The notes beneath the pieces were generated by a model, which was given only the letters and a program-made list of their open reading frames with translations, searched no databases and was not told where the DNA came from. Below are positions 1 to 64,000 of a stretch of 64,000 nucleotides of DNA, one piece after another. The first letter of the stretch is position 1. Every line of letters begins with the position of its first letter. The position numbers and the translations under genes are program-made. The DNA is from an uncultured Prevotellaceae bacterium (GTDB taxonomy: Bacteria > Bacteroidota > Bacteroidia > Bacteroidales > Bacteroidaceae), in assembly GCA_947176895.1 (NCBI GenBank), contig CAMWSK010000003.1, forward strand, positions 84,827 to 148,826, given 5' to 3'.

Positions 1-133
1 TGAAGTTTTCCTCCTCAAAGCCCACAACGGAATAGCTCTTGAACTTGTCATCATTCTCTTCCTCGCAAGAGGTGAACACAGAGAGGGTTGTTCCTGCCAT
101 CAGCAGGAAAGCCATGGATTTAAATGCTTTCAT
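1..133 (-). CDS. N-terminal fragment of a secreted lipoprotein, truncated by the window edge
   Basis: Minus strand from 133 reads MKAFKSMAFLLMAGTTLSVFTSCEEENDDKFKSYSVVGFEEENF..., a signal peptide with lipobox-like TSC followed by acidic residues. Confidence 0.7.
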   Translation of the reverse strand, partial: MKAFKSMAFLLMAGTTLSVFTSCEEENDDKFKSYSVVGFEEENF

Positions 134-465
134 TGTTTTTGTTTATATTATAAGGTGTTAAGTTCGCCACGTTTGTCCTCGTCGTGAAACCTGTTCTTGG
201 TCAGCTTACGTGCAGGGCATTCTGACTTGCGCCACGGTGTGACGCTTACAGTTGCGGGACAGCCGGGATTCTCACCCGATTCCCCCTGCATGAAGTCAGT
301 TGCGAAGGTACGAAATGTTTTTGTTATGGCATCAAGTGAAGAGATTATTTTTTTGCTCTTTTTTGACAATTGTTTTCGAATTGATTTTATTTCGGTGTTA
401 AACCTTTTTGCCTTGTGGATGTCTAAAGAGTATACGAAGTTGAAAACCTTTAATTGAAGAAACGT

Positions 466-987
466 ATGAAAAAGATTGTTTTGTTGGCAGCTGCGGCTGC
501 TTTGATGAGTGTGAACACTTTTGCCCAGAAGGTCGGTTCCGAGGAGAAGTGGGAGGATAGGATTGAGAAGCGTGCCGAGCGAATAGCCGAACGGATGGGT
601 TTGGACGACAAGACCGAGGACAAGTTCGAGAACGATTACAAGAAGATGATGAAGGAACTGTATGACGCTTGCCTTTGTCCCGGGAAAACGGACCAGGACG
701 GCAAGAAACAGAACATGACCGATGCCGAGGCCAAGAAGCGTTTGCAGGACATGATAGAAACTCAGAAGAAGCGCCTGGAAATCGTGCGTGACTACTCTAA
801 AAAGATGAGTAAATATTTGAACGAGAAGCAGGTTCTTCGGGTCATGAGTCCTGTGCTTCATCAGGGGGATGACTGCCGTAAGAATCTCGGAAAAGGCAAG
901 CATCAATATGGCAATAAGGGAAAATACCGGCAGGCAAAGCCAAGCAGAGACTTTGCTGGCCAGACGAGATGTCCTGCCAAGAAGTAA
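466..987 (+). CDS. Secreted, highly charged helical protein (Spy/CpxP-like or DUF4890-like)
   Basis: MKKIVLLAAAAALMSVNTFAQ signal peptide followed by a Lys/Glu-rich helical region; start at 466 fits the signal peptide better than 454. Confidence 0.6.
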   Translation: MKKIVLLAAAAALMSVNTFAQKVGSEEKWEDRIEKRAERIAERMGLDDKTEDKFENDYKKMMKELYDACLCPGKTDQDGKKQNMTDAEAKKRLQDMIETQKKRLEIVRDYSKKMSKYLNEKQVLRVMSPVLHQGDDCRKNLGKGKHQYGNKGKYRQAKPSRDFAGQTRCPAKK

Positions 988-1119
988 TGTGAAAGGATCG
1001 CCGCGCCCGGACATACCCGGGTGAAGAGGAGGCCGCGCAGTAATAATCTTACGGCGCGGCCTCTTTCCTTGTGCCGCACGAAACAAATTTTCATGCCGTT
1101 TTGCAAAGCCTTCAAAAAG

Positions 1120-1195
1120 GCATGTGCATGTTTCGGGAAAAACATGCTCATCTTTTTGAAAAACGTGTTCATGTTTTTCAAAAACATCAAGATGT
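1120..1195. repeat. 21-bp-period dyad array, locus A (4 dyads)
   Basis: GCATGTGCATGT (1120), ACATGCTCATCT (1142), ACGTGTTCATGT (1163), ACATCAAGATGT (1184); spacing 22/21/21. Confidence 0.85.
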
Positions 1196-1354
1196 TTTTT
1201 CGGGGGCTTGGGGGGAAGGAGGATTTTACAGGTGTTATAAATTCATCGAGCTCACGATGACCAAAGGTTTTGGCTATAAAATTTATTTGGGAAAAACATG
1301 GTTTATGTGCTCATGAAAAGCGTTTTAATTTTTCCACATTTCATATATTTGTCT

Positions 1355-1362
1355 TATCTTTG
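1355..1362 (+). promoter_or_regulatory. Bacteroidetes -7 box (TATCTTTG)
   Basis: Matches TAnnTTTG, 24 nt upstream of the ORF at 1386. Confidence 0.6.
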
Positions 1363-1385
1363 TAAGTAGATATCCTTACATCCCG

Positions 1386-1958
1386 ATGGAACAGACACAA
1401 TTCAAGGAAAACGTCATTCTTGTCGACGCCGACTATGTTGATGAGGTGGCCGGCAATTTGAAGGAGTATTTCCGGAAAACGCTTTCGCGTGACATTCCTT
1501 TGGCCGACATGGCCGACTGGCTGGTGTGTGCCGCTTTGGATGGCGGCGTGCCTGCGGACAGCAAAGGGGTGCAGTGTTTCTTCATACACCGGCCGGGCAC
1601 CTTGTGCCTGAAGTCTTTTACACCCGGAGATTTGCGGAAGGAGCTGGATGGTGTCGGTTTCAAGGATCAAGCCTTGGGCGAGTTCCTGCTGGCGTGTCTG
1701 CCCGATCAGTCGCCCGTGCAGGACGATTTCTTTTGCGAATGTGTCCGGGCCTTGCTGGGCAGCAAGGAGGTCGGGCGGTTGGTCCTTGTGCCCGATTTGG
1801 CGCGGAGTGGCGATGGCCTGACCCGTCTGATGGCGGAGACAAGGACGGACAAGCAAGTGACACTGCTGGGCATGATGCCGCAAGAGGGTTTTGAACACGT
1901 GGTGCTTGGCTTCGGTCTGCTGCATGCGATGGGTGTGAAGAGTGAGGAAATCAAGTAA
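1386..1958 (+). CDS. Conserved hypothetical protein (190 aa)
   Basis: Intact ORF with upstream -7 box; family not securely recognised. Confidence 0.75.
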   Translation: MEQTQFKENVILVDADYVDEVAGNLKEYFRKTLSRDIPLADMADWLVCAALDGGVPADSKGVQCFFIHRPGTLCLKSFTPGDLRKELDGVGFKDQALGEFLLACLPDQSPVQDDFFCECVRALLGSKEVGRLVLVPDLARSGDGLTRLMAETRTDKQVTLLGMMPQEGFEHVVLGFGLLHAMGVKSEEIK

Positions 1959-1989
1959 AAACATTAGCGGATAAAATTATAACAAAATA

Positions 1990-3231
1990 ATGATGGGAAG
2001 AGTTTTGATTATCGGTGCTGGTGGCGTGGCTACGGTTGCCGCCCACAAGGTGTGCCAGAACAAAGAGGTGTTCACCGAGATTAAGATTGCCAGCCGCACG
2101 AAAAGCAAGTGCGACGCCTTGGCCAAAGTGCTTAACGACAAGTATGGTACGCAGGTGACCACCGCCCGGGTGGATGCCGACAGCGTGGAGGAGTTGGTGG
2201 CGCTGCTCAGCGACTACAAGCCCGAACTGGTGATGAACCTGGCTTTGCCTTATCAGGACCTGACCATCATGGAGGCTTGCCTGCAGACGGGCTGCAACTA
2301 TCTGGACACGGCCAACTATGAGCCGAAGGACGAGGCTCACTTCGAGTACAGCTGGCAGTGGGCCTATCGCGAGCGCTTTGAGAAGGCCGGCCTGTGTGCC
2401 ATCCTGGGTTGCGGCTTCGACCCGGGCGTGACCAGCGTGTTCACGGCCTATGCCGACAAGCACCACTTCGACGAGATGCACTACCTGGACATCGTGGATT
2501 GCAACGCCGGCAACCACCACAAGGCTTTTGCCACGAACTTCAACCCTGAGATCAATATCCGCGAGATTACCCAAAAGGGCCTGTATTATCAGGACGGCAA
2601 GTACATCGAAACGGAGCCTATGGAGATACACATGCCCCTGAACTATCCCAACATCGGTCCCAAGGAGAGCTATCTGCTGCATCACGAGGAGATTGAGTCC
2701 CTGGTGATAAACTATCCCACCATCAAGCGTGCCCGTTTCTGGATGACTTTCGGCCAGCAATACCTGACCTATCTGGACGTTATCCAGAACATCGGTATGG
2801 CCCGCATCGACGAGGTGGAGTACAAGGCACCCAAAGCTGACGGCACGGGCGAGGAGACGGTGAAGATTGTCCCCCTGCAGTTCCTGAAGGCTGTGTTGCC
2901 CAATCCGCAGGACTTGGGTCAGAACTATGATGGCGAGACCAGCATCGGATGTCGTATCCGTGGTGTGCGTGATGGTCAGGAACATACGTACTATGTGTAC
3001 AACAACTGCTCCCACCAAGCCGCTTATGAGGAGACCGGGATGCAGGGCGTGAGCTATACCACGGGCGTGCCGGCCATGATCGGTGCCAAACTGTTCCTGC
3101 AGGGTGTGTGGAGCAAGCCCGGTGTGCACAACGTCGAGGAGTTCGACCCCGACCCCTTCATGCAGCAGCTCAACGAACAGGGATTGCCCTGGCACGAACT
3201 GCACGATGTGGATCTGGAGTTTGAAGACTAA
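1990..3231 (+). CDS. Saccharopine dehydrogenase family protein (carboxynorspermidine synthase-like)
   Basis: Rossmann motif MGRVLIIGAGGVATVAAHK, CNYLDTANYEP, GCGFDPGVTSVFTAYA typical of the family. Confidence 0.85.
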   Translation: MMGRVLIIGAGGVATVAAHKVCQNKEVFTEIKIASRTKSKCDALAKVLNDKYGTQVTTARVDADSVEELVALLSDYKPELVMNLALPYQDLTIMEACLQTGCNYLDTANYEPKDEAHFEYSWQWAYRERFEKAGLCAILGCGFDPGVTSVFTAYADKHHFDEMHYLDIVDCNAGNHHKAFATNFNPEINIREITQKGLYYQDGKYIETEPMEIHMPLNYPNIGPKESYLLHHEEIESLVINYPTIKRARFWMTFGQQYLTYLDVIQNIGMARIDEVEYKAPKADGTGEETVKIVPLQFLKAVLPNPQDLGQNYDGETSIGCRIRGVRDGQEHTYYVYNNCSHQAAYEETGMQGVSYTTGVPAMIGAKLFLQGVWSKPGVHNVEEFDPDPFMQQLNEQGLPWHELHDVDLEFED

Positions 3232-3261
3232 TACCATCTACCATATTTTATACGAAAGACA

Positions 3262-4353
3262 ATGGCAAAGAAAGAAGAGGCTAAAAAGATGCTGGGCACA
3301 GATGCCACTCCGGAGGAGAAGAAGAAGGCGCTGGCAGCAGCGATGGGTGCTATAGAAAAGAACTTCGGAAAAGGTTCCATCATGAGGATGGGCGACGAGA
3401 CGATAGAGAACGTGGAGGTCATTCCCACAGGCTCGCTCAGCCTGGATGCCGCACTGGGAGTGGGAGGATATCCCAAGGGACGTATCATCGAGATTTACGG
3501 ACCCGAGAGCAGCGGTAAGACCACACTGGCCATTCACGCTATTGCCGAGGCCCAGAAGCAGGGCGGCACGGCGGCTTTCATCGATGCCGAGCACGCTTTC
3601 GACCGTTTCTATGCCGAGAAACTGGGCGTGGACGTGAGCGAGCTGCTCATCTCACAGCCGGACAATGGCGAGCAGGCTCTGGAGATTGCCGACCAGCTGA
3701 TCCGCTCCAGCGCGATAGACATCATCGTCATCGACTCGGTGGCCGCCCTGACCCCCAAGGCGGAGATTGAGGGTGACATGGGAGACAACAAGGTGGGACT
3801 GCAGGCCCGGCTGATGAGCCAGGCGCTCAGAAAGATTACGGCCAGCGTGGCAAAGACCAAGACCACCTGCATCTTCATCAACCAGCTTCGCGAGAAGATC
3901 GGTGTGATGTTCGGCAATCCCGAGACCACCACGGGTGGCAATGCCCTGAAGTTCTACGCCAGTGTTCGTCTGGATGTTCGCAAGAGTTCGGCCATCAAGG
4001 ACGGCGATGAGATATTGGGTAACCTGACGAAGGTGAAAGTGGTGAAGAACAAGGTGGCGCCTCCGTTCCGTCGTGCCGAGTTCGACATCATGTTTGGCGA
4101 GGGAATCAGTCGCGCAGGCGAGTTGATTGACCTGGGCGTGAAGTTCGAGATATTGCAGAAGAGCGGTTCCTGGTTCAGCTACGACGGCACCCGCATCGGT
4201 CAAGGCCGTGATGCCGTGAAGCAATTGCTGAAGGATAATCAGGAGCTGGCCGACGAGATTGCGGCAAAAATCTCTGATGTCCTCAGGGGGCATCCCGATG
4301 CTTTGGCCGCAGGAAGTGACACGGATAGCGAGGAGGTATCCGAAACGGAATAA
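3262..4353 (+). CDS. recA: Recombinase RecA
   Basis: [19 protein letters not shown] Walker [41 protein letters not shown]. Confidence 0.98.
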
Positions 4354-4407
4354 TCCCTTACCGTATGTTCCTGTGACGGAATTTACAGAAACAGGTAAAT
4401 GAGTTTT

Positions 4408-4439
4408 CCGGGGGCAGAATCGAAAGGTTCTTCCCCCGG
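4408..4439 (+). terminator. Hairpin downstream of recA
   Basis: CCGGGGG...CCCCCGG stem followed by TTGTTGT. Confidence 0.5.
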
Positions 4440-4540
4440 TTGTTGTATGTGCAGGTCTGTTGGGGGTAACTACATCGTTAATGGCAAAAAACGGGTGATA
4501 AAGTAGGTTCATAATAGATTTTTATGTCCCCTTCTGTGAC

Positions 4541-4578
4541 ACATCGCCAACCTCGTGGAGGGTATGGCGATGTTTTTT
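4541..4578 (+). terminator. Hairpin with T-tract
   Basis: ACATCGCCA-acctcgtggagggta-TGGCGATGT followed by TTTTT. Confidence 0.5.
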
Positions 4579-4701
4579 ATTTCATCAAAGGACTGCGAGT
4601 GTTCTGTAAAATCACCAATAACGCGAGTTTGATGAAATCGGAATAAACTTGAAACGGTCATCAAGCCGCAGATATACCCCATGTTTAGGGTGCTGTAAAC
4701 C

Positions 4702-5151
4702 ATGATTCATCCCTACGTTGTGGATGAATGGAATATTTCCATATTCAAAATGAAGGGAAATTACTCAATTCAAAGAGATTATAAGGGGAAAATAAGTATA
4801 TTTGTATTTAAATGGGAAGCATCCTATTATGACATCATTGGACTAATGGACAGAAATGTAACTTTTGCAGAAGAACATAATGGTATTTTTGAAGGACGAA
4901 ATGTTCATTTTGGAAGTTGTAGTACGCTTTGTATGACTAATGACGAAGTCCTTAGATTCAAATACCTTACGAAAGCAAGAATGATAACAGGTTATACAAG
5001 GGATGTGAGTTTTACACCAAGTTTTATATTTGAAACATGGCTGCTGAATACTATTTGCTTGAAGCCTGGATACGCCGGGAAACGTATAAAGAATCTCGCA
5101 GAGAAAGAAATGCCATATTACAGTAATCTTTTCGGCTTTGAAGCCTTTTGA
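4702..5151 (+). CDS. Orphan hypothetical protein (149 aa), AT-rich
   Basis: Intact ORF, low GC relative to flanking genes, no recognised family. Confidence 0.6.
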   Translation: MIHPYVVDEWNISIFKMKGNYSIQRDYKGKISIFVFKWEASYYDIIGLMDRNVTFAEEHNGIFEGRNVHFGSCSTLCMTNDEVLRFKYLTKARMITGYTRDVSFTPSFIFETWLLNTICLKPGYAGKRIKNLAEKEMPYYSNLFGFEAF

Positions 5152-5183
5152 TTATCAATGAATATTATATTTAAACTATCTTT

Positions 5184-5546
5184 ATGAATACAACAATAAA
5201 CACTTCCGACAAATTGATTTTTGTGAATATCAAGAAGTCATACGAGGCTATGATAAATCATGACACGGAAAGTCCATTCTATCGTGACAGCCTTAAAGAA
5301 TGTACACGAAAGTTTTGGCCGGTTAAAGATGAAAAAGCGAATGTAGCTTCCCATATACTTGGATGTTATAAAGGTATTGTAAAAGAGGTTATCAAAATAT
5401 CTTCGTCCTTTACATCCGAAGAAGAATATCCAGGAAGAAAAGTGTTTGAGGGAGAAGAGTTGGAAGATTCTCCGTATTTGGGCATGGATATTCGTGATAT
5501 ATTTGATACTCTTGCCAATTTCAGAATCAAATATTACAACATGTGA
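5184..5546 (+). CDS. Hypothetical protein (120 aa), possible PUA/ASCH/EVE-like fold
   Basis: Pattern FVNIKKSYEAM...W.V..EKANVASHILGCYKGIVKEVIKI resembles PUA-like domains; weak inference. Confidence 0.5.
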   Translation: MNTTINTSDKLIFVNIKKSYEAMINHDTESPFYRDSLKECTRKFWPVKDEKANVASHILGCYKGIVKEVIKISSSFTSEEEYPGRKVFEGEELEDSPYLGMDIRDIFDTLANFRIKYYNM

Positions 5547-5562
5547 TAAATGTATAACCATC

Positions 5563-5961
5563 ATGAACAAAAGAGAATATGCACAGGCCAACAAAGCTTG
5601 GATAGAAGAGAAAGCATTGGAGGAAGGTGTGAAGGCACTTTCGAAGGGTATATATTACAAGGTGTTGGCGGAGGGCCGGAACGACGGCAGGCATCCCTCG
5701 CCCCGCAGCATCGTCACCGCACACTACACGGGGTGGACTATAAACGGAAAGAAATTCGACAGCAGTTGCGGAGGGGCACCCTTGGCCATACGCCTCTGCG
5801 ACTTGATAGAGGGCTGGATTGTCGCCATGCAGCAGATGTGCGTGGGCGACAGGTGGGAGGTGTATATTCCTGCTGAAATGGGATACGGCAAGTTTTCGCA
5901 GCCCGGCATTCCCGCAGGCTCCACGCTGATATTCGAGATTGAACTGCTGGGGATTGCATAA
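5563..5961 (+). CDS. FKBP-type peptidyl-prolyl cis-trans isomerase
   Basis: VTAHYTGWTINGKKFDSS...VGDRWEVYIPAEMGYG...IPAGSTLIFEIELL. Confidence 0.9.
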   Translation: MNKREYAQANKAWIEEKALEEGVKALSKGIYYKVLAEGRNDGRHPSPRSIVTAHYTGWTINGKKFDSSCGGAPLAIRLCDLIEGWIVAMQQMCVGDRWEVYIPAEMGYGKFSQPGIPAGSTLIFEIELLGIA

Positions 5962-6091
5962 CACTTAAAGGACATGGCAGATATAGACATTGTGCTGAGA
6001 CAAAAGATAATCCTCCTATATACAAGAGTGTAGGTACCCGCAAAAAATGAAATAACGAAAACTGCTGATTATTTAAACGTAAGAACAGGTT

Positions 6092-7300
6092 ATGCAGCGT
6101 GTGATTATAGAGACGAAAAGGTTGTTGTTGAGGGAAATGTGCCTTTCGGACATGGAGGCATTATCCTCGATATTGCAAGATGAGAATGTGATGTATGCAT
6201 ATAACGGGGCTTTCAGCGATGGGGAGACTATTGACTGGATGCAAAAGCAGCTGCAACGGTACAAGGAATATGGTTTCGGCTTGTGGGGCATGTTCCTTAA
6301 AAGCACTGGCGAAATGATAGGACAATGCGGCATCACGATGCAGGAATACAAGAGGACGCAGATTCCCGAAATCGGTTATCTGCTGGCTCGTAAGTACTGG
6401 CATAAGGGCTATGCCACGGAAGCCGCTGCCGCCTGTCGTGAGTACGGGTTTAACGTGCTGTGTTTTGATGCGTTATATTCCATTATCCGGGATACGAATA
6501 TCGCCTCGCAGAATGTCGCTCTTCGTAATGGCATGATTTTAACAGATACTATTATCAAGCATTATCGTGGAGTGGATATGCCACACATGGTTTTTTGTGT
6601 CAGGAAAGATGATGCAAAATCAAGTAGTATGGAAACTTACAAGAATACAAAAGAGACAGAAGTGCAACCGAACCCTGACATGGTTTTCCCCGTGAGGGAC
6701 TGCGAGACCGTTACATTCGTCAAACCGACCGTAAAGAATCCGAACATAATTGTCGGTGAGTTCACTTATTTTAGCGATACCGGCTTTGAGCGGCACGTGT
6801 TGCATCATTATGATTTCAACGGCGACCGACTGATTATAGGTAAGTTCTGTCAGATAGCATCGGGAGTGACATTCATCATGAACGGTGCGAACCACCAAAT
6901 GAACGCGGTATCAACATATCCTTTCTACATCATGGAGGGGTGGCCCAAGACACCACCGACGGCAGAGAATCTTCCGCTGAAAGGTGACACGGTCGTAGGT
7001 AACGATGTGTGGATTGGGCAGAACGCAACCATACTGCCCGGTGTCCATATTGGCGATGGTGCCATCATCGGGCTCGGCAGCGTTGTGGGGCACGACATAG
7101 AGCCATACACTATAGTCGCGGGCAATCCTGCACGAGTAATCAGAAAGCGTTTTGACGATGAGTTAATCGGTTTATTGCAAGCACTGCAATGGTGGAACAA
7201 AAGCATCAGTGAAATTCAGCAACTGATTCCATTATTGACCGATGGTGACTTAATGCGAGTAAAGAAGAGTATCATTAAAATCCTTGAACAAAATGGATAA
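6092..7300 (+). CDS. Fusion protein: N-terminal GNAT acetyltransferase plus C-terminal Vat-type xenobiotic (streptogramin A) O-acetyltransferase
   Basis: N-terminus [11 protein letters not shown]...[19 protein letters not shown]-terminus [11 protein letters not shown]...[25 protein letters not shown]...[30 protein letters not shown]. Confidence 0.85.
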
Positions 7301-7440
7301 AAGCAAGGTTTACCCCCCCGGACAGGTGATATGCAAACTGTGTATCTGAAGTCTGTCATCAGTTGTCCTACAATAGAAGTTGGCGACTCAACAGCCACCC
7401 GGAAATTGCTCACGAAGATGAAGAAATCAAACGAAACCTA

Positions 7441-8229
7441 ATGTCAATGAGAATCTATAAGCCAAGAAAAGAATTGCGCCCTTATGTGCGCTACTATTGG
7501 GTGCTGGAGGGCAATGAGCCTTTCTGTGTCCTGACATTTCCCATAGGTTGTCCTCAGATTATATTCCATCGCAGGTTGCCGCTTTATATCCCGGAACTTG
7601 CTGCTTATCAGAGCGTATTTACCATAAGCGGACAGGTGAATTTCCCGGCACATATTCAGTCTGACGGAAATTTGGACATGCTGGTGGCGGTGTTCTATCC
7701 GCATACTGTCGGAATGTTCATCGGCACGCCACCCTCGGCATTCTACAATCAGGAGATTTCGGGCTATGATATAGAGAACCGGCAACTTGACGATGTTGCC
7801 GCAAGAATATTCGACTGCCCCAGCGGCGGCGAGTCTATATGCATACTTGAACGATGGCTGCTGACAAAGATAAGGCCAACTTTGAACATGCGGAGAACTG
7901 GGAGTTCGATAGGAGAACTTATGCGCACTCCGTCAGTTTCTGTCAATGTTCTTGCCAACGATGCCTGCCTGGGCAGGAAACAGTATGAACGGGTGTTTCG
8001 TGAGCAGGTAGGTATGAATCCCAAGGAATATGCCCGCGTGGTAAGGTTTCAGAAAGCAATGAGGATGTTGCAGATGGGTTTGCGTGATTATTCTTACATT
8101 GCTTATCATTGCGGCTATGCCGACCAGTCGCATTTCATCCGCGATTTCAAGGCAATGAGCGGACATACGCCCAAGTCGCTGCCAGATTATTGCATGCCAT
8201 ATTCCGATTTGTTCACCTGTCCTGTGTGA
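7441..8229 (+). CDS. AraC family transcriptional regulator
   Basis: C-terminal helix-turn-helix: ACLGRKQYERVFREQVGMNPKEYARVVRFQKAMRML...YIAYHCGYADQSHFIRDFKAMSGHTP. Confidence 0.88.
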   Translation: MSMRIYKPRKELRPYVRYYWVLEGNEPFCVLTFPIGCPQIIFHRRLPLYIPELAAYQSVFTISGQVNFPAHIQSDGNLDMLVAVFYPHTVGMFIGTPPSAFYNQEISGYDIENRQLDDVAARIFDCPSGGESICILERWLLTKIRPTLNMRRTGSSIGELMRTPSVSVNVLANDACLGRKQYERVFREQVGMNPKEYARVVRFQKAMRMLQMGLRDYSYIAYHCGYADQSHFIRDFKAMSGHTPKSLPDYCMPYSDLFTCPV

Positions 8230-8272
8230 ATGTCTCTTTTATTCTATGTAGCGTAAAAACGACTGCGTAGCT

Positions 8273-8908
8273 TTGCATCAAAAAAAGATGATGCAAGAAG
8301 TTAATCCTGCGGAGACACCCCGCGCCTACGCTTTCGAGATGTGGATGAAAGCCCCGATGCCGATGGTGACATTCTTAAAGACACTCAACGTATCCCATCT
8401 TGTGAAGATTAGCAGAAAAACAGGTTTGAAGTTCAATATGCTGATGTGCTGGTGTATTGGCAGGGCGGCCGGTCAGGTGAAAGAGTTCTATATGTTGCCC
8501 GTCGGCAACAGACTTATCCATTATGATTCGATAGCTGTCAATACCATTGTAGTCAATAGAATGGGAGAAGTGAACTCATGTGACATTCCTTTTCCCGGTG
8601 ACAATCTGGCAGAGTTCAACCGCAGTTATCTTCGGTTGACGAGGCAGGTGGCCGAATCATGCGAGAACCACGACATCTCTGACAGTATGGTAATCGGTAC
8701 TTCCGCATTGGCACAATATGAGATAGACGGAGCTATTGGCATGTATAGCGGAATTTTCAACAACCCCTTTATAATATGGGGACGCTATCGCAAAAAGTGG
8801 TTCAAAACCCTATTGACAATATCATTCCAGTTCCATCACACCCAAATGGACGGAGCCCATGCCGCCCGTTTCCTTGATTTTGTTCAAAAAGAGATAGATT
8901 CAATATAA
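8273..8908 (+). CDS. Chloramphenicol acetyltransferase-like (CatA family) protein
   Basis: C-terminal HHTQMDGAHAARFLDFVQKE matches the catalytic HHxxxDG motif of CAT enzymes. Confidence 0.75.
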   Translation: MHQKKMMQEVNPAETPRAYAFEMWMKAPMPMVTFLKTLNVSHLVKISRKTGLKFNMLMCWCIGRAAGQVKEFYMLPVGNRLIHYDSIAVNTIVVNRMGEVNSCDIPFPGDNLAEFNRSYLRLTRQVAESCENHDISDSMVIGTSALAQYEIDGAIGMYSGIFNNPFIIWGRYRKKWFKTLLTISFQFHHTQMDGAHAARFLDFVQKEIDSI

Positions 8909-8953
8909 ACTCGTGATGAGCCACAGAGCCAAATGCCGCCCACTTTCTATTGT

Positions 8954-9525
8954 TCATCTTTTTCTTAGTCTGTTCCAAGACGGAATGCCCCTGATGAGGT
9001 GTATGACAGCGGTTATGCCCATAGCCAGGCCTATGCCATAATGCCACAATCCAAGATGTGGAATTTTAATCGGTGAAACTAATTTGACCGTACCTGTCAG
9101 CAGCGTGGCTATAAACAATATAATAAGCAACCAAGTGTCGGCATAGAACCATCTGATCTGCCTTGACCAAGCGTTCCGCCTCCTCGAATATCGCATTCGT
9201 CACGCTGTCCGGACTACCGTTTTCCTTTGCCGCTTTCAACCGTTGTTCCAAGAGTCGGGCCTCTGGAGTCAGGTCAAGCCCTTCCTTTTCCATCATCGTG
9301 AGTTTCTTTCTCACCAATGAAAACTTGTCGTCTATTTCCTGTTCCAATCGGAGTAACTCTGTGTTTCGTGGGGTGGAAGCTTTCACCTTGGCGGGTCCGT
9401 CGGATGTGAACTTGATGTGCACAGAATCTCCCTCGGCAAAGAACCGGGCATAGCGTCCCACGCCATCTTGGTTCCAAATCGTGATACAGAAGGGTAGTGC
9501 ACAAGAGCAAAAGAGAGTGCTTCAT
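8954..9525 (-). pseudogene. Probably frameshifted locus: secreted domain plus membrane C-terminus (DUF4405-like hairpin)
   Basis: Three overlapping minus frames each carry a plausible segment: MKHSLLLLCTTLL signal (9525), CITIWNQDGVGRYARFFAEGDSVHI...EEAERLVKADQ (9066-9461), then FYADTWLLIILFIATLLTG...LGLWHYGIGLAMGITAVIHLIRG (8954-9196). Confidence 0.4.
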
Positions 9526-9564
9526 GGTATGGATGTTATGTTCGTTTCCTTTTTATGAAAAAGC

Positions 9565-9600
9565 AAGCAGAGCGAAGCAATATTAGCTCCGCTCTGCTTT
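9565..9600 (-). terminator. Hairpin terminator downstream of tRNA-Arg
   Basis: GCAGAGCGaAGC-aatatta-GCTcCGCTCTGC; on the minus strand followed by TTGCTTTTT. Confidence 0.6.
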
Positions 9601-9602
9601 TG

Positions 9603-9676
9603 TGACTCCTGCAGGATTCAAACCTGCAACCTTTTGATCCGTAGTCAAATGCTCTATTCAGTTGAGCTAAGGAGCC
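9603..9676 (-). tRNA. tRNA-Arg(ACG)
   Basis: Cloverleaf on minus strand GGCTCCTTAGCTCAACTGAATAGAGCATTTGACTACGGATCAAAAGGTTGCAGGTTTGAATCCTGCAGGAGTCA; anticodon loop CTACGGA. Confidence 0.93.
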
Positions 9677-9688
9677 TTTTTCTGAATG

Positions 9689-9696
9689 CAAAGGTA
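9689..9696 (-). promoter_or_regulatory. -7 box (TACCTTTG) for tRNA-Arg
   Basis: CAAAGGTA on plus strand, 13 nt upstream of the tRNA 5' end. Confidence 0.6.
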
Positions 9697-9736
9697 GCTC
9701 TTTTTCTTGAACTACCCAAGCATTCAGAAGAAATTT

Positions 9737-11785
9737 TTACAGAATGTCGTAGCTCCTCTTGATGAAGTTGGTCAGCTGTTCGCCTTGTAACAAGCCGTTT
9801 TGCAGCAGTGCGAGATCGATGATCTGTTTCACCTTCTCGTTGCCTTGTGCATACCGGGCCAAGATGTCGTCGCGCTTCTTTTCCTCAGCCTTGATGTCGT
9901 CGCCACACTTTTTCAGGTCTTCCTTCTCGGCGTCACTGATTTCCTCGGGCTTTTTCTTGTCCTGCTCTTGGCGAAGAACGGCCTGACGGGCATTCAGTCC
10001 GCGCAGCTCGGCCTCGATGGGCTTCAATGCTTCGGCCGTGCTTTCTTCGCTGTTCTCCAGAATGTCCTTAATCAGCTTGTTGTCGGTGTTGAGCACCATG
10101 CTGTACATGTCGGGCATCTCGCCATAGAAGTCCATGCCGGGCTGAATCTTTGCCATCTCTTTCATGCGGCGCATGTACTCGCTTTGGGTGAGCACCACAG
10201 GCAGTGCGTTTTCGCCCATGGCCTTCGTCTCCACGTGAAATTCCGTCTTCCCGCCTGCGGGCACCTGACTCTTGAACAGGGTGGAGAGCTTGCCTGCACG
10301 GCTTTCTTCCAGTTCCTCATGTTTCGCGTCTTCCTTCTCAATCAAACGGTCGAGCAGGTCGCCGTCCACACGTGCGAAGGTGGTCTTCTCCAGCTTGCGT
10401 TCCAGCAACTGCACCAGGGGAGTGTCCAGTTGTCCGTTGAGCAGGAGCACGTTATAGCCCTTGTCTTTGGCAGCCTGTATGTAAGTCCACTGTTGGTCTT
10501 TGTCCTGGGCATAGAGGTAAACGAGTTGTCCGTCCTTGTTGGTCTGGTTGTCCTTGATGAGGGTCTGATACTCCTCCATGGTGTAGTTCTTGCCATCCAC
10601 ATCGGTGAAGAGGAAGAACTTGTTGGCCTTGTCGTAGAAGTCCTCCTGGGTGAGCATGCCATAGTTGATGAAGATGCGCAGGTCGTTCCATTTCTCTTCA
10701 AAGTCCTTGCGGTCCTGCTTGAAGAGCTGTTGCAGCCGGTCGCTCACCTTCTTGGTGATATACGAGCTGATTTTCTTCACATTCTGGTCACTCTGCAGAT
10801 AGCTGCGGCTCACGTTCAGGGGAATGTCGGGACTGTCGATCACACCGTGCAGCAGCATCAGGAAGTCGGGCACGATGCCTTCCACGTTGTCGGTCACGAA
10901 CACCTGGTTGCAATAGAGTTGAATCTTGTTGCGTTGCAGCTCCATCTGGTTCTTCACTTTGGGGAAGTAGAGTACACCCGTGAGGTTGAAGGGATAGTCC
11001 ACGTTCAGGTGAATCCAGAACAGAGGCTCGTCGGTCATGGGGTAGAGGCCGCGATAGAATTCCTTGTAGTCCTCGTCCTTCAGGTCTGCGGGTTTCTTGG
11101 TCCAGATGGGAGTGGTGTCGTTGATTACGTTGTCCTCTTCGGTGTCCTGCATTTTGCCATCCTTCCATTCCTGCTTTTTGCCGAACACGACGGGCACGGC
11201 CAGGAAGCGGCAATACTTTTTCAAGAGGCCTTCCAGTTTGTTCTTCTCCAGGAAATCCTTCTGGTCATCATCGATGTACATGATGATGTCGGTGCCGCGG
11301 TCGGCCTTCTCCGTCTCTTCGAGCGTGAACTCGGGGCTGCCGTCGCAACTCCACTTTTGGGCGGGGGCATCCTGATAGCTCTTCGTCACAATCTCCACCT
11401 TCTTGCTCACCATGAACGAACTGTAGAAGCCCAGGCCGAAGTGACCGATGATGGCGTTGGCGTCATCCTTGTATTTGTCCAGAAAATCATTGGCTCCGGA
11501 GAAGGCAATCTGGTTGATGTAGCGTTCGATTTCATCAGCCGTCATGCCGATGCCGCGGTCGCTCACGGTGATGGTGCCGGCCTCCTTGTCGATGCTCACG
11601 CGCACCGACAGGTCGCCCAACTCGCCCTGAAACTCGCCTTTTCCGGCCAGGGTCTTTAATTTTTGTGTGGCATCACAGGCGTTGCTCACAATCTCGCGGA
11701 TGAAAATCTCGTGATCGCTGTACAAGAACTTTTTGATGACGGGGAAGATGTTCTCGGTTGTAACCCCGATGTTTCCTGTTTGCAT
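9737..11785 (-). CDS. htpG: Molecular chaperone HtpG (Hsp90)
   Basis: IFIREIVSNACDATQKL, VSDRGIGMTADEIERYINQIAFSGANDFL, IIGHFGLGFYSSFMVSKKVEI. Confidence 0.97.
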   Translation of the reverse strand: MQTGNIGVTTENIFPVIKKFLYSDHEIFIREIVSNACDATQKLKTLAGKGEFQGELGDLSVRVSIDKEAGTITVSDRGIGMTADEIERYINQIAFSGANDFLDKYKDDANAIIGHFGLGFYSSFMVSKKVEIVTKSYQDAPAQKWSCDGSPEFTLEETEKADRGTDIIMYIDDDQKDFLEKNKLEGLLKKYCRFLAVPVVFGKKQEWKDGKMQDTEEDNVINDTTPIWTKKPADLKDEDYKEFYRGLYPMTDEPLFWIHLNVDYPFNLTGVLYFPKVKNQMELQRNKIQLYCNQVFVTDNVEGIVPDFLMLLHGVIDSPDIPLNVSRSYLQSDQNVKKISSYITKKVSDRLQQLFKQDRKDFEEKWNDLRIFINYGMLTQEDFYDKANKFFLFTDVDGKNYTMEEYQTLIKDNQTNKDGQLVYLYAQDKDQQWTYIQAAKDKGYNVLLLNGQLDTPLVQLLERKLEKTTFARVDGDLLDRLIEKEDAKHEELEESRAGKLSTLFKSQVPAGGKTEFHVETKAMGENALPVVLTQSEYMRRMKEMAKIQPGMDFYGEMPDMYSMVLNTDNKLIKDILENSEESTAEALKPIEAELRGLNARQAVLRQEQDKKKPEEISDAEKEDLKKCGDDIKAEEKKRDDILARYAQGNEKVKQIIDLALLQNGLLQGEQLTNFIKRSYDIL

Positions 11786-11806
11786 GTTATATATTATAAT
11801 GTATGG

Positions 11807-14326
11807 TTATTGTTTTTGTTCTATCTCGATTTTCCCCTCTTTGGCACGTGCCACGAAAGTGGTGCCCATGGGGGCGTCGTCCAGGATGGCCTGGCAGAGC
11901 GGGTCCTCCAGATGATGCTGCAGGGCACGCCTCAGCGGGCGGGCGCCATATTGTGCGTCATAGCCCTCCTTGCCCAGCAGCTGACGGGCGGCAGGTGTCA
12001 CCTCCAGGTGGAAGCCCTGCTGCTCGATTCTTTGTTGCAGGGGGAGAAGTTCGATGCCCACAATCTTTTGGATGGCCTCCTCGGAAAGCTGGTTGAAGTA
12101 GACAATATCATCCAACCGGTTGAGGAACTCGGGCGCAAACTCTTTCTTGATGCTTTTGGATATCATGGAGTTGGCTCTGTCTTTCTCAATCTTTCCTGAA
12201 GAGGAGGATTGAAAGCCGATACCGTTGCCGAAGTCTTTCAACTGGCGTGTGCCGCTGTTGCTGGTCATCACGATGATGGTGTTTTTGAAGTCGATGGTGG
12301 CTCCGTTGCCGTCGGTCAGCCGGCCTTCGTCCATCACCTGCAGCAGCATGTTGAACACATCGTGGTGGGCTTTCTCAATCTCGTCGAACAGCACGATAGA
12401 GTAGGGCTTGCGGCGCACTTTCTCGGTCAGTTCGCCACCTTCCTCGAATCCCACGTATCCCGGAGGGGCACCCACCATGCGGCTCACGTTGTGCTTCTCC
12501 ATAAACTCGCTCATGTCCACACGGATGAGAGCGTCCTCGGAACCGAACACCTCACGTGCCAGCATCTTTGTCAGATAGGTCTTGCCCACGCCTGTGGGTC
12601 CCACGAACATGAAGATGCCGATGGGGCGGTTGGGGTCTTTCAGTCCCACCCGCGAACGCTGTATGCTTCTCACCAGGGTGTCTATGGCTTCGTCCTGACC
12701 CACCACGTGGCGTTTCAGGCTCTGTGCCATATTCTTCAGTTGCTTGTTTTCCTGTCCTCCGATACGTTGCACGGGGATGCCGGTCATCTGGCTCACCACC
12801 TGTGCCACCGTCTCGGCATCAATGTCCCGGCGGTTGTCCTTCAGTTCCTGCTCCCAGATGGCCCGTCGCTGTTCCAGACTGCGTTGTGCCACCTCCAGCT
12901 GGTCGCGCAGGTCGGCGGCCAGCTCGAAGTTCTGCTTCTTCACCGCATCGTTCTTCTCCTCTTCCAGCCGTGTCACCTCCTTTTCCAGATGAGTGATGTC
13001 GGCCGGGATGGGGATGTCCTGGATATGGATGCGGCTGCCCGTCTCGTCCATGATGTCGATGGCCTTGTCGGGGAATTGGCGGTCGCTGATATAGCGCTCT
13101 GCCAGGCGCACGCACTCGGCCAAAGCCTCGTCGGTGAAATGCACGTTGTGGTGCTGCTCGTAGCGTTCGCGCAGGTTCTTCAGGATGACCAGTGTCTGTC
13201 CGGCGGTGGTGGGTTCCACCATCACTTTTTGGAAACGACGCTCCAGAGCACCGTCTTTCTCGATGCTCTTGTGGTATTCCTTCAGTGTGGTTGCACCGAT
13301 ACATTGTATGGCTCCGCGGCTCAGGGCCGGCTTCATCAGGTTGGCGGCGTCCATGCTGCCGGCGGCCGATCCGGCGCCAATCATCGTATGTATCTCGTCG
13401 ATGAAGATGATGATTTCGGGATGTTCTTTCAGCTCGTTGATGATGGCCTTGATACGCTCTTCAAACTGGCCGCGATACTTGGTTCCGGCCACCACGCTGC
13501 CCAGGTCGAGCACCACGATGCGCTTGTCCCACAGGGCACGGCTGATGGTTCGGTCCACGATTTTCTGTGCCAGCCCTTCGGCAATGGCGCTTTTGCCCAC
13601 GCCGGGTTCGCCGATGAGGATGGGGTTGTTCTTCTTGCGGCGGCTCAGAATCTGTGCCACACGCTGAATCTCCGTCTCGCGCCCCACCACAGGGTCCAGC
13701 AGTTTGTCCTTGGCCGCCTGTGTCAGGTCTGTGCCAAACTGGTCGAGGGCCGGCGTGTCGCTCTGCCCGCTGCTCTTTTTCTCCCGGTTTACGGTCTGCG
13801 TACGAGAAGGGAAATCCTCATCCTCTTCTTCCTCGTCAAACTCCTCTTCTTCGTTGCCGCCACCGAATCCGAATCCGTTTTTCGGGGCTTCCACGATGCC
13901 CAGCGCGTCCATCAGGGCCGGAGCCGTCACGTTCTGTTCCTTCAGGATTTCCGCTCCGTCGTTGTGCTCGTCTTGCAGGATGCCCAAAAGCAACATCTTC
14001 AGATCTATCACCTGGCAGTTCATTTCACGGCACGTGTTCACGCATCGCTTGATGACACGTGTGCTGGCACCGTCCAGTTCCAATTCGGAGATGTCGGAGG
14101 GCTGAAAGGCCGATGGGTTGGCCTGTGCCCGACGTTCCAACTCGTGTTGCAACACATCGACGTTCACGCCCAGCCGGTGAAACACCTGGTTTACCAGAGG
14201 GGCTTGCTGATGCAGGATGCCAAGAAGCAGGAACAAGGGCGAAACCTGATCGCAACTGAGGCGGAAGGCTTCGCGTCTGCTCCACTCAAAGACGCCCTGC
14301 AATTCGGGTGCGAATCTTATTTCCAT
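11807..14326 (-). CDS. clpC: ATP-dependent Clp protease ATP-binding subunit ClpC-like
   Basis: Clp N-domain, two AAA modules (GEPGVGKSAIAEGLA; VGPTGVGKTYLTKMLA) and UVR-like middle region; start chosen at MEIRFAPEL. Confidence 0.92.
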   Translation of the reverse strand: MEIRFAPELQGVFEWSRREAFRLSCDQVSPLFLLLGILHQQAPLVNQVFHRLGVNVDVLQHELERRAQANPSAFQPSDISELELDGASTRVIKRCVNTCREMNCQVIDLKMLLLGILQDEHNDGAEILKEQNVTAPALMDALGIVEAPKNGFGFGGGNEEEEFDEEEEDEDFPSRTQTVNREKKSSGQSDTPALDQFGTDLTQAAKDKLLDPVVGRETEIQRVAQILSRRKKNNPILIGEPGVGKSAIAEGLAQKIVDRTISRALWDKRIVVLDLGSVVAGTKYRGQFEERIKAIINELKEHPEIIIFIDEIHTMIGAGSAAGSMDAANLMKPALSRGAIQCIGATTLKEYHKSIEKDGALERRFQKVMVEPTTAGQTLVILKNLRERYEQHHNVHFTDEALAECVRLAERYISDRQFPDKAIDIMDETGSRIHIQDIPIPADITHLEKEVTRLEEEKNDAVKKQNFELAADLRDQLEVAQRSLEQRRAIWEQELKDNRRDIDAETVAQVVSQMTGIPVQRIGGQENKQLKNMAQSLKRHVVGQDEAIDTLVRSIQRSRVGLKDPNRPIGIFMFVGPTGVGKTYLTKMLAREVFGSEDALIRVDMSEFMEKHNVSRMVGAPPGYVGFEEGGELTEKVRRKPYSIVLFDEIEKAHHDVFNMLLQVMDEGRLTDGNGATIDFKNTIIVMTSNSGTRQLKDFGNGIGFQSSSSGKIEKDRANSMISKSIKKEFAPEFLNRLDDIVYFNQLSEEAIQKIVGIELLPLQQRIEQQGFHLEVTPAARQLLGKEGYDAQYGARPLRRALQHHLEDPLCQAILDDAPMGTTFVARAKEGKIEIEQKQ

Positions 14327-14370
14327 ATCTTGCTTTCTCCTTATCATTATATTATTATACTTTTGCATAC

Positions 14371-14386
14371 AGCAAACGCCGTGCCA
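14371..14386 (-). promoter_or_regulatory. Sigma-54 (RpoN) -24/-12 promoter upstream of clpC
   Basis: Minus strand TGGCACGGCGTTTGCT matches TGGCACrNNNNTTGCW exactly. Confidence 0.75.
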
Positions 14387-14400
14387 AGAAATTGCGACAC

Positions 14401-14413
14401 TGACAAAGTGTCA
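14401..14413 (-). promoter_or_regulatory. Dyad TGACACTTTGTCA, candidate enhancer-binding-protein site
   Basis: Perfect inverted repeat TGACA-ctt-TGTCA ending 15 bp upstream of the -24 element. Confidence 0.5.
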
Positions 14414-14512
14414 TTCTTTTCTGCTTGGCATGACAAAATTGCCTGACCGGCGCGGTTTTCTTAAGATTGGAATGCTTGTATTGATAATCAGCTACTTGCA
14501 GGATGTTGGAAA

Positions 14513-14589
14513 ACATGTGGATGTTTTGACAAAAACATGAACACGTTTTTGAAAAACATGAACATGTTTGAGGCAATACATGAGCATGT
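14513..14589. repeat. 21-bp-period dyad array, locus B (4 dyads)
   Basis: ACATGTGGATGT (14513), ACATGAACACGT (14535), ACATGAACATGT (14556), ACATGAGCATGT (14578); spacing 22/21/22. Confidence 0.85.
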
Positions 14590-14822
14590 TTTCAAAAATC
14601 TTCCTGGTGTTGTTTAAAAAAGCATCTGCATGATTCTTTTTGGGGTTCTTCGCCGGGATGCCCGTACGGTCAAAATGTCAGTCGTTACAGATGAAAAACG
14701 TAAGGCCCCAAAAACAGGCAAATCCCTGTAAAAGCCCTTTCCTTGCATTCTGAGCGCATGGAAGCTTCCTCGCGGGGTGTAAATTAAGGAGGCCTAAATT
14801 TGCAGGAAACGGCGTTTTTTCG

Positions 14823-14830
14823 TAATTTTG
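14823..14830 (+). promoter_or_regulatory. -7 box (TAATTTTG) for gyrA
   Basis: TAnnTTTG match 29 nt upstream of the gyrA start. Confidence 0.6.
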
Positions 14831-14859
14831 TAGTCAAAGAACATCTTTATTAACAGACA

Positions 14860-17367
14860 ATGACAGACACAGAAGACAGAATTCTGAAAGTGGATATCGA
14901 GCAGGAGATGCGGAAGAGCTACATCGACTACTCGATGTCCGTAATCGTGGCCCGTGCGTTGCCCGATGCACGTGACGGCTTCAAACCCGTTCACCGCCGC
15001 ATCCTTTTCGGTATGCGCGAGTTGGGCAATCTGCACAACAAACCTTATAAGAAGAGTGCGCGTACCGTGGGTGATGTGCTTGGTAAGTACCATCCCCATG
15101 GCGACGGTTCGGTGTATGGCGCATTGGTGCGCATGGCCCAGGAGTGGAACATGCGTTACACACTGGTCGACGGTCAGGGTAACTTCGGTTCGGTTGACGG
15201 CGACAGCGCCGCTGCCATGCGTTACACCGAGGCCCGGTTGAGCATGATGGGCGAGGCCATGATGCAGGATTTGGAAAAGGAAACCGTGGACATGGCGCTG
15301 AACTTCGACGATTCGCTGCGCGAGCCCACCGTGTTGCCCACCCGTATTCCCAACCTGCTGGTGAACGGTGCCACGGGTATTGCCGTGGGTATGGCCACCA
15401 ACATCCCCACCCACAACCTGGGCGAGGTGGTGGAGGCCTGTCAGGCTTTTGTGGACAATCCCGAACTGCAGAGCCTCGACCTGATGAAGTGGATCAAGGG
15501 TCCCGACTTTCCCACGGGCGCCTATATCATGGGACTGCAGGGAATCAAGGATGCCTATGAGACCGGTCGCGGACGCATCATCATGCGTGCCAAGGGCGAG
15601 GTGGAAACACAGAACGACAAGGATACGATTGTCTTTACGGAGATTCCTTATGGCGTAAACAAGTCGGAGCTGATCAAGAGCATCGCCCAGCTGGTGATTG
15701 ACAAGAAAATCGACGGCATCAGCCATGTGAACGATGAGACCGACAAGGATGGTATGCGCATCGTGGTGGACATCAAGCGCGATGCCAACGCCCAGGTGGT
15801 GATGAACAAGCTGTTCAAGATGACGGCTCTGCAAACGTCGTTCAGCGTGAATGCCATTGCTTTGGTGAAAGGGCGCCCCCGTCTGCTGACATTGCGCGAC
15901 TGCATCAAGGTGTTCGTGGACCATCGTCGCGACGTGATTCTGCGCCGTACGGCTTTCGACTTGCGTAAGGCTCAGGAACGCAGCCACATCCTTGAGGGAC
16001 TGATTCTGGCATGCGACAATATTGATGAGGTGGTACACATCATCCGCGGAAGCAAGACACCCGCCGATGCCCAGCGTAACCTGGAGGCCCGCTTCGAGCT
16101 GGATGAGTTGCAGAGCAAGGCCATCGTGGACATGCGCCTGTCGCAGCTCACCGGTCTGCGCATGGATGACCTGCGCAACGAGTATGCCGACCTGCAAAAG
16201 AAAATCGAGTTTTATAACCGGTTGCTGGTGGACGTGGAATTGCAGAACAAGGTAATCAAGGACGAGCTGGAGGAGGTGAAGCAGCAGTATGCCGACCCCC
16301 GCCGCACCGAAATCCGCCCTGCTGCCGATGAGTTCAACGCCGAGGACTTCTATGCCGATGACGAGGTGGTGATAACCATCAGCCACATGGGATATATCAA
16401 GCGTACCCCCCTGGCCGAGTTCCGCGCCCAGAGCCGTGGAGGTGTGGGCAGCAAGGCTGCTTCCACGCGCGACAACGACTTTGTGGAGAGCCTCTACACG
16501 GCCACGATGCACAACACCATGCTGTTCTTCACCCAAAACGGCCGTTGCTACTGGACAAAGGTGTACGAACTGCCCGAGGGTGCCAAGAACAACAAGGGAC
16601 GTGCTTTGCAGAACCTGTTGAACATCGAGGGCGGAGACAAGGTGAATGCCTGTCTGTGTATCCGCAAACTGGCCGACCCCGAGTTCTGCGCACGCCACTA
16701 TGTGTTGTTTGCCACCAAGGATGGCGTAATCAAGAAGACGTGCCTCACGGAATACAGCCGTCCCCGCACCAATGGCGTGAATGCCATCAGCATCAACGAG
16801 GGTGACAGCGTGGTGAGTGTCCAACTGACCAACGGTGAGGACGAGATAGTGATTGCCAACCGCAACGGACGTGCCATACACTTCAGCGAGAAGGACGTGC
16901 GCCCCATGGGACGAACGGCAACAGGTGTCTCCTCCATGCAGCTGGATGATGACGGCGACGAGGTGGTTGGCATGGTTGTGGTGGAGAACCCCGAGACCGA
17001 CTGCATCGTATGTATCAGCGAGAACGGTTTCGGCAAAAAGAGCCTGGCATCGGACTATCGCATGACCAGCCGCCGTGCCAAGGGTGTGAAGACCCTGGAG
17101 GTGACCGAGAAGACCGGCAAACTGGTGACGGTGCGCTCGGTGGACGATTCGCAGGACCTGATGATCATCAACAAGAGCGGTGTGACGATACGTTTGCATG
17201 TGGACGAGATTCGCCAGACGGGGCGTGTGGCCCAGGGCGTGAAGCTCATAGACATTGCCAAGCGCAACGATATCATCAGCAGCGTGTGTGTGGTGCCTCG
17301 CGAGGATGAAAACACCGAGGAGGCCGACGGACAGCCAAATAGTGAACAAGAAAAAATAACCGATTAA
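14860..17367 (+). CDS. gyrA: DNA gyrase subunit A
   Basis: [53 protein letters not shown], plus C-terminal beta-pinwheel repeats. Confidence 0.97.
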
Positions 17368-17387
17368 TTCATTTAAATCTACAAATT

Positions 17388-18767
17388 ATGAAAAAGGTAT
17401 TTTTGAGCATGATAGCTCTGGGCATGCTTACGGTTGCCCGGGCACAGCAGTTGACTCCCGAGGAAAAGGCTGCCTTGAAGGCTGCACAGAAGGAGGCTAA
17501 GACCGAGATGACCGCAGGCATCAAGTTGCGTGATGAGGTGCTGCTGCTGAACACGGCCATCCAGGAGGAACAGGCCAAGGAGGAAAAGGCCAACCAAGAG
17601 AAAATCAAGGAAAAACAGGCTCAGATTAAAGTAAAAAGCCTGGAGGCCATCGATCATCTGCAAAAAGCGTTGAGAAGCGGCATGATCGCTGACAAGAAAA
17701 TCTTTGAGCCGGCCAAAGCCTTGGACGATGTGGGCACGTTCGCTCTGAATCCCGAATTGAATCTGGCTGCCCAGGACCAACCCTTTGATACGCTGGCATA
17801 CGCCAAGGCCGTGGATGCCGTGTGCGAGGGGTGCTATGGTGTGATCTCAAAGGGAAACAAGAAGGACGAGCTGCAGAAGATGGCCATTATGCAGAATGAG
17901 CTGAAAATGCCCAAGCTGATGACCTATTATGCCTACCTGACCCTTTGGTACACACAGGACAAGAACATCAAGGGAGCAGAGCAGGCCTTTGAGAAGTATA
18001 AGAACTTCGGCAAGGATTATCCTCTGGTGGCCGAGAACGATGCCGTGAAGAATCCTCAGTACCCCTTCAGCCAGTTTGCCTTTAACCTTTACTACACGGC
18101 TTATGAGTTGAAGGATTATGATTTGGCCGAGAAGTATTATAAGGAGGCTTTGGAATATCCCGATGAGAACAGCCATAGTTTTGTGATTGCCAGCCGCCCC
18201 CAGATGTATAAGGAAGCGGGCGACACCGTGAAGTGGGCCAAAGCTTTGGAGGATGTGGTGATGCAGTTCGGAGACGAGGAAGTGGGTGAGACCGCCCTGC
18301 AGAACCTGTTGAGCATCTACAGCCACCAGGGCAACGAGGTGATGGCAAAGAAGGTTGACGAGATTCTGGCAAAGAACCCCGAGAGCAAAGTGGCCAACTA
18401 TGGCAAGGGCTACAGTTTGTTTGCCGCAGAGAAATTTGAGGAGGCCAAGCAATACTACGACAAGGCTATTGCCATAGACGGCACATATGCCAACGCCTAC
18501 TACATGGCAGGCATGTGTGAATACCGCACGGCGCTGGATAACTATTACAAGCAGATCGACTCAAAGAAGTACACAAGCGTGTCGGCCATGAAGGAGGCAG
18601 AAGAAACGTACGTGCGCTCACACTTCCGTGCAGCTCTGCCTTATTTCGAGAAACTTCGCGAGTTGAAGCCTGAGGCTGTGGATGATTGGGCAAGCCCCCT
18701 GCAGAATATCTACAAGAATCTGGGCCAAACGGATAAAGCTGAAGAAATGGAGCAGTTGCTGAATTAA
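17388..18767 (+). CDS. Secreted tetratricopeptide repeat protein
   Basis: Signal peptide MKKVFLSMIALGMLTVARAQ; TPR-like repeats YDLAEKYYKEALEYP, EEAKQYYDKAIAIDGTYANAYYMAG. Confidence 0.85.
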   Translation: MKKVFLSMIALGMLTVARAQQLTPEEKAALKAAQKEAKTEMTAGIKLRDEVLLLNTAIQEEQAKEEKANQEKIKEKQAQIKVKSLEAIDHLQKALRSGMIADKKIFEPAKALDDVGTFALNPELNLAAQDQPFDTLAYAKAVDAVCEGCYGVISKGNKKDELQKMAIMQNELKMPKLMTYYAYLTLWYTQDKNIKGAEQAFEKYKNFGKDYPLVAENDAVKNPQYPFSQFAFNLYYTAYELKDYDLAEKYYKEALEYPDENSHSFVIASRPQMYKEAGDTVKWAKALEDVVMQFGDEEVGETALQNLLSIYSHQGNEVMAKKVDEILAKNPESKVANYGKGYSLFAAEKFEEAKQYYDKAIAIDGTYANAYYMAGMCEYRTALDNYYKQIDSKKYTSVSAMKEAEETYVRSHFRAALPYFEKLRELKPEAVDDWASPLQNIYKNLGQTDKAEEMEQLLN

Positions 18768-18802
18768 GAAGCACGCACTTCTTCCTGTGCATAAGTCAAA
18801 CC

Positions 18803-18846
18803 GGCCTCATGGGCCTCATGAGTGTCTCATGAGGCATCATGAGGCC
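18803..18846 (+). terminator. Strong intergenic hairpin built from CATGAGG/CCTCATG repeats
   Basis: GGCCTCATGGGCCTCATGAG-TGT-CTCATGAGGCATCATGAGGCC. Confidence 0.6.
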
Positions 18847-18869
18847 TTTGAAGATAAAACGGAAAAGAG

Positions 18870-20111
18870 ATGAAACGAATACTCATACTGTTAGTCACAT
18901 TTTTTTCTTTGACGTCGGGTTGGGCAGAGGACAAGCCTCAAGAGCCTGTGAAAGTAAAGGTGCTGCTGAAGAATGCCAAATCCGCGATAAAGAACAACAA
19001 CGAGCAGGAAAAAAATGAGACCGCCCTGTTGGAGGCCTTGGGACGTGAGGATGTCAATGACAAACAACGGGCAGAATTTCTGTATCTTTGTTCGGAACTT
19101 CAACGTAATCTGAACGACCAGCAGAACATGAAGCTTTACCTTAAGCAGGAATATGATACGCTGAAGTTCTTCAACACGATACTCAAGATGGACAGACATC
19201 TGCTTCGCTGTGACAGTGTGGAGCGGTTGAGCGGGGTGTTCAAGTGGCGCGACAAGGCCCGAACCACCATTCTTAAATACCATGCCAACCTGCTTAGCGG
19301 AGGCAAATGGTTGCTCAAACGAGGGAATGTTGCCGAAGCATACGAGCATTTTGACATGTATCTGCGTATGCCGGACGAACCCATGATGGAATCTCAGAAA
19401 GCCATAAGGGAGGATTCTGTTTTGTCGAAGGTGGCTTATTGGGCTACGATTTCCGCCTACAATGCCCGTCAGTATGGAAATGCCCTCAAATATATGGATG
19501 ATGCTGTGGCCGGTGTGGACACCGCCCTGCGGGCCTCGCTCATGGAGTATAAGGCGGTTTGCCAGAATCAGGTGAAAGACACACCGGGCTATGTGCAGAC
19601 GTTGAAACAGGGAACCGAGAACTATGGCTCTCATGATTTCTTCTATCTCAATCTGATGGACTATTTCATAAGTGTGGACAGTGCGGATGTGGCGGTAAAA
19701 TTAAGCAAGTACATGTTGATGCAGCAGGGTGAAAGGGCCTTGTATTGGTATGGAATGTGTCAGGCCTACCAACGCATGTGTGAGTATGACCGGATGGCAC
19801 GTTGTGCAGACAGTACCTTGAACATCGACAACACGTTTGCGGATGCTTATTATTTGAAGGGCATTGCCTATTTGAATCAGGCTACAGCCTTTAGCAAGAC
19901 CATGAGCAGCGATATTCGCAGTGCGAAGTTCAAGCGAGACCGTGTACGTCTGAACAGCCTGTTCCAAATGGCCCGTGGTCCGCTGGAGACCTACCGCGCC
20001 CTGCGCCCCGAGGAGAAACAGCGTTGGGGCGAACCGCTATATACCATTTATCTGAATCTGAACTTAGGAAAGGAGTTTTCCGAGATAGAAAAAGAACTGA
20101 ATGCACAGTAA
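18870..20111 (+). CDS. Secreted TPR-like hypothetical protein
   Basis: Signal peptide MKRILILLVTFFSLTSGWAED; helical repeat composition; ORF overlaps the next gene. Confidence 0.75.
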   Translation: MKRILILLVTFFSLTSGWAEDKPQEPVKVKVLLKNAKSAIKNNNEQEKNETALLEALGREDVNDKQRAEFLYLCSELQRNLNDQQNMKLYLKQEYDTLKFFNTILKMDRHLLRCDSVERLSGVFKWRDKARTTILKYHANLLSGGKWLLKRGNVAEAYEHFDMYLRMPDEPMMESQKAIREDSVLSKVAYWATISAYNARQYGNALKYMDDAVAGVDTALRASLMEYKAVCQNQVKDTPGYVQTLKQGTENYGSHDFFYLNLMDYFISVDSADVAVKLSKYMLMQQGERALYWYGMCQAYQRMCEYDRMARCADSTLNIDNTFADAYYLKGIAYLNQATAFSKTMSSDIRSAKFKRDRVRLNSLFQMARGPLETYRALRPEEKQRWGEPLYTIYLNLNLGKEFSEIEKELNAQ

Positions 20112-23100
20112 GCACTACGTATGGCTGACGGGATTGTTCCTTGCGTTGGGAATGCTCTCTTGCAGTCGTTCCGTCCGGCCTGTCCAAGGCGATGTCTTGG
20201 AACAGTTGGATGTCCGTGCCTACGAGATGCGTTATCGGGACGTGAAAGAGACCGAGCGTCTGGCTCGGGAAGCCCTGCGCCTCAGCGGGGGAACCGATGA
20301 TGTGGCCCAATTGAATCTGGCTTATGTGGCCTATCAGCGCATGGATTTTGACGGTGTGGAGCGGATTTTGCGTAAGTTAAAAGGAAACACGCATAATCAG
20401 GTCTACCTGCTTTGCGCTGATGTAATGACCATGAAGACGGTGCAGCGCACGGGTGACTATACGGCTTTTTTCAGGGCGATGTATGATGCGCAACGGCGGA
20501 TGAAGCGTATTGAGGAGGAACAAGAGGACCTTAGTGAACTGGAGCACGTCTTTTGGCTTTATTCGTGCAGTGAATTTCATATCATTGCCTCTACCTATTA
20601 TTATTATCAAGGGCAGGAAGACCTGTCCAAGCAACATATCCGCAAGGTGGGAGAACGCTATCTGAGTGCTTCCGACACTGCACAGTGGATTTACTATAAC
20701 TACATGTTGGGTTCGGGGGGGCTGGTAGATGCTCCCACCCGGGAGGAGGTGACACTCACGGAATTTGACCACCTTATCACGGCATACCGCCTGAGCCACA
20801 AGAAGCGGTACCTGTATTTCGAGGGAAATGCCATGCAGGCGTTGGCTCAGATGGTCAGGCAGCATTATGGAATGTTGAGGACACGTCGTCCCGAGGAGCT
20901 TCTTTTGCTGGAGGTCGGGATGAAGGCTGCGGGAGAGGATGATTTGAGTCTCGCCCTTTGCCAACGGGCAATCAAGTTGTTTACGACCTATGACGACATG
21001 TTCCAGATGGCTTGCTGTTACCGGACGATGGGACAGTTGCTCTTCTCACAAGGACGATACGAGGAAGCCTTGAGTCAGTATGCCCGGGCGCTGCACCAGG
21101 TCAATCGCCATCATCTTAATTATTATCATTGTACCGATACGCTTGTCCTTTATGATACCGATTATCCGGAGGTCAGCCTCGAGGCCATGTGGCTGCAGAA
21201 CGAAAGCGTGAAGACCGTGCCGGAATGGATTGCAGGCATACGTGAACAAATCTCGCAAACATATAGTGCCTTGGGCATGAAGTGGGCCAGCGACTATAAT
21301 CGGAATGTCTATCTGGACATCCTGCAACTGACCAATCAGAATGACGAACTGGAGGTTCGTCGCGCACAGCTTCAAGTGGAACAGGGCAAACTTCGTCTGC
21401 GGACCTATTTTGTCATTTTCCTGTTCCTCGGGTTGCTGGTCATGCTGTGGGCCTATCGTCGTCGGGTGTCAAAGCGTGTGTTCTCGCTTCGCAAACAGCT
21501 GGATGACTTGCAATCGGGTGAATGGGTGCCTGCTTCTGTTCAACAGCTGAAAGAGCAGGAGGAGGATGCAGAGGAGCAGTTAGCCGCAACGCGACTGCAA
21601 TTAATCAAATGCAAACAGCAGAATGTTGTGGGACGTGCCCGCGTGTCGTTGGTTCATGCCATCTTGCCGTTCCTTGACCGTGTCAGGGGCGAGGTGATTC
21701 GCATGAAACGTGAAGGTGGGGTGAGCGAATACCGACGGACGTATATTCAGGAGTTGGTGAACCAGATTGCCGATTATAACGATATCCTTACCGAGTGGAT
21801 ACGTATGCGTCAGGGGCGGTTGGCTCTGAACATCCGCACCGTGGAATTGGGGAGTTTGTTCCGTATCGTGGGAGAAGGGCGACAGGCTTTTGAGCAGAAG
21901 GGTGTCAGTCTGGAACTGCATCCAACGGAACTGAAAGTGAAGGCCGATGAAGCTCTGACCCTGTTTATGATAAACACCTTGGCCGACAATGCCAGAAAAT
22001 TCACACCACAGGGCGGACGGGTGGAGGTGTCGGCCCACACGGTGGAGGATTGTGTGGAGGTAAGCGTGTGCGACACCGGTATAGGCCTCAGTCCCGAAGA
22101 CATCGACACGTTGAACAATAACCAGGTTTATGACCCGGAGACAATAGGAAACAGCCAAAGTGACCAAAAGGGTTTCGGCTTCGGTTTGGCCAATTGCCGT
22201 GGAATCATAGAGAAATACAAGAAGCACAGTGAGCTTTTCCGTAACAGTCTCTTCGGCGTGCGAAGCAATTCCTCCTCCGGCTGTACTTTCTTCTTCCGTT
22301 TGCCCCGTGTGCTGGGCGTAGTGGTCTTTTTCTTATTCTTGCCTGTTTCCGGCATGGCGCAAAGCGCACGGGCCCTTTATGATTCGCTTTATCATGCCAA
22401 TCTTCGGGAGGATTATTCTTTGGCGCTTGATTATGGCGATAAAGCTCTTGGTGCAGATTCTCTGGATCATCGCACCGAGATGGGTATTCGTAACGAGATG
22501 GCCTTGGCCGCTTTGGCATTGAACGATTGGGAGACCTACGAAGTGCATAACGCACGCTACACCCAGTTGCAGAAGCAGCTTAATCAAGATGCCACGCTGC
22601 CCGAATATGTCAATCGCATGGAGGCCTATCACCGCAACTCCCGTCTTTTGCTCTTGTTCATCATCCTGTTGTCAATGGGGGCTTTGTGGCTTGTCTACAA
22701 GTTGTTTGTCAATCGGCGCCTGATGATTGAGACCGATGTGCAGTGCCAATTGGACTTGTTAAAAGAGGAGCAGGAAGAGGCTCTTCGCAGACAGATAGGC
22801 ATATTGAACGACGGTACCAAGCAAAATATGTTCGAGTTACAACGCGTATATGTGCAGAATCAGGTGCTCGACAATTGTCTCAGCACCATCAAGCATGAAT
22901 CGATGTATTATCCCGCACGTATCCGCCATCTGGCTCAGGACATTCATGAGGGCGGGCGTGTTGCCCCGTTGGAGGAAACGGTTAACTATTATCGCCACAT
23001 CTTCTCCATCCTTATGCAGCAGGCCGACGATCAGGTGGCCCGGCCCGGTTTCAAGCGCCAAAGTCTTTCTTCGGATGAGATAAGGGAAATGTTGGTTTCG

Positions 23101-23499
23101 GTGCTTCGCAAGGGAGGATGGCTGGCTTCGGATGGGGTTATGTCCGGCGGGGAAGAGGCCTTGGTGATGGCCGATTCCGTGCTTATGGAGTTTTTCTGTC
23201 AGCAATTGGTACAGGGATTGGCCGGCCGGCATTACCTCGCTCCCTCCTCTTGCCGTGTATGCACCTCCCATTCTCCGTCCGGCAGTTTTGTCCTTTTTGA
23301 ACTGAATGTTTCTGGAACGATGCTCGATGACGAGCAAATTTCCCGAATGTTCATGCCATCGGTACAGGGCCTTCCTCTTTATGTGGCCCGTCAGATTATC
23401 CGTGAGCATGATACATATAGCGGCAATCCCGGCCTGCGTCTGCTGGCTCAGTCCACAGACGATGGTTATCGGGTGGTGTTTACCCTGTCAAAGAAGTAG
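20101..23499 (+). CDS. Large sensor histidine kinase-like protein with two tandem sensor/kinase-like halves (DUF5112/DUF5113-like)
   Basis: HATPase motifs NTLADNARKFTPQGGRVEV, VCDTGIGLS, GFGFGLANCRGIIEKY; second half begins with an internal hydrophobic segment VLGVVVFFLFLPVSGMAQSA. Confidence 0.78.
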   Translation: MHSKHYVWLTGLFLALGMLSCSRSVRPVQGDVLEQLDVRAYEMRYRDVKETERLAREALRLSGGTDDVAQLNLAYVAYQRMDFDGVERILRKLKGNTHNQVYLLCADVMTMKTVQRTGDYTAFFRAMYDAQRRMKRIEEEQEDLSELEHVFWLYSCSEFHIIASTYYYYQGQEDLSKQHIRKVGERYLSASDTAQWIYYNYMLGSGGLVDAPTREEVTLTEFDHLITAYRLSHKKRYLYFEGNAMQALAQMVRQHYGMLRTRRPEELLLLEVGMKAAGEDDLSLALCQRAIKLFTTYDDMFQMACCYRTMGQLLFSQGRYEEALSQYARALHQVNRHHLNYYHCTDTLVLYDTDYPEVSLEAMWLQNESVKTVPEWIAGIREQISQTYSALGMKWASDYNRNVYLDILQLTNQNDELEVRRAQLQVEQGKLRLRTYFVIFLFLGLLVMLWAYRRRVSKRVFSLRKQLDDLQSGEWVPASVQQLKEQEEDAEEQLAATRLQLIKCKQQNVVGRARVSLVHAILPFLDRVRGEVIRMKREGGVSEYRRTYIQELVNQIADYNDILTEWIRMRQGRLALNIRTVELGSLFRIVGEGRQAFEQKGVSLELHPTELKVKADEALTLFMINTLADNARKFTPQGGRVEVSAHTVEDCVEVSVCDTGIGLSPEDIDTLNNNQVYDPETIGNSQSDQKGFGFGLANCRGIIEKYKKHSELFRNSLFGVRSNSSSGCTFFFRLPRVLGVVVFFLFLPVSGMAQSARALYDSLYHANLREDYSLALDYGDKALGADSLDHRTEMGIRNEMALAALALNDWETYEVHNARYTQLQKQLNQDATLPEYVNRMEAYHRNSRLLLLFIILLSMGALWLVYKLFVNRRLMIETDVQCQLDLLKEEQEEALRRQIGILNDGTKQNMFELQRVYVQNQVLDNCLSTIKHESMYYPARIRHLAQDIHEGGRVAPLEETVNYYRHIFSILMQQADDQVARPGFKRQSLSSDEIREMLVSVLRKGGWLASDGVMSGGEEALVMADSVLMEFFCQQLVQGLAGRHYLAPSSCRVCTSHSPSGSFVLFELNVSGTMLDDEQISRMFMPSVQGLPLYVARQIIREHDTYSGNPGLRLLAQSTDDGYRVVFTLSKK

Positions 23500-23525
23500 T
23501 ATATAACCAATCATAAAACAGAATT

Positions 23526-24245
23526 ATGTCTCCATTTACCGTAATTATAGTAGAGGATGTGAAGCTTGAGCTGAAGGGCACGCAGGAGATTTTCCGCAGC
23601 GAGATACCCGAGGCCACCATCTTGGGAACGGCACAGAACGAGAGCGAAGTATGGAAACTCTTTCGCCAACAAGTGCCCGATTTGCTGTTGCTTGACTTAG
23701 GTCTGGGCGGAAGTACCACCGTGGGTGTGGACATCTGCCGCCAGGTTCGCCAAAGCTATCCCTCCGTTCGTGTGTTGGTGTTCACCGGCGAGGTGCTCAA
23801 CGAACGATTGTGGGTCGAGGTGCTCAACGCCGGGGCCGCTGGCATTGTACTCAAGACGGGGGAATTGCTCACCCGCAACGAGGTGAAGTTGGCCATGAAC
23901 GGGCGCAACTATGTGTTCAACGAACCTATTCTGGAAAAGATAATAGCCAGATATAAGCGCATTGTGTGTGAGGAAACCTTGCGCACAGACGCACTTATCC
24001 ATTATGATATAGACGAGTACGACGAGATTTATCTGCGCCATTTGGCCTTGGGTTATACGAAGGATATGATTGCCCAGTTGCGCACCATGCCTTTCGGCAC
24101 CAAAAGTCTGGAGAAGCGCCAGGCCGAACTTATCGGCCGCCTGTTCTCCGAGAGCGAACGCCAGGGGGTGAATGCCACGCGTCTGGTGGTGCGTGCCCTG
24201 CAGCTTCATATTCTTGACCTTGATAATCTTCACGCCGATGATTAA
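23526..24245 (+). CDS. Response regulator with C-terminal helix-turn-helix-like output domain
   Basis: Receiver domain VIIVEDVKLELKG...PDLLLLDLGLGG...VRVLVFTGE; C-terminus YLRHLALGYTKDMIAQLRTMPFGTKSLEKRQ. Confidence 0.82.
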   Translation: MSPFTVIIVEDVKLELKGTQEIFRSEIPEATILGTAQNESEVWKLFRQQVPDLLLLDLGLGGSTTVGVDICRQVRQSYPSVRVLVFTGEVLNERLWVEVLNAGAAGIVLKTGELLTRNEVKLAMNGRNYVFNEPILEKIIARYKRIVCEETLRTDALIHYDIDEYDEIYLRHLALGYTKDMIAQLRTMPFGTKSLEKRQAELIGRLFSESERQGVNATRLVVRALQLHILDLDNLHADD

Positions 24246-24756
24246 TCGTTTTTTTCAGATTGCCATCGTTTTGGCTCTGCTTCTTGCCCTGCTTTCGTGC
24301 ATTGCCTTCATCATGGGCTTGCCTGTCAACAATCTGTTGTCGGCTGAAGGCTTTCGCTGGTTGTTGGTACATGGAGTGCAGGATGGAGCATTCCGTTATC
24401 TGCCCGCTGCGGTGCTTGCGGCTATTGCGTTGGGCACCGTTCCTTTGCGCCGCACCCGACACAGCACTTTCCAACTCTTCCTGCGTTACGCCCTGCTTTT
24501 GGGCTTTTGGATTTTCATGGGGCTATGGAAGAACAGCCCGTTGCGAGGCATCTCCGGTGGCTTGTGGCCTTCACCCTTGAGCCATAGCTGGTTTGCCATC
24601 CTTTGTCTTTCACTCACGGCGGTGAATCTTTCTTTCGCATGGAATCGGGTGGGGCAGGCTTTGGCCGATGGCATACGCCGGTATGCTTTGGCTTTGTCGG
24701 CCTTCCTTGTTCTTGCTTTCTTGTATAATGAACTAAACTACATCTTATGGACATAG
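24238..24756 (+). CDS. Multi-pass membrane hypothetical protein
   Basis: Four to five hydrophobic segments; start ATGATTAATCG overlaps the response-regulator stop. Confidence 0.7.
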   Translation: MINRFFQIAIVLALLLALLSCIAFIMGLPVNNLLSAEGFRWLLVHGVQDGAFRYLPAAVLAAIALGTVPLRRTRHSTFQLFLRYALLLGFWIFMGLWKNSPLRGISGGLWPSPLSHSWFAILCLSLTAVNLSFAWNRVGQALADGIRRYALALSAFLVLAFLYNELNYILWT

Positions 24757-27038
24757 ACATCCTGCTTTCTCAACTCAACGATGCCCAGCGCTCTTCCGTG
24801 GAGTACTGCGACGGTCCTTCCTTGGTCATCGCCGGGGCAGGCAGTGGCAAGACGCGGGTACTCACCTATAAGGTCGCCTATCTGTTGGCCCGGGGATTCA
24901 GTCCGTGGTCCATTCTGGTGCTGACCTTTACCAACAAGGCCGCCAAGGAGATGCGCGAACGTGTTTGCCGGTTGGTGGGCGACAGCGATACCGGTGCCTT
25001 GTGGATGGGCACTTTCCATAGCGTGTTTGCCCGCATCCTGCGTATCGAGTGCGAGCATATCGGCTATTCCCACGATTTCACCATCTATGACGCCCAGGAT
25101 GCCCAAAGTCTGGTGAAGCAGATTGTCAAGGAGATGGGGCTGGACGAGAAGCTATACAAACCCGGTATGGTGGCTTCACGCATCAGCGAGGCGAAGAACA
25201 ATATGGTCACATCGGAGGCTTATGCCCGGGACTATGAGACCATGCAGCGCGACCGGCTGCAACAGGTGGGGCAGATTCATGCCGTCTATTCCGCCTATCA
25301 GCAACGTCTGCGCCAAAGCGATGCGATGGATTTCGATGATCTGCTTGTCAACACCTACCGGTTGCTGAAGTCAAATCCCGAGGTGAGAGAGAGGTATCAA
25401 CAGCGTTTCCGCTTCGTGTTGGTAGATGAGTATCAGGATACCAATCGTGTGCAACACGAGGTGGTGAAGTTGCTCACCGAGCAGCATCACCGCGTGTGTG
25501 TGGTGGGCGATGATGCCCAGAGCATCTACAGTTTCCGGGGCGCGGTGATCGACAACATCCTTGACTTTCAAAAGCTCTACCCCGAGACCAAACTCTTCAA
25601 ACTGGAACAGAACTACCGCAGCACGCAGACCATCGTAGGTGCGGCCAACAGCCTGATAGACCACAACCGGAATCAGATTCGTAAGGACGTGTATAGCAAG
25701 AACGAGAAGGGCGAACCCATCGATGTGCTTGAGGCTTATAGCGACAAAGAGGAGGCCAGCATCGTGATGCGGCGCATCCGCTCGTTGCGCCAACGGCAGC
25801 CTTTGGAGTGGAGCGATTTCGCCATTCTTTACCGTACCAATGCGCAAAGCCGAACCTTCGAGGAAGAGTTCCGCCGTCAGGGTATGCCTTATCGCATCGT
25901 GGGCGGCTTTTCGTTCTATCAGCGCAAGGAGGTGAAGGATGCGGTGGCCTATCTTCGTCTGGCCGTGAACCCCAACGACGAGACATCTCTGCGCCGCGTC
26001 ATCAACTATCCCACACGCGGCATCGGCAACACCACCGTTCAAAAGGTGAGTCTGGCGGCAGCCGAGGCCGATGTGCCCATGTATCGGGTGGTGTCCTCCC
26101 CCGAGGACTTCTCCACGGGATTGAATGCCGCCACATGTCAGCGGTTGAAGGCTTTTGCCGGGATGGTCGACACGGCCCGCCTGATGGCCGAAGAGAAGGA
26201 TGCCTATGAAGTGGCCACATATATTATTAAGGAGAGTGGGTTGTGGTCGAACATCTTTTCGGGAAAAACAATCGAAGACCTCAACAGCCAGCAATATCTG
26301 CAGGAACTGATGGACGGCATCGCCTCATACGTGGACGAAGCCACCGAGGCCGGTCAGTCCGCTTCGCTCACACAATACTTGCAGGACATCTCGCTGTTGA
26401 GCGACCTGGAGGAGGGCGAGACGGATGAGGGCAACAGAATCACGCTCATGACGGCCCATTCTGCCAAGGGATTGGAGTTCCCCGTGGTGTTTGTGGTGGG
26501 CATGGAAGAGGGCTTGTTCCCGGGCGAGCGTCTCACCACGCAACGTGAGATTGAAGAGGAGCGCCGGCTGTTTTATGTGGCCATGACGCGTGCCGAGCAC
26601 CGGCTTTTTATCACGTGGAGCCGTTCGCGTGTGCGTTTCGGGCAGTTTACCAATTGCACCCGTTCGCGTTTCATCGGCGAGATATCCTCCGATTTCCTGA
26701 ATAATGCCAAAGGGGCGGGGCGTGCCTTCTTTGTTCATGATGAGCCGGAGCGTCCCAAAGAAAGGGTCGTGGTTGAGAAGAAGCCCGTCCCCGTTGCTCC
26801 TGCCCGCCTTACTTCGATGCGCAGCGTCACCTCGTCCTACACGGCCCAAGCCCCTTTGCCCGCCTCGTCTGCCGGTCTGAGTGTGGGCTGCCGCATCCGC
26901 CACCAGCGTTTTGGCGTGGGTACGGTCAGGGAGATTCAAGGCACAGGGTTGGACACGAAAGCCACCGTGGAGTTTGAAAACGTGGGTACCAAACAGCTCC
27001 TTCTTCGCTTTTCCAAGTTTGATCTTTTGGACGCTTGA
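24747..27038 (+). CDS. UvrD/PcrA-type ATP-dependent DNA helicase
   Basis: LNDAQRSSVEYCDGPSLVIAGAGSGKTRVLTYKVAYLL, VLVDEYQDTNRVQHE, LMTAHSAKGLEFPVVFVVGMEEGLFP. Confidence 0.96.
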   Translation: MDIDILLSQLNDAQRSSVEYCDGPSLVIAGAGSGKTRVLTYKVAYLLARGFSPWSILVLTFTNKAAKEMRERVCRLVGDSDTGALWMGTFHSVFARILRIECEHIGYSHDFTIYDAQDAQSLVKQIVKEMGLDEKLYKPGMVASRISEAKNNMVTSEAYARDYETMQRDRLQQVGQIHAVYSAYQQRLRQSDAMDFDDLLVNTYRLLKSNPEVRERYQQRFRFVLVDEYQDTNRVQHEVVKLLTEQHHRVCVVGDDAQSIYSFRGAVIDNILDFQKLYPETKLFKLEQNYRSTQTIVGAANSLIDHNRNQIRKDVYSKNEKGEPIDVLEAYSDKEEASIVMRRIRSLRQRQPLEWSDFAILYRTNAQSRTFEEEFRRQGMPYRIVGGFSFYQRKEVKDAVAYLRLAVNPNDETSLRRVINYPTRGIGNTTVQKVSLAAAEADVPMYRVVSSPEDFSTGLNAATCQRLKAFAGMVDTARLMAEEKDAYEVATYIIKESGLWSNIFSGKTIEDLNSQQYLQELMDGIASYVDEATEAGQSASLTQYLQDISLLSDLEEGETDEGNRITLMTAHSAKGLEFPVVFVVGMEEGLFPGERLTTQREIEEERRLFYVAMTRAEHRLFITWSRSRVRFGQFTNCTRSRFIGEISSDFLNNAKGAGRAFFVHDEPERPKERVVVEKKPVPVAPARLTSMRSVTSSYTAQAPLPASSAGLSVGCRIRHQRFGVGTVREIQGTGLDTKATVEFENVGTKQLLLRFSKFDLLDA

Positions 27039-27064
27039 TTTTTTGCAAGCTGACGTGCAAATAT

Positions 27065-27103
27065 AAACATCGCGATGTTTCAACAAAAACATCGCGGTGT
27101 TTT
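27065..27103. repeat. 21-bp-period dyad array, locus C (2 dyads, CG-centred), possibly acting as terminator
   Basis: ACATCGCGATGT (27067) and ACATCGCGGTGT (27089), 22-bp spacing, within A/T tracts; between convergent genes. Confidence 0.75.
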
Positions 27104-27128
27104 TTAGAAGTTGTCGGGGGAATGAATC

Positions 27129-28073
27129 TCATCCTCCGGATACGGGTCTGCAGTGGTGAATGCGGATGGGATGAGTGGTGGCCTTGAGTGTGTCCCGGCG
27201 GAGGGTGATGCGTGCCATGACTGCCCGGCAGGTTTCCGGAGCGTGTTGGTCGAAGACGAAGTTGCCCAAGCTGTAGAAGACCGGGATGGAGTCGTAGGGT
27301 CGCTGCGGTTGCACCACATGGGGATGATGGCCTATGATGGCATCGGCGCCTGCTGCGGTGAGCACTCGTGCCTGTCGTATCTGTTGTGGCGTGGCATGGT
27401 TTTGGAACTCTGTGCCCCAGTGGAGCACACAGATGATGTGGTGCGACGGATGCCGGGACCGGTAGGCGCGTATGGCCTCGGCCAGTTGTGCGGCATTTGT
27501 CCGGCAAGGGGAGGTGTCGGACGGGTCGGGCATCCAATTTTCCAGAGGGATGAGCACGGCACAGAAGAGGGCTGCCGTGATGCTGCCTTTATGTATGAGG
27601 GTGGGAGAGAGGCGTTGCTCGGGGTTGTCGCCCCATCCCATGGGCGTGATGCCTGCCCGGCACAGGACCTCCACGGTGGAGCGTAGGCCTTGGAATCCCT
27701 GGTCGTTGCTATGGTTGTTGGCCAGGGTGGCGTGGGTGATGCCTGCCCTGCGCATGACGGATGCCGTGCATGTGTCGGCACGGAAGATGAAACGTTTTCC
27801 CAACGGGGTGGAGACTTCGGTGAGCGGACATTCCAGATTGATGACTGTGGCATCGGCCGTATGGAAAAGGGAGTCCACTCCGCTAAAGAGCCATTCCCAA
27901 CCATGTTTCCCGGTCTCGCGGCGCACGCCTCGGTCCAGGAGCACGTCTCCCGTGAAGAGGATGACCAGCGAGTCATCCTCTTCACGGGAAGTGTCTGTCC
28001 GCGATGTCACTCCCCGGTCGCATGAGACGACCGGCAGCATGGCAAGGAATAGCGGAAGTGCACGCATCAGCAT
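27129..28073 (-). CDS. CapA family protein (metallophosphatase-like)
   Basis: LVILFTGDVLLDRGVRRETGKHGWEWLFSGV...TDATVINLECPLT...LANNHSNDQG...VLHWGTEFQN...GADAIIGHHPHVVQP...YSLGNFVFDQ. Confidence 0.88.
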   Translation of the reverse strand: MLMRALPLFLAMLPVVSCDRGVTSRTDTSREEDDSLVILFTGDVLLDRGVRRETGKHGWEWLFSGVDSLFHTADATVINLECPLTEVSTPLGKRFIFRADTCTASVMRRAGITHATLANNHSNDQGFQGLRSTVEVLCRAGITPMGWGDNPEQRLSPTLIHKGSITAALFCAVLIPLENWMPDPSDTSPCRTNAAQLAEAIRAYRSRHPSHHIICVLHWGTEFQNHATPQQIRQARVLTAAGADAIIGHHPHVVQPQRPYDSIPVFYSLGNFVFDQHAPETCRAVMARITLRRDTLKATTHPIRIHHCRPVSGG

Positions 28074-30589
28074 CCGGAAGAGTAGACAAAGCGTTCGTCG
28101 GGATTGGCCGGCTCGCCTTGCAGGAGCAGGGGAGCAAACCACTCGGGCACGGCAGGAGCCTTCCCTTTGATGAGCATGTCCTGCCACTGCTCGTCGGTGA
28201 GGCGGTCGCCCATGGGGCGCACGAACTCATAATAGCTGTAGACGGCTCCACGGGTGAGATAGTAGCGGCCTTGCATTTCCACTACCACATAGATTTCGTT
28301 TGGGAATCCGGCAGCCTCATAGAGGATGCCGTCCTTGGGGCAGTTGCGTATGTTGCGTGTGAACACATCGGCCACCTGTGCCACATATCGGTCCGCGCCT
28401 TTTATCAGATCCCACGAGTCGTAAACGGCGTCCGGGTCAAGAACCGAAAGGGTGTACCACTCTAAATGTGAACCTATCTTGTGGATTTCCTCATATTCGG
28501 CTTGTGTGAGGCTCTTGCCGGCAAGCTCCTTTTCCGTGGCCCTGCGGCATAGTCCCACCATGTCGGAGAGGGTCTTGCCCCGTTCGTCCAGCATCTCTGT
28601 GAGGAAACCGTTTTGCTCCAGCATCCGGCGGGTGAGTGCGAGCAGGTTTTCCATCTCTTTCCAGAAAGGAAGGTTCGGCTCCACGTAGCCAAGCACCTTG
28701 GGTTCCGGCAGGCCTGCTCCTCCGCACTCGGCTCCGAGCGGCTGTTCGCAGTAGAGTATGGCATCGTGTTTGAGCAACGCCCACGAGGCCAGTGCCGAAT
28801 TAAGGTCTTTCAGTTTCCAGGCCCGGGTCTGCATGAACGCCGGCTGCTGTTTGTCGGTCTTCTGCAAGGCGATGAGCGTGTGCATCCATTTGTTGTATAG
28901 GGTGCTGTCCCATCCTGAGAATTGCTTCATGCGTTGGGTCTGCTTTTCCCGTTCTTTTCCGTAATCGCTCCATGGCTGTTGTTTGTTATGCTCCTTCAGG
29001 AGCGAGGTGGCCGTTTCCACTCCCAGAACATCCATCACGTCCAGTCCGGAGGGATAGGCGCGTGGAGCATTGGGGGCGGGGTCATAGAGTGTGCCCAGGA
29101 TTTCACCGTCAAAGGTGTATCTTCCCGGCATCATGTTCATTTCGTCCTGAAAGTCCACCGCCTCCTTGGGACGGATGCGGTTGTGTGTTTTGAACTCCTG
29201 CTGAAGCCACCCGTCTATCTGTGCCACGGCTTCCCGGTTCAGGAAGATGTCGTTGCCCGTGAGATGATGGTTGCGCATGTATGCGGCCAGGTCCAGGATG
29301 GATACGTTGTCGGGGGTGCCCATGAGGAAGGTGAGTGCCCGGTTGATGTTGTGCAGCCGGCGTTGTGCGTCGGGAACGTCATTGACGAGTGATGCCAGAC
29401 TGATTGCCTGCTCCAGTTGTGCCCGGTCTTCGCGTTTAAAGCATCCTTTCTGCAGCCACATCATGGCACGGAAGTATTGTTGGTCTGATTCCTTGCGGGT
29501 GTAGTGGCCTCTCGGTTTGAACAGGCTGTAGGGGAATTGGGTGCGGGTGCGGAACAGCGGAGACAATTCATCACGGGCGGCCTCGGCCAGTTCCACTTCG
29601 CGCAGATAGGTCTGCATGGGCGCACCCTCCATCCACGTCTTCAGGTCTGCCAATTTTTCATCCTCCAGCGCATCATGCCCAAGCAGTTTGAGGCCCACGG
29701 CACAGTATATGGCATTGTCCATGTCTTGGGCAAGGCGCTGTTCCGGGCAGACGGACAGGCGTTCCTGACATTCCTGCAACATCAGCCACAGGGCCTTGTG
29801 AAGGGATTCCCTCATCAAGTCCCCTTCCAGACTTTTAAGCACGTAGCTGAAGTACATGTGAAAGACCTGCAGCATGACGTCTGTGGTGACAAAGTTGGGG
29901 ACGCTGCAGTAATCGTTGTTCTCGTAGATGTGGAACAATTGCTGGTGGTTGGTGGACTGCAATGCGATGTTGTGTTCCCGCAACATGCGGGCAAAGGCGG
30001 AGTCGGGCTGGAATATCTGGAACGAGTTGACGGCCAAAGCCGGGTTGAGCAACTGCACCCCTTCGGTCGAGGGGACGAATTTCTGCCGCTCCAGTTCCTT
30101 CATGCGGCGGTCTATGCGCTCCACGAAGGCCTGTTCCTTGGGCGTAAGCTCTATCATGGCATAGGCCCTGGGATAGTCTTCCTCCAATGCGGTGTAGTAG
30201 CTCTCCACCTGTTGCTGGGTGAGGCCGCTACTGGTGCCTTCCCACGTTTCCCAGCACAGCGAATCGTACCATGTGGTGTGGTTCCGGAAGAAATGGTTCA
30301 GTTCTCCCTCCATGAACCAATGGCCGTGTGTGGCATAGACATAGCTGCGGAGCAGGCGCAGACTGTTGTAGCTGAGGCGGCTGATGTCCTGATTAAGATC
30401 CACGTGGCGTGGCAGGGGCTTGTCCTGCAGCATGAAGAACAGGCTGTCGGGCAACGTGGTGCATGATGTGTCAGGGGTGATAGTGTCCTCCTCCCCTGAC
30501 ATTTGCGTGGTGGAGCGTGAAGGCTTGTTTTTGCATCCGCACACTGCCAATAGCAGTATGCAAAGGATGATGCTGTTTCTCGTTCTCAT
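28067..30589 (-). CDS. DUF3160 domain-containing lipoprotein
   Basis: Lipobox LLLAVCGCKNK; YCSVPNFVTTDVMLQVFHMYFSYVLKSLEGDL typical of DUF3160. Confidence 0.8.
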   Translation of the reverse strand: MRTRNSIILCILLLAVCGCKNKPSRSTTQMSGEEDTITPDTSCTTLPDSLFFMLQDKPLPRHVDLNQDISRLSYNSLRLLRSYVYATHGHWFMEGELNHFFRNHTTWYDSLCWETWEGTSSGLTQQQVESYYTALEEDYPRAYAMIELTPKEQAFVERIDRRMKELERQKFVPSTEGVQLLNPALAVNSFQIFQPDSAFARMLREHNIALQSTNHQQLFHIYENNDYCSVPNFVTTDVMLQVFHMYFSYVLKSLEGDLMRESLHKALWLMLQECQERLSVCPEQRLAQDMDNAIYCAVGLKLLGHDALEDEKLADLKTWMEGAPMQTYLREVELAEAARDELSPLFRTRTQFPYSLFKPRGHYTRKESDQQYFRAMMWLQKGCFKREDRAQLEQAISLASLVNDVPDAQRRLHNINRALTFLMGTPDNVSILDLAAYMRNHHLTGNDIFLNREAVAQIDGWLQQEFKTHNRIRPKEAVDFQDEMNMMPGRYTFDGEILGTLYDPAPNAPRAYPSGLDVMDVLGVETATSLLKEHNKQQPWSDYGKEREKQTQRMKQFSGWDSTLYNKWMHTLIALQKTDKQQPAFMQTRAWKLKDLNSALASWALLKHDAILYCEQPLGAECGGAGLPEPKVLGYVEPNLPFWKEMENLLALTRRMLEQNGFLTEMLDERGKTLSDMVGLCRRATEKELAGKSLTQAEYEEIHKIGSHLEWYTLSVLDPDAVYDSWDLIKGADRYVAQVADVFTRNIRNCPKDGILYEAAGFPNEIYVVVEMQGRYYLTRGAVYSYYEFVRPMGDRLTDEQWQDMLIKGKAPAVPEWFAPLLLQGEPANPDERFVYSSGC

Positions 30590-30605
30590 ACTATATTATT
30601 GTTGC

Positions 30606-31133
30606 TTATTGTGAAACGTGGTTGATGGGCATGCTCAGATGTTTTCGGAAATGAAGCCCGAAGCCCCGGTAGAAATATTCATTGCGTATCTTGGTGCTGT
30701 CCGGTCCGTATTCCTCTGTGTGTATGCATGCCGGCACGGAATCCCGGCATACGGAGAAGTCCGATAAAGGGTATCCCACCCGGGAACCCAGCCAAAAGGG
30801 GCGTATGTATCGTCCGCGATACAGATGATAGATGAACAGCCTCCGTCCCTGGGGCCAATAGCGTGTGGGCTTCACCACGCCGATGCAAATCTCCGGAATG
30901 CCGTCCCCCGTCAGGTCGCCGCAATCGAAGCGGTAAACGGGATAGGCCAGCCGCATGCTGTCGCGCCTCACTCCGTTCACGTCCAGAAAGAGCATGTGCA
31001 AAGAATCGTTAAGTCGTTCCAAATGGATTCTATACGATCCGTGTACATACTCATTATCCTGTGGTCCGCTCTGTCGGCAAGCAACCGGTAGGCATGCCAG
31101 GACGGCGAAAAGAAAACCGTACAAAGCTTTCAT
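30606..31133 (-). CDS. Small lipoprotein of unknown function
   Basis: MKALYGFLFAVLACLPVACRQSG lipobox; intact ORF. Confidence 0.7.
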   Translation of the reverse strand: MKALYGFLFAVLACLPVACRQSGPQDNEYVHGSYRIHLERLNDSLHMLFLDVNGVRRDSMRLAYPVYRFDCGDLTGDGIPEICIGVVKPTRYWPQGRRLFIYHLYRGRYIRPFWLGSRVGYPLSDFSVCRDSVPACIHTEEYGPDSTKIRNEYFYRGFGLHFRKHLSMPINHVSQ

Positions 31134-31190
31134 ATATGCAAAAATAAGAATTAATGGCCATATTTTGTATCCGTAGACCGAACGAAAAAA

Positions 31191-31244
31191 ACATGAACAT
31201 GATTTTAAAAAACATGAACACGTTTTTGAAAAACATGAACATGT
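31191..31244. repeat. 21-bp-period dyad array, locus D (3 dyads)
   Basis: ACATGAACATGA (31191), ACATGAACACGT (31212), ACATGAACATGT (31233); spacing 21/21. Confidence 0.85.
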
Positions 31245-31333
31245 TTTCCGTCATTCATTGCGGTCTTGTATGTTGGGCGTTGTCGCGCCTCAATAAAGCC
31301 ATGTCATATTGCCCATAATCCGCTTTTTTGTTG

Positions 31334-31341
31334 TACCTTTG
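31334..31341 (+). promoter_or_regulatory. -7 box (TACCTTTG)
   Basis: TAnnTTTG match 26 nt upstream of the ATG at 31367. Confidence 0.5.
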
Positions 31342-31366
31342 TGGTCTCGTATCCAAGAAAGCACGC

Positions 31367-34291
31367 ATGGGGCAAGATAAGTTAAGGCTGTTTGCGGTCT
31401 GCATAGCGGCAAGCATGATGTTCATGCTTGCTTTTGCGGCTTCACCGTCATTCTATGCCGCGCCCCGTTTTGCGGGCGCATTCCCCGACACGACAGGCCA
31501 TGCAACCTCAGATACGCTGGAGTGGGAAGATTCCCTCAGTGCCAATTCTTATGCCGCCCGTCGTCGTGCCCGTTCCGCAGCGAAGGATTCCACGGAGACA
31601 CGGAAACTTACGGTGGACAGCGTGCTGAGCACTTTTGGTGCCGACACCATTTCGCAGATGTTACGCCGCGGAGAAGTGCTTGAGGTGGGCGTGGACAGCA
31701 GCAAGCTGGAGAAGCGCCCTTCAATGGATTCCGTGAAGGTAAGTAAAAGTTCCTTGGACGTCCCCGTGACCTATACGGCAAAGGACAGCATCACGTTTGA
31801 CTATGAGCATTCCCGTGCCACCCTGTTCGGTGACGGAAAGGTCAGCTATGAGAACATGCAACTGGAAGCCGACGAGATTGCCATGAGCTTGGACAGCAGC
31901 ATCGTGCATGCTGCCGGAAGAACCGACAGCACCGGAACGGTGAAGGGAAAACCGACCTTCACGCAGGGAAATGACGGCTACGAGCCTGACCGCATCAGTT
32001 ATAATTTCAAGACACGAAAGGCCTTTATCCACAATGTCTACACGCAGCAGGGCGAGGGCTACCTGATCAGTGAGCAGAGCAAGCGTGACAGCACGGGCAC
32101 CTTGTTCTTCTCGGGTGGTAAGTATACAACCTGTGACGCCGAACATCCTCATTTCTATATGAAGCTGACCCGCGGAAAAGCCAAGCCCGGTGAGCGTGCG
32201 ATTTTCGGGCCTGCCTATCTGGTGGTGGAGGATGTGCCTCTGCCTTTGGCTATTCCTTACGGCTTTTTCCCGTTCACAAAGAGCTATTCCAGCGGTATCA
32301 TCATGCCCTCTTATGGCGATGAAACCAGTCGGGGCTTTTATTTGCGCGACGGAGGCTACTATTTTGCCATCAATGACAAGATAGACCTTAAGCTGTTGGG
32401 TGAAATCTATACCAAAGGTTCGTGGGGATTGTCCGCACACACTACCTACAAGAAGCGTTATCGTTTCAGCGGCAACTTCTTTGCCAGTTTCCAAAACACG
32501 AAAACAGGCGAGAAGAACATGCCGGACTATGCCGTGAGCAAGAGCTTCAAGGTCACATGGAGCCATCGCCAGGATGCGAAGGCCAACCCCACACAGAGCT
32601 TCTCGGCCAGCGTGAACTTCGCCACAAGCAGCTACGAACGCAATAACCTGGTTTCAATGTACAATCCTGAGAGCTATACCCAGAGCACTCGAACCAGTTC
32701 CGTGGCTTACAGCAAAACGTTTTCCTCGATAGGACTTACACTCTCGGGTACGTGGAATTTAAGTCAGAACATGCGCGACAGCTCGCTTTCCATGACGTTG
32801 CCCTCCCTGAATATCTCTTTGGCTCGTTTCAATCCTTTTAAACGCAAGAAGAAGGTGGGCGCGGAACGGTGGTATGAAAAGATTGCGCTCAGCTACACCG
32901 GTACGCTTTCCAATACCATCTCCACCAAGGAGAACCTTCTCTTTAAGAGCAATCTGATAAAGGATTGGAGGAACGGTATGCGCCATTCGGTTCCCATCAG
33001 TGCTTCGTTTACGTTGTTCAACTATGTGAACATCACTCCGTCGCTTAACTTCACCGACCGTATGTACACCCATAAGGTGAAGCAACATTGGGATGAGGAG
33101 ACGCAAACCGTGGCACGTGACACGATTTATGGTTTCAATAACGTATACAACTATAATCTGTCTGTCTCGGCCAATACCAAACTTTATGGTATGTACACGC
33201 CGGCACCTTGGTTCGGGGGCAAGAAGATTGTTGCCATCCGTCATGTCTTCACCCCCACGGTGAGTTTCAGTTATGCTCCCGATTTCGGTCAAAGTCGTTT
33301 TGGGTATTGGGATTCATACGTGCGCACCGATGCCGACGGTAATGTCAGCACGGTGAGCTATTCTCCCTATTCGGGAAGCCTTTATGGTACGGTGTCGAAG
33401 GGAAAGACGGGAAGCGTGACGCTGGATGTGTCCAACAATGTGGAGATGAAAGTGCGACGGGACACCACCGATGCAAAGATAAGTCTTATTGATGAGCTGG
33501 GAGCCAACCTCAGTTACAATATGGCGGCTCCGCAACGTAAATGGAGCGACCTTAACATGCGTCTGCGTCTGAAACTCACCAAGAGCTACACCTTCAGCAT
33601 GAATGCCGTCTTCGCCACGTATGCTTATGAAAAAGATGCCAATGGCAACGTCTATGTGGGCAATTCCACCGAATGGAGCCATGGCCGCTTCGGTCGCTTC
33701 CAGGGCATGAGCCAGAATTTGAGCTATACCTTTAATAACGATACCTTCCGGAAGCTTTTTGGCAAGAAAAAAGGAAATCAGTCCACTTCGTCAGATGATG
33801 AGATTGACGACGAGGAAGAGACAGACCCCGAGATGCAGAATGTCGACCCCGACCGTGCCAAGGCAAAGAATGGGGCAGAACAGAGTAAGGAGGGGCTGGA
33901 CGAAGACGGCTATGTGCGCTTCTCTCTTCCTTGGAACTTTAGTGTCTCGTATGGTGTCACTCTTCGCGAAAACACTTCAGGGCGCTTCAACGACTCGCGT
34001 ATGCGTTATCCTTATAAGCTTACCCACACGTTGAATTTCTCGGGCAATGTACGTATATCCAAGGGATGGAATATCAATTTCAGCAGCGGTTATGACTTTA
34101 ACCGCCATAAACTTTCCATGACCACGGCTTCTTTGGCACGTGATTTACATTGCTTCTCCATGTCTTGTTCCATGGTGATCGCGCCTTATCGCAGCTACAA
34201 CTTTACGTTCAGTTGCGATGCCGGCACACTGGCCGATGTGTTGAAATGGAAGAAACAGAGCAGCTATTCCAGCAATGTGGAATGGTATTGA
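31367..34291 (+). CDS. LptD-like outer-membrane LPS assembly protein
   Basis: OstA-like N-terminus (FDYEHSRATLFGDGKVSYENMQLEADEIAMSLDSS) followed by a long beta-barrel-type aromatic/alternating pattern. Confidence 0.82.
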   Translation: MGQDKLRLFAVCIAASMMFMLAFAASPSFYAAPRFAGAFPDTTGHATSDTLEWEDSLSANSYAARRRARSAAKDSTETRKLTVDSVLSTFGADTISQMLRRGEVLEVGVDSSKLEKRPSMDSVKVSKSSLDVPVTYTAKDSITFDYEHSRATLFGDGKVSYENMQLEADEIAMSLDSSIVHAAGRTDSTGTVKGKPTFTQGNDGYEPDRISYNFKTRKAFIHNVYTQQGEGYLISEQSKRDSTGTLFFSGGKYTTCDAEHPHFYMKLTRGKAKPGERAIFGPAYLVVEDVPLPLAIPYGFFPFTKSYSSGIIMPSYGDETSRGFYLRDGGYYFAINDKIDLKLLGEIYTKGSWGLSAHTTYKKRYRFSGNFFASFQNTKTGEKNMPDYAVSKSFKVTWSHRQDAKANPTQSFSASVNFATSSYERNNLVSMYNPESYTQSTRTSSVAYSKTFSSIGLTLSGTWNLSQNMRDSSLSMTLPSLNISLARFNPFKRKKKVGAERWYEKIALSYTGTLSNTISTKENLLFKSNLIKDWRNGMRHSVPISASFTLFNYVNITPSLNFTDRMYTHKVKQHWDEETQTVARDTIYGFNNVYNYNLSVSANTKLYGMYTPAPWFGGKKIVAIRHVFTPTVSFSYAPDFGQSRFGYWDSYVRTDADGNVSTVSYSPYSGSLYGTVSKGKTGSVTLDVSNNVEMKVRRDTTDAKISLIDELGANLSYNMAAPQRKWSDLNMRLRLKLTKSYTFSMNAVFATYAYEKDANGNVYVGNSTEWSHGRFGRFQGMSQNLSYTFNNDTFRKLFGKKKGNQSTSSDDEIDDEEETDPEMQNVDPDRAKAKNGAEQSKEGLDEDGYVRFSLPWNFSVSYGVTLRENTSGRFNDSRMRYPYKLTHTLNFSGNVRISKGWNINFSSGYDFNRHKLSMTTASLARDLHCFSMSCSMVIAPYRSYNFTFSCDAGTLADVLKWKKQSSYSSNVEWY

Positions 34292-34315
34292 TACACCTTA
34301 ATAATAAAGAAGGGG

Positions 34316-34681
34316 TCAGAAAAGCAATAGCTGGGCGGTGTCGTTTTGCGGCTCGGCTTCTGCCGCGCACAAAGAATGGGTGGTTGCCTCAGAGTCGGCA
34401 TACGAAGTCATCAGTTCGTCGATGAAATCCAGTTGAATGGCTGCGTCGGGCTTGATGGAATATGTGCCCCATGCCGTTCTTTTGAAGAGCGAATAGTGAC
34501 GTCTTGACTGATGCCAAAGATAAAAACGTATCTGCTGATGCAGTCTGTGGAAGTCCAACGAGGACTCAAACAACCCATAGTGGAAATTATAGATACGTCT
34601 GGCAATGTCGCGCACAGGCAGACCCGCCTGGCCGCAAGAAAGCAGAATGGCAACTATGTCGCGATGATATTCGTTAGTCAT
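34316..34681 (-). CDS. Conserved hypothetical protein (121 aa)
   Basis: Intact ORF convergent with the lptD-like gene; N-terminus reads like a winged-helix region. Confidence 0.6.
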   Translation of the reverse strand: MTNEYHRDIVAILLSCGQAGLPVRDIARRIYNFHYGLFESSLDFHRLHQQIRFYLWHQSRRHYSLFKRTAWGTYSIKPDAAIQLDFIDELMTSYADSEATTHSLCAAEAEPQNDTAQLLLF

Positions 34682-34750
34682 TTGATTGCAAATTTAATAA
34701 ATAATGGCTTAATCCAACATGTTTTGTGATGAAATCCGCATAGAATTGTG

Positions 34751-34758
34751 TATCTTTG
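34751..34758 (+). promoter_or_regulatory. -7 box (TATCTTTG)
   Basis: TAnnTTTG upstream of the ORF at 34809. Confidence 0.6.
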
Positions 34759-34808
34759 TACCAAGACTCGTAGAAATACAGACTATAACTTAACAAAAGA
34801 AAGCAAAA

Positions 34809-35522
34809 ATGAAAAAATTATTCTATGGTGTGGCTTTGGCTGTGACTCTTGTTGCATGTAACAAAGAAATCAGTCGACATCAGATAGCCGTCATCTATCC
34901 CAGTTTCAACGGTCAGAAAGCTGTTTATGCCGACCACACACAGGATAGCATCATTTTGTTGACCTTTGACAGCTATCGCTCCATCGTGTATGGCGCAGAT
35001 GACTGGTTTACGCTTGACCCCGTGATGAAGGATATGGAGGTGAAGTATTCCTATGACAATATGTACAGATTCGTCATCCCTGTGGAGATGGATGTCAACG
35101 CGACCGGTTCGTCCCGTACGGCCCGCGTAGACATCAACAACTATGGAGTCGACTGGAATCAGACGGTCAGCACCGGCTTCCACCAATATGGCTGGTTGGA
35201 TGTTTCCCGTCCCATGCCCGTGTATATGACATCGGAAGACAATCAACAAAGAAAAGCTTTGTTTGAGTTGAAGGATAGTGCCACTCAGGTTGCCGACAGC
35301 ATCGAATTCCGCACGGAAAAGGCATGGACACTCACCTCCAAGCAAAATCTCGTGACTATGGACAAGACCTCCGGTGAGGGTGGCGAGGAATATACGATGG
35401 TAAAGCTTTCCCTGTTGCCCAATCTGACTGATAAGGAGTGCATGGATACCCTTCTGCTGCAAAGCAGTGGCGTCACCACTCCCATCTATGTGAAGCAGGC
35501 CGCAGCCAAGAAAAAAGAATAA
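34809..35522 (+). CDS. Lipoprotein with BACON-like domain composition
   Basis: MKKLFYGVALAVTLVACNKE lipobox; beta-rich, Bacteroidales-type lipoprotein. Confidence 0.65.
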   Translation: MKKLFYGVALAVTLVACNKEISRHQIAVIYPSFNGQKAVYADHTQDSIILLTFDSYRSIVYGADDWFTLDPVMKDMEVKYSYDNMYRFVIPVEMDVNATGSSRTARVDINNYGVDWNQTVSTGFHQYGWLDVSRPMPVYMTSEDNQQRKALFELKDSATQVADSIEFRTEKAWTLTSKQNLVTMDKTSGEGGEEYTMVKLSLLPNLTDKECMDTLLLQSSGVTTPIYVKQAAAKKKE

Positions 35523-35567
35523 TCCGGGTGTTGGCGTGCTAACAGCTCTTTTAAAACAGAATGACAG

Positions 35568-36569
35568 ATGAAAAGGAGGGTACCGTGTGTCCTCTTGGCT
35601 ATGGTGGTTGTTGCGGGCGTTTCCGCAGCAATCACCTATCATGTTTTCAGAGGAGCCGCCTATAAGGGAGCCGAACCCGTGACTCTTTATTTGCGCCCCG
35701 GCGACAATCTTTCAGATAAGCTGCAACAGATAGGAGTGCGCACCACGGGTTTGCGTGCGTTGAGCAAGGTGTTCCGCTTCCGTCAGCGATCCGGGAAATA
35801 TGTTGTATTTCCCGGCGAAGACATCATCACCATTTTCAGGCGTCTGCGCAACGGGCATCAGGAGCCTGTGAGGCTGGTGCTTCCCGGACTGAGAACCATG
35901 CCCGACATGGCCGGTTTTTTGGCAAGAAAATTGATGATGGACTCGACACAGGTGGCTCGGGCTTTTGCCGACACGTCTTTCGTCCAAACCTATGGATATA
36001 CTCCGGAGACGTTGCCCGCCCTTTTTGTTCCCAACACGTATGAGGTTTATTGGAATGTGTCGCTTTCGGATCTTTTGCATCGGTTACAGCGTGAGCACGA
36101 CATCTTCTGGAATACCGGTCGCCTGGCCTTGTGCGAGAGCATCGGGCTGACGCCTGTGGAGGTGGCCACATTGGCCAGCATTGTAGATGAGGAGACTGCC
36201 GTTGATGCGGAAAAACCCGATGTGGCCGGCATGTATCTTAACAGGATGGCCATCTCGATGCCCTTGCAGGCCGACCCGACGGTGAAGTTTGCCGTGGGGG
36301 ATTTCACGTTACGCAGGATAATGAAGAAGCATACCGAGGTGGACAGCCCCTATAATACCTATATATATAAAGGTCTTCCTCCCGGCCCCATCCGTGTGGC
36401 CTCGATAGCGGGAATTGATGCCGTGCTGCACCACACGAAGCATAATTATCTGTACATGTGTGCCAAGGAGGACTTCTCGGGCACACATAATTTTGCCTCT
36501 AACTTCAACGAGCATCTGCGCAATGCCCGCAACTATCAGCGTGCATTGAACAAGAGGAACATCAGGTAA
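35568..36569 (+). CDS. mltG: Endolytic transglycosylase MltG
   Basis: VEVATLASIVDEETAVDAEKPDVAGMYLNRMAISMPLQADPTVKFAVGDFTLRRI...YNTYIYKGLPPGPIRVASIAGIDAVL. Confidence 0.95.
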   Translation: MKRRVPCVLLAMVVVAGVSAAITYHVFRGAAYKGAEPVTLYLRPGDNLSDKLQQIGVRTTGLRALSKVFRFRQRSGKYVVFPGEDIITIFRRLRNGHQEPVRLVLPGLRTMPDMAGFLARKLMMDSTQVARAFADTSFVQTYGYTPETLPALFVPNTYEVYWNVSLSDLLHRLQREHDIFWNTGRLALCESIGLTPVEVATLASIVDEETAVDAEKPDVAGMYLNRMAISMPLQADPTVKFAVGDFTLRRIMKKHTEVDSPYNTYIYKGLPPGPIRVASIAGIDAVLHHTKHNYLYMCAKEDFSGTHNFASNFNEHLRNARNYQRALNKRNIR

Positions 36570-36594
36570 AGTTTATTTCGGACTGCAGAATAAA

Positions 36595-37242
36595 TTATAC
36601 CATATAGGGGTTGTTGTGCCGTTCAAAGTCTATGTCGGTGGGCGTGCCGTGCCCCGGCAATACGCGTGTTTCGCCCGGTAGGGTGAAAAGAACTTGTTGT
36701 ACACTCTGCACCTCCTGCTCCCAGTCGCCTCCCGGCATATCGGTTCTGCCCAGTCCGCACCGAAACAAAGTGTCACCGGAGAATACCACGCCAGCTTTTT
36801 CCGCATAGAAACTTACGCCTCCCGGTGTGTGGCCCGGCGTATGAAGTACATGGATGGTGGTGGAGCCGAGGGGGATGCGGAGACCATGTGTCAGGTCGTA
36901 GACGGGTTCCACTTGGGGCATGGGTATATGCAAGCCGCACAGATTGTTCACGAGTTGGGGGTTCCGTTCCCAAATCGTCCGCTCCATCGTGTGGCAATGG
37001 GGTTGCAACCCATAGCGATTGTGCAGCATGTCTGCGCCAAGCACGTGGTCGAAGTGGGCATGGGTCTGTAGCGACAGGGTGGGGTGAAGTCCGGCCTCAT
37101 CGCAATAGTCCGCTATTTGCTCAAACTCATGTGGGGTCATGCAGCCGCAGTCGATGACGGCGGCTTCGTGGGTCTCCTCGTCACTCAGCACATAGCAGTT
37201 CACGCCCAGTGGGTTGACGGTGAAGGTCTTGATGTTCATCAT
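36595..37242 (-). CDS. MBL-fold metallo-hydrolase
   Basis: THAHFDHVLGAD, HTPGHTPGGVSFY, FSGDTLFRCGLGRTD, LPGHGTPT. Confidence 0.92.
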   Translation of the reverse strand: MMNIKTFTVNPLGVNCYVLSDEETHEAAVIDCGCMTPHEFEQIADYCDEAGLHPTLSLQTHAHFDHVLGADMLHNRYGLQPHCHTMERTIWERNPQLVNNLCGLHIPMPQVEPVYDLTHGLRIPLGSTTIHVLHTPGHTPGGVSFYAEKAGVVFSGDTLFRCGLGRTDMPGGDWEQEVQSVQQVLFTLPGETRVLPGHGTPTDIDFERHNNPYMV

Positions 37243-37859
37243 AGGCAGGTATGCACCACTTTTTTTGTTTCAAAATAAGGCTCTTCAAAGTAATCGGAGA
37301 GGGGCGTGATGTCTGTCAGGGACTTCAGCGGAAGGGTCTCGTGCTCCAGCTCGCCGCCCTTCAGGCAGATGAGTCCGTTGGGCAGGGCGTTCTGCTGGTT
37401 GTGGCTGATGTTCTTGCGAACAATCTTCACCAGGTCGGCCAGGGGCATCACGGCACGCGACACCACATAGTCGAATTTCCCTTTTTCTTCTTCGGCGCGA
37501 CACCATCGGGTGGTCACGTTCTGCAGTCCCAAGGCTTGGGCCACTTCGGTGGTCACCAGAATCTTTTTCTTTATGCTGTCCACCAGGTGAAACTGCACTT
37601 CAGAAAACAGAATGGCCAAAGGTATGCCGGGGAAACCGCCTCCCGTGCCCAGGTCCATGACACGTGTGCCGGGGCGGAAACTGATGATTTGGGCAATACC
37701 CAAAGAGTGGAGCACATGATGCTCGTAAAGGTTGTCGATATCCTTGCGCGAGATGACGTTAATCTTGGCATTCCAGTCACGGTAAAGCTCGTCAAGTTGG
37801 GCAAACTGTTCGCGCTGGCGCTCGGTCAGCTTCGGAAAATATTTGTCAATCAGTTCCAT
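37239..37859 (-). CDS. rsmG: 16S rRNA (guanine-N7) methyltransferase RsmG
   Basis: WNAKINVISRKDIDNLYEHHVLHSLGIAQ, VMDLGTGGGFPGIPLAILF, FDYVVSRAVMPL. Confidence 0.95.
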   Translation of the reverse strand: MELIDKYFPKLTERQREQFAQLDELYRDWNAKINVISRKDIDNLYEHHVLHSLGIAQIISFRPGTRVMDLGTGGGFPGIPLAILFSEVQFHLVDSIKKKILVTTEVAQALGLQNVTTRWCRAEEEKGKFDYVVSRAVMPLADLVKIVRKNISHNQQNALPNGLICLKGGELEHETLPLKSLTDITPLSDYFEEPYFETKKVVHTCL

Positions 37860-39156
37860 GTTTTTTCGTTCTTTTTAGCAGGATGTGTCCCAAGGCGCAT
37901 GCGCCCAGGATAAAAGGATAATATAAATAAGGTATGATGTCCAGCGGGTTCAGCATGGCAATGCCGGCAGCCATCAGCAGTTGGGCGCCGTAGGGGATGA
38001 AGGCTTGGGTGAAGCAGGAGAAAGTGTCCAGAAGGCTGGCTGTACGCTGTGGTTCGATGCCGTATTTCCGGCTGATTTCCTTGGCCAGAGGGCCGGCCGT
38101 GAGGATGGCGATGGTGTTGTTGGCCGTGCAGATGTTGGTCACGACGGTCAGGAAAGCAATGCACAACTCGGCGCCGCGACTTCCCGAAACAACACGCGAA
38201 AGACGCTGGAGCAGAAAGTCGATGCCGCCCAGGTGGCGAATCACCCCCATCAGTCCGGCTGCCAACAGCGTGACGATAATCAGCTCGCTCATACCCATGA
38301 TGCCTTCGCCCATCGCCTGCAACCATCGGAACAAACCATAGCTGCCGCTAATCATGCCGATAATGCCGGAAGACAAAATACCCAGCACCAGTACGACCAT
38401 CACATTCAACCCACAGATGGCGGTGGCCAACACCAACAGGTAGGGTGCCGTCATCAGCCAGTCCACCTCTTTGGGGGTGAAGGTCAAGGGCATGCGGGAA
38501 CCTATGAAAACATACAGGCAGATGGCTATGGCCGCAGCCGGAAAGGCGATGCGCACATTGGCGCGGAACTTGTCTCTCATGCGGCATCCTTGGGTGCGCG
38601 TGGCCACGATGGTGGTGTCGGAGATAAACGAGAGGTTGTCACCGAAGAAGGCTCCTCCTACCACGCCGGCCACCACCAGAGGCATCAGGGCACCCGTCTG
38701 TTGGGCTATGCCCGATGCTATAGGCGTGAGCGCCACGATGGTTCCCACGGATGTGCCGATGCTCAGCGAAATGAAGCAGGCGGCGATAAACAGACCCGAA
38801 AGAATGAGCTGGGGAGGCAACACGTTGAGCGTGAGCGCCACGATGGCATCCACGGAACCCATGGACTTGGCGCTGGCTGCAAAGGCTCCGGCCAAAATGA
38901 AAATCCACACCATCATCAGCAGGTCAGGGCGGGCCGCACCGCTGGAAAAGATTTCCATGCGCTCATCCAGCGAAGGAGCACGCGTAATCATCACGGCATA
39001 AACCGAGGCCGCAACAAAAGCAACGGTGATGGGAACGCCATAGAAATCTCCTGCCACCAAACTGAGAACAACAAAAAAGGCGAGAAACACCATGAGGGGG
39101 GACAAGGCCAACAGCCCTTGTCTCAAGCCGATTGTATGTGGATTTTGTCGTGTCAT
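37846..39156 (-). CDS. NhaC-family Na+/H+ antiporter
   Basis: 12-TM-like hydrophobic protein; GTSVGTIVALTPIASGIA, GGAFFGDNLSFISDTTIVATRTQGC. Confidence 0.88.
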   Translation of the reverse strand: MTRQNPHTIGLRQGLLALSPLMVFLAFFVVLSLVAGDFYGVPITVAFVAASVYAVMITRAPSLDERMEIFSSGAARPDLLMMVWIFILAGAFAASAKSMGSVDAIVALTLNVLPPQLILSGLFIAACFISLSIGTSVGTIVALTPIASGIAQQTGALMPLVVAGVVGGAFFGDNLSFISDTTIVATRTQGCRMRDKFRANVRIAFPAAAIAICLYVFIGSRMPLTFTPKEVDWLMTAPYLLVLATAICGLNVMVVLVLGILSSGIIGMISGSYGLFRWLQAMGEGIMGMSELIIVTLLAAGLMGVIRHLGGIDFLLQRLSRVVSGSRGAELCIAFLTVVTNICTANNTIAILTAGPLAKEISRKYGIEPQRTASLLDTFSCFTQAFIPYGAQLLMAAGIAMLNPLDIIPYLYYPFILGACALGHILLKRTKKHGTD

Positions 39157-39184
39157 GCTTCAACTATCTGACTGCAAAAGTACG

Positions 39185-39192
39185 CAAAGGTA
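39185..39192 (-). promoter_or_regulatory. -7 box (TACCTTTG) for the antiporter gene
   Basis: CAAAGGTA on plus strand upstream of 39156. Confidence 0.55.
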
Positions 39193-39304
39193 AGTGCAGA
39201 GGCAAGAAAAAGTGTTTTTTTCTTGTGTTTCAAAAACAGAAAACGGCAAAAGCAACTCTTCCGGCGCGGCCTTGCAAAACGCCGTTTGCAGAGTCTTCAA
39301 AAAG

Positions 39305-39380
39305 ACATGTGCATGTTTTGGAAAAAACATGTTCATCTTTTTTTGAAACATGTTCATGTTTTTCAAAAACGTGTTCATGT
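39305..39380. repeat. 21-bp-period dyad array, locus E (4 dyads)
   Basis: ACATGTGCATGT (39305), ACATGTTCATCT (39327), ACATGTTCATGT (39348), ACGTGTTCATGT (39369); spacing 22/21/21. Confidence 0.87.
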
Positions 39381-39482
39381 ATTTTTCGGGGGCTTGGGGA
39401 CGGGGATTTTTTACAGACAACCAAAATTCATCTGACTTATGCTTTGTGCGTGGATTTTATTGTGCGTGTGCGAAAAAAGACG

Positions 39483-39490
39483 TAATTTTG
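39483..39490 (+). promoter_or_regulatory. -7 box (TAATTTTG) for map
   Basis: TAnnTTTG match upstream of 39542. Confidence 0.5.
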
Positions 39491-39541
39491 CCAACGGATT
39501 TACGGCTCCCGTCACGGGGCCGGTAACAAGAAAGGAAGACA

Positions 39542-40411
39542 ATGGCAAGAAAACCTAAAAATGTGTGGGAGGTGTTTCCCGGTCAGCCTCTGACCGAGAT
39601 GGACCGCCGCATCCTGGAGGCTCAGGAACGTGGAAAACTGGTGCCCACACGTCAATTGATAAAGACTCCCGAACAAATCGACGGTATCCGAAAGGCCGGC
39701 GTGCTGAACACGGCGGTGCTGGACCTGGTGGCCGAGAAAATCAAGCCGGGCATGTCTACGCTTGAGATTGACAAACTGGTGTATGACTATACCACAAAAC
39801 ATGGCGGCATTCCTGCTCCGTTGAACTACGAGGGGTTTCCGAACAGCTGTTGCACAAGCATCAATGATGTGGTGTGCCATGGGATTCCGTCTGCCGACGA
39901 CATCCTGCAGGAGGGCGATATCGTCAACGTGGACTGCACCACCATCCTTGACGGTTACTATGCCGACGCCAGCCGTATGTTTGTCATCGGAGGCCAGACG
40001 CAGCCACGGTGGCAAAAGCTGGTGGACGTGGCGTGGGAATGCCTGAAGATAGGGGAACAGGTGTGCTCGCAGCCATACGTATATGTGGGCGACCTGGGCA
40101 ATGCCATTGCCAAACATGCCCACAAAAACCACATGTCGGTGGTGAGGGACCTGTGCGGCCACGGCGTGGGAGTGGATTTCCACGAGGAGCCGGATGTGGA
40201 GCATTACGGCCATAAAGGCACGGGTATGCTGCTGGTGCCCGGCATGACGTTCACCATCGAGCCGATGATCAACCTCGGCCATTGGCAGGTGTGCATTGAT
40301 GACGATGACCCTACGGGATGGACTGTGGTGACCGAGGATTATGAACCCAGCGCACAGTGGGAACACACATATGTGATGACGGAAAACGGAGTGGAGATAC
40401 TGACACACTAA
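39542..40411 (+). CDS. map: Type I methionyl aminopeptidase
   Basis: GFPNSCCTSINDVVCHGIP, EGDIVNVDCTTILDGYYADASRMF, LCGHGVGVDFHEEPDV, PGMTFTIEPMI. Confidence 0.95.
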   Translation: MARKPKNVWEVFPGQPLTEMDRRILEAQERGKLVPTRQLIKTPEQIDGIRKAGVLNTAVLDLVAEKIKPGMSTLEIDKLVYDYTTKHGGIPAPLNYEGFPNSCCTSINDVVCHGIPSADDILQEGDIVNVDCTTILDGYYADASRMFVIGGQTQPRWQKLVDVAWECLKIGEQVCSQPYVYVGDLGNAIAKHAHKNHMSVVRDLCGHGVGVDFHEEPDVEHYGHKGTGMLLVPGMTFTIEPMINLGHWQVCIDDDDPTGWTVVTEDYEPSAQWEHTYVMTENGVEILTH

Positions 40412-40416
40412 CGGCG

Positions 40417-41451
40417 ATGGATGAACGGAAAGACATTATTATATTAGGTATAGAGAGTTCGTGCGATGACACCAGTGCCGCTGTCATCAAAAACGGTATT
40501 CTGTTGAGCAATGTGACGGCCTCGCAGGCCGTGCACGAGGCTTATGGCGGCGTGGTGCCGGAACTGGCAAGCAGAGCGCATCAGCAAAACATTGTGCCCG
40601 TCGTGGACCAAGCGCTGAAGAGGGCGGGAGTGAAGCGCGAACAGCTTTCGGCCATCGCCTTTACACGTGGTCCGGGGCTGATAGGCTCGCTGCATGTGGG
40701 GGTGAGTTTTGCCAAAGGCATGGCCGTAGCGCTCGACATCCCCATGATAGAGGTAAACCATCTGCAGGGCCACATTCTGGCACACTTCATCAAGGAAAGC
40801 GAAGAGGACACGAATCAGCCTAAGTTCCCTTTCCTGTGCCTTTTGGTGAGCGGAGGAAACTCCCAGATTGTGCTGGTGAAGGCCTATAACGATATGGAAA
40901 TCATCGGGCAGACCATTGATGATGCGGCGGGTGAGGCGATAGACAAATGCTCTAAAGTGATGGGACTGGGCTATCCGGGCGGCCCGATCATTGACCGGCT
41001 GGCCCGTCAGGGAAATCCCGAAGCCTATCAGTTTGCCAAACCGAACATCCCGGGATATGACTATAGTTTTAGCGGACTGAAGACAAGTTTCCTCTATAAT
41101 CTGCGTGACTGGATTAAAACGGACCCCGACTTCATCGAGCACCATAAAGAGGATTTGGCCGCAAGCCTGGAGAAAACCATCGTGGACATCCTTATGAAAA
41201 AACTGCTGAAGGCGGCCAAGGACTTGAAAATCCGTCAGGTGGCTGTGGCCGGAGGCGTGAGTGCCAACACGGGTATCCGCAACGCTTTCCTGCAATGCCA
41301 CGAGAAATATCACTGGAAAATCTTTATCCCCAAGTTCAGCTACACCACCGACAATGCCGGCATGATAGCCATAGCAGGTTACTATAAATACCGTGACGGC
41401 GATTTCTGTCCGATGGAAAAACCGCCCTATAGTCGTGTAAGCATGGCATAA
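40417..41451 (+). CDS. tsaD: tRNA N6-adenosine threonylcarbamoyltransferase TsaD
   Basis: [59 protein letters not shown]. Confidence 0.96.
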
Positions 41452-41500
41452 AGAGTTAAAAAATAGTGGTGAAAGATTTGTCGCATTGAGAAAAAATGCC

Positions 41501-41508
41501 TATCTTTG
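41501..41508 (+). promoter_or_regulatory. -7 box TATCTTTG with -33 TTTG (41477-41480)
   Basis: TTTG-N20-TATCTTTG, close to the Bacteroidetes consensus, upstream of rpmB. Confidence 0.7.
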
Positions 41509-41560
41509 CATCCTGTTTGGAGAAGGCTATTGGAATAGCAAAAAAGAAGGAAGATTAGAA

Positions 41561-41821
41561 ATGTCTAAGATTTGTCAAATTACCGGTAAGAAAGCCATGA
41601 TTGGCAACAATGTGTCGCACTCAAAGCGTCGCACAAAGCGTCACTTCGATGTGAACCTTTTCACCAAGAAGTTCTACTATGTAGAGCAGGATTGCTGGAT
41701 CAGCCTGAGCATTTCGGCTGCCGGCCTGCGCATGATCAACAAGGTAGGCTTGGATGCAGCCTTGACCCAGGCTGTGGCTAAGGGTTACTGCGACTGGAAA
41801 AACATTAAGGTAATCGGTTAA
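41561..41821 (+). CDS. rpmB: 50S ribosomal protein L28
   Basis: [39 protein letters not shown]. Confidence 0.95.
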
Positions 41822-41839
41822 TAGAATAAGCAAATAACT

Positions 41840-42028
41840 ATGGCAAAGAAAGCTAAAGGCAATAGAGTGCAGGTAATCCTTGAGTGCACCGAGATGAAAG
41901 CCAGCGGTCTGCCCGGCACTTCTCGTTACGTGACCACCAAGAACCGTAAGAACACTCCCGAGCGTCTGGAGATAAAGAAGTACAATCCCATTCTGAAGAG
42001 AATGACCGTACACAAGGAAATTAAGTAA
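41840..42028 (+). CDS. rpmG: 50S ribosomal protein L33
   Basis: [18 protein letters not shown]...[36 protein letters not shown]. Confidence 0.96.
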
Positions 42029-42055
42029 TCAACCTACAAAAGACAGTAACATACT

Positions 42056-42214
42056 ATGGCAAAAAAAGTAGTTGCTACCCTGAAGACCGGTAAGAACGAT
42101 GGCCGTTCATATACCAAGGTTATCAAGATGGTCAAGAGCCCCAAAACCGGTGCATACGTATTCGATGAGCAGATGGTTCCCAACGAAGCCGTTAAGGACT
42201 TCTTCAAGAACTGA
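42056..42214 (+). CDS. DUF4295 family small basic protein (52 aa)
   Basis: MAKKVVATLKTGKNDGRSYTKVIKMVKSPKTGAYVFDEQMVPNEAVKDFFKN directly after rpmG; absent from the supplied ORF track because it is short. Confidence 0.88.
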   Translation: MAKKVVATLKTGKNDGRSYTKVIKMVKSPKTGAYVFDEQMVPNEAVKDFFKN

Positions 42215-42245
42215 TTGCTGAAGACAAAATCATACAACGTTATAC

Positions 42246-42282
42246 AGAGGTATATTCGAAAGAGTATACCTCTTCTTTTTTC
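42246..42282 (+). terminator. Rho-independent terminator after rpmB-rpmG-DUF4295
   Basis: AGAGGTATA-ttcgaaagag-TATACCTCT followed by TCTTTTTTCTT. Confidence 0.8.
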
Positions 42283-42344
42283 TTCCATAGCGACTTGTCC
42301 TATATTTTCTTCAAAAAAAGAATAGCGTTCAGTTATTTTTTATT

Positions 42345-42352
42345 TAACTTTG
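42345..42352 (+). promoter_or_regulatory. -7 box (TAACTTTG) for ftsY
   Basis: TAnnTTTG match 24 nt upstream of the ftsY start. Confidence 0.6.
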
Positions 42353-42376
42353 TAGGGTATAGTGCATAGAATCAAT

Positions 42377-43327
42377 ATGAGTTTTTTTGGTAAGTTATTT
42401 TCAAGAGACAAGGACAAGAAGGAAACGCTGGACCAAGGTCTTCAAAAGACAAAGGAAAGTTTGTTGGGTAAGTTTACACGTGCCATAGCCGGCAAATCGA
42501 AGGTGGACGACGATGTGCTGGATAATTTGGAAGAGGTTCTTGTTACCAGTGATGTGGGGGTTGACACTACGCTCAACATCATCCGCCGTATCGAGGAGCG
42601 CGTGGCTCGTGACAAATATGTGAATACGGACGAGCTGAACACGATTTTACGTGAAGAGATTGCCGCACTCTTGCAAGAGAACGACACCCATATCACGACA
42701 ATCGAGGAAAAGAAACCTTATGTGATTATGGTCGTGGGAGTAAACGGAGTGGGTAAAACCACTACTATAGGAAAGCTTGCCTATCGGTTTAAGAACCAAG
42801 GGTTGAAGGTTGTGCTTGGCGCTGCCGACACTTTCCGTGCGGCAGCTGTGGAACAGATTGTCATCTGGGGCGAACGTGTGGGCGTGCCCGTAGTGAGGCA
42901 ACAGATGGGAAGCGACCCGGCCAGCGTGGCTTTCGACACATTGCAGAGTGCCAAGGCACAAGGAGCGGATGTGGTGATCATCGATACGGCCGGACGTTTG
43001 CACAACAAGGTGGGGTTGATGGATGAGCTTACGAAAATCAAACGTGTGATGCAAAAGGTGGTTCCTGATGCTCCCCACGATGTGATGCTGGTGTTGGATG
43101 CCAGCACGGGACAGAACGCCTACGAACAGGCTAAGCAGTTTACCCAGGCTGTGGATATCACCAGTATGGCTGTAACGAAATTGGACGGAACGGCAAAGGG
43201 AGGTGTCGTGTTGGGGATTAGCGAACGATTTAAAATCCCTATCCGCTACATCGGACTCGGTGAGGGGATAGATGATCTGCAGGTGTTTGACGCTAAGGAA
43301 TTTGTGAACACTTTGTTCGGCGAATAG
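42377..43327 (+). CDS. ftsY: Signal recognition particle receptor FtsY
   Basis: GVNGVGKTTTIGKLAYRFK, LGAADTFRAAAVEQ, VVIIDTAGRLHNK, TKLDGTAKGGVVLGI. Confidence 0.96.
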   Translation: MSFFGKLFSRDKDKKETLDQGLQKTKESLLGKFTRAIAGKSKVDDDVLDNLEEVLVTSDVGVDTTLNIIRRIEERVARDKYVNTDELNTILREEIAALLQENDTHITTIEEKKPYVIMVVGVNGVGKTTTIGKLAYRFKNQGLKVVLGAADTFRAAAVEQIVIWGERVGVPVVRQQMGSDPASVAFDTLQSAKAQGADVVIIDTAGRLHNKVGLMDELTKIKRVMQKVVPDAPHDVMLVLDASTGQNAYEQAKQFTQAVDITSMAVTKLDGTAKGGVVLGISERFKIPIRYIGLGEGIDDLQVFDAKEFVNTLFGE

Positions 43328-43333
43328 AGCAGG

Positions 43334-44644
43334 ATGAGAAAGGATAAGATAGACGTGATAACGCTGGGCTGTAGCAAGAACTTGGTGGACAGCGAGAGAT
43401 TGATTGCCCAGTTGGAAATGTCAGGCTATAAGGTGGAACACGATGCGGAGAAACCGGATGGTGAGATCGCAGTGGTAAACACCTGCGGTTTCATTGCCGA
43501 CGCCCAGGAGGAGAGTATCAACATGATTCTTGAATTGGGCGAGCGCAAGCGTCGGGGCGAGTTGAAGCGTCTGTATGTGATGGGATGTCTCAGCCAGCGT
43601 TTTCTGAGTGAGTTGGAAAAGGAAATCCCGGAGGTGGACAAGTTCTATGGGAAGTTCAATTGGGACGAGTTGCTTTCCGATTTAGGACAGACTTATAACC
43701 ATGAGGCTCAGAACAAACGGCACCTCACCACTCCCGGCCATTATGCTTATGTGAAAATCAGCGAAGGTTGCGACCGCCGATGCAGCTATTGCGCGATTCC
43801 CATCATAACGGGCAGGCATAAGAGCCGTCCCGAGGAGGATATTCTGGACGAAGTGCGCTATCTCGTAGGGCAGGGCGTGAAGGAGTTTCAGATTATTGCT
43901 CAGGAATTGACTTACTATGGATTGGATCTTTACAAAGAGCGTCGCATCGCTCAACTTATAGAGCATATAAGTGATATTCCCGGAGTGGAGTGGATTCGCC
44001 TGCATTATGCTTATCCCACCGATTTTCCCAAAGAACTTTATCGTGTGATGCGTGAACGGAAAAACGTGTGCAAGTATCTTGACATCGCTCTGCAGCATGT
44101 TTCCGACCCTGTGCTTGACGCTATGCACCGTCATATCTCGAAGCAGGAGACCTATGATTTCGTGGAGGAAATCAGGCGTGAAGTGCCCGGTATCCATTTG
44201 CGCACCACGCTGATGGTGGGGCATCCCGGAGAAACGGAAGAGGGTTTTACCGAGTTGATGGCGTTTGTGCGTTGGGCTCGTTTCGAGCGTATGGGTGCCT
44301 TTGCCTATAGCGAAGAGATGGGTACCTTCAGCGCGGAGCATTATGCCGATGACATCCCCGAAGAAACCAAGGAAGCCCGCCTGAGCAAACTGATGCGTTT
44401 GCAGCAACGCATTTCCGGTGAAGTGCAGGGCGAGAAAGTGGGGCAGACAATGAAGGTGATTATCGACCGTCAAGAGGGGGAATATTATGTCGGCAGAACA
44501 GAATTTGATTCGCCCGAGGTGGACCCCGAGACATTGATTGCCGTGAGTGAAGGCGAACTTAAGATAGGTGATTTTTATTTGTGTGATATCTACGAGGCCG
44601 ATGATTTTGACCTTTATGCCCACGTAATTCAGCATATATCATGA
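43334..44644 (+). CDS. rimO: Ribosomal protein S12 methylthiotransferase RimO
   Basis: VITLGCSKNLVDSERL, VNTCGFIADAQEESI, KISEGCDRRCSYCAIPIITG, C-terminal TRAM. Confidence 0.95.
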   Translation: MRKDKIDVITLGCSKNLVDSERLIAQLEMSGYKVEHDAEKPDGEIAVVNTCGFIADAQEESINMILELGERKRRGELKRLYVMGCLSQRFLSELEKEIPEVDKFYGKFNWDELLSDLGQTYNHEAQNKRHLTTPGHYAYVKISEGCDRRCSYCAIPIITGRHKSRPEEDILDEVRYLVGQGVKEFQIIAQELTYYGLDLYKERRIAQLIEHISDIPGVEWIRLHYAYPTDFPKELYRVMRERKNVCKYLDIALQHVSDPVLDAMHRHISKQETYDFVEEIRREVPGIHLRTTLMVGHPGETEEGFTELMAFVRWARFERMGAFAYSEEMGTFSAEHYADDIPEETKEARLSKLMRLQQRISGEVQGEKVGQTMKVIIDRQEGEYYVGRTEFDSPEVDPETLIAVSEGELKIGDFYLCDIYEADDFDLYAHVIQHIS

Positions 44645-44922
44645 ACAACAAGGAGTTTATAGCCGAAATGGCTCGGCGAATGGAGATGACCACAAAGGAA
44701 TCATCTGCTTTGGTTCAAGGTCTTTGTGCAGAGATCGAGACCTTTTTGGGGGATGAGGATTCCATTTCTTTACCTAATTTCGGAACGTTTGAGGTGAAGA
44801 AAAAGCTGGAACGAGTGGTTGTGTCTCCATCTACCAAACAAAGAATGCTGGTTCCGCCCAAAATGGTTATCGGGTTCAAGGCCAGTGCAAATGTGAAAGA
44901 ACTATTGAAGAAATTGAAGTAG
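44641..44922 (+). CDS. HU family DNA-binding protein
   Basis: EFIAEMARRMEMTTKESSALVQGLCAEIETFLGDEDSISLPNFGTFEVKKK; ATGA overlap with rimO. Confidence 0.85.
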   Translation: MNNKEFIAEMARRMEMTTKESSALVQGLCAEIETFLGDEDSISLPNFGTFEVKKKLERVVVSPSTKQRMLVPPKMVIGFKASANVKELLKKLK

Positions 44923-44928
44923 TGCCCT

Positions 44929-46074
44929 ATGAACAATAAGATTTCTCTACAAGATTTGGCGGCGTCCTTCGCTGTCCGTAAGGGGTTGCCTAAGAAGCAG
45001 GCCGAGTTGTTTGTGCGCACGATGTTCGAGATTGTACAGGAATATGTGCTCAAGGAGGGCCTGGTAAAGATTAAAGGGCTGGGGACTTTTAAGCTTATCA
45101 GTGTGGAGAGCCGTTCAAGCGTGGATGTAAGTACGGGAGAACGTATCCAGATTGAGAGCCACTCCAAGATTACCTTCACGCCGGACAAGGGATTGGCCGA
45201 CCAGGTGAACAAGCCTTTTGCCGGTTTCACCACCGTAATACTTAATCCGGATACGAAGTTAGAGGACATGGAGGCCATGGAGCTGAACGAGTCCTTGTTG
45301 CCGGAACTGAAACCGGAAGAACTCGTTGAGGATTCTGAAACAGAGGACCTGCCTGATGTGGAGATTGAAGAGGTGATGCCCGCTGATGGGGAAGAGGCAG
45401 GGAACGTTGCGGAATATGAGCCGGAAGCAGAGGATTCCGTAGTGACGCTTGGTGAACAAATAGAACAACCCGTAGCAGAACAGGAGGAGGAAAAGGACAT
45501 GAAAAACGAATCGAAGATGGTTGACACTGAGGTTATCCGGCAAATGGTGAAGAATGCCGTGAACAAGGAGATGAAGAAACAGCGCGGCGTGGTGCTGTCG
45601 TGGGGATGGGTGGCAATGTGCATGCTGCTGGTTGTGGCGCTGTTGATTGGCTCTTTCGTGTTGGGTTATTACATGGGTGGAGATGCTCATCGACCTTCTT
45701 CCACCCAAACGGTTGAGTCCAAAGTCACGGTGAAGAAAGCCAAAGAGGTCAAGCCCGTGAAGGCGGTCGTGGAAGACACCGCAAAGAGCCAGGTTGCTCC
45801 CATCACTTCGGCAGCTCCCACCGAGCTTCAGGTGAAGCCTGTTGAGGCAAAGCCCGTTGCAAAATACGAACAGATGCCCGGAGGAGCCTACGAGATTGTG
45901 GGCGTGAAGGGCGAGCATGTGATGAAGGCCGGCGACAACCTGCTGAGGATTGCCCGCAAAACCTACGGCGACCCCGCGTTGTCCAGCTACATCGTATTCT
46001 TCAACCACATCGAGAACCCCGACCTTGTGCCTCTGGGTGCAGTGCTTAAGCTGCCCGAATTGGTTAAGAAATAA
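44929..46074 (+). CDS. HU-domain protein with central transmembrane helix and C-terminal LysM-like domain
   Basis: N-terminal HU (QDLAASFAVRKGLPKKQAELFVRTMFEIVQEYVLKEGLVKIKGLGTFKLI), TM (VVLSWGWVAMCMLLVVALLIGSFVLGYY), LysM (HVMKAGDNLLRIARKTYGDPALSSYIVFFNHIENPDLVPLGAVLKLP). Confidence 0.85.
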   Translation: MNNKISLQDLAASFAVRKGLPKKQAELFVRTMFEIVQEYVLKEGLVKIKGLGTFKLISVESRSSVDVSTGERIQIESHSKITFTPDKGLADQVNKPFAGFTTVILNPDTKLEDMEAMELNESLLPELKPEELVEDSETEDLPDVEIEEVMPADGEEAGNVAEYEPEAEDSVVTLGEQIEQPVAEQEEEKDMKNESKMVDTEVIRQMVKNAVNKEMKKQRGVVLSWGWVAMCMLLVVALLIGSFVLGYYMGGDAHRPSSTQTVESKVTVKKAKEVKPVKAVVEDTAKSQVAPITSAAPTELQVKPVEAKPVAKYEQMPGGAYEIVGVKGEHVMKAGDNLLRIARKTYGDPALSSYIVFFNHIENPDLVPLGAVLKLPELVKK

Positions 46075-46095
46075 GTCCGCATTTAATAGAAAACG

Positions 46096-46137
46096 ACAAG
46101 GCCTTTATAACCTAATATTGGGTTGTGAAGGCCTTGT
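46096..46137 (+). terminator. Hairpin terminator after the HU/LysM gene
   Basis: ACAAGGCCTTTATAACC-taatatt-GGGTTGTGAAGGCCTTGT. Confidence 0.7.
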
Positions 46138-46150
46138 TGATTGTACTGAA

Positions 46151-46177
46151 ACAGACTAAACAGACTAAACAGACTAA
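46151..46177. repeat. Three perfect tandem copies of 9-bp ACAGACTAA
   Basis: Read directly: ACAGACTAA ACAGACTAA ACAGACTAA. Confidence 0.9.
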
Positions 46178-46285
46178 ACTATAAGAATAATCTAATAAAG
46201 TTTATTCCTGTTCAGGCATAGCACACAAAAAATATCTATATTTGTACTTGGATTGAGTCTACTCTTTCCAAGACATACGAAAAAG

Positions 46286-46451
46286 AGGCGTTATGCTTAT
46301 CTTGTAGTCGAGAACCTGAGAAATTTGAGACAAGTATACAAGGATATGCATAGCAGTTCTCACGCTATAGCGTGGGCTGCTATTGTTACATCTGTATACT
46401 TCAGGTTTTCTCAGGACCTTCGACTAAGGTGTAGCATTGCAGTCCACGCCT
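46286..46451. repeat. 166-nt multi-segment imperfect inverted repeat (structured DNA/RNA element)
   Basis: Nested pairs: AGGCG/CGCCT, TAGTCGA/TCGACTA, CCTGAGAAA/TTTCTCAGG, GTATACA/TGTATAC, TAGCAG/CTGCTA, central palindrome CACGCTATAGCGTG (46361-46374). Confidence 0.85.
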
Positions 46452-46509
46452 TTATTAACTAATATTTACGCCTAAAAGGGACTGTGAGGGCTTAAAAAAC
46501 TTAAGGTTT

Positions 46510-47430
46510 ATGCGAAAACTTAAAACCTTTCTTAATCCCGTCAATCTGTATTCAGATTCGTTTTGGGGTAAAGTTCCCGTTATCTTAACATCGTTATGTT
46601 CATTTGCCTTTCTGTGCTCATGTTCAGAAGGTAAAATGGTCATATCAAGTGTTGGTTATCAGTCCATCCGAACCTCATTCCTGCAACCAGATGCAAAGGA
46701 AAACAAAATCCCAGATGAGGCGGAAATCATTTTAGCATATACTGTCGGCATAAATGGTGAACTGGGGGTCGGAATCAGTAACAATACTGATGAAATTATG
46801 GTAATAGACCAAGCAATGTCTTTTTTTATCAACGATGGCCAATCCATTTCATATTACGATCCAACGATAAGAACACAAACAATAACGAACACATCGTCCA
46901 AAACGAAAGGTGGTTCTGTTAATCTCGGAGCCGTTAATGATGTCCTAAATATAGGGGGACGAATTGGAAGCGTACTCAACCGAATAAATGTGGGAGGTTC
47001 AAGAACAGTGGGAACTTCAATTGAAAACACAACCATCACTGCTGATGAACCTCGAATATCCATCGGTCCACGTGGAAGCGGCACCATGTCTAAAACCTTC
47101 ACAATAACGGGTGTCGGACAAGATTATTTAAGTGACAGAACTATTTCATCAACATATTCTTTTCAAACCAGTCCGTCTCGATTTAGTGTTTGCATATCTT
47201 ATTCCTTGGACGGTGGTCAAAACTTTAAAAAGATAGTAACGGATTTTTATGTAAACTCAAGTCATGTGTTTCCTGTCACACGTAAAGGAATGGTGAACGA
47301 ATCGCTGAGAAAGATTTACAAAGCTAAATCAGATGCACTGAATGAGAACCTTTGGATATTACATTTCAACAACAATGTTCCTGGTTCAAACAGCTCTATC
47401 GTAAATGGATACCTGTATGACTATCAATAA
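46510..47430 (+). CDS. Orphan lipoprotein (306 aa)
   Basis: Hydrophobic segment with LCSCSEGK lipobox; AT-rich; intact ORF. Confidence 0.6.
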   Translation: MRKLKTFLNPVNLYSDSFWGKVPVILTSLCSFAFLCSCSEGKMVISSVGYQSIRTSFLQPDAKENKIPDEAEIILAYTVGINGELGVGISNNTDEIMVIDQAMSFFINDGQSISYYDPTIRTQTITNTSSKTKGGSVNLGAVNDVLNIGGRIGSVLNRINVGGSRTVGTSIENTTITADEPRISIGPRGSGTMSKTFTITGVGQDYLSDRTISSTYSFQTSPSRFSVCISYSLDGGQNFKKIVTDFYVNSSHVFPVTRKGMVNESLRKIYKAKSDALNENLWILHFNNNVPGSNSSIVNGYLYDYQ

Positions 47431-47463
47431 TAGAATAATTGTCAATCAAAAAACAAACTTAAA

Positions 47464-48429
47464 ATGAGAAACAGAACCACCTTTATTATATTGGCATTAA
47501 TTACAATTTTTGTAATGTCTTCATGCCACACGACAGAAAAATTCGTTGTATACGGTCAGCAGGGAACAGAAATATTTAGTCCACAAATGCAGCAAATTGG
47601 GGAAATCGGCTTTGACGGAAGTGCAAAAATAAAATTATCAAGCGATGATTGCGCTTCTTATTTATTGGCGAAAAATCCAGGATCAGACCTTTACATCCCT
47701 TTTGCACTGGATTACAAAAACAAATCGTATGGTAGTTCAAGATTTTTAAGCGGACTTGAATATGTTGTTGCGATAGGTAGCGTATCAGCAGGCTTAGGTT
47801 TCGGACTTGCTTCCGGTGGAGATGATGCACCGTTAGCCGCAGTTGCTCTAGCATCCATACCAACATCATTTGCAGGAATAGCCACAAGCAATAGGTTAAA
47901 TCAAACTACTCGTGAGTGGAAATTTACCTATCATAAACAACAACACACGAATAATGACTTGCTTTTTACAGAGCCACAGTTTAACGAACCTGTAAAACAG
48001 CGTGTTTTTCACACGGAACAATCAGAACAAGATGTTTCTGAAATTGCTGGATGGACGCAAGAGAAGAGTCAATCAATCAAATTACCATTTAAGAACAAAA
48101 CTTATAATGTGATCCAGGTGGTGACTCACTTTAATGGTAGAAGTTTAAAAATGGAACCAGAAGGGAATGTCGTGGTAAAAGGTAATACCATTACAATTAA
48201 AATAGAGGGCAACAGTTATTTAAATAACATGGTCATTGGTATAACTAAAGATCTGAATAAAACACTAAGATTTGGTGATCCCTTGCGCAATTATTGTTTG
48301 TATAGTAGTTCTGATGATGAAGAAGTCGGGTTGTTTTATGAAGAAATTGACAGGAGTCTCGGATTGATTGAGCAGAAAATACTGATTAAAAAAGATGATT
48401 CTATTTTGTTTGAAATAGTTTTTATGTAA
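47464..48429 (+). CDS. Orphan lipoprotein (321 aa) with glycine-rich hydrophobic segment
   Basis: MRNRTTFIILALITIFVMSSCHTTEKF lipobox; internal VVAIGSVSAGLGFGLASGG...LAAVALASIPTSFAGIA. Confidence 0.62.
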   Translation: MRNRTTFIILALITIFVMSSCHTTEKFVVYGQQGTEIFSPQMQQIGEIGFDGSAKIKLSSDDCASYLLAKNPGSDLYIPFALDYKNKSYGSSRFLSGLEYVVAIGSVSAGLGFGLASGGDDAPLAAVALASIPTSFAGIATSNRLNQTTREWKFTYHKQQHTNNDLLFTEPQFNEPVKQRVFHTEQSEQDVSEIAGWTQEKSQSIKLPFKNKTYNVIQVVTHFNGRSLKMEPEGNVVVKGNTITIKIEGNSYLNNMVIGITKDLNKTLRFGDPLRNYCLYSSSDDEEVGLFYEEIDRSLGLIEQKILIKKDDSILFEIVFM

Positions 48430-48652
48430 CATAAGTCAACCATGTAAAAATGAGCGGCCGTTTCAGTATTGATTTGGTCGCCCATTTTTGTGGAATTCTG
48501 TTGTGTGGAAAAAACAAGTCACAACTGAAAGCCACCGTCCTGTTCTTCTGCGAATAATCGCTTTCCCTTGCTCTAATTTTTTTGAAATACTGCCTGTAAA
48601 AAGGCACATGACGCACAATAAATTTCCAAACACTACGGTGAATTCTCCATCT

Positions 48653-48728
48653 CAGGGCTCGAGACGTGTCTCTAAAGCCTTGAGATTTGTATTCCAAGTC
48701 CTGAGACGAACGTGCAAAGGTTTGAAAC
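48653..48728. repeat. Second-family ~21-bp-period array (CARGNCYTGAGAC-like units)
   Basis: CAGGGCTCGAGAC (48653), AAAGCCTTGAGAT (48674), CAAGTCCTGAGAC (48695), degenerate CAAAGGTTTGAAAC (48715). Confidence 0.65.
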
Positions 48729-48922
48729 AAAGAATTCGCCGCGGCGATTGCTGTTTTACACCTGGCGTTTCCCAAGCGCTTTCTCAAAGTTGTAAAAATG
48801 ATTAAAGACGCCTTCTGCGTAACTTTTTTTAAAACAATATAGTTGCTTGCTAAACGTAAATGGTCTACCTTTGAAAATCAGTTGAAATAAGGGATAATAG
48901 AGTAACAAATATATTTATAAAT

Positions 48923-49909
48923 ATGGTAGATATTCGTGAGTTGAACGAGCTGATTGAGCAGAAAAGCTCGTTCATCACAAACTTGCAGACCGGCATGTCA
49001 CAGGTGATTGTCGGTCAGAAACATTTGGTGGATTCGCTGCTTATCGGTCTGTTGAGCGATGGTCACGTGTTGCTGGAGGGCGTTCCCGGTCTGGCCAAAA
49101 CACAGGCCATCAAGACATTGGCATCTTTGGTTGATGCCAAGTTCAGCCGCATTCAGTTTACCCCCGACCTTTTGCCTGCCGATGTTATCGGTACGATGAT
49201 ATATAGTCAGAAGGAGGAGAAGTTTATGGTGGAGCAAGGTCCCGTGTTTGCCAACTTCGTCTTGGCTGATGAGATTAACCGTGCACCGGCCAAAGTGCAG
49301 AGTGCTTTGCTTGAGGCCATGCAGGAGCGTCAGGTGACCATCGGAAAGACGACCTATCCGTTGCCTGAGCCTTTCCTGGTGCTGGCCACCCAAAACCCCA
49401 TTGAACAGGAGGGAACCTATCCTTTGCCCGAGGCTCAGGTGGACCGCTTCATGCTGAAGGTGGTCATCGACTATCCCCAATTGGAAGAGGAAAAGAAGAT
49501 TATCCGCATGAACATCACGGGCGAGAAGCCCCAGGTGCGTGCCTTGCTTTCCACACGGGAGATTCAGGAGGCCCGCGAGATTGTCCGTCAGGTGTATATT
49601 GACGAGAAAATCGAGCAGTATATCGTGGACCTGGTGTTCGCTACCCGTTATCCCGAGAAGTATAACCTGAAGGATATGCGGGACTACATCGAGTTCGGCT
49701 GTTCTCCCCGTGCCAGCATCAACCTGGCTTTGGCGGCAAGGGCTTATGCCTTTATCAAGCATCGCGGCTATGTGATTCCCGAGGATGTGCGTGCCGTGGC
49801 TCATGATGTGCTTCGCCACCGCATAGGACTGACTTATGAGGCAGAGGCCAACAATGTTTCCGTAGAGGAAATCATCAGCAAGATTATCAACAACGTAGAA
49901 GTGCCCTAA
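48923..49909 (+). CDS. MoxR family AAA+ ATPase
   Basis: LLEGVPGLAKTQAIKTLA, FVLADEINRAPAKVQSALLEAMQERQVTIG, ATQNPIEQEGTYPLPEAQVDRFMLKV. Confidence 0.95.
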   Translation: MVDIRELNELIEQKSSFITNLQTGMSQVIVGQKHLVDSLLIGLLSDGHVLLEGVPGLAKTQAIKTLASLVDAKFSRIQFTPDLLPADVIGTMIYSQKEEKFMVEQGPVFANFVLADEINRAPAKVQSALLEAMQERQVTIGKTTYPLPEPFLVLATQNPIEQEGTYPLPEAQVDRFMLKVVIDYPQLEEEKKIIRMNITGEKPQVRALLSTREIQEAREIVRQVYIDEKIEQYIVDLVFATRYPEKYNLKDMRDYIEFGCSPRASINLALAARAYAFIKHRGYVIPEDVRAVAHDVLRHRIGLTYEAEANNVSVEEIISKIINNVEVP

Positions 49910-50781
49910 TGGAAACGTCGGATATACTGAAACGAGTCCGGCAGATAGAAATCAAGACCCGAGGCCTTTCAAACAACATCTTTGCCGGCGAGTATCACTC
50001 TGCCTTCAAAGGTAGGGGAATGGCCTTTAGTGAAGTGCGCGAGTATCAGTATGGTGATGATATCCGCGACATCGAGTGGAATGTGTCGGCCCGCTTCAGC
50101 AAGCCCTATGTGAAGGTGTTTGAGGAGGAACGGGAACTGACCGTCATGCTGTTGGTGGACGTAAGCGAGAGCCTGAACTTCGGCACCACCAATCAGTTGA
50201 AACGTGACATGGTGACGGAAATTGCCGCCACATTGGCTGTCTCGGCCATTCAGAACAATGATAAAATCGGTGTGATTTTCTTTTCAGACCGCATAGAGAA
50301 ATTCATACCCCCGAAAAAGGGACAAAAGCACATTCTTTATATCATTCGCGAGTTGCTGGACTTCAAGCCTCAGAGCAGGAATACATCGCTTTCTGTCGTG
50401 TTGCAGTATCTGACCCAGGCTATGAAGCGACGCTGTACGGCCTTTGTGCTCAGTGACTTTATTGATGTGAAAGACTTTACCACGCCTCTTACGGTGGCCA
50501 ATCGCAAACACGACGTGGTGGCCATTCAGGTTTATGATCGTCGGGTGGCAGAATTGCCCAACGTCGGCCTTATGAAGGTGTTTGATGCGGAAAGCCTTCA
50601 TGAGATGTATCTCGATACCGGCAGCAGCTATGTGCGCAAAGCGCATGCACGATGGTGGAAGGAACAGAGCGGGCGCTTGGAGCAAATCTTCAAGAAGTGT
50701 AATGTGGATAACATAAGCATCCGTACTGATCAGGACTATGTGTCGTCTCTAAAGATGTTGTTTTCTAAGCGAACAAGATGA
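49909..50781 (+). CDS. DUF58 domain-containing protein
   Basis: NIFAGEYHSAFKGRGMAFSEVREYQYGDDIRDIEWNVSARF. Confidence 0.93.
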   Translation: METSDILKRVRQIEIKTRGLSNNIFAGEYHSAFKGRGMAFSEVREYQYGDDIRDIEWNVSARFSKPYVKVFEEERELTVMLLVDVSESLNFGTTNQLKRDMVTEIAATLAVSAIQNNDKIGVIFFSDRIEKFIPPKKGQKHILYIIRELLDFKPQSRNTSLSVVLQYLTQAMKRRCTAFVLSDFIDVKDFTTPLTVANRKHDVVAIQVYDRRVAELPNVGLMKVFDAESLHEMYLDTGSSYVRKAHARWWKEQSGRLEQIFKKCNVDNISIRTDQDYVSSLKMLFSKRTR

Positions 50782-51851
50782 AAGGACTGGTACTATTTAT
50801 AAATTTGTTGCTGGTTTCCGCCGGTCTGCATGCTCAGGTTGTAGTCAATGCAAAAATTGATGATATGCAGATGCTTGTAGGGGAGCAGACTAAACTTTCA
50901 CTTGAAGTTGTTTGTGATGCCGGCCAGCGTGTGGAATTACCGCCGTTCAAGGATGGCCAGGAGGTGTTGCCCAACATCGAGGTTGTGAAGGTGATGCCTG
51001 TGGACACCGCTTCCTTGAATGCCGGGAAACGCAAGCAGTATCGTCAAGACTATTTGATTACGGCTTGGGACTCCTCGCTTTATTATCTGCCTCCTTTGCC
51101 GGTGATGGTGGATGATTCCCTGTATGAAAGCAAGAGCCTGGCGTTAAAGGTGTACACGGTGGATGTGGATACGCTTGACTATAACAAATACTTCGACATC
51201 AAGGATGTCATGCCTGCTCCTTTTTCCTTTGATGATTGGAAATGGGTGACAGGGGTGGCCTTGATGAACGCGGTGTTGCTGGTGTGCTTCATCCTGCTGC
51301 TGGTTGCTTTGATTACGGGGAAACCTCTCATCCGCATTCGTAAGCGTAAACCAAAGGAACCGGCTCATCAGGTGGCTTTAAGAGAGATTGAGCGCATCAA
51401 GGAAGAACGAACCTGGGTCCGGGAGGGAAGCAAGGAGTATTACACCCAACTGACAGATACCCTGCGCACCTATATTAAGGAGCGTTACGGCTTTAATGCC
51501 CTGGAGATGACATCAGCGGAAATCATTGAAAAGTTGATGCAGGAAGACAATCAAGTGGCATTGAATGAATTGAGAGGTCTGTTTCAAACAGCCGACCTGG
51601 TGAAGTTCGCAAAATATGAAACGCAGATAAACGAGAATGACGCCAACTTGCTGACAGCCTTAGAGTATGTGCAGCAGACCAAGCGTGAGGCGGACCCGAA
51701 GGAAGAGGAGAAGGAAGAAGAATTGCCACCCGAAGTGAAGCGCAGTCGTGTCAATCGCATTTCGCTTTATGTGACCACTGTTGCGGTCGGATTGGCTATG
51801 TTGGTGTCCGCGGGATGGCTGTTCTATCGGCTTCGCGACTTATTGATGTAA
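50778..51851 (+). CDS. Membrane protein of the Bat operon (BatD-like N-terminus, DUF4381-like features)
   Basis: Signal peptide, single central TM, C-terminal TM; position between the DUF58 and BatA genes. Confidence 0.7.
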   Translation: MKGLVLFINLLLVSAGLHAQVVVNAKIDDMQMLVGEQTKLSLEVVCDAGQRVELPPFKDGQEVLPNIEVVKVMPVDTASLNAGKRKQYRQDYLITAWDSSLYYLPPLPVMVDDSLYESKSLALKVYTVDVDTLDYNKYFDIKDVMPAPFSFDDWKWVTGVALMNAVLLVCFILLLVALITGKPLIRIRKRKPKEPAHQVALREIERIKEERTWVREGSKEYYTQLTDTLRTYIKERYGFNALEMTSAEIIEKLMQEDNQVALNELRGLFQTADLVKFAKYETQINENDANLLTALEYVQQTKREADPKEEEKEEELPPEVKRSRVNRISLYVTTVAVGLAMLVSAGWLFYRLRDLLM

Positions 51852-51858
51852 CAGGAAG

Positions 51859-52857
51859 ATGATATTTGCAAGTCCCACATATTTATATTTGTTGTTGCTT
51901 CTCGTGCCATATATAATATGGTATGTGTTGGCACATTCAACCTTCCATCCCAAGATGCAGGTCAGTTCCACCGAGGCTTATCGTGGCTTGCATCGTACTT
52001 GGAGGGTGTATCTGGTGCATGTCCCGTTTTTGCTTCGCGTGGTATGCCTTGCCGGGGTAATCATAGCCTTGGCACGCCCGCAGGAGCAGGATTCTTATAA
52101 GCATGTAAACGTCGAGGGTATCGATGTGATGCTTTGTATGGATGTGAGCACCAGTATGCTGGCGGAGGACCTTAAGCCCAACCGGGTGAAGGCTGCCCGC
52201 GAGGTGGCTACGAAGTTTGTGTCCGGCAGACCGGACGACAACATCGGTCTGACCGTATTTGCCGGAGAAGCCTTCACTCTCTGTCCCTTGACGGTGAACC
52301 ATTCTTCGCTGATCAATCTTCTTCATAATCTGCAATGCGACATGACGGAGCGTGGCGTGATTGAAGATGGAACAGCCATTGGCATGGGGTTGGCCAGTGC
52401 CATAACCCGATTGAAGGACAGCAAGGCCAAAAGCAAAGTAATCATATTGCTGACCGATGGAAGCAACAACCGCGGTGACATTTCGCCCATGAAGGCTGCG
52501 GAAATAGCTCAAACCTATGGCATAAGAATCTATACCATTGGTGTCGGAACCAACGGCCTGGCAAATTATCCCATAAGGGTGGCCGGCGTGACGCAGTATC
52601 TGCAGGTTCCTGTCGAAATCGACACAGAGACATTGCAGAACATTGCCGACAAAACGAACGGACAATTCTATCGTGCCCAAAATACGCAAGCGCTTTATGA
52701 TGTCTACAAGGAGATTGACCAGCTTGAGCGAACCAAATTCTCTACTCAGAAATTCACAAAAAATGAAGAAGGCTTCAGACCTTTTGTCGCCTTGGCTTTG
52801 TTTGTACTGCTTTTGGAACTTCTGCTTCGGACCACGTTGTTAAAACGAATACCTTGA
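51859..52857 (+). CDS. batA: BatA, VWA domain membrane protein
   Basis: GIDVMLCMDVSTSMLAEDLKPNRVKAAREVATKF (MIDAS DxSxS), IILLTDGSNNRGDISP. Confidence 0.9.
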   Translation: MIFASPTYLYLLLLLVPYIIWYVLAHSTFHPKMQVSSTEAYRGLHRTWRVYLVHVPFLLRVVCLAGVIIALARPQEQDSYKHVNVEGIDVMLCMDVSTSMLAEDLKPNRVKAAREVATKFVSGRPDDNIGLTVFAGEAFTLCPLTVNHSSLINLLHNLQCDMTERGVIEDGTAIGMGLASAITRLKDSKAKSKVIILLTDGSNNRGDISPMKAAEIAQTYGIRIYTIGVGTNGLANYPIRVAGVTQYLQVPVEIDTETLQNIADKTNGQFYRAQNTQALYDVYKEIDQLERTKFSTQKFTKNEEGFRPFVALALFVLLLELLLRTTLLKRIP

Positions 52858-52858
52858 T

Positions 52859-54595
52859 ATGTTTAGATTTGAAAACCCGCAATATCTATATCTGCTTGTT
52901 CTGGTTCCTGCATTTATCTTGATTTATGTCTTGAACCATTACCGCAAACGTAACAGATTGAAGGCTTACGGCGATCCTCGGTTGTTGCGCGGATTGATGC
53001 GTGACGTGTCGGCATGGCATCCTTTGGCGAAGTTTGCTCTGTTGATGGTGGCCTTATCATCGCTCATCATCGCCTTCGCCCGCCCCCAATACGGCACGAA
53101 AATCAACACAAGCGAACGTAATGGCATAGAGGCCATGATTGCCGTGGATGTGAGCAACAGCATGTTGGCCGAGGATGTGCGTCCCAGCAGACTGGATAAA
53201 GCCAAGATGTTGTTCAGCAATATGGTGGACAACATGAAAGACGATCATGTCGGCATCGTGGTGTTTGCCGGTGAGGCCTACACAAAGCTTCCCATGACAA
53301 ACGACTATGTCTCGACCAAGTTGGTTCTCGATCAAATGGATCCCTCTATGGTCGCGTCACAAGGGACGGATGTTGCCGCGGCCATTGAACTGGCACAACA
53401 AAACTTCTCGGGACGTGAGGATGTGACCCGTGCCATTTTTCTTATTACGGACGGAGAGGATAACGAGGGTGGGGCTGTGGAGGCCGCCCGCAAAGCGGCT
53501 TCCCAAGGTGTCAGAGTGTATGTGCTTGGCGTGGGTAGCCCGCAGGGTGCCCATATACCGATGCCCGGAACTCATCAGAACATGGTGGATGAAGAGGGCG
53601 TACCTGTGGTTACGGCGTTGAACGAGAAGATGTGTGCCGAGATTGCCGAGGCCGGTGAAGGCGCCTATATCTATGTGGAGAACAGCACATCGGCTCAAGC
53701 ACAATTAAACAAATACCTGAGTAAACTTCAGAAGACAAACCTGGAAAAGAACGTCTATAGTGAGTTTGATGAGCAGTTTCAAGGCTTCCTGCTTATAGCT
53801 CTCGTCTGTTTGTTGTTGGAAGTGTTGTTGCTGGAAAGGCAGACACATCTTTTTCGTCGTAAGCAAACGGTTGTATCGGTTTTGTGCCTTTTGTTTTCAA
53901 CGGCGGCTGTTGCCCAGAGCCATCGTGATTATGTCCGTCGGGGTAACCGTATGTACCAGAAAGAAATGTATGAGAAAGCCCTTGTCGAGTATAAAAACGC
54001 TTATCAGAAGGATTCCACGGATTTGGTGGTGCTTTATGACTATGCCAACTCGTTGCTTCAGTTGGGGGATACGTCCGGCGTCAAGGAAGCCAACAACCTG
54101 CTGTTGCGTGCCTCGAAGCTGGCTCAGTCTTCAGACCGTAAAGCAAGAATCCACCACAATCTTGGATGGTTGTATCAAAGTATTCATCGCGAGGTAAAAA
54201 GAACGGGGCAAGAGATGAAGGACTTGCCAAGCACGAAATTGCTGGAAATAGCTATTGCCAATTATAAAGAAGCGCTGCGAAATACGCCGGACGATGAGGA
54301 AACGCGCTACAATTATGTCCTATGTCAGCGCCAATTGGAAAAAGAGCAACAGCAGGGAGGTGGAGGAGAATCGCAGCAACAAAGCCCTCAGCAGAATAAA
54401 GATGACCAGCAGGACCAGAAGGAACAACCCGATAAGCCTGAGCAAAACAAAGAGCAGAACGCAGAGCCGCTGGATAAAGATAAGCGGAATGCCGAACAGT
54501 TGCTGAAGGCCGCCCTGCAGAATGAACGGAAAACCCAAGACAAAGTGAAACAACAGCATCAAAGCGATAAAAGAAGATTGAAGAAACAATGGTAA
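52859..54595 (+). CDS. BatB-BatC fusion: VWA domain membrane protein plus TPR domain
   Basis: BatB part AMIAVDVSNSMLAEDVRPSRLDKAKM; internal signal-like VVSVLCLLFSTAAVAQS then TPR YEKALVEYKNAYQKDSTDLVVLYDYAN. Confidence 0.85.
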   Translation: MFRFENPQYLYLLVLVPAFILIYVLNHYRKRNRLKAYGDPRLLRGLMRDVSAWHPLAKFALLMVALSSLIIAFARPQYGTKINTSERNGIEAMIAVDVSNSMLAEDVRPSRLDKAKMLFSNMVDNMKDDHVGIVVFAGEAYTKLPMTNDYVSTKLVLDQMDPSMVASQGTDVAAAIELAQQNFSGREDVTRAIFLITDGEDNEGGAVEAARKAASQGVRVYVLGVGSPQGAHIPMPGTHQNMVDEEGVPVVTALNEKMCAEIAEAGEGAYIYVENSTSAQAQLNKYLSKLQKTNLEKNVYSEFDEQFQGFLLIALVCLLLEVLLLERQTHLFRRKQTVVSVLCLLFSTAAVAQSHRDYVRRGNRMYQKEMYEKALVEYKNAYQKDSTDLVVLYDYANSLLQLGDTSGVKEANNLLLRASKLAQSSDRKARIHHNLGWLYQSIHREVKRTGQEMKDLPSTKLLEIAIANYKEALRNTPDDEETRYNYVLCQRQLEKEQQQGGGGESQQQSPQQNKDDQQDQKEQPDKPEQNKEQNAEPLDKDKRNAEQLLKAALQNERKTQDKVKQQHQSDKRRLKKQW

Positions 54596-56397
54596 GACGA
54601 GAATATCTACTGCTGCTTCTGTGTGCGTTATTGTTGCCGTCGACGCTTATAGCGCAGATAAAGGTATCCCTTCAAGCACCCCAACAAGTGATTGAAGGGC
54701 ATAGCTTTAGAATAAGTTATGTGGTAAATTCACAGGAAGTGCAGGATGTCAGTGTGGGAGATTTTACGGGTTTTGAACTGACCTATGGCCCGGCAACCAG
54801 TCGCAGTTTCAGCCAGACGATGATTAACGGCAAGAGCACGACCAACAGTTCTGTTACTTTTTCATATACGTTGTCAGCTACGCAATCGGGAACCTTTACG
54901 CTTCCTGCCATGACGGTTACGGTAGACGGGCGAAAATACAAAAGTGGCACGGCACAGGTGAAAGTCGTGAAAGATGTGCCTGCCTCAAGCACTCCCTCGA
55001 CCCCCACTCATCAGCGTACTCAAAGAGTGGGAGAAAAGGTAACCGACAGCGATCTGTTTGTTACCGTCACAGCCAGCAAAAAGAATGTTTATGAGCAGGA
55101 GGCTGTGTTGCTTACATATAAGCTATACACCCTGGTAACGATAGAGAGTTGTGAGACCAAGTTGCCCGAAATGGATGACTTCTTCTCACAAGAGGTACCA
55201 CTTCCCAAACAGAAATCACTGAGCTATGAGGCTCACGATGACCGTCTTTATGGTACCGTCACTTGGTGTCAATATGTTGTTTATCCTCAGAAGTCGGGTG
55301 AACTTACGATTCCCGCATTGCCTTTTGATGTCGTTGTGGTTCAGCAGGACCGTTCATCTGACCCTCTTGATGTCTTCTTCGGAGGAGGAGTATCCGAAGT
55401 GAGGGTGAAAAAGCGGGTAAAGGCTCCGGCGGTTGCCTTGAATGTGATGCCGTTGCCCCAGAGCAGCACCGGTTTTTCCGGTGCCGTGGGGTCGGACTTC
55501 TCCGTAAAGGCTTCGCTGAGTCCTCAAAAAGTTGATGCAAACGATGCCGTTCAGTTAAGTCTTGTCGTTAATGGCACGGGGAATCTTAAGCTATTGTCTG
55601 CCCCGGAAGTAAAATGGCCCTCGGATTTTGAGAGCTATGATGCCAAGCAGTCCGACAACCATCGCCCCACGACAGCCGGTGCGACGGGGTCTGTGAGCTT
55701 TGATTATACGGCAGTACCCCGCCATGGAGGCAGTTATCAGATTCCCCCCGTAGAGTTTACTTACTTTGATGTCCAGAAGAAGGAATATAAGACCCTAAAG
55801 ACGGACAGCTTCAACCTGGAAGTGAAAGGTGTGGCCGGGAGCAGTCGCTCGAAATATTCCGGTCAGGAGGATGTGGAGGTGCTGAACTCTGACATCCGCC
55901 ATATTATGACGGGAGGCACAGGCACGTCGCAACGTGGTGCCCGATTCTTCGGAAGCCTTTCCTATCTACTCGTCTTTCCGATTGCGTTACTGGTGTTTGT
56001 CCTTTTTGTTATCGCGATGCGTCGCCATGCCGCCTCGACGGCAGACATCACCCATAACCGTCACAAGCATGCGGGGAAAGTTGCGTCAAGGCGTCTGAAG
56101 TTGGCCCGTCAGTTACAAAAGGGGAACCGGCGTGAGGCTTTTTATGATGAGGTGATGCGGGCACTTTGGGGTTACGTGGCAGACAAGTTGGGACTTCCTG
56201 TAGCCGACCTTTCAAAGGACAATGTGAGCCTTCTGCTTTCACAGCGAGGCGTGGAAATGAATACCATAGAGGCTTTTGCTTCCGTGTTGGAAGAGTGCGA
56301 GTTTGCCCGTTTTGCGCAAGGTGCGGCCAGCACCACCATGGAGCAGGTCATGGAGCAGGCTGCGGATGTCATTGATAAAATTGAAGAAAAATTATGA
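54589..56397 (+). CDS. batD: BatD, oxygen tolerance family membrane protein
   Basis: KVSLQAPQQVIEGHSFRISYVVN, LTYKLYTLVTIESCE, position in Bat operon, C-terminal TM. Confidence 0.88.
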   Translation: MVRREYLLLLLCALLLPSTLIAQIKVSLQAPQQVIEGHSFRISYVVNSQEVQDVSVGDFTGFELTYGPATSRSFSQTMINGKSTTNSSVTFSYTLSATQSGTFTLPAMTVTVDGRKYKSGTAQVKVVKDVPASSTPSTPTHQRTQRVGEKVTDSDLFVTVTASKKNVYEQEAVLLTYKLYTLVTIESCETKLPEMDDFFSQEVPLPKQKSLSYEAHDDRLYGTVTWCQYVVYPQKSGELTIPALPFDVVVVQQDRSSDPLDVFFGGGVSEVRVKKRVKAPAVALNVMPLPQSSTGFSGAVGSDFSVKASLSPQKVDANDAVQLSLVVNGTGNLKLLSAPEVKWPSDFESYDAKQSDNHRPTTAGATGSVSFDYTAVPRHGGSYQIPPVEFTYFDVQKKEYKTLKTDSFNLEVKGVAGSSRSKYSGQEDVEVLNSDIRHIMTGGTGTSQRGARFFGSLSYLLVFPIALLVFVLFVIAMRRHAASTADITHNRHKHAGKVASRRLKLARQLQKGNRREAFYDEVMRALWGYVADKLGLPVADLSKDNVSLLLSQRGVEMNTIEAFASVLEECEFARFAQGAASTTMEQVMEQAADVIDKIEEKL

Positions 56398-57137
56398 AGA
56401 TATTTTCGCTGTTCTTTTTGTTTGCTTTCACCTTTCTGCCACAAGTTTCGGCATCAGATGATATACGTACGCAGGCAGATAGCGCCTACATGGCAGAGCG
56501 ATATGCCGAGGCTTTGAAATATTATCAGGAACTGGAGCCTTCCGCCTCCACGTTATATAATATAGGAAACTGTTATTATCGGCTTGACAGTCTTTCGGCC
56601 GCCATCCTTTTTTATGAGCGTGCCCATTTGCTGAGTCCCGGCAACGACAATATCAAGTTTAACCTTGCTTTGGCACAGGGAAAGACCGTGGACAAGGCTG
56701 CGCCCCGACATGAGTTTTTTTTCGTCGGGTGGTATCGTACTTTATGCCACGTCATGAGCGTTGACGCTTGGGCGTATGTTGCCGTGGCGGCATTTCTGCT
56801 GGCTCTCCTGTTTTTCGCCTGGCACATTCTTTGGGCAAGCGGACGCGTTGGCAAGATAACGTTGGGTGTTTCCATCGTGGCCTTTGCGGTTTGTGTGCTC
56901 TCCAACGTGTTTGCTTTCAGCCAGCATTACCAGCTCACACATCGCACGGGAGCTGTTGTCATGCTTCAGTCAGTTCCTGTGCGAAGCATTCCCGACCAGG
57001 GAGGCAAGGAGCTGTTTGTGTTGCATGCCGGCACACGCGTGGAGGTTGTGGACAGCAGTCTGGAGGATTGGAGCGAAGTGGAATTGTCTGATGGCAAGAG
57101 GGGTTGGATCAAGCGGTCGGCCATTGAAATCATTTAA
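56394..57137 (+). CDS. batE: BatE-like TPR plus SH3-like domain membrane protein
   Basis: AERYAEALKYYQELEPSASTLYNIGNCYYRLDSLSAAILFYERAHLLSPGN; C-terminal SH3-like VVDSSLEDWSEVELSDGKRGWIKRSAIEII. Confidence 0.82.
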   Translation: MKIFSLFFLFAFTFLPQVSASDDIRTQADSAYMAERYAEALKYYQELEPSASTLYNIGNCYYRLDSLSAAILFYERAHLLSPGNDNIKFNLALAQGKTVDKAAPRHEFFFVGWYRTLCHVMSVDAWAYVAVAAFLLALLFFAWHILWASGRVGKITLGVSIVAFAVCVLSNVFAFSQHYQLTHRTGAVVMLQSVPVRSIPDQGGKELFVLHAGTRVEVVDSSLEDWSEVELSDGKRGWIKRSAIEII

Positions 57138-57827
57138 ATGATAGGTGTTATGGAATGGCTCATACAAATTGACAAACAGCTTTTGCTGTGCCTGAACGGA
57201 TCGGATTGCCTGTGGTTGGATAATCTGATGTGGTACGTAAGCAAGACGGGCACGTGGACGTTTATGCTGCTTGCCCTTCTCTATCTGGTGGTGCGTCGCG
57301 ACAATTGGCGTGCAACGGTTTCTTTTCTGCTTTGTTTCGTCCTTTGTATCGTGCTGGCCGACCAGATAAGCAGTTCCATCATCAAGCCCCTTGTGATGCG
57401 TCCCCGTCCCACACACGATGCCGTAATCGGTTCGATGGTCGATGTGGTTCGCGGCTATCGTGGCGGGCAATTCGGTTTTGTTTCAAGTCACGCGGCCAAC
57501 ACGTTCGCTGTTGTCACCTTGCTGTCTTTGGTTGTTCGTCGCCGTGCGCTCACGCTCATCACCTTCTTCTGGGCCATGCTGGTGAGCTATTCGCGCGTCT
57601 ATCTTGGTGTTCATTACCCCGGTGACATCCTTTGCGGGGGAGTGTTGGGAGTGTTTGTCGGTTGGGCGATGTTCCGCCTCTACCTTTGTCTGGCATCTTT
57701 GTCGCATGATAACAGGGAAGCCCGCAACCATTCTACGGCCACGGGCTTCTCTGAGTTTCGTTTGCGTTGCTTTTATGCCTCGGTTTTTCTCACCTGTATT
57801 TTTTTGATTATCTACAGTTTCCTTTAA
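57138..57827 (+). CDS. PAP2-family (phosphatidic acid phosphatase-like) membrane protein
   Basis: VMRPRPTHDAV, FVSSHAANTFAV, YSRVYLGVHYPGDILCGGVLG. Confidence 0.92.
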   Translation: MIGVMEWLIQIDKQLLLCLNGSDCLWLDNLMWYVSKTGTWTFMLLALLYLVVRRDNWRATVSFLLCFVLCIVLADQISSSIIKPLVMRPRPTHDAVIGSMVDVVRGYRGGQFGFVSSHAANTFAVVTLLSLVVRRRALTLITFFWAMLVSYSRVYLGVHYPGDILCGGVLGVFVGWAMFRLYLCLASLSHDNREARNHSTATGFSEFRLRCFYASVFLTCIFLIIYSFL

Positions 57828-57843
57828 TCGTCCGGCAATGGCG

Positions 57844-58677
57844 CTATCGTCTGCTGCTCCGGCTGCTGCCTGCTCCGGACGAGCTCCGGCTACTGCCTTG
57901 TCTGCTTCCGACACCTGCGTTGCTGTTGCGGCTTGAGGTGCTTGTTCCGCGGCTGGGTACGCTTACGCTTGTTCCCCGACCTTCGCCACGCCTGTTGTTC
58001 ACCGTTGTCCGGCTGCTGCTACGCATGTCATTATCTCTTCTTGGAGGATTGCTTGGCACAACTCTGTTGTGATTCTCGGGGCGGCGTCCTGTTTCGGGCT
58101 GTGGTATTCTGCCGTTTCCTCTGCCGGGATTCCCACCGTATCGTTTGTTATTCCCTTTGTCCGGGTGGGTCACCGTGTGTTGCCTGTCACTTCTCATACC
58201 TCCGTTCCAGTGCGGACGTCGGTTGTGATAAAAGCTATGATGTCCTTCCATGTGGTGGCGGCCATGGCCTCCTCTGTAATGCCAATAGATGGTGGGACGG
58301 GAATAGTAGAAGTGTGTGTGGGCATAGTGTCGATAGACGGGGAAGTACCATGCACCGCTCAACCAGCGTACCGGACGATAGAAATAGTCCAATGTGCGAT
58401 AGGCGGCCCACTGCCATTCATACAGGATGTAGCGGATATCCTCGTTTCGGTACATGAGATACACGGCATCCACATCGGCGGGTGTTCTCAACTGCAGGAA
58501 ATAGTCCAGGTTGATTTCATAGATGTCATTGTACTGAGCACTGTTCAGGTTCAGTTCATAGGCCATCTTATCGGTAAGATAATAAGCCTGGCGGCGGGCC
58601 GTCTCATAATCCATGGCATTTGCCCGGCCGATTGCGAAGCCCAATGAGCAAATCAATGCAATGATGTAGTGTTTCAT
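57844..58677 (-). CDS. Secreted protein with His/Tyr-rich centre and Arg/Ser/Gly-rich low-complexity tail
   Basis: Signal peptide MKHYIIALICSLGFAIGRANA; HYAHTHFYYSRPTIYWHYRGGHGRHHMEGHHSFYHNRRP; SSRSSSGAGSSRSSRR terminus. Confidence 0.72.
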   Translation of the reverse strand: MKHYIIALICSLGFAIGRANAMDYETARRQAYYLTDKMAYELNLNSAQYNDIYEINLDYFLQLRTPADVDAVYLMYRNEDIRYILYEWQWAAYRTLDYFYRPVRWLSGAWYFPVYRHYAHTHFYYSRPTIYWHYRGGHGRHHMEGHHSFYHNRRPHWNGGMRSDRQHTVTHPDKGNNKRYGGNPGRGNGRIPQPETGRRPENHNRVVPSNPPRRDNDMRSSSRTTVNNRRGEGRGTSVSVPSRGTSTSSRNSNAGVGSRQGSSRSSSGAGSSRSSRR

Positions 58678-58713
58678 AGTCGAATCTCCTTTCTCGGTTT
58701 ATTGGTTTCTGTT

Positions 58714-58721
58714 GCAAAGGT
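58714..58721 (-). promoter_or_regulatory. -7 box (TACCTTTG) for the 57844-58677 gene
   Basis: CAAAGGTA on plus strand, 36 nt upstream of the start. Confidence 0.6.
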
Positions 58722-58777
58722 AGCACCGTTCCGGGCCACATGCAAGGGGATTCGCCTAAAGCGCACGGGGAGTTTCC

Positions 58778-59605
58778 CTAATTGTCGAGGGGAGATGTGA
58801 ACTGGAAACAGGTGGTGTCGATGTGCGTCTCCTGTGTGAAGATTCCGAACACCGAGCTTCCGCTTCCGCTCATGGCTGCATACAGGGCACCCGCATCGAG
58901 CATCTGTCGCTTTATCCGTTCGATGTCGGGATGTGCAGGAAAGATATTTCGTTCAAAATCGTTCTCGATCAACGTCTGCCACTGACGGATGGGCTGCCGG
59001 ATGCTTTGCATCAACGGGTGTTTGGGCTGCCCGGGTTTCACGCCGCCGTAGGCCTCGCGGGTGCTCACGAAATCGTCAGGTTTGACCAACGTCAGCCACA
59101 ATCCCTTCAAATCAAGGTCGATGGGCTCCAGAAGGTCACCGATTCCGCGGGCAAACATGGGTGCGTCTTGGATGAAAAAAGCGCAATCGGCTCCCAGTGT
59201 GGCTGCCATGCCCATCAGCCCGTCCTCATCAATGCCCAACCGCAACATCCGGTTCAGCATCCTCAGCGTGAAGGCGGCATCGCTGCTGCCGCCTCCCAGG
59301 CCGGCACCGCTGGGGATGTTCTTTTTCAGGCGTAGGCCCACGGGGGGCACACCATAGCCTCTTTGTCTCAACAGCGCCACGGCACGCATCACCAGATTGT
59401 CCTTTGCGTCGCCCTCCAATGTGATGCCCTCCAGTTGCAACTCGTCTTCCCCGTCACTTTTCACGCGGATGGTCAACTCGTCGCATAGGGGGATGGGAAC
59501 AAAAACGGTCTCCAGGTTGTGGTAACCGTCGGGGCGACGTTCCGTAATATACAAACCAAGGTTTATTTTGGCGTGGGGATGTGTGGTGAGGGTATTGGGA
59601 AACAT
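58778..59605 (-). CDS. ispE: 4-(cytidine 5'-diphospho)-2-C-methyl-D-erythritol kinase
   Basis: HAKINLGLYITERRPDGYHNLETVF, KNIPSGAGLGGGSSDAAFTLRMLN, MSGSGSSVFGIF. Confidence 0.95.
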   Translation of the reverse strand: MFPNTLTTHPHAKINLGLYITERRPDGYHNLETVFVPIPLCDELTIRVKSDGEDELQLEGITLEGDAKDNLVMRAVALLRQRGYGVPPVGLRLKKNIPSGAGLGGGSSDAAFTLRMLNRMLRLGIDEDGLMGMAATLGADCAFFIQDAPMFARGIGDLLEPIDLDLKGLWLTLVKPDDFVSTREAYGGVKPGQPKHPLMQSIRQPIRQWQTLIENDFERNIFPAHPDIERIKRQMLDAGALYAAMSGSGSSVFGIFTQETHIDTTCFQFTSPLDN

Positions 59606-59723
59606 TGTTGCTATGATGTGTTAGTTGCTTTCAAAGGTATGAAAAACTTTTCAAATGGCCGTTGCGTCATCAGGAAAACTTGACGCAGGATAATTGAGTG
59701 AACATCGCGGCAAAGCGATTGAA

Positions 59724-59777
59724 ACATGTTCATGTTTTTCCGAAACGTGTTCATGTTTTTCAAAAACATGTTGATGT
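59724..59777. repeat. 21-bp-period dyad array, locus F (3 clear dyads plus a degenerate fourth)
   Basis: ACATGTTCATGT (59724), ACGTGTTCATGT (59745), ACATGTTGATGT (59766); spacing 21/21. Confidence 0.85.
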
Positions 59778-59842
59778 TTTGCCTGAAATGTGCGGATGTC
59801 ATTTTTTATCCGTCTTCATGCGTGAATGAAATTTCTTTTGCT

Positions 59843-59850
59843 TACATTTG
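59843..59850 (+). promoter_or_regulatory. -7 box (TACATTTG)
   Basis: TAnnTTTG match 38 nt upstream of 59888. Confidence 0.5.
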
Positions 59851-59887
59851 TATGAAATAAGGTAGAGATTATATTTACAGAAAGAAT

Positions 59888-60670
59888 ATGGCAAAGAAAG
59901 CAAACACGGGACTCATCCGTTTGGAATCCATTGAAGAACTGAACGCAAGTAATGTTTGGGGCATGGACGCATGGCTGATTGCAAGCCTCTGGGAAAAAGA
60001 AAAAGGCACGGAGAATTTTGCTAGCCAAGAGGAGAAATTGCTCAACGTGTTGCGTATTGCCTTTGAGGTGGTGCACTATAATCCCGAGGACGAGCGCGAG
60101 AACGAGGTGTATGGCAACGACAGCGGATGGACCCAACTGAGCAGCGTGGTCAACAGCAAAAACAAGATTGCGATAAGGGCCAGGGTAATCAGCAAGATTG
60201 GTGACCTGAACGCCCAAAATGTCAAAACCATCTCTGCGGCCACCTTGCTGGACCTCATCAGCCGGAATTTCGGTTCGGGATGGGACGCGTTGCCCTCAAA
60301 CCTGAAAGAGATTATCGAGAGTGCTTTTGATATCAGCACCAGCCAACTGCCCACCAGCCGTCTGCATCTGCCCGGCGGATCGCTGGACAGGAAAGTGAAA
60401 GCCGGCTATGACGTGCTTGAAATTCCCAAAGGCACATGGACCGAAGCCATCTTTGCCCGCAAAAAGGAATCTGGGGACGAAAGTGCATATCAGGCGGATT
60501 CCGGTTATGACGATGACCGCCTGATTGTGGACGATGATGAGGATTTCGTGAACGACAACGGAGCTGACGACACTTTCTATAGCAGCTTTGCCGATGAGAC
60601 CCGTGAAGAAGATGATGAAGAGCTGGAAGGGCTGGACATTAAAAACGGCGAGGATTTAGACCGCGACTGA
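59888..60670 (+). CDS. Conserved hypothetical protein with acidic C-terminal tail
   Basis: Intact ORF; C-terminus DDDRLIVDDDEDFVNDNGADD...TREEDDEELEGLDIKNGEDLDRD. Confidence 0.75.
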   Translation: MAKKANTGLIRLESIEELNASNVWGMDAWLIASLWEKEKGTENFASQEEKLLNVLRIAFEVVHYNPEDERENEVYGNDSGWTQLSSVVNSKNKIAIRARVISKIGDLNAQNVKTISAATLLDLISRNFGSGWDALPSNLKEIIESAFDISTSQLPTSRLHLPGGSLDRKVKAGYDVLEIPKGTWTEAIFARKKESGDESAYQADSGYDDDRLIVDDDEDFVNDNGADDTFYSSFADETREEDDEELEGLDIKNGEDLDRD

Positions 60671-60674
60671 TTGA

Positions 60675-61433
60675 TTACTTGACTCTCCGTCTGAACTCGG
60701 CACACACGATGGCTGTGGCCACAGCCACATTCAGGCTTTCGCTTGTGGCCTTGCCCTCGGGAAAGGGCGGAACAAACAGACGGGCGTTCACCAATGCGCC
60801 CACTTCAGGGCTTACGCCATTGCCCTCGTTGCCCATCACGATGACACCGGAGGGCGAAAGGGGGGTGGTATAGATATCATCGCCATCAAGGAAAGTACCA
60901 TAGATTTGGCCGGAGAATCTGCGTAGTTCTTCGGCCAAATCCGTGTAGTGCACCTGCACGCGGGCCAAAGCGCCCATGGTGGCCTGCACAGCCTTGGGAC
61001 CGAAGATGTCGGCCGACAGGGGCGAGCAGAACACATGCTCAATGCCAAACCAGTCGGCCAATCGCACAATGGTGCCCAGGTTTCCGGGGTCTTGCACCCC
61101 GTCCAATGCAATCACCAGATTCTCGTTTGCGGTTTCCTGAAGGGATACTGTATGGTTGGGAATCTGAAACAAGGCCAACAGGTTCTGGGGATTCTGTTGC
61201 AGGCTGGCACGCTGCAGTTCATCCGGTGTCACACAATCACAGGGAACACCCGTGGGCAAAACGCCGGGATTGTGCTGCAACCACTCTTCCGTGGCTGCGA
61301 AATAAACGGGCCGGAAAGCGGTTAGAAGGTCTAAAACGAGTTTGTGCCCCTCGGCCACAAAGAGCCCTGTACGTCGCCGGTATTTCTTCAACTCAAGTTG
61401 TTTTATCTCCTTAATCCTGTTTTTGCTTATCAT
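60675..61433 (-). CDS. SpoU/TrmH-family RNA methyltransferase
   Basis: LDGVQDPGNLGTIVRLADWFGIEHVFCS, VIVMGNEGNGVSPEV, SESLNVAVATAIVCAEFRR. Confidence 0.94.
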   Translation of the reverse strand: MISKNRIKEIKQLELKKYRRRTGLFVAEGHKLVLDLLTAFRPVYFAATEEWLQHNPGVLPTGVPCDCVTPDELQRASLQQNPQNLLALFQIPNHTVSLQETANENLVIALDGVQDPGNLGTIVRLADWFGIEHVFCSPLSADIFGPKAVQATMGALARVQVHYTDLAEELRRFSGQIYGTFLDGDDIYTTPLSPSGVIVMGNEGNGVSPEVGALVNARLFVPPFPEGKATSESLNVAVATAIVCAEFRRRVK

Positions 61434-61454
61434 GTGGCTGTTTTCTGTTTCTTG

Positions 61455-61462
61455 CAAAGGTA
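61455..61462 (-). promoter_or_regulatory. -7 box (TACCTTTG) for the SpoU gene
   Basis: CAAAGGTA on plus strand, 21 nt upstream of 61433. Confidence 0.6.
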
Positions 61463-61526
61463 GAAATTTATCGCCAATCATGTGCCATTAGCCCGGGAAA
61501 AGCTTTCGTGTTAGCAAATTTAACTG

Positions 61527-61534
61527 TAAATTTG
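61527..61534 (+). promoter_or_regulatory. -7 box (TAAATTTG)
   Basis: TAnnTTTG just upstream of 61546. Confidence 0.5.
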
Positions 61535-61545
61535 TAGTCAATAAG

Positions 61546-63777
61546 ATGAGATGGCTTGGAAAGATATATCGTAGGGTAGTGGCCGGGGGTGTGGTGTCTG
61601 TGGCCATTGCCTCATGCAGCGTGTCACGCTTTATTCCCGAGGGCGACTATCTGCTGGACGGGGCTGAGGTGCGGACGGACACCAAAGAGTTGCCGTCCGT
61701 TCAGTTGCAAGGCTATATCCAGCAACATCCCAATACCCGTTGGCTGAGTTTTGCCAAGGTGCCCATGCTGCCTTGGATGATAAGTGGCCGGGATACCACC
61801 AAGCGTATCAATCGTTTTCTGCATCGGGTGGGGCAGGCTCCGGTCATCTATGATCCGGTGAAGGCGAGCACCACACGGCAGGATGTGGAGACGGCTGTAA
61901 GGAACATGGGTTACCTGTCTGCGAATGTTCGTGTTGTGGAGCGTTCGAAAAAGAAAAAGATGAAGGTGACCTATCTGGTGGAAACCCATGAACGCTACCG
62001 TGTGGACCAGGTGTATCAACATGTCAACGACTCCGTGATAGGCGCACTATTGAACGGGACGGACTCCAAATCATTGCTTCAAAAAGGGATTCCCTTCGAC
62101 GTCAATCTGCTGGAGCAGGAACGCGTTCGCCTGAACACGCTGATACGTAACCACGGATACTATCGGTTCAACAAGGACAACATACATTTTCGTGCCGACA
62201 CCACGGGCGGGCCCGACAAAGTTCGCTTGGCCGCTGTCATCGACGCACAGGGGCAGCAGGCCTATCATATTGGCAATGTAAACTTCCGCACGGATACCAT
62301 CGTGGGGCGAAAATCTATTCGGGAGAATGTGCTGAAGGCAAAGACACACCTGATTCCCGGTCAGATTTACCAGGACAAGAAGTTGCAACGCACCTATAAC
62401 GGACTCAGCACTTTGGGAGCTGTGGTCAGCAGTAATGTGCAGCTGGAACCCGCAGAGGATGACAGTCTGAAGCTGGACGCCATGGTCAGCGTGCTCACGG
62501 CCAAACCACACACCTTTGACGTCGAGCTTGAAGGCACGAACAGTGCGGGAGATTTCGGCGCAGCCGTGAGCTTCGGTTACCGGAACCGCAACATCATGCG
62601 CGGCTCTGAAGTGTTCGGAATAAAGGCGCGTGGCGCGTACGAGGCCATACGCGGACTGAACGGATATGAAGACCAAGACTATATAGAGTATGGAGTGGAG
62701 GCTGCGCTGACCTTCCCCGACTTGAAGATGCCTTGGGTGTCAAGAGACTTCCGACGCAACATCACGGCTACGAGCGAGGTGTCGCTTAACTATGACAGTC
62801 AGGACCGCCCCGAATTTCATCGCCGCGTTGTGACGGGCGCCTGGCGCTACCGATGGCATGCCGATGACCGCAGACGGCAGCACCGACTTGACCTCATAGA
62901 CCTTAACTATGTGTTCATGCCCTGGATTTCGCCGACCTTCAAGAAAGATTATCTGGATAACGAGGAATCGCGCAATGCCATCCTACGTTATAATTACGAG
63001 AATCTCTTCATCATGAAGCTGGGATATATGCTGACACTCAGCTCACAACCCTTGGCACTCAACACAGGCAGCTATGGCACCAACGCATGGAACATGCGAA
63101 TAGGTGTGGAGAGTGCCGGCAATCTGCTTTACGGTATCACGAATCTGTTCAACACCGCAAAAAATTCCGAAGGATATTATCAGGTGTTCAACATCGCCTA
63201 TGCACAATATGTCAAGGGGGATTTTGACTTTACCAAGAGCTTCCGCCTGAACAACGAGAACTCCCTGGCTTTTCATTTCGGACTCGGAGTGGCTTTTCCA
63301 TACGGCAATGCCACGATTCTGCCCTATGAAAAAAGATATTTCAGCGGAGGAGCCAACAGCGTGAGAGGATGGAGCGTGCGTGGTTTGGGACCAGGTCGGT
63401 TCCGCGGACGGGACGGCAGAATCGATTTTATCAATCAGACAGGAGACATTAAGCTTGACATGAACCTGGAGTATCGGACCCACCTGTTTTGGCTTATTGA
63501 TGGAGCCGTGTTTGTGGATGCGGGAAATATATGGACAGCGAGAGACTATGAGGCCCAACCCGGCGGACAATTCCGATTCAAGTCTTTTTGGAAAGAGATA
63601 GCCGTGGCCTATGGTCTGGGGGTTCGTCTGAACTTCAATTACTTCATTCTGCGTCTTGATGGTGGCATGAAGGCGGTCAATCCGTCTTACACAGACTCAT
63701 TCCATCATTTCCCAATCATTCATCCACGCTTCAAGCGCGATTTCGCCCTTCACTTCGCCGTGGGACTTCCGTTCTAA
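61546..63777 (+). CDS. TamL/BamA-like outer-membrane lipoprotein (POTRA plus Omp85 barrel)
   Basis: Lipobox VAIASCSVSRFIPEGDYLLDGAEV; C-terminal Omp85 motifs FSGGANSVRGWSVRGLGPG, AVFVDAGNIW, GLGVRLNFNYFILRLDGG. Confidence 0.92.
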   Translation: MRWLGKIYRRVVAGGVVSVAIASCSVSRFIPEGDYLLDGAEVRTDTKELPSVQLQGYIQQHPNTRWLSFAKVPMLPWMISGRDTTKRINRFLHRVGQAPVIYDPVKASTTRQDVETAVRNMGYLSANVRVVERSKKKKMKVTYLVETHERYRVDQVYQHVNDSVIGALLNGTDSKSLLQKGIPFDVNLLEQERVRLNTLIRNHGYYRFNKDNIHFRADTTGGPDKVRLAAVIDAQGQQAYHIGNVNFRTDTIVGRKSIRENVLKAKTHLIPGQIYQDKKLQRTYNGLSTLGAVVSSNVQLEPAEDDSLKLDAMVSVLTAKPHTFDVELEGTNSAGDFGAAVSFGYRNRNIMRGSEVFGIKARGAYEAIRGLNGYEDQDYIEYGVEAALTFPDLKMPWVSRDFRRNITATSEVSLNYDSQDRPEFHRRVVTGAWRYRWHADDRRRQHRLDLIDLNYVFMPWISPTFKKDYLDNEESRNAILRYNYENLFIMKLGYMLTLSSQPLALNTGSYGTNAWNMRIGVESAGNLLYGITNLFNTAKNSEGYYQVFNIAYAQYVKGDFDFTKSFRLNNENSLAFHFGLGVAFPYGNATILPYEKRYFSGGANSVRGWSVRGLGPGRFRGRDGRIDFINQTGDIKLDMNLEYRTHLFWLIDGAVFVDAGNIWTARDYEAQPGGQFRFKSFWKEIAVAYGLGVRLNFNYFILRLDGGMKAVNPSYTDSFHHFPIIHPRFKRDFALHFAVGLPF

Positions 63778-63794
63778 AAATTAAGGGAAACTAA

Positions 63795-63828
63795 AAAGAG
63801 AGACTCTCAAAACTGAGAATCTCTCTTT
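63795..63828 (+). terminator. Hairpin terminator after tamL-like gene
   Basis: AAAGAGAGACTCTCA-aaac-TGAGAATCTCTCTTT. Confidence 0.75.
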
Positions 63829-63831
63829 CTG

Positions 63832-63904
63832 TACGCCCTCAGGGATTCGAACCCTGGACCCATTGATTAAGAGTCAATTGCTCTACCAACTGAGCTAAGG
63901 ACGC
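63832..63904 (-). tRNA. tRNA-Lys(CTT)
   Basis: Minus strand GCGTCCTTAGCTCAGTTGGTAGAGCAATTGACTCTTAATCAATGGGTCCAGGGTTCGAATCCCTGAGGGCGTA; anticodon loop CTCTTAA. Confidence 0.93.
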
Positions 63905-63947
63905 AAAAGTTGACTTGTTCTGTTTATACCGCCAAGCCTTGCGGTTG

Positions 63948-64000
63948 TACGCCCTCAGGGATTCGAACCCTGGACCCATTGATTAAGAGTCAATTGCTCT
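63948..64000 (-). tRNA. Second tRNA-Lys(CTT), truncated by window edge
   Basis: Visible part identical to the 63832-63904 tRNA, including anticodon loop. Confidence 0.9.

Follow-up and report, generated by a model that had tools for sequence, protein, structure and literature searches.

Array E, the array under study, lies between two divergently transcribed genes coding for a Na+/H+ antiporter and an M24 peptidase. It is one of six intergenic arrays of short dyads in the window, by which the whole stretch of 64,000 nucleotides analysed here is meant. A preliminary description of this DNA had reported six such loci, and all six are present at the positions and with the dyads it gave. Two corrections apply to it. 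At locus F the three dyads are as described, but a degenerate fourth unit extends the array to 59799, and the arrays at loci A and E are not bare but belong to remnants of one longer repeat of approximately 207 bp. The features are the following:

Array A, 1120..1195, no strand: four dyads at 1120, 1142, 1163 and 1184, in steps of 22, 21 and 21 bp.
MITE remnant enclosing array A, 1090..1259, plus strand: the right terminal repeat survives at 1242-1259, and the left end does not.
Array B, 14513..14589, no strand: four dyads (22, 21, 22), bare, flanked by divergent ClpC-like and GyrA-like genes.
Array C, 27067..27100, no strand: two dyads (22) with the core CGCG, bare, in a convergent gap.
Array D, 31191..31244, no strand: three dyads (21, 21), bare, in a divergent gap upstream of an LptD-like gene.
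Array E, 39305..39380, no strand: four dyads at 39305, 39327, 39348 and 39369, in steps of 22, 21 and 21 bp.
MITE remnant enclosing array E, 39280..39444, plus strand: part of the leader, then the array and the tail, and at about 39427-39444 a degenerate right terminal repeat.
Array F, 59724..59799, no strand: three dyads and a degenerate fourth (21, 21, 22), bare, in a divergent gap.

The reported spacing of 21 or 22 bp was borne out. With at most one mismatch per dyad, the window contains 14 neighbouring pairs, nine of them 21 bp and five 22 bp apart, and no other short spacing between neighbouring dyads. As a shuffle-type control, 60 order-2/3 Markov sequences of the window yielded no pair at 21/22 bp. 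TRF independently detected four of the six loci (A, D, E and F), B and C being under its threshold. A search of the window against Rfam returned only tRNAs and no match to the arrays.

The preliminary description had proposed a scan of the genome and its relatives with a spaced motif. The source genome (G000; 2.42 Mb in 53 contigs, 88% complete) contains 221 matches to the spaced 37-bp two-dyad pattern when up to three mismatches are allowed, and 61 to the exact two-dyad pattern; neither pattern has a single match when reversed. The same 37-bp pattern, with the same tolerance, has no match in any of the 138 congeneric genomes. A full reading of 451 kb of G000 yielded 34 arrays, from which a total of about 180 per genome is estimated. 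The cassette, as we call the array with its usual complement of four dyads, is private to one rumen-type Bacteroidales species within its genus. Because an array with a CCTC core is found in identical form at two contig ends (C1:20-96 and C7:18-51), the assembly is probably broken by the repeat and its copies are undercounted. Matches in G029 and G068 were rejected as family members, being short non-coding arrays with other linkers and unrelated neighbours, and so was a match in G002, which looks like a plain direct repeat. With regard to a phage origin, no match was found in viral contigs, and a search of open-licence papers retrieved no description of this dyad-array repeat.

The dyad of the cassette is AAACATSNNSATGTTT, and successive dyads are joined by the linker TTTTTSAAAA in a 21-bp step or TTTNNNNAAA in a 22-bp step. 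In the 71 arrays collected, four units were found in 47, three in 13, two in 6 and five in 5. Their spacing orders are chiefly 22-21-21 (or the reverse) and 22-21-22, so the clustering at 21-22 bp predicted for other genomic copies holds. A symmetrised consensus of the 22-21-22 arrays keeps the AAACAT and ATGTTT arms and the A/T borders, and carries little information in the four-base core and in the mid-portion of the 22-bp linkers. Neighbouring cores in bare arrays are alike in direct orientation, with 2.57 matches compared with 2.03 in shuffles at 21 bp, and 2.14 compared with 1.59 at 22 bp; no likeness in inverted orientation was seen relative to the shuffles. A long hairpin between units of G000 was rejected, since neighbouring cores are direct and not inverted repeats.

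The cassette has spread as a whole, because dyads hardly occur outside arrays and position-specific variants recur between loci, in bare and MITE copies. With up to two mismatches, 125 of the 16-bp dyads lie in arrays, four are solitary and intergenic (about 2.2 expected) and two are coding. A second dyad type (approximately AAAACRCCGCGGCGTTTT), also with a 21-22-bp period, was observed in G000 at C1:160430, C1:128462 and C2:62815 and in the left flank of C2:133685; once, a dyad of this type extends an ACAT array at a 22-bp step.

Comparison of the flanks separated one group of arrays with common sequence on both sides from a majority (about 49 arrays) with unrelated flanks. About 30% of the copies lie inside a MITE of approximately 207 bp, and the remainder are bare. 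Not all arrays sit between IS982-type ends: 19 of the 71 are flanked by a terminal repeat, 12 of these on both sides. The MITE consists of a left end, TAACGTGAGTTCGATGAA, a leader, the array, a tail and the inverted right end, and window loci A and E belong to it. Ten complete copies of this short, non-coding, multicopy element, found by their ends, are 205-211 bp long, align end to end and carry TAACGTGAGTTCGATGAA at both termini; two of the ten are identical. Inspection of their flanks by eye revealed no consistent duplication beyond a possible TA, the copies being old and degenerate. Among the ten copies, the two terminal repeats have mean pairwise identities of 85% and 89% and the array one of 85%, compared with 72% for the leader and 71% for the tail. 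This conservation of the array at the level of the terminal repeats, which a transposase has to recognise, suggests a constraint on the array, but gene conversion among copies could also cause the excess. Bare and MITE-embedded arrays share features of unit order, such as an ACGT variant arm toward the central linker (read, not counted), and therefore probably descend from one cassette.

A 522-bp element of G000 (C8:49019-49540) has the same ends as the MITE and similar subterminal sequence. It encodes a fragment that matches the IS982 transposase model NF033520 with an E-value of 7e-22, which is under the cut-off of the model, as expected for a fragment. One genome from a different genus of the family contains, next to an end of this kind, an open frame for a transposase of this type; no intact IS was found in the incomplete G000 assembly. 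We conclude from these sequence comparisons that the MITE is a deletion derivative of an IS982-family element, and that it would have either taken up the dyad cassette or arisen around it. An IS982-family transposase could have moved the MITE. G000 also contains shorter elements, 105-158 bp in length, that have these IS982-type ends and no dyad array (C6:31326, C29:19961, C19:7809 and C30:22603), and one such end of an array-less short element lies in the window at 4619-4636. In G170, two IS982-type ends about 10 kb apart (C6:93467-103532) enclose a transposase frame and a gene resembling those of tyrosine recombinases; the arrangement looks like an IS into which another element has inserted.

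Contig C1 is collinear with relatives, and its synteny was used to locate orthologous gaps. Around the LptD gene the neighbours are not conserved, and 80 loci provided no orthologous gaps for C-E. The divergent gene pair around the MITE copy at C1:12980 is separated by 340 bp in G000 and by about 100-140 bp in four relatives, which is the difference expected for an insertion of approximately 209 bp. At the same gap, the sister genome G017 carries a four-unit array of different sequence with a 23-bp period. The convergent pair around the bare array at C1:19984 has almost no gap in two relatives, about 30 bp in one and about 100 bp in another; in one further relative the gap is longer and holds its own repeat with a period of about 22 bp. 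Conservation at orthologous loci, which had been put forward as a check, was not found: the arrays are absent from both gaps examined, and these are empty or otherwise filled in the relatives.

One earlier proposal, that of a self-propagating non-coding repeat, is upheld by the repeated bodies, the IS982-type MITE ends, the empty orthologous gaps and the species-private distribution. We favour, with moderate confidence, a lineage-private dispersed intergenic repeat whose unit is the cassette, usually of four dyads, and whose array is kept via a dimeric DNA-binding protein. From the conserved arms, the variable centre and the rigid spacing we infer dimers of a sequence-specific protein side by side. 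Such a putative protein would recognise half-sites AAACATS and thereby cause the array to be retained, and several dimers would bind next to each other at a spacing of about two helical turns. The result would be a BIME-like protein-DNA array at gene borders, or an aid to the element's own spread. The putative protein-bound array may have a role for the host, such as chromosome organisation or insulation at convergent genes, or a role for the element. Judged by its sequence, the cassette changes more slowly than the surrounding DNA and so probably does something. As to the further proposals of cooperative operators or nucleoid-protein sites, a protein-bound array is the best guess for the conservation, but a dispersed operator set is disfavoured, since dyads are confined to arrays and bare arrays favour convergent gaps. 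Against the favoured reading, the 23-bp period of a family in the sister genome G017 weakens the strict same-face argument, and the bare majority of arrays has no recognised mobiliser.

The alternative that survives best, although we regard it as unlikely, is a neutral or selfish repeat, in which a MITE and a minisatellite spread via transposition and slippage and the dyads have no function for host or element. Its privacy to one species, invariably intergenic position and MITE vehicle would all fit, as would the many locus-specific non-coding repeats of about 22 bp in relatives. It does not account well for an array as conserved as the terminal repeats and above the leader and tail of the same copies, nor for a unit number that is concentrated at four instead of being variable.

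Improbable, in our judgement, is an element acting at the RNA level, either a bidirectional transcription terminator or a stabiliser of mRNA 3' ends made of tandem hairpins. Among the 34 arrays in the 451 kb of G000, 33 could be placed relative to genes (simple gene calls of our own), and all 33 are intergenic: 13 in convergent, 11 in co-directional and 9 in divergent gaps. The divergent setting of four of the six window loci, noted earlier, was thus a small-sample effect, and the argument built on it, that terminator function is thereby excluded, fails genome-wide. Bare arrays are enriched in convergent gaps (11/24; Fisher p 1.3e-4 compared with gaps of at least 50 bp) and lie closer to the 3' ends of genes (median 80 bp) than to the 5' ends (166 bp), and the folding energy of the arrays is low (mean z about -4.8), as this reading would have it. 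However, the excess of convergent over divergent gaps (11 compared with 6, among adjacent pairs of which 41 are convergent and 43 divergent) is not significant, there is no Rfam match, and the stems, rich in A/T, are part of palindromic sequence, which will fold well with any function. What counts against terminators is rather the pattern of arm changes. In 264 units, 129 changes are one-sided, three are two-sided without pairing and none of the 132 changed arm pairs is compensatory, an absence that is supportive and not decisive because the rule for detecting dyads (at most two mismatches) disfavours double changes. The core ends S..S are able to pair in only slightly more than half of the units in bare arrays. 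That compensatory changes are lacking favours protein recognition of DNA over a hairpin.

Very improbable is a regulon, in which sites for a transcription regulator would have arisen in place at many promoters. Conserved arms, variable centre, helical spacing and the divergent window loci would suit it, but the dyads are almost never single, bare arrays prefer convergent gaps, the 138 congeners show no trace, and shared bodies and variants of unit order show that copying took place. In iteron and multi-operator arrays, too, sites with a variable centre recur about every two helical turns, and these arrays belong to a single locus or a particular regulon; the cassette, in contrast, is present in many copies at unrelated gene borders and was propagated by copying.

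Hardly credible, finally, is a REP/BIME proper spread by a RAYT (Y1) transposase. The cassette shares with REP/BIME short extragenic palindromes in clusters, hundreds of copies and species-specific families. REP/BIME elements have RAYT and GTAG/CGTC tags (PMC3733652), whereas a search for Y1_Tnp (PF01797) that did match in five control genomes gave no match in the assembly, which lacks about 12% of the genome, and neither a GTAG nor a CGTC tag is conspicuous in the units of the aligned arrays. The cassette differs further in its fixed spacing of 21/22 bp, in having mostly four units and in occurring in a MITE form.

TRF was used to survey similar arrays in 1.5 Mb of sequence from relatives, made up of 80 loci that come mostly from Bacteroidaceae/Prevotellaceae MAGs of rumen and gut. 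Non-coding tandem repeats peak sharply at periods of 21-23 bp, with 82 arrays compared with four at 19-20 and one at 25, and the periods of coding tandem repeats in these loci follow multiples of three. The non-coding 21-23-bp arrays are enriched in convergent gaps (26/75, p 5e-7), and stems of at least 6 bp are over-represented (13/91 compared with about 2.4 expected). G017 has two dispersed families, AACCAGTSACTGGTT with a period of 22 bp and GTTAACATAAC with one of 23 bp, and in both an array typically has four units. The AACCAGTSACTGGTT family is private to G017, where 19 exact pairs occur; the 138 other congeneric genomes have none. Most copies of the GTTAACATAAC family are inverted repeats of about 97 bp with four dyads, GC-rich ends and fold z-scores down to -11; these copies are MITE-like (G017 stretches L248-L263, e.g. 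C1:59959, C2:14955 and C2:31813). At least one four-unit 22-bp array was found in G066. Other Bacteroidia outside the family have few such arrays in a small sample of about 214 kb, and it may be chiefly this family that has the habit of arrays of about 22 bp. In the other relatives, most arrays are specific to their locus and not dispersed. A dispersed family in every species found no support in randomly sampled pairs, in which units of one genome were scarcely more alike than units of different genomes (p 0.09; two of 21 pairs above the 99th percentile); dispersed families are claimed for this genome and G017 only.

The ACATSNNSATGT family described here, the AACCAGTSACTGGTT and GTTAACATAAC families of G017 and the G066 array together raise a wider and doubtful reading, in which cassettes of four dyads with a period of about 22 bp would form a general, unrecognised class of chromosomal elements in gut and rumen Bacteroidales. 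The private dyad of each species that has such cassettes would track a fast-evolving DNA-binding protein, and transposons, for example IS982 MITEs, would be one vehicle. Most descriptions of intergenic repeats in bacteria concern pathogens and a small number of well-studied groups. In the gut lineage studied here the arrays are abundant and private, have a preferred four-unit architecture and an identified transposon vehicle, and show signs that the array itself is under constraint. This opens a concrete test, namely whether a protein binds the arrays and changes between species along with the repeat, and since arrays of about 22 bp but with different sequences recur in sister species, the question is a general one.

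The nearest described thing is BrickBuilt of Porphyromonas gingivalis, and REP/BIME is the nearest functional analogue. BrickBuilt is a 23-nt tandem repeat in a MITE, always intergenic, in 19 copies and nearly confined to a single species (PMC4596501). It has in common with the cassette the tandem repeat within a MITE, the intergenic position, the many copies and the occurrence of copies without leader and/or tail. The BrickBuilt unit is not reported as a dyad and its number varies from one to about 23, whereas here four dyads at 21/22 bp occur in about 180 copies; its ends are GAGACCTTTGCA-type and IS5-like (PMC4596501), whereas here they are IS982-type and most copies are bare. With units of 21/22 bp and other ends, the cassette lies outside BrickBuilt as defined by the 23-nt unit, its leader and tail and its GAGACCTTTGCA ends. 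The terminal repeat of MITE239 of P. gingivalis begins with ACGTGAGTTCGAT (PMC4596501, Table 2), the same 13 nt with which the MITE end found here begins. Unlike the MITE here, MITE239 has no reported tandem array. The same table lists ISPg3, with the end ACGTCAGTTCGA, in the IS5 family (PMC4596501), whereas the remnant here belongs to the IS982 family. Elements with nearly the ISPg3 end ACGTCAGTTCGA carry an IS982-family transposase in the genomes studied here, and the IS5 assignment may deserve a check.
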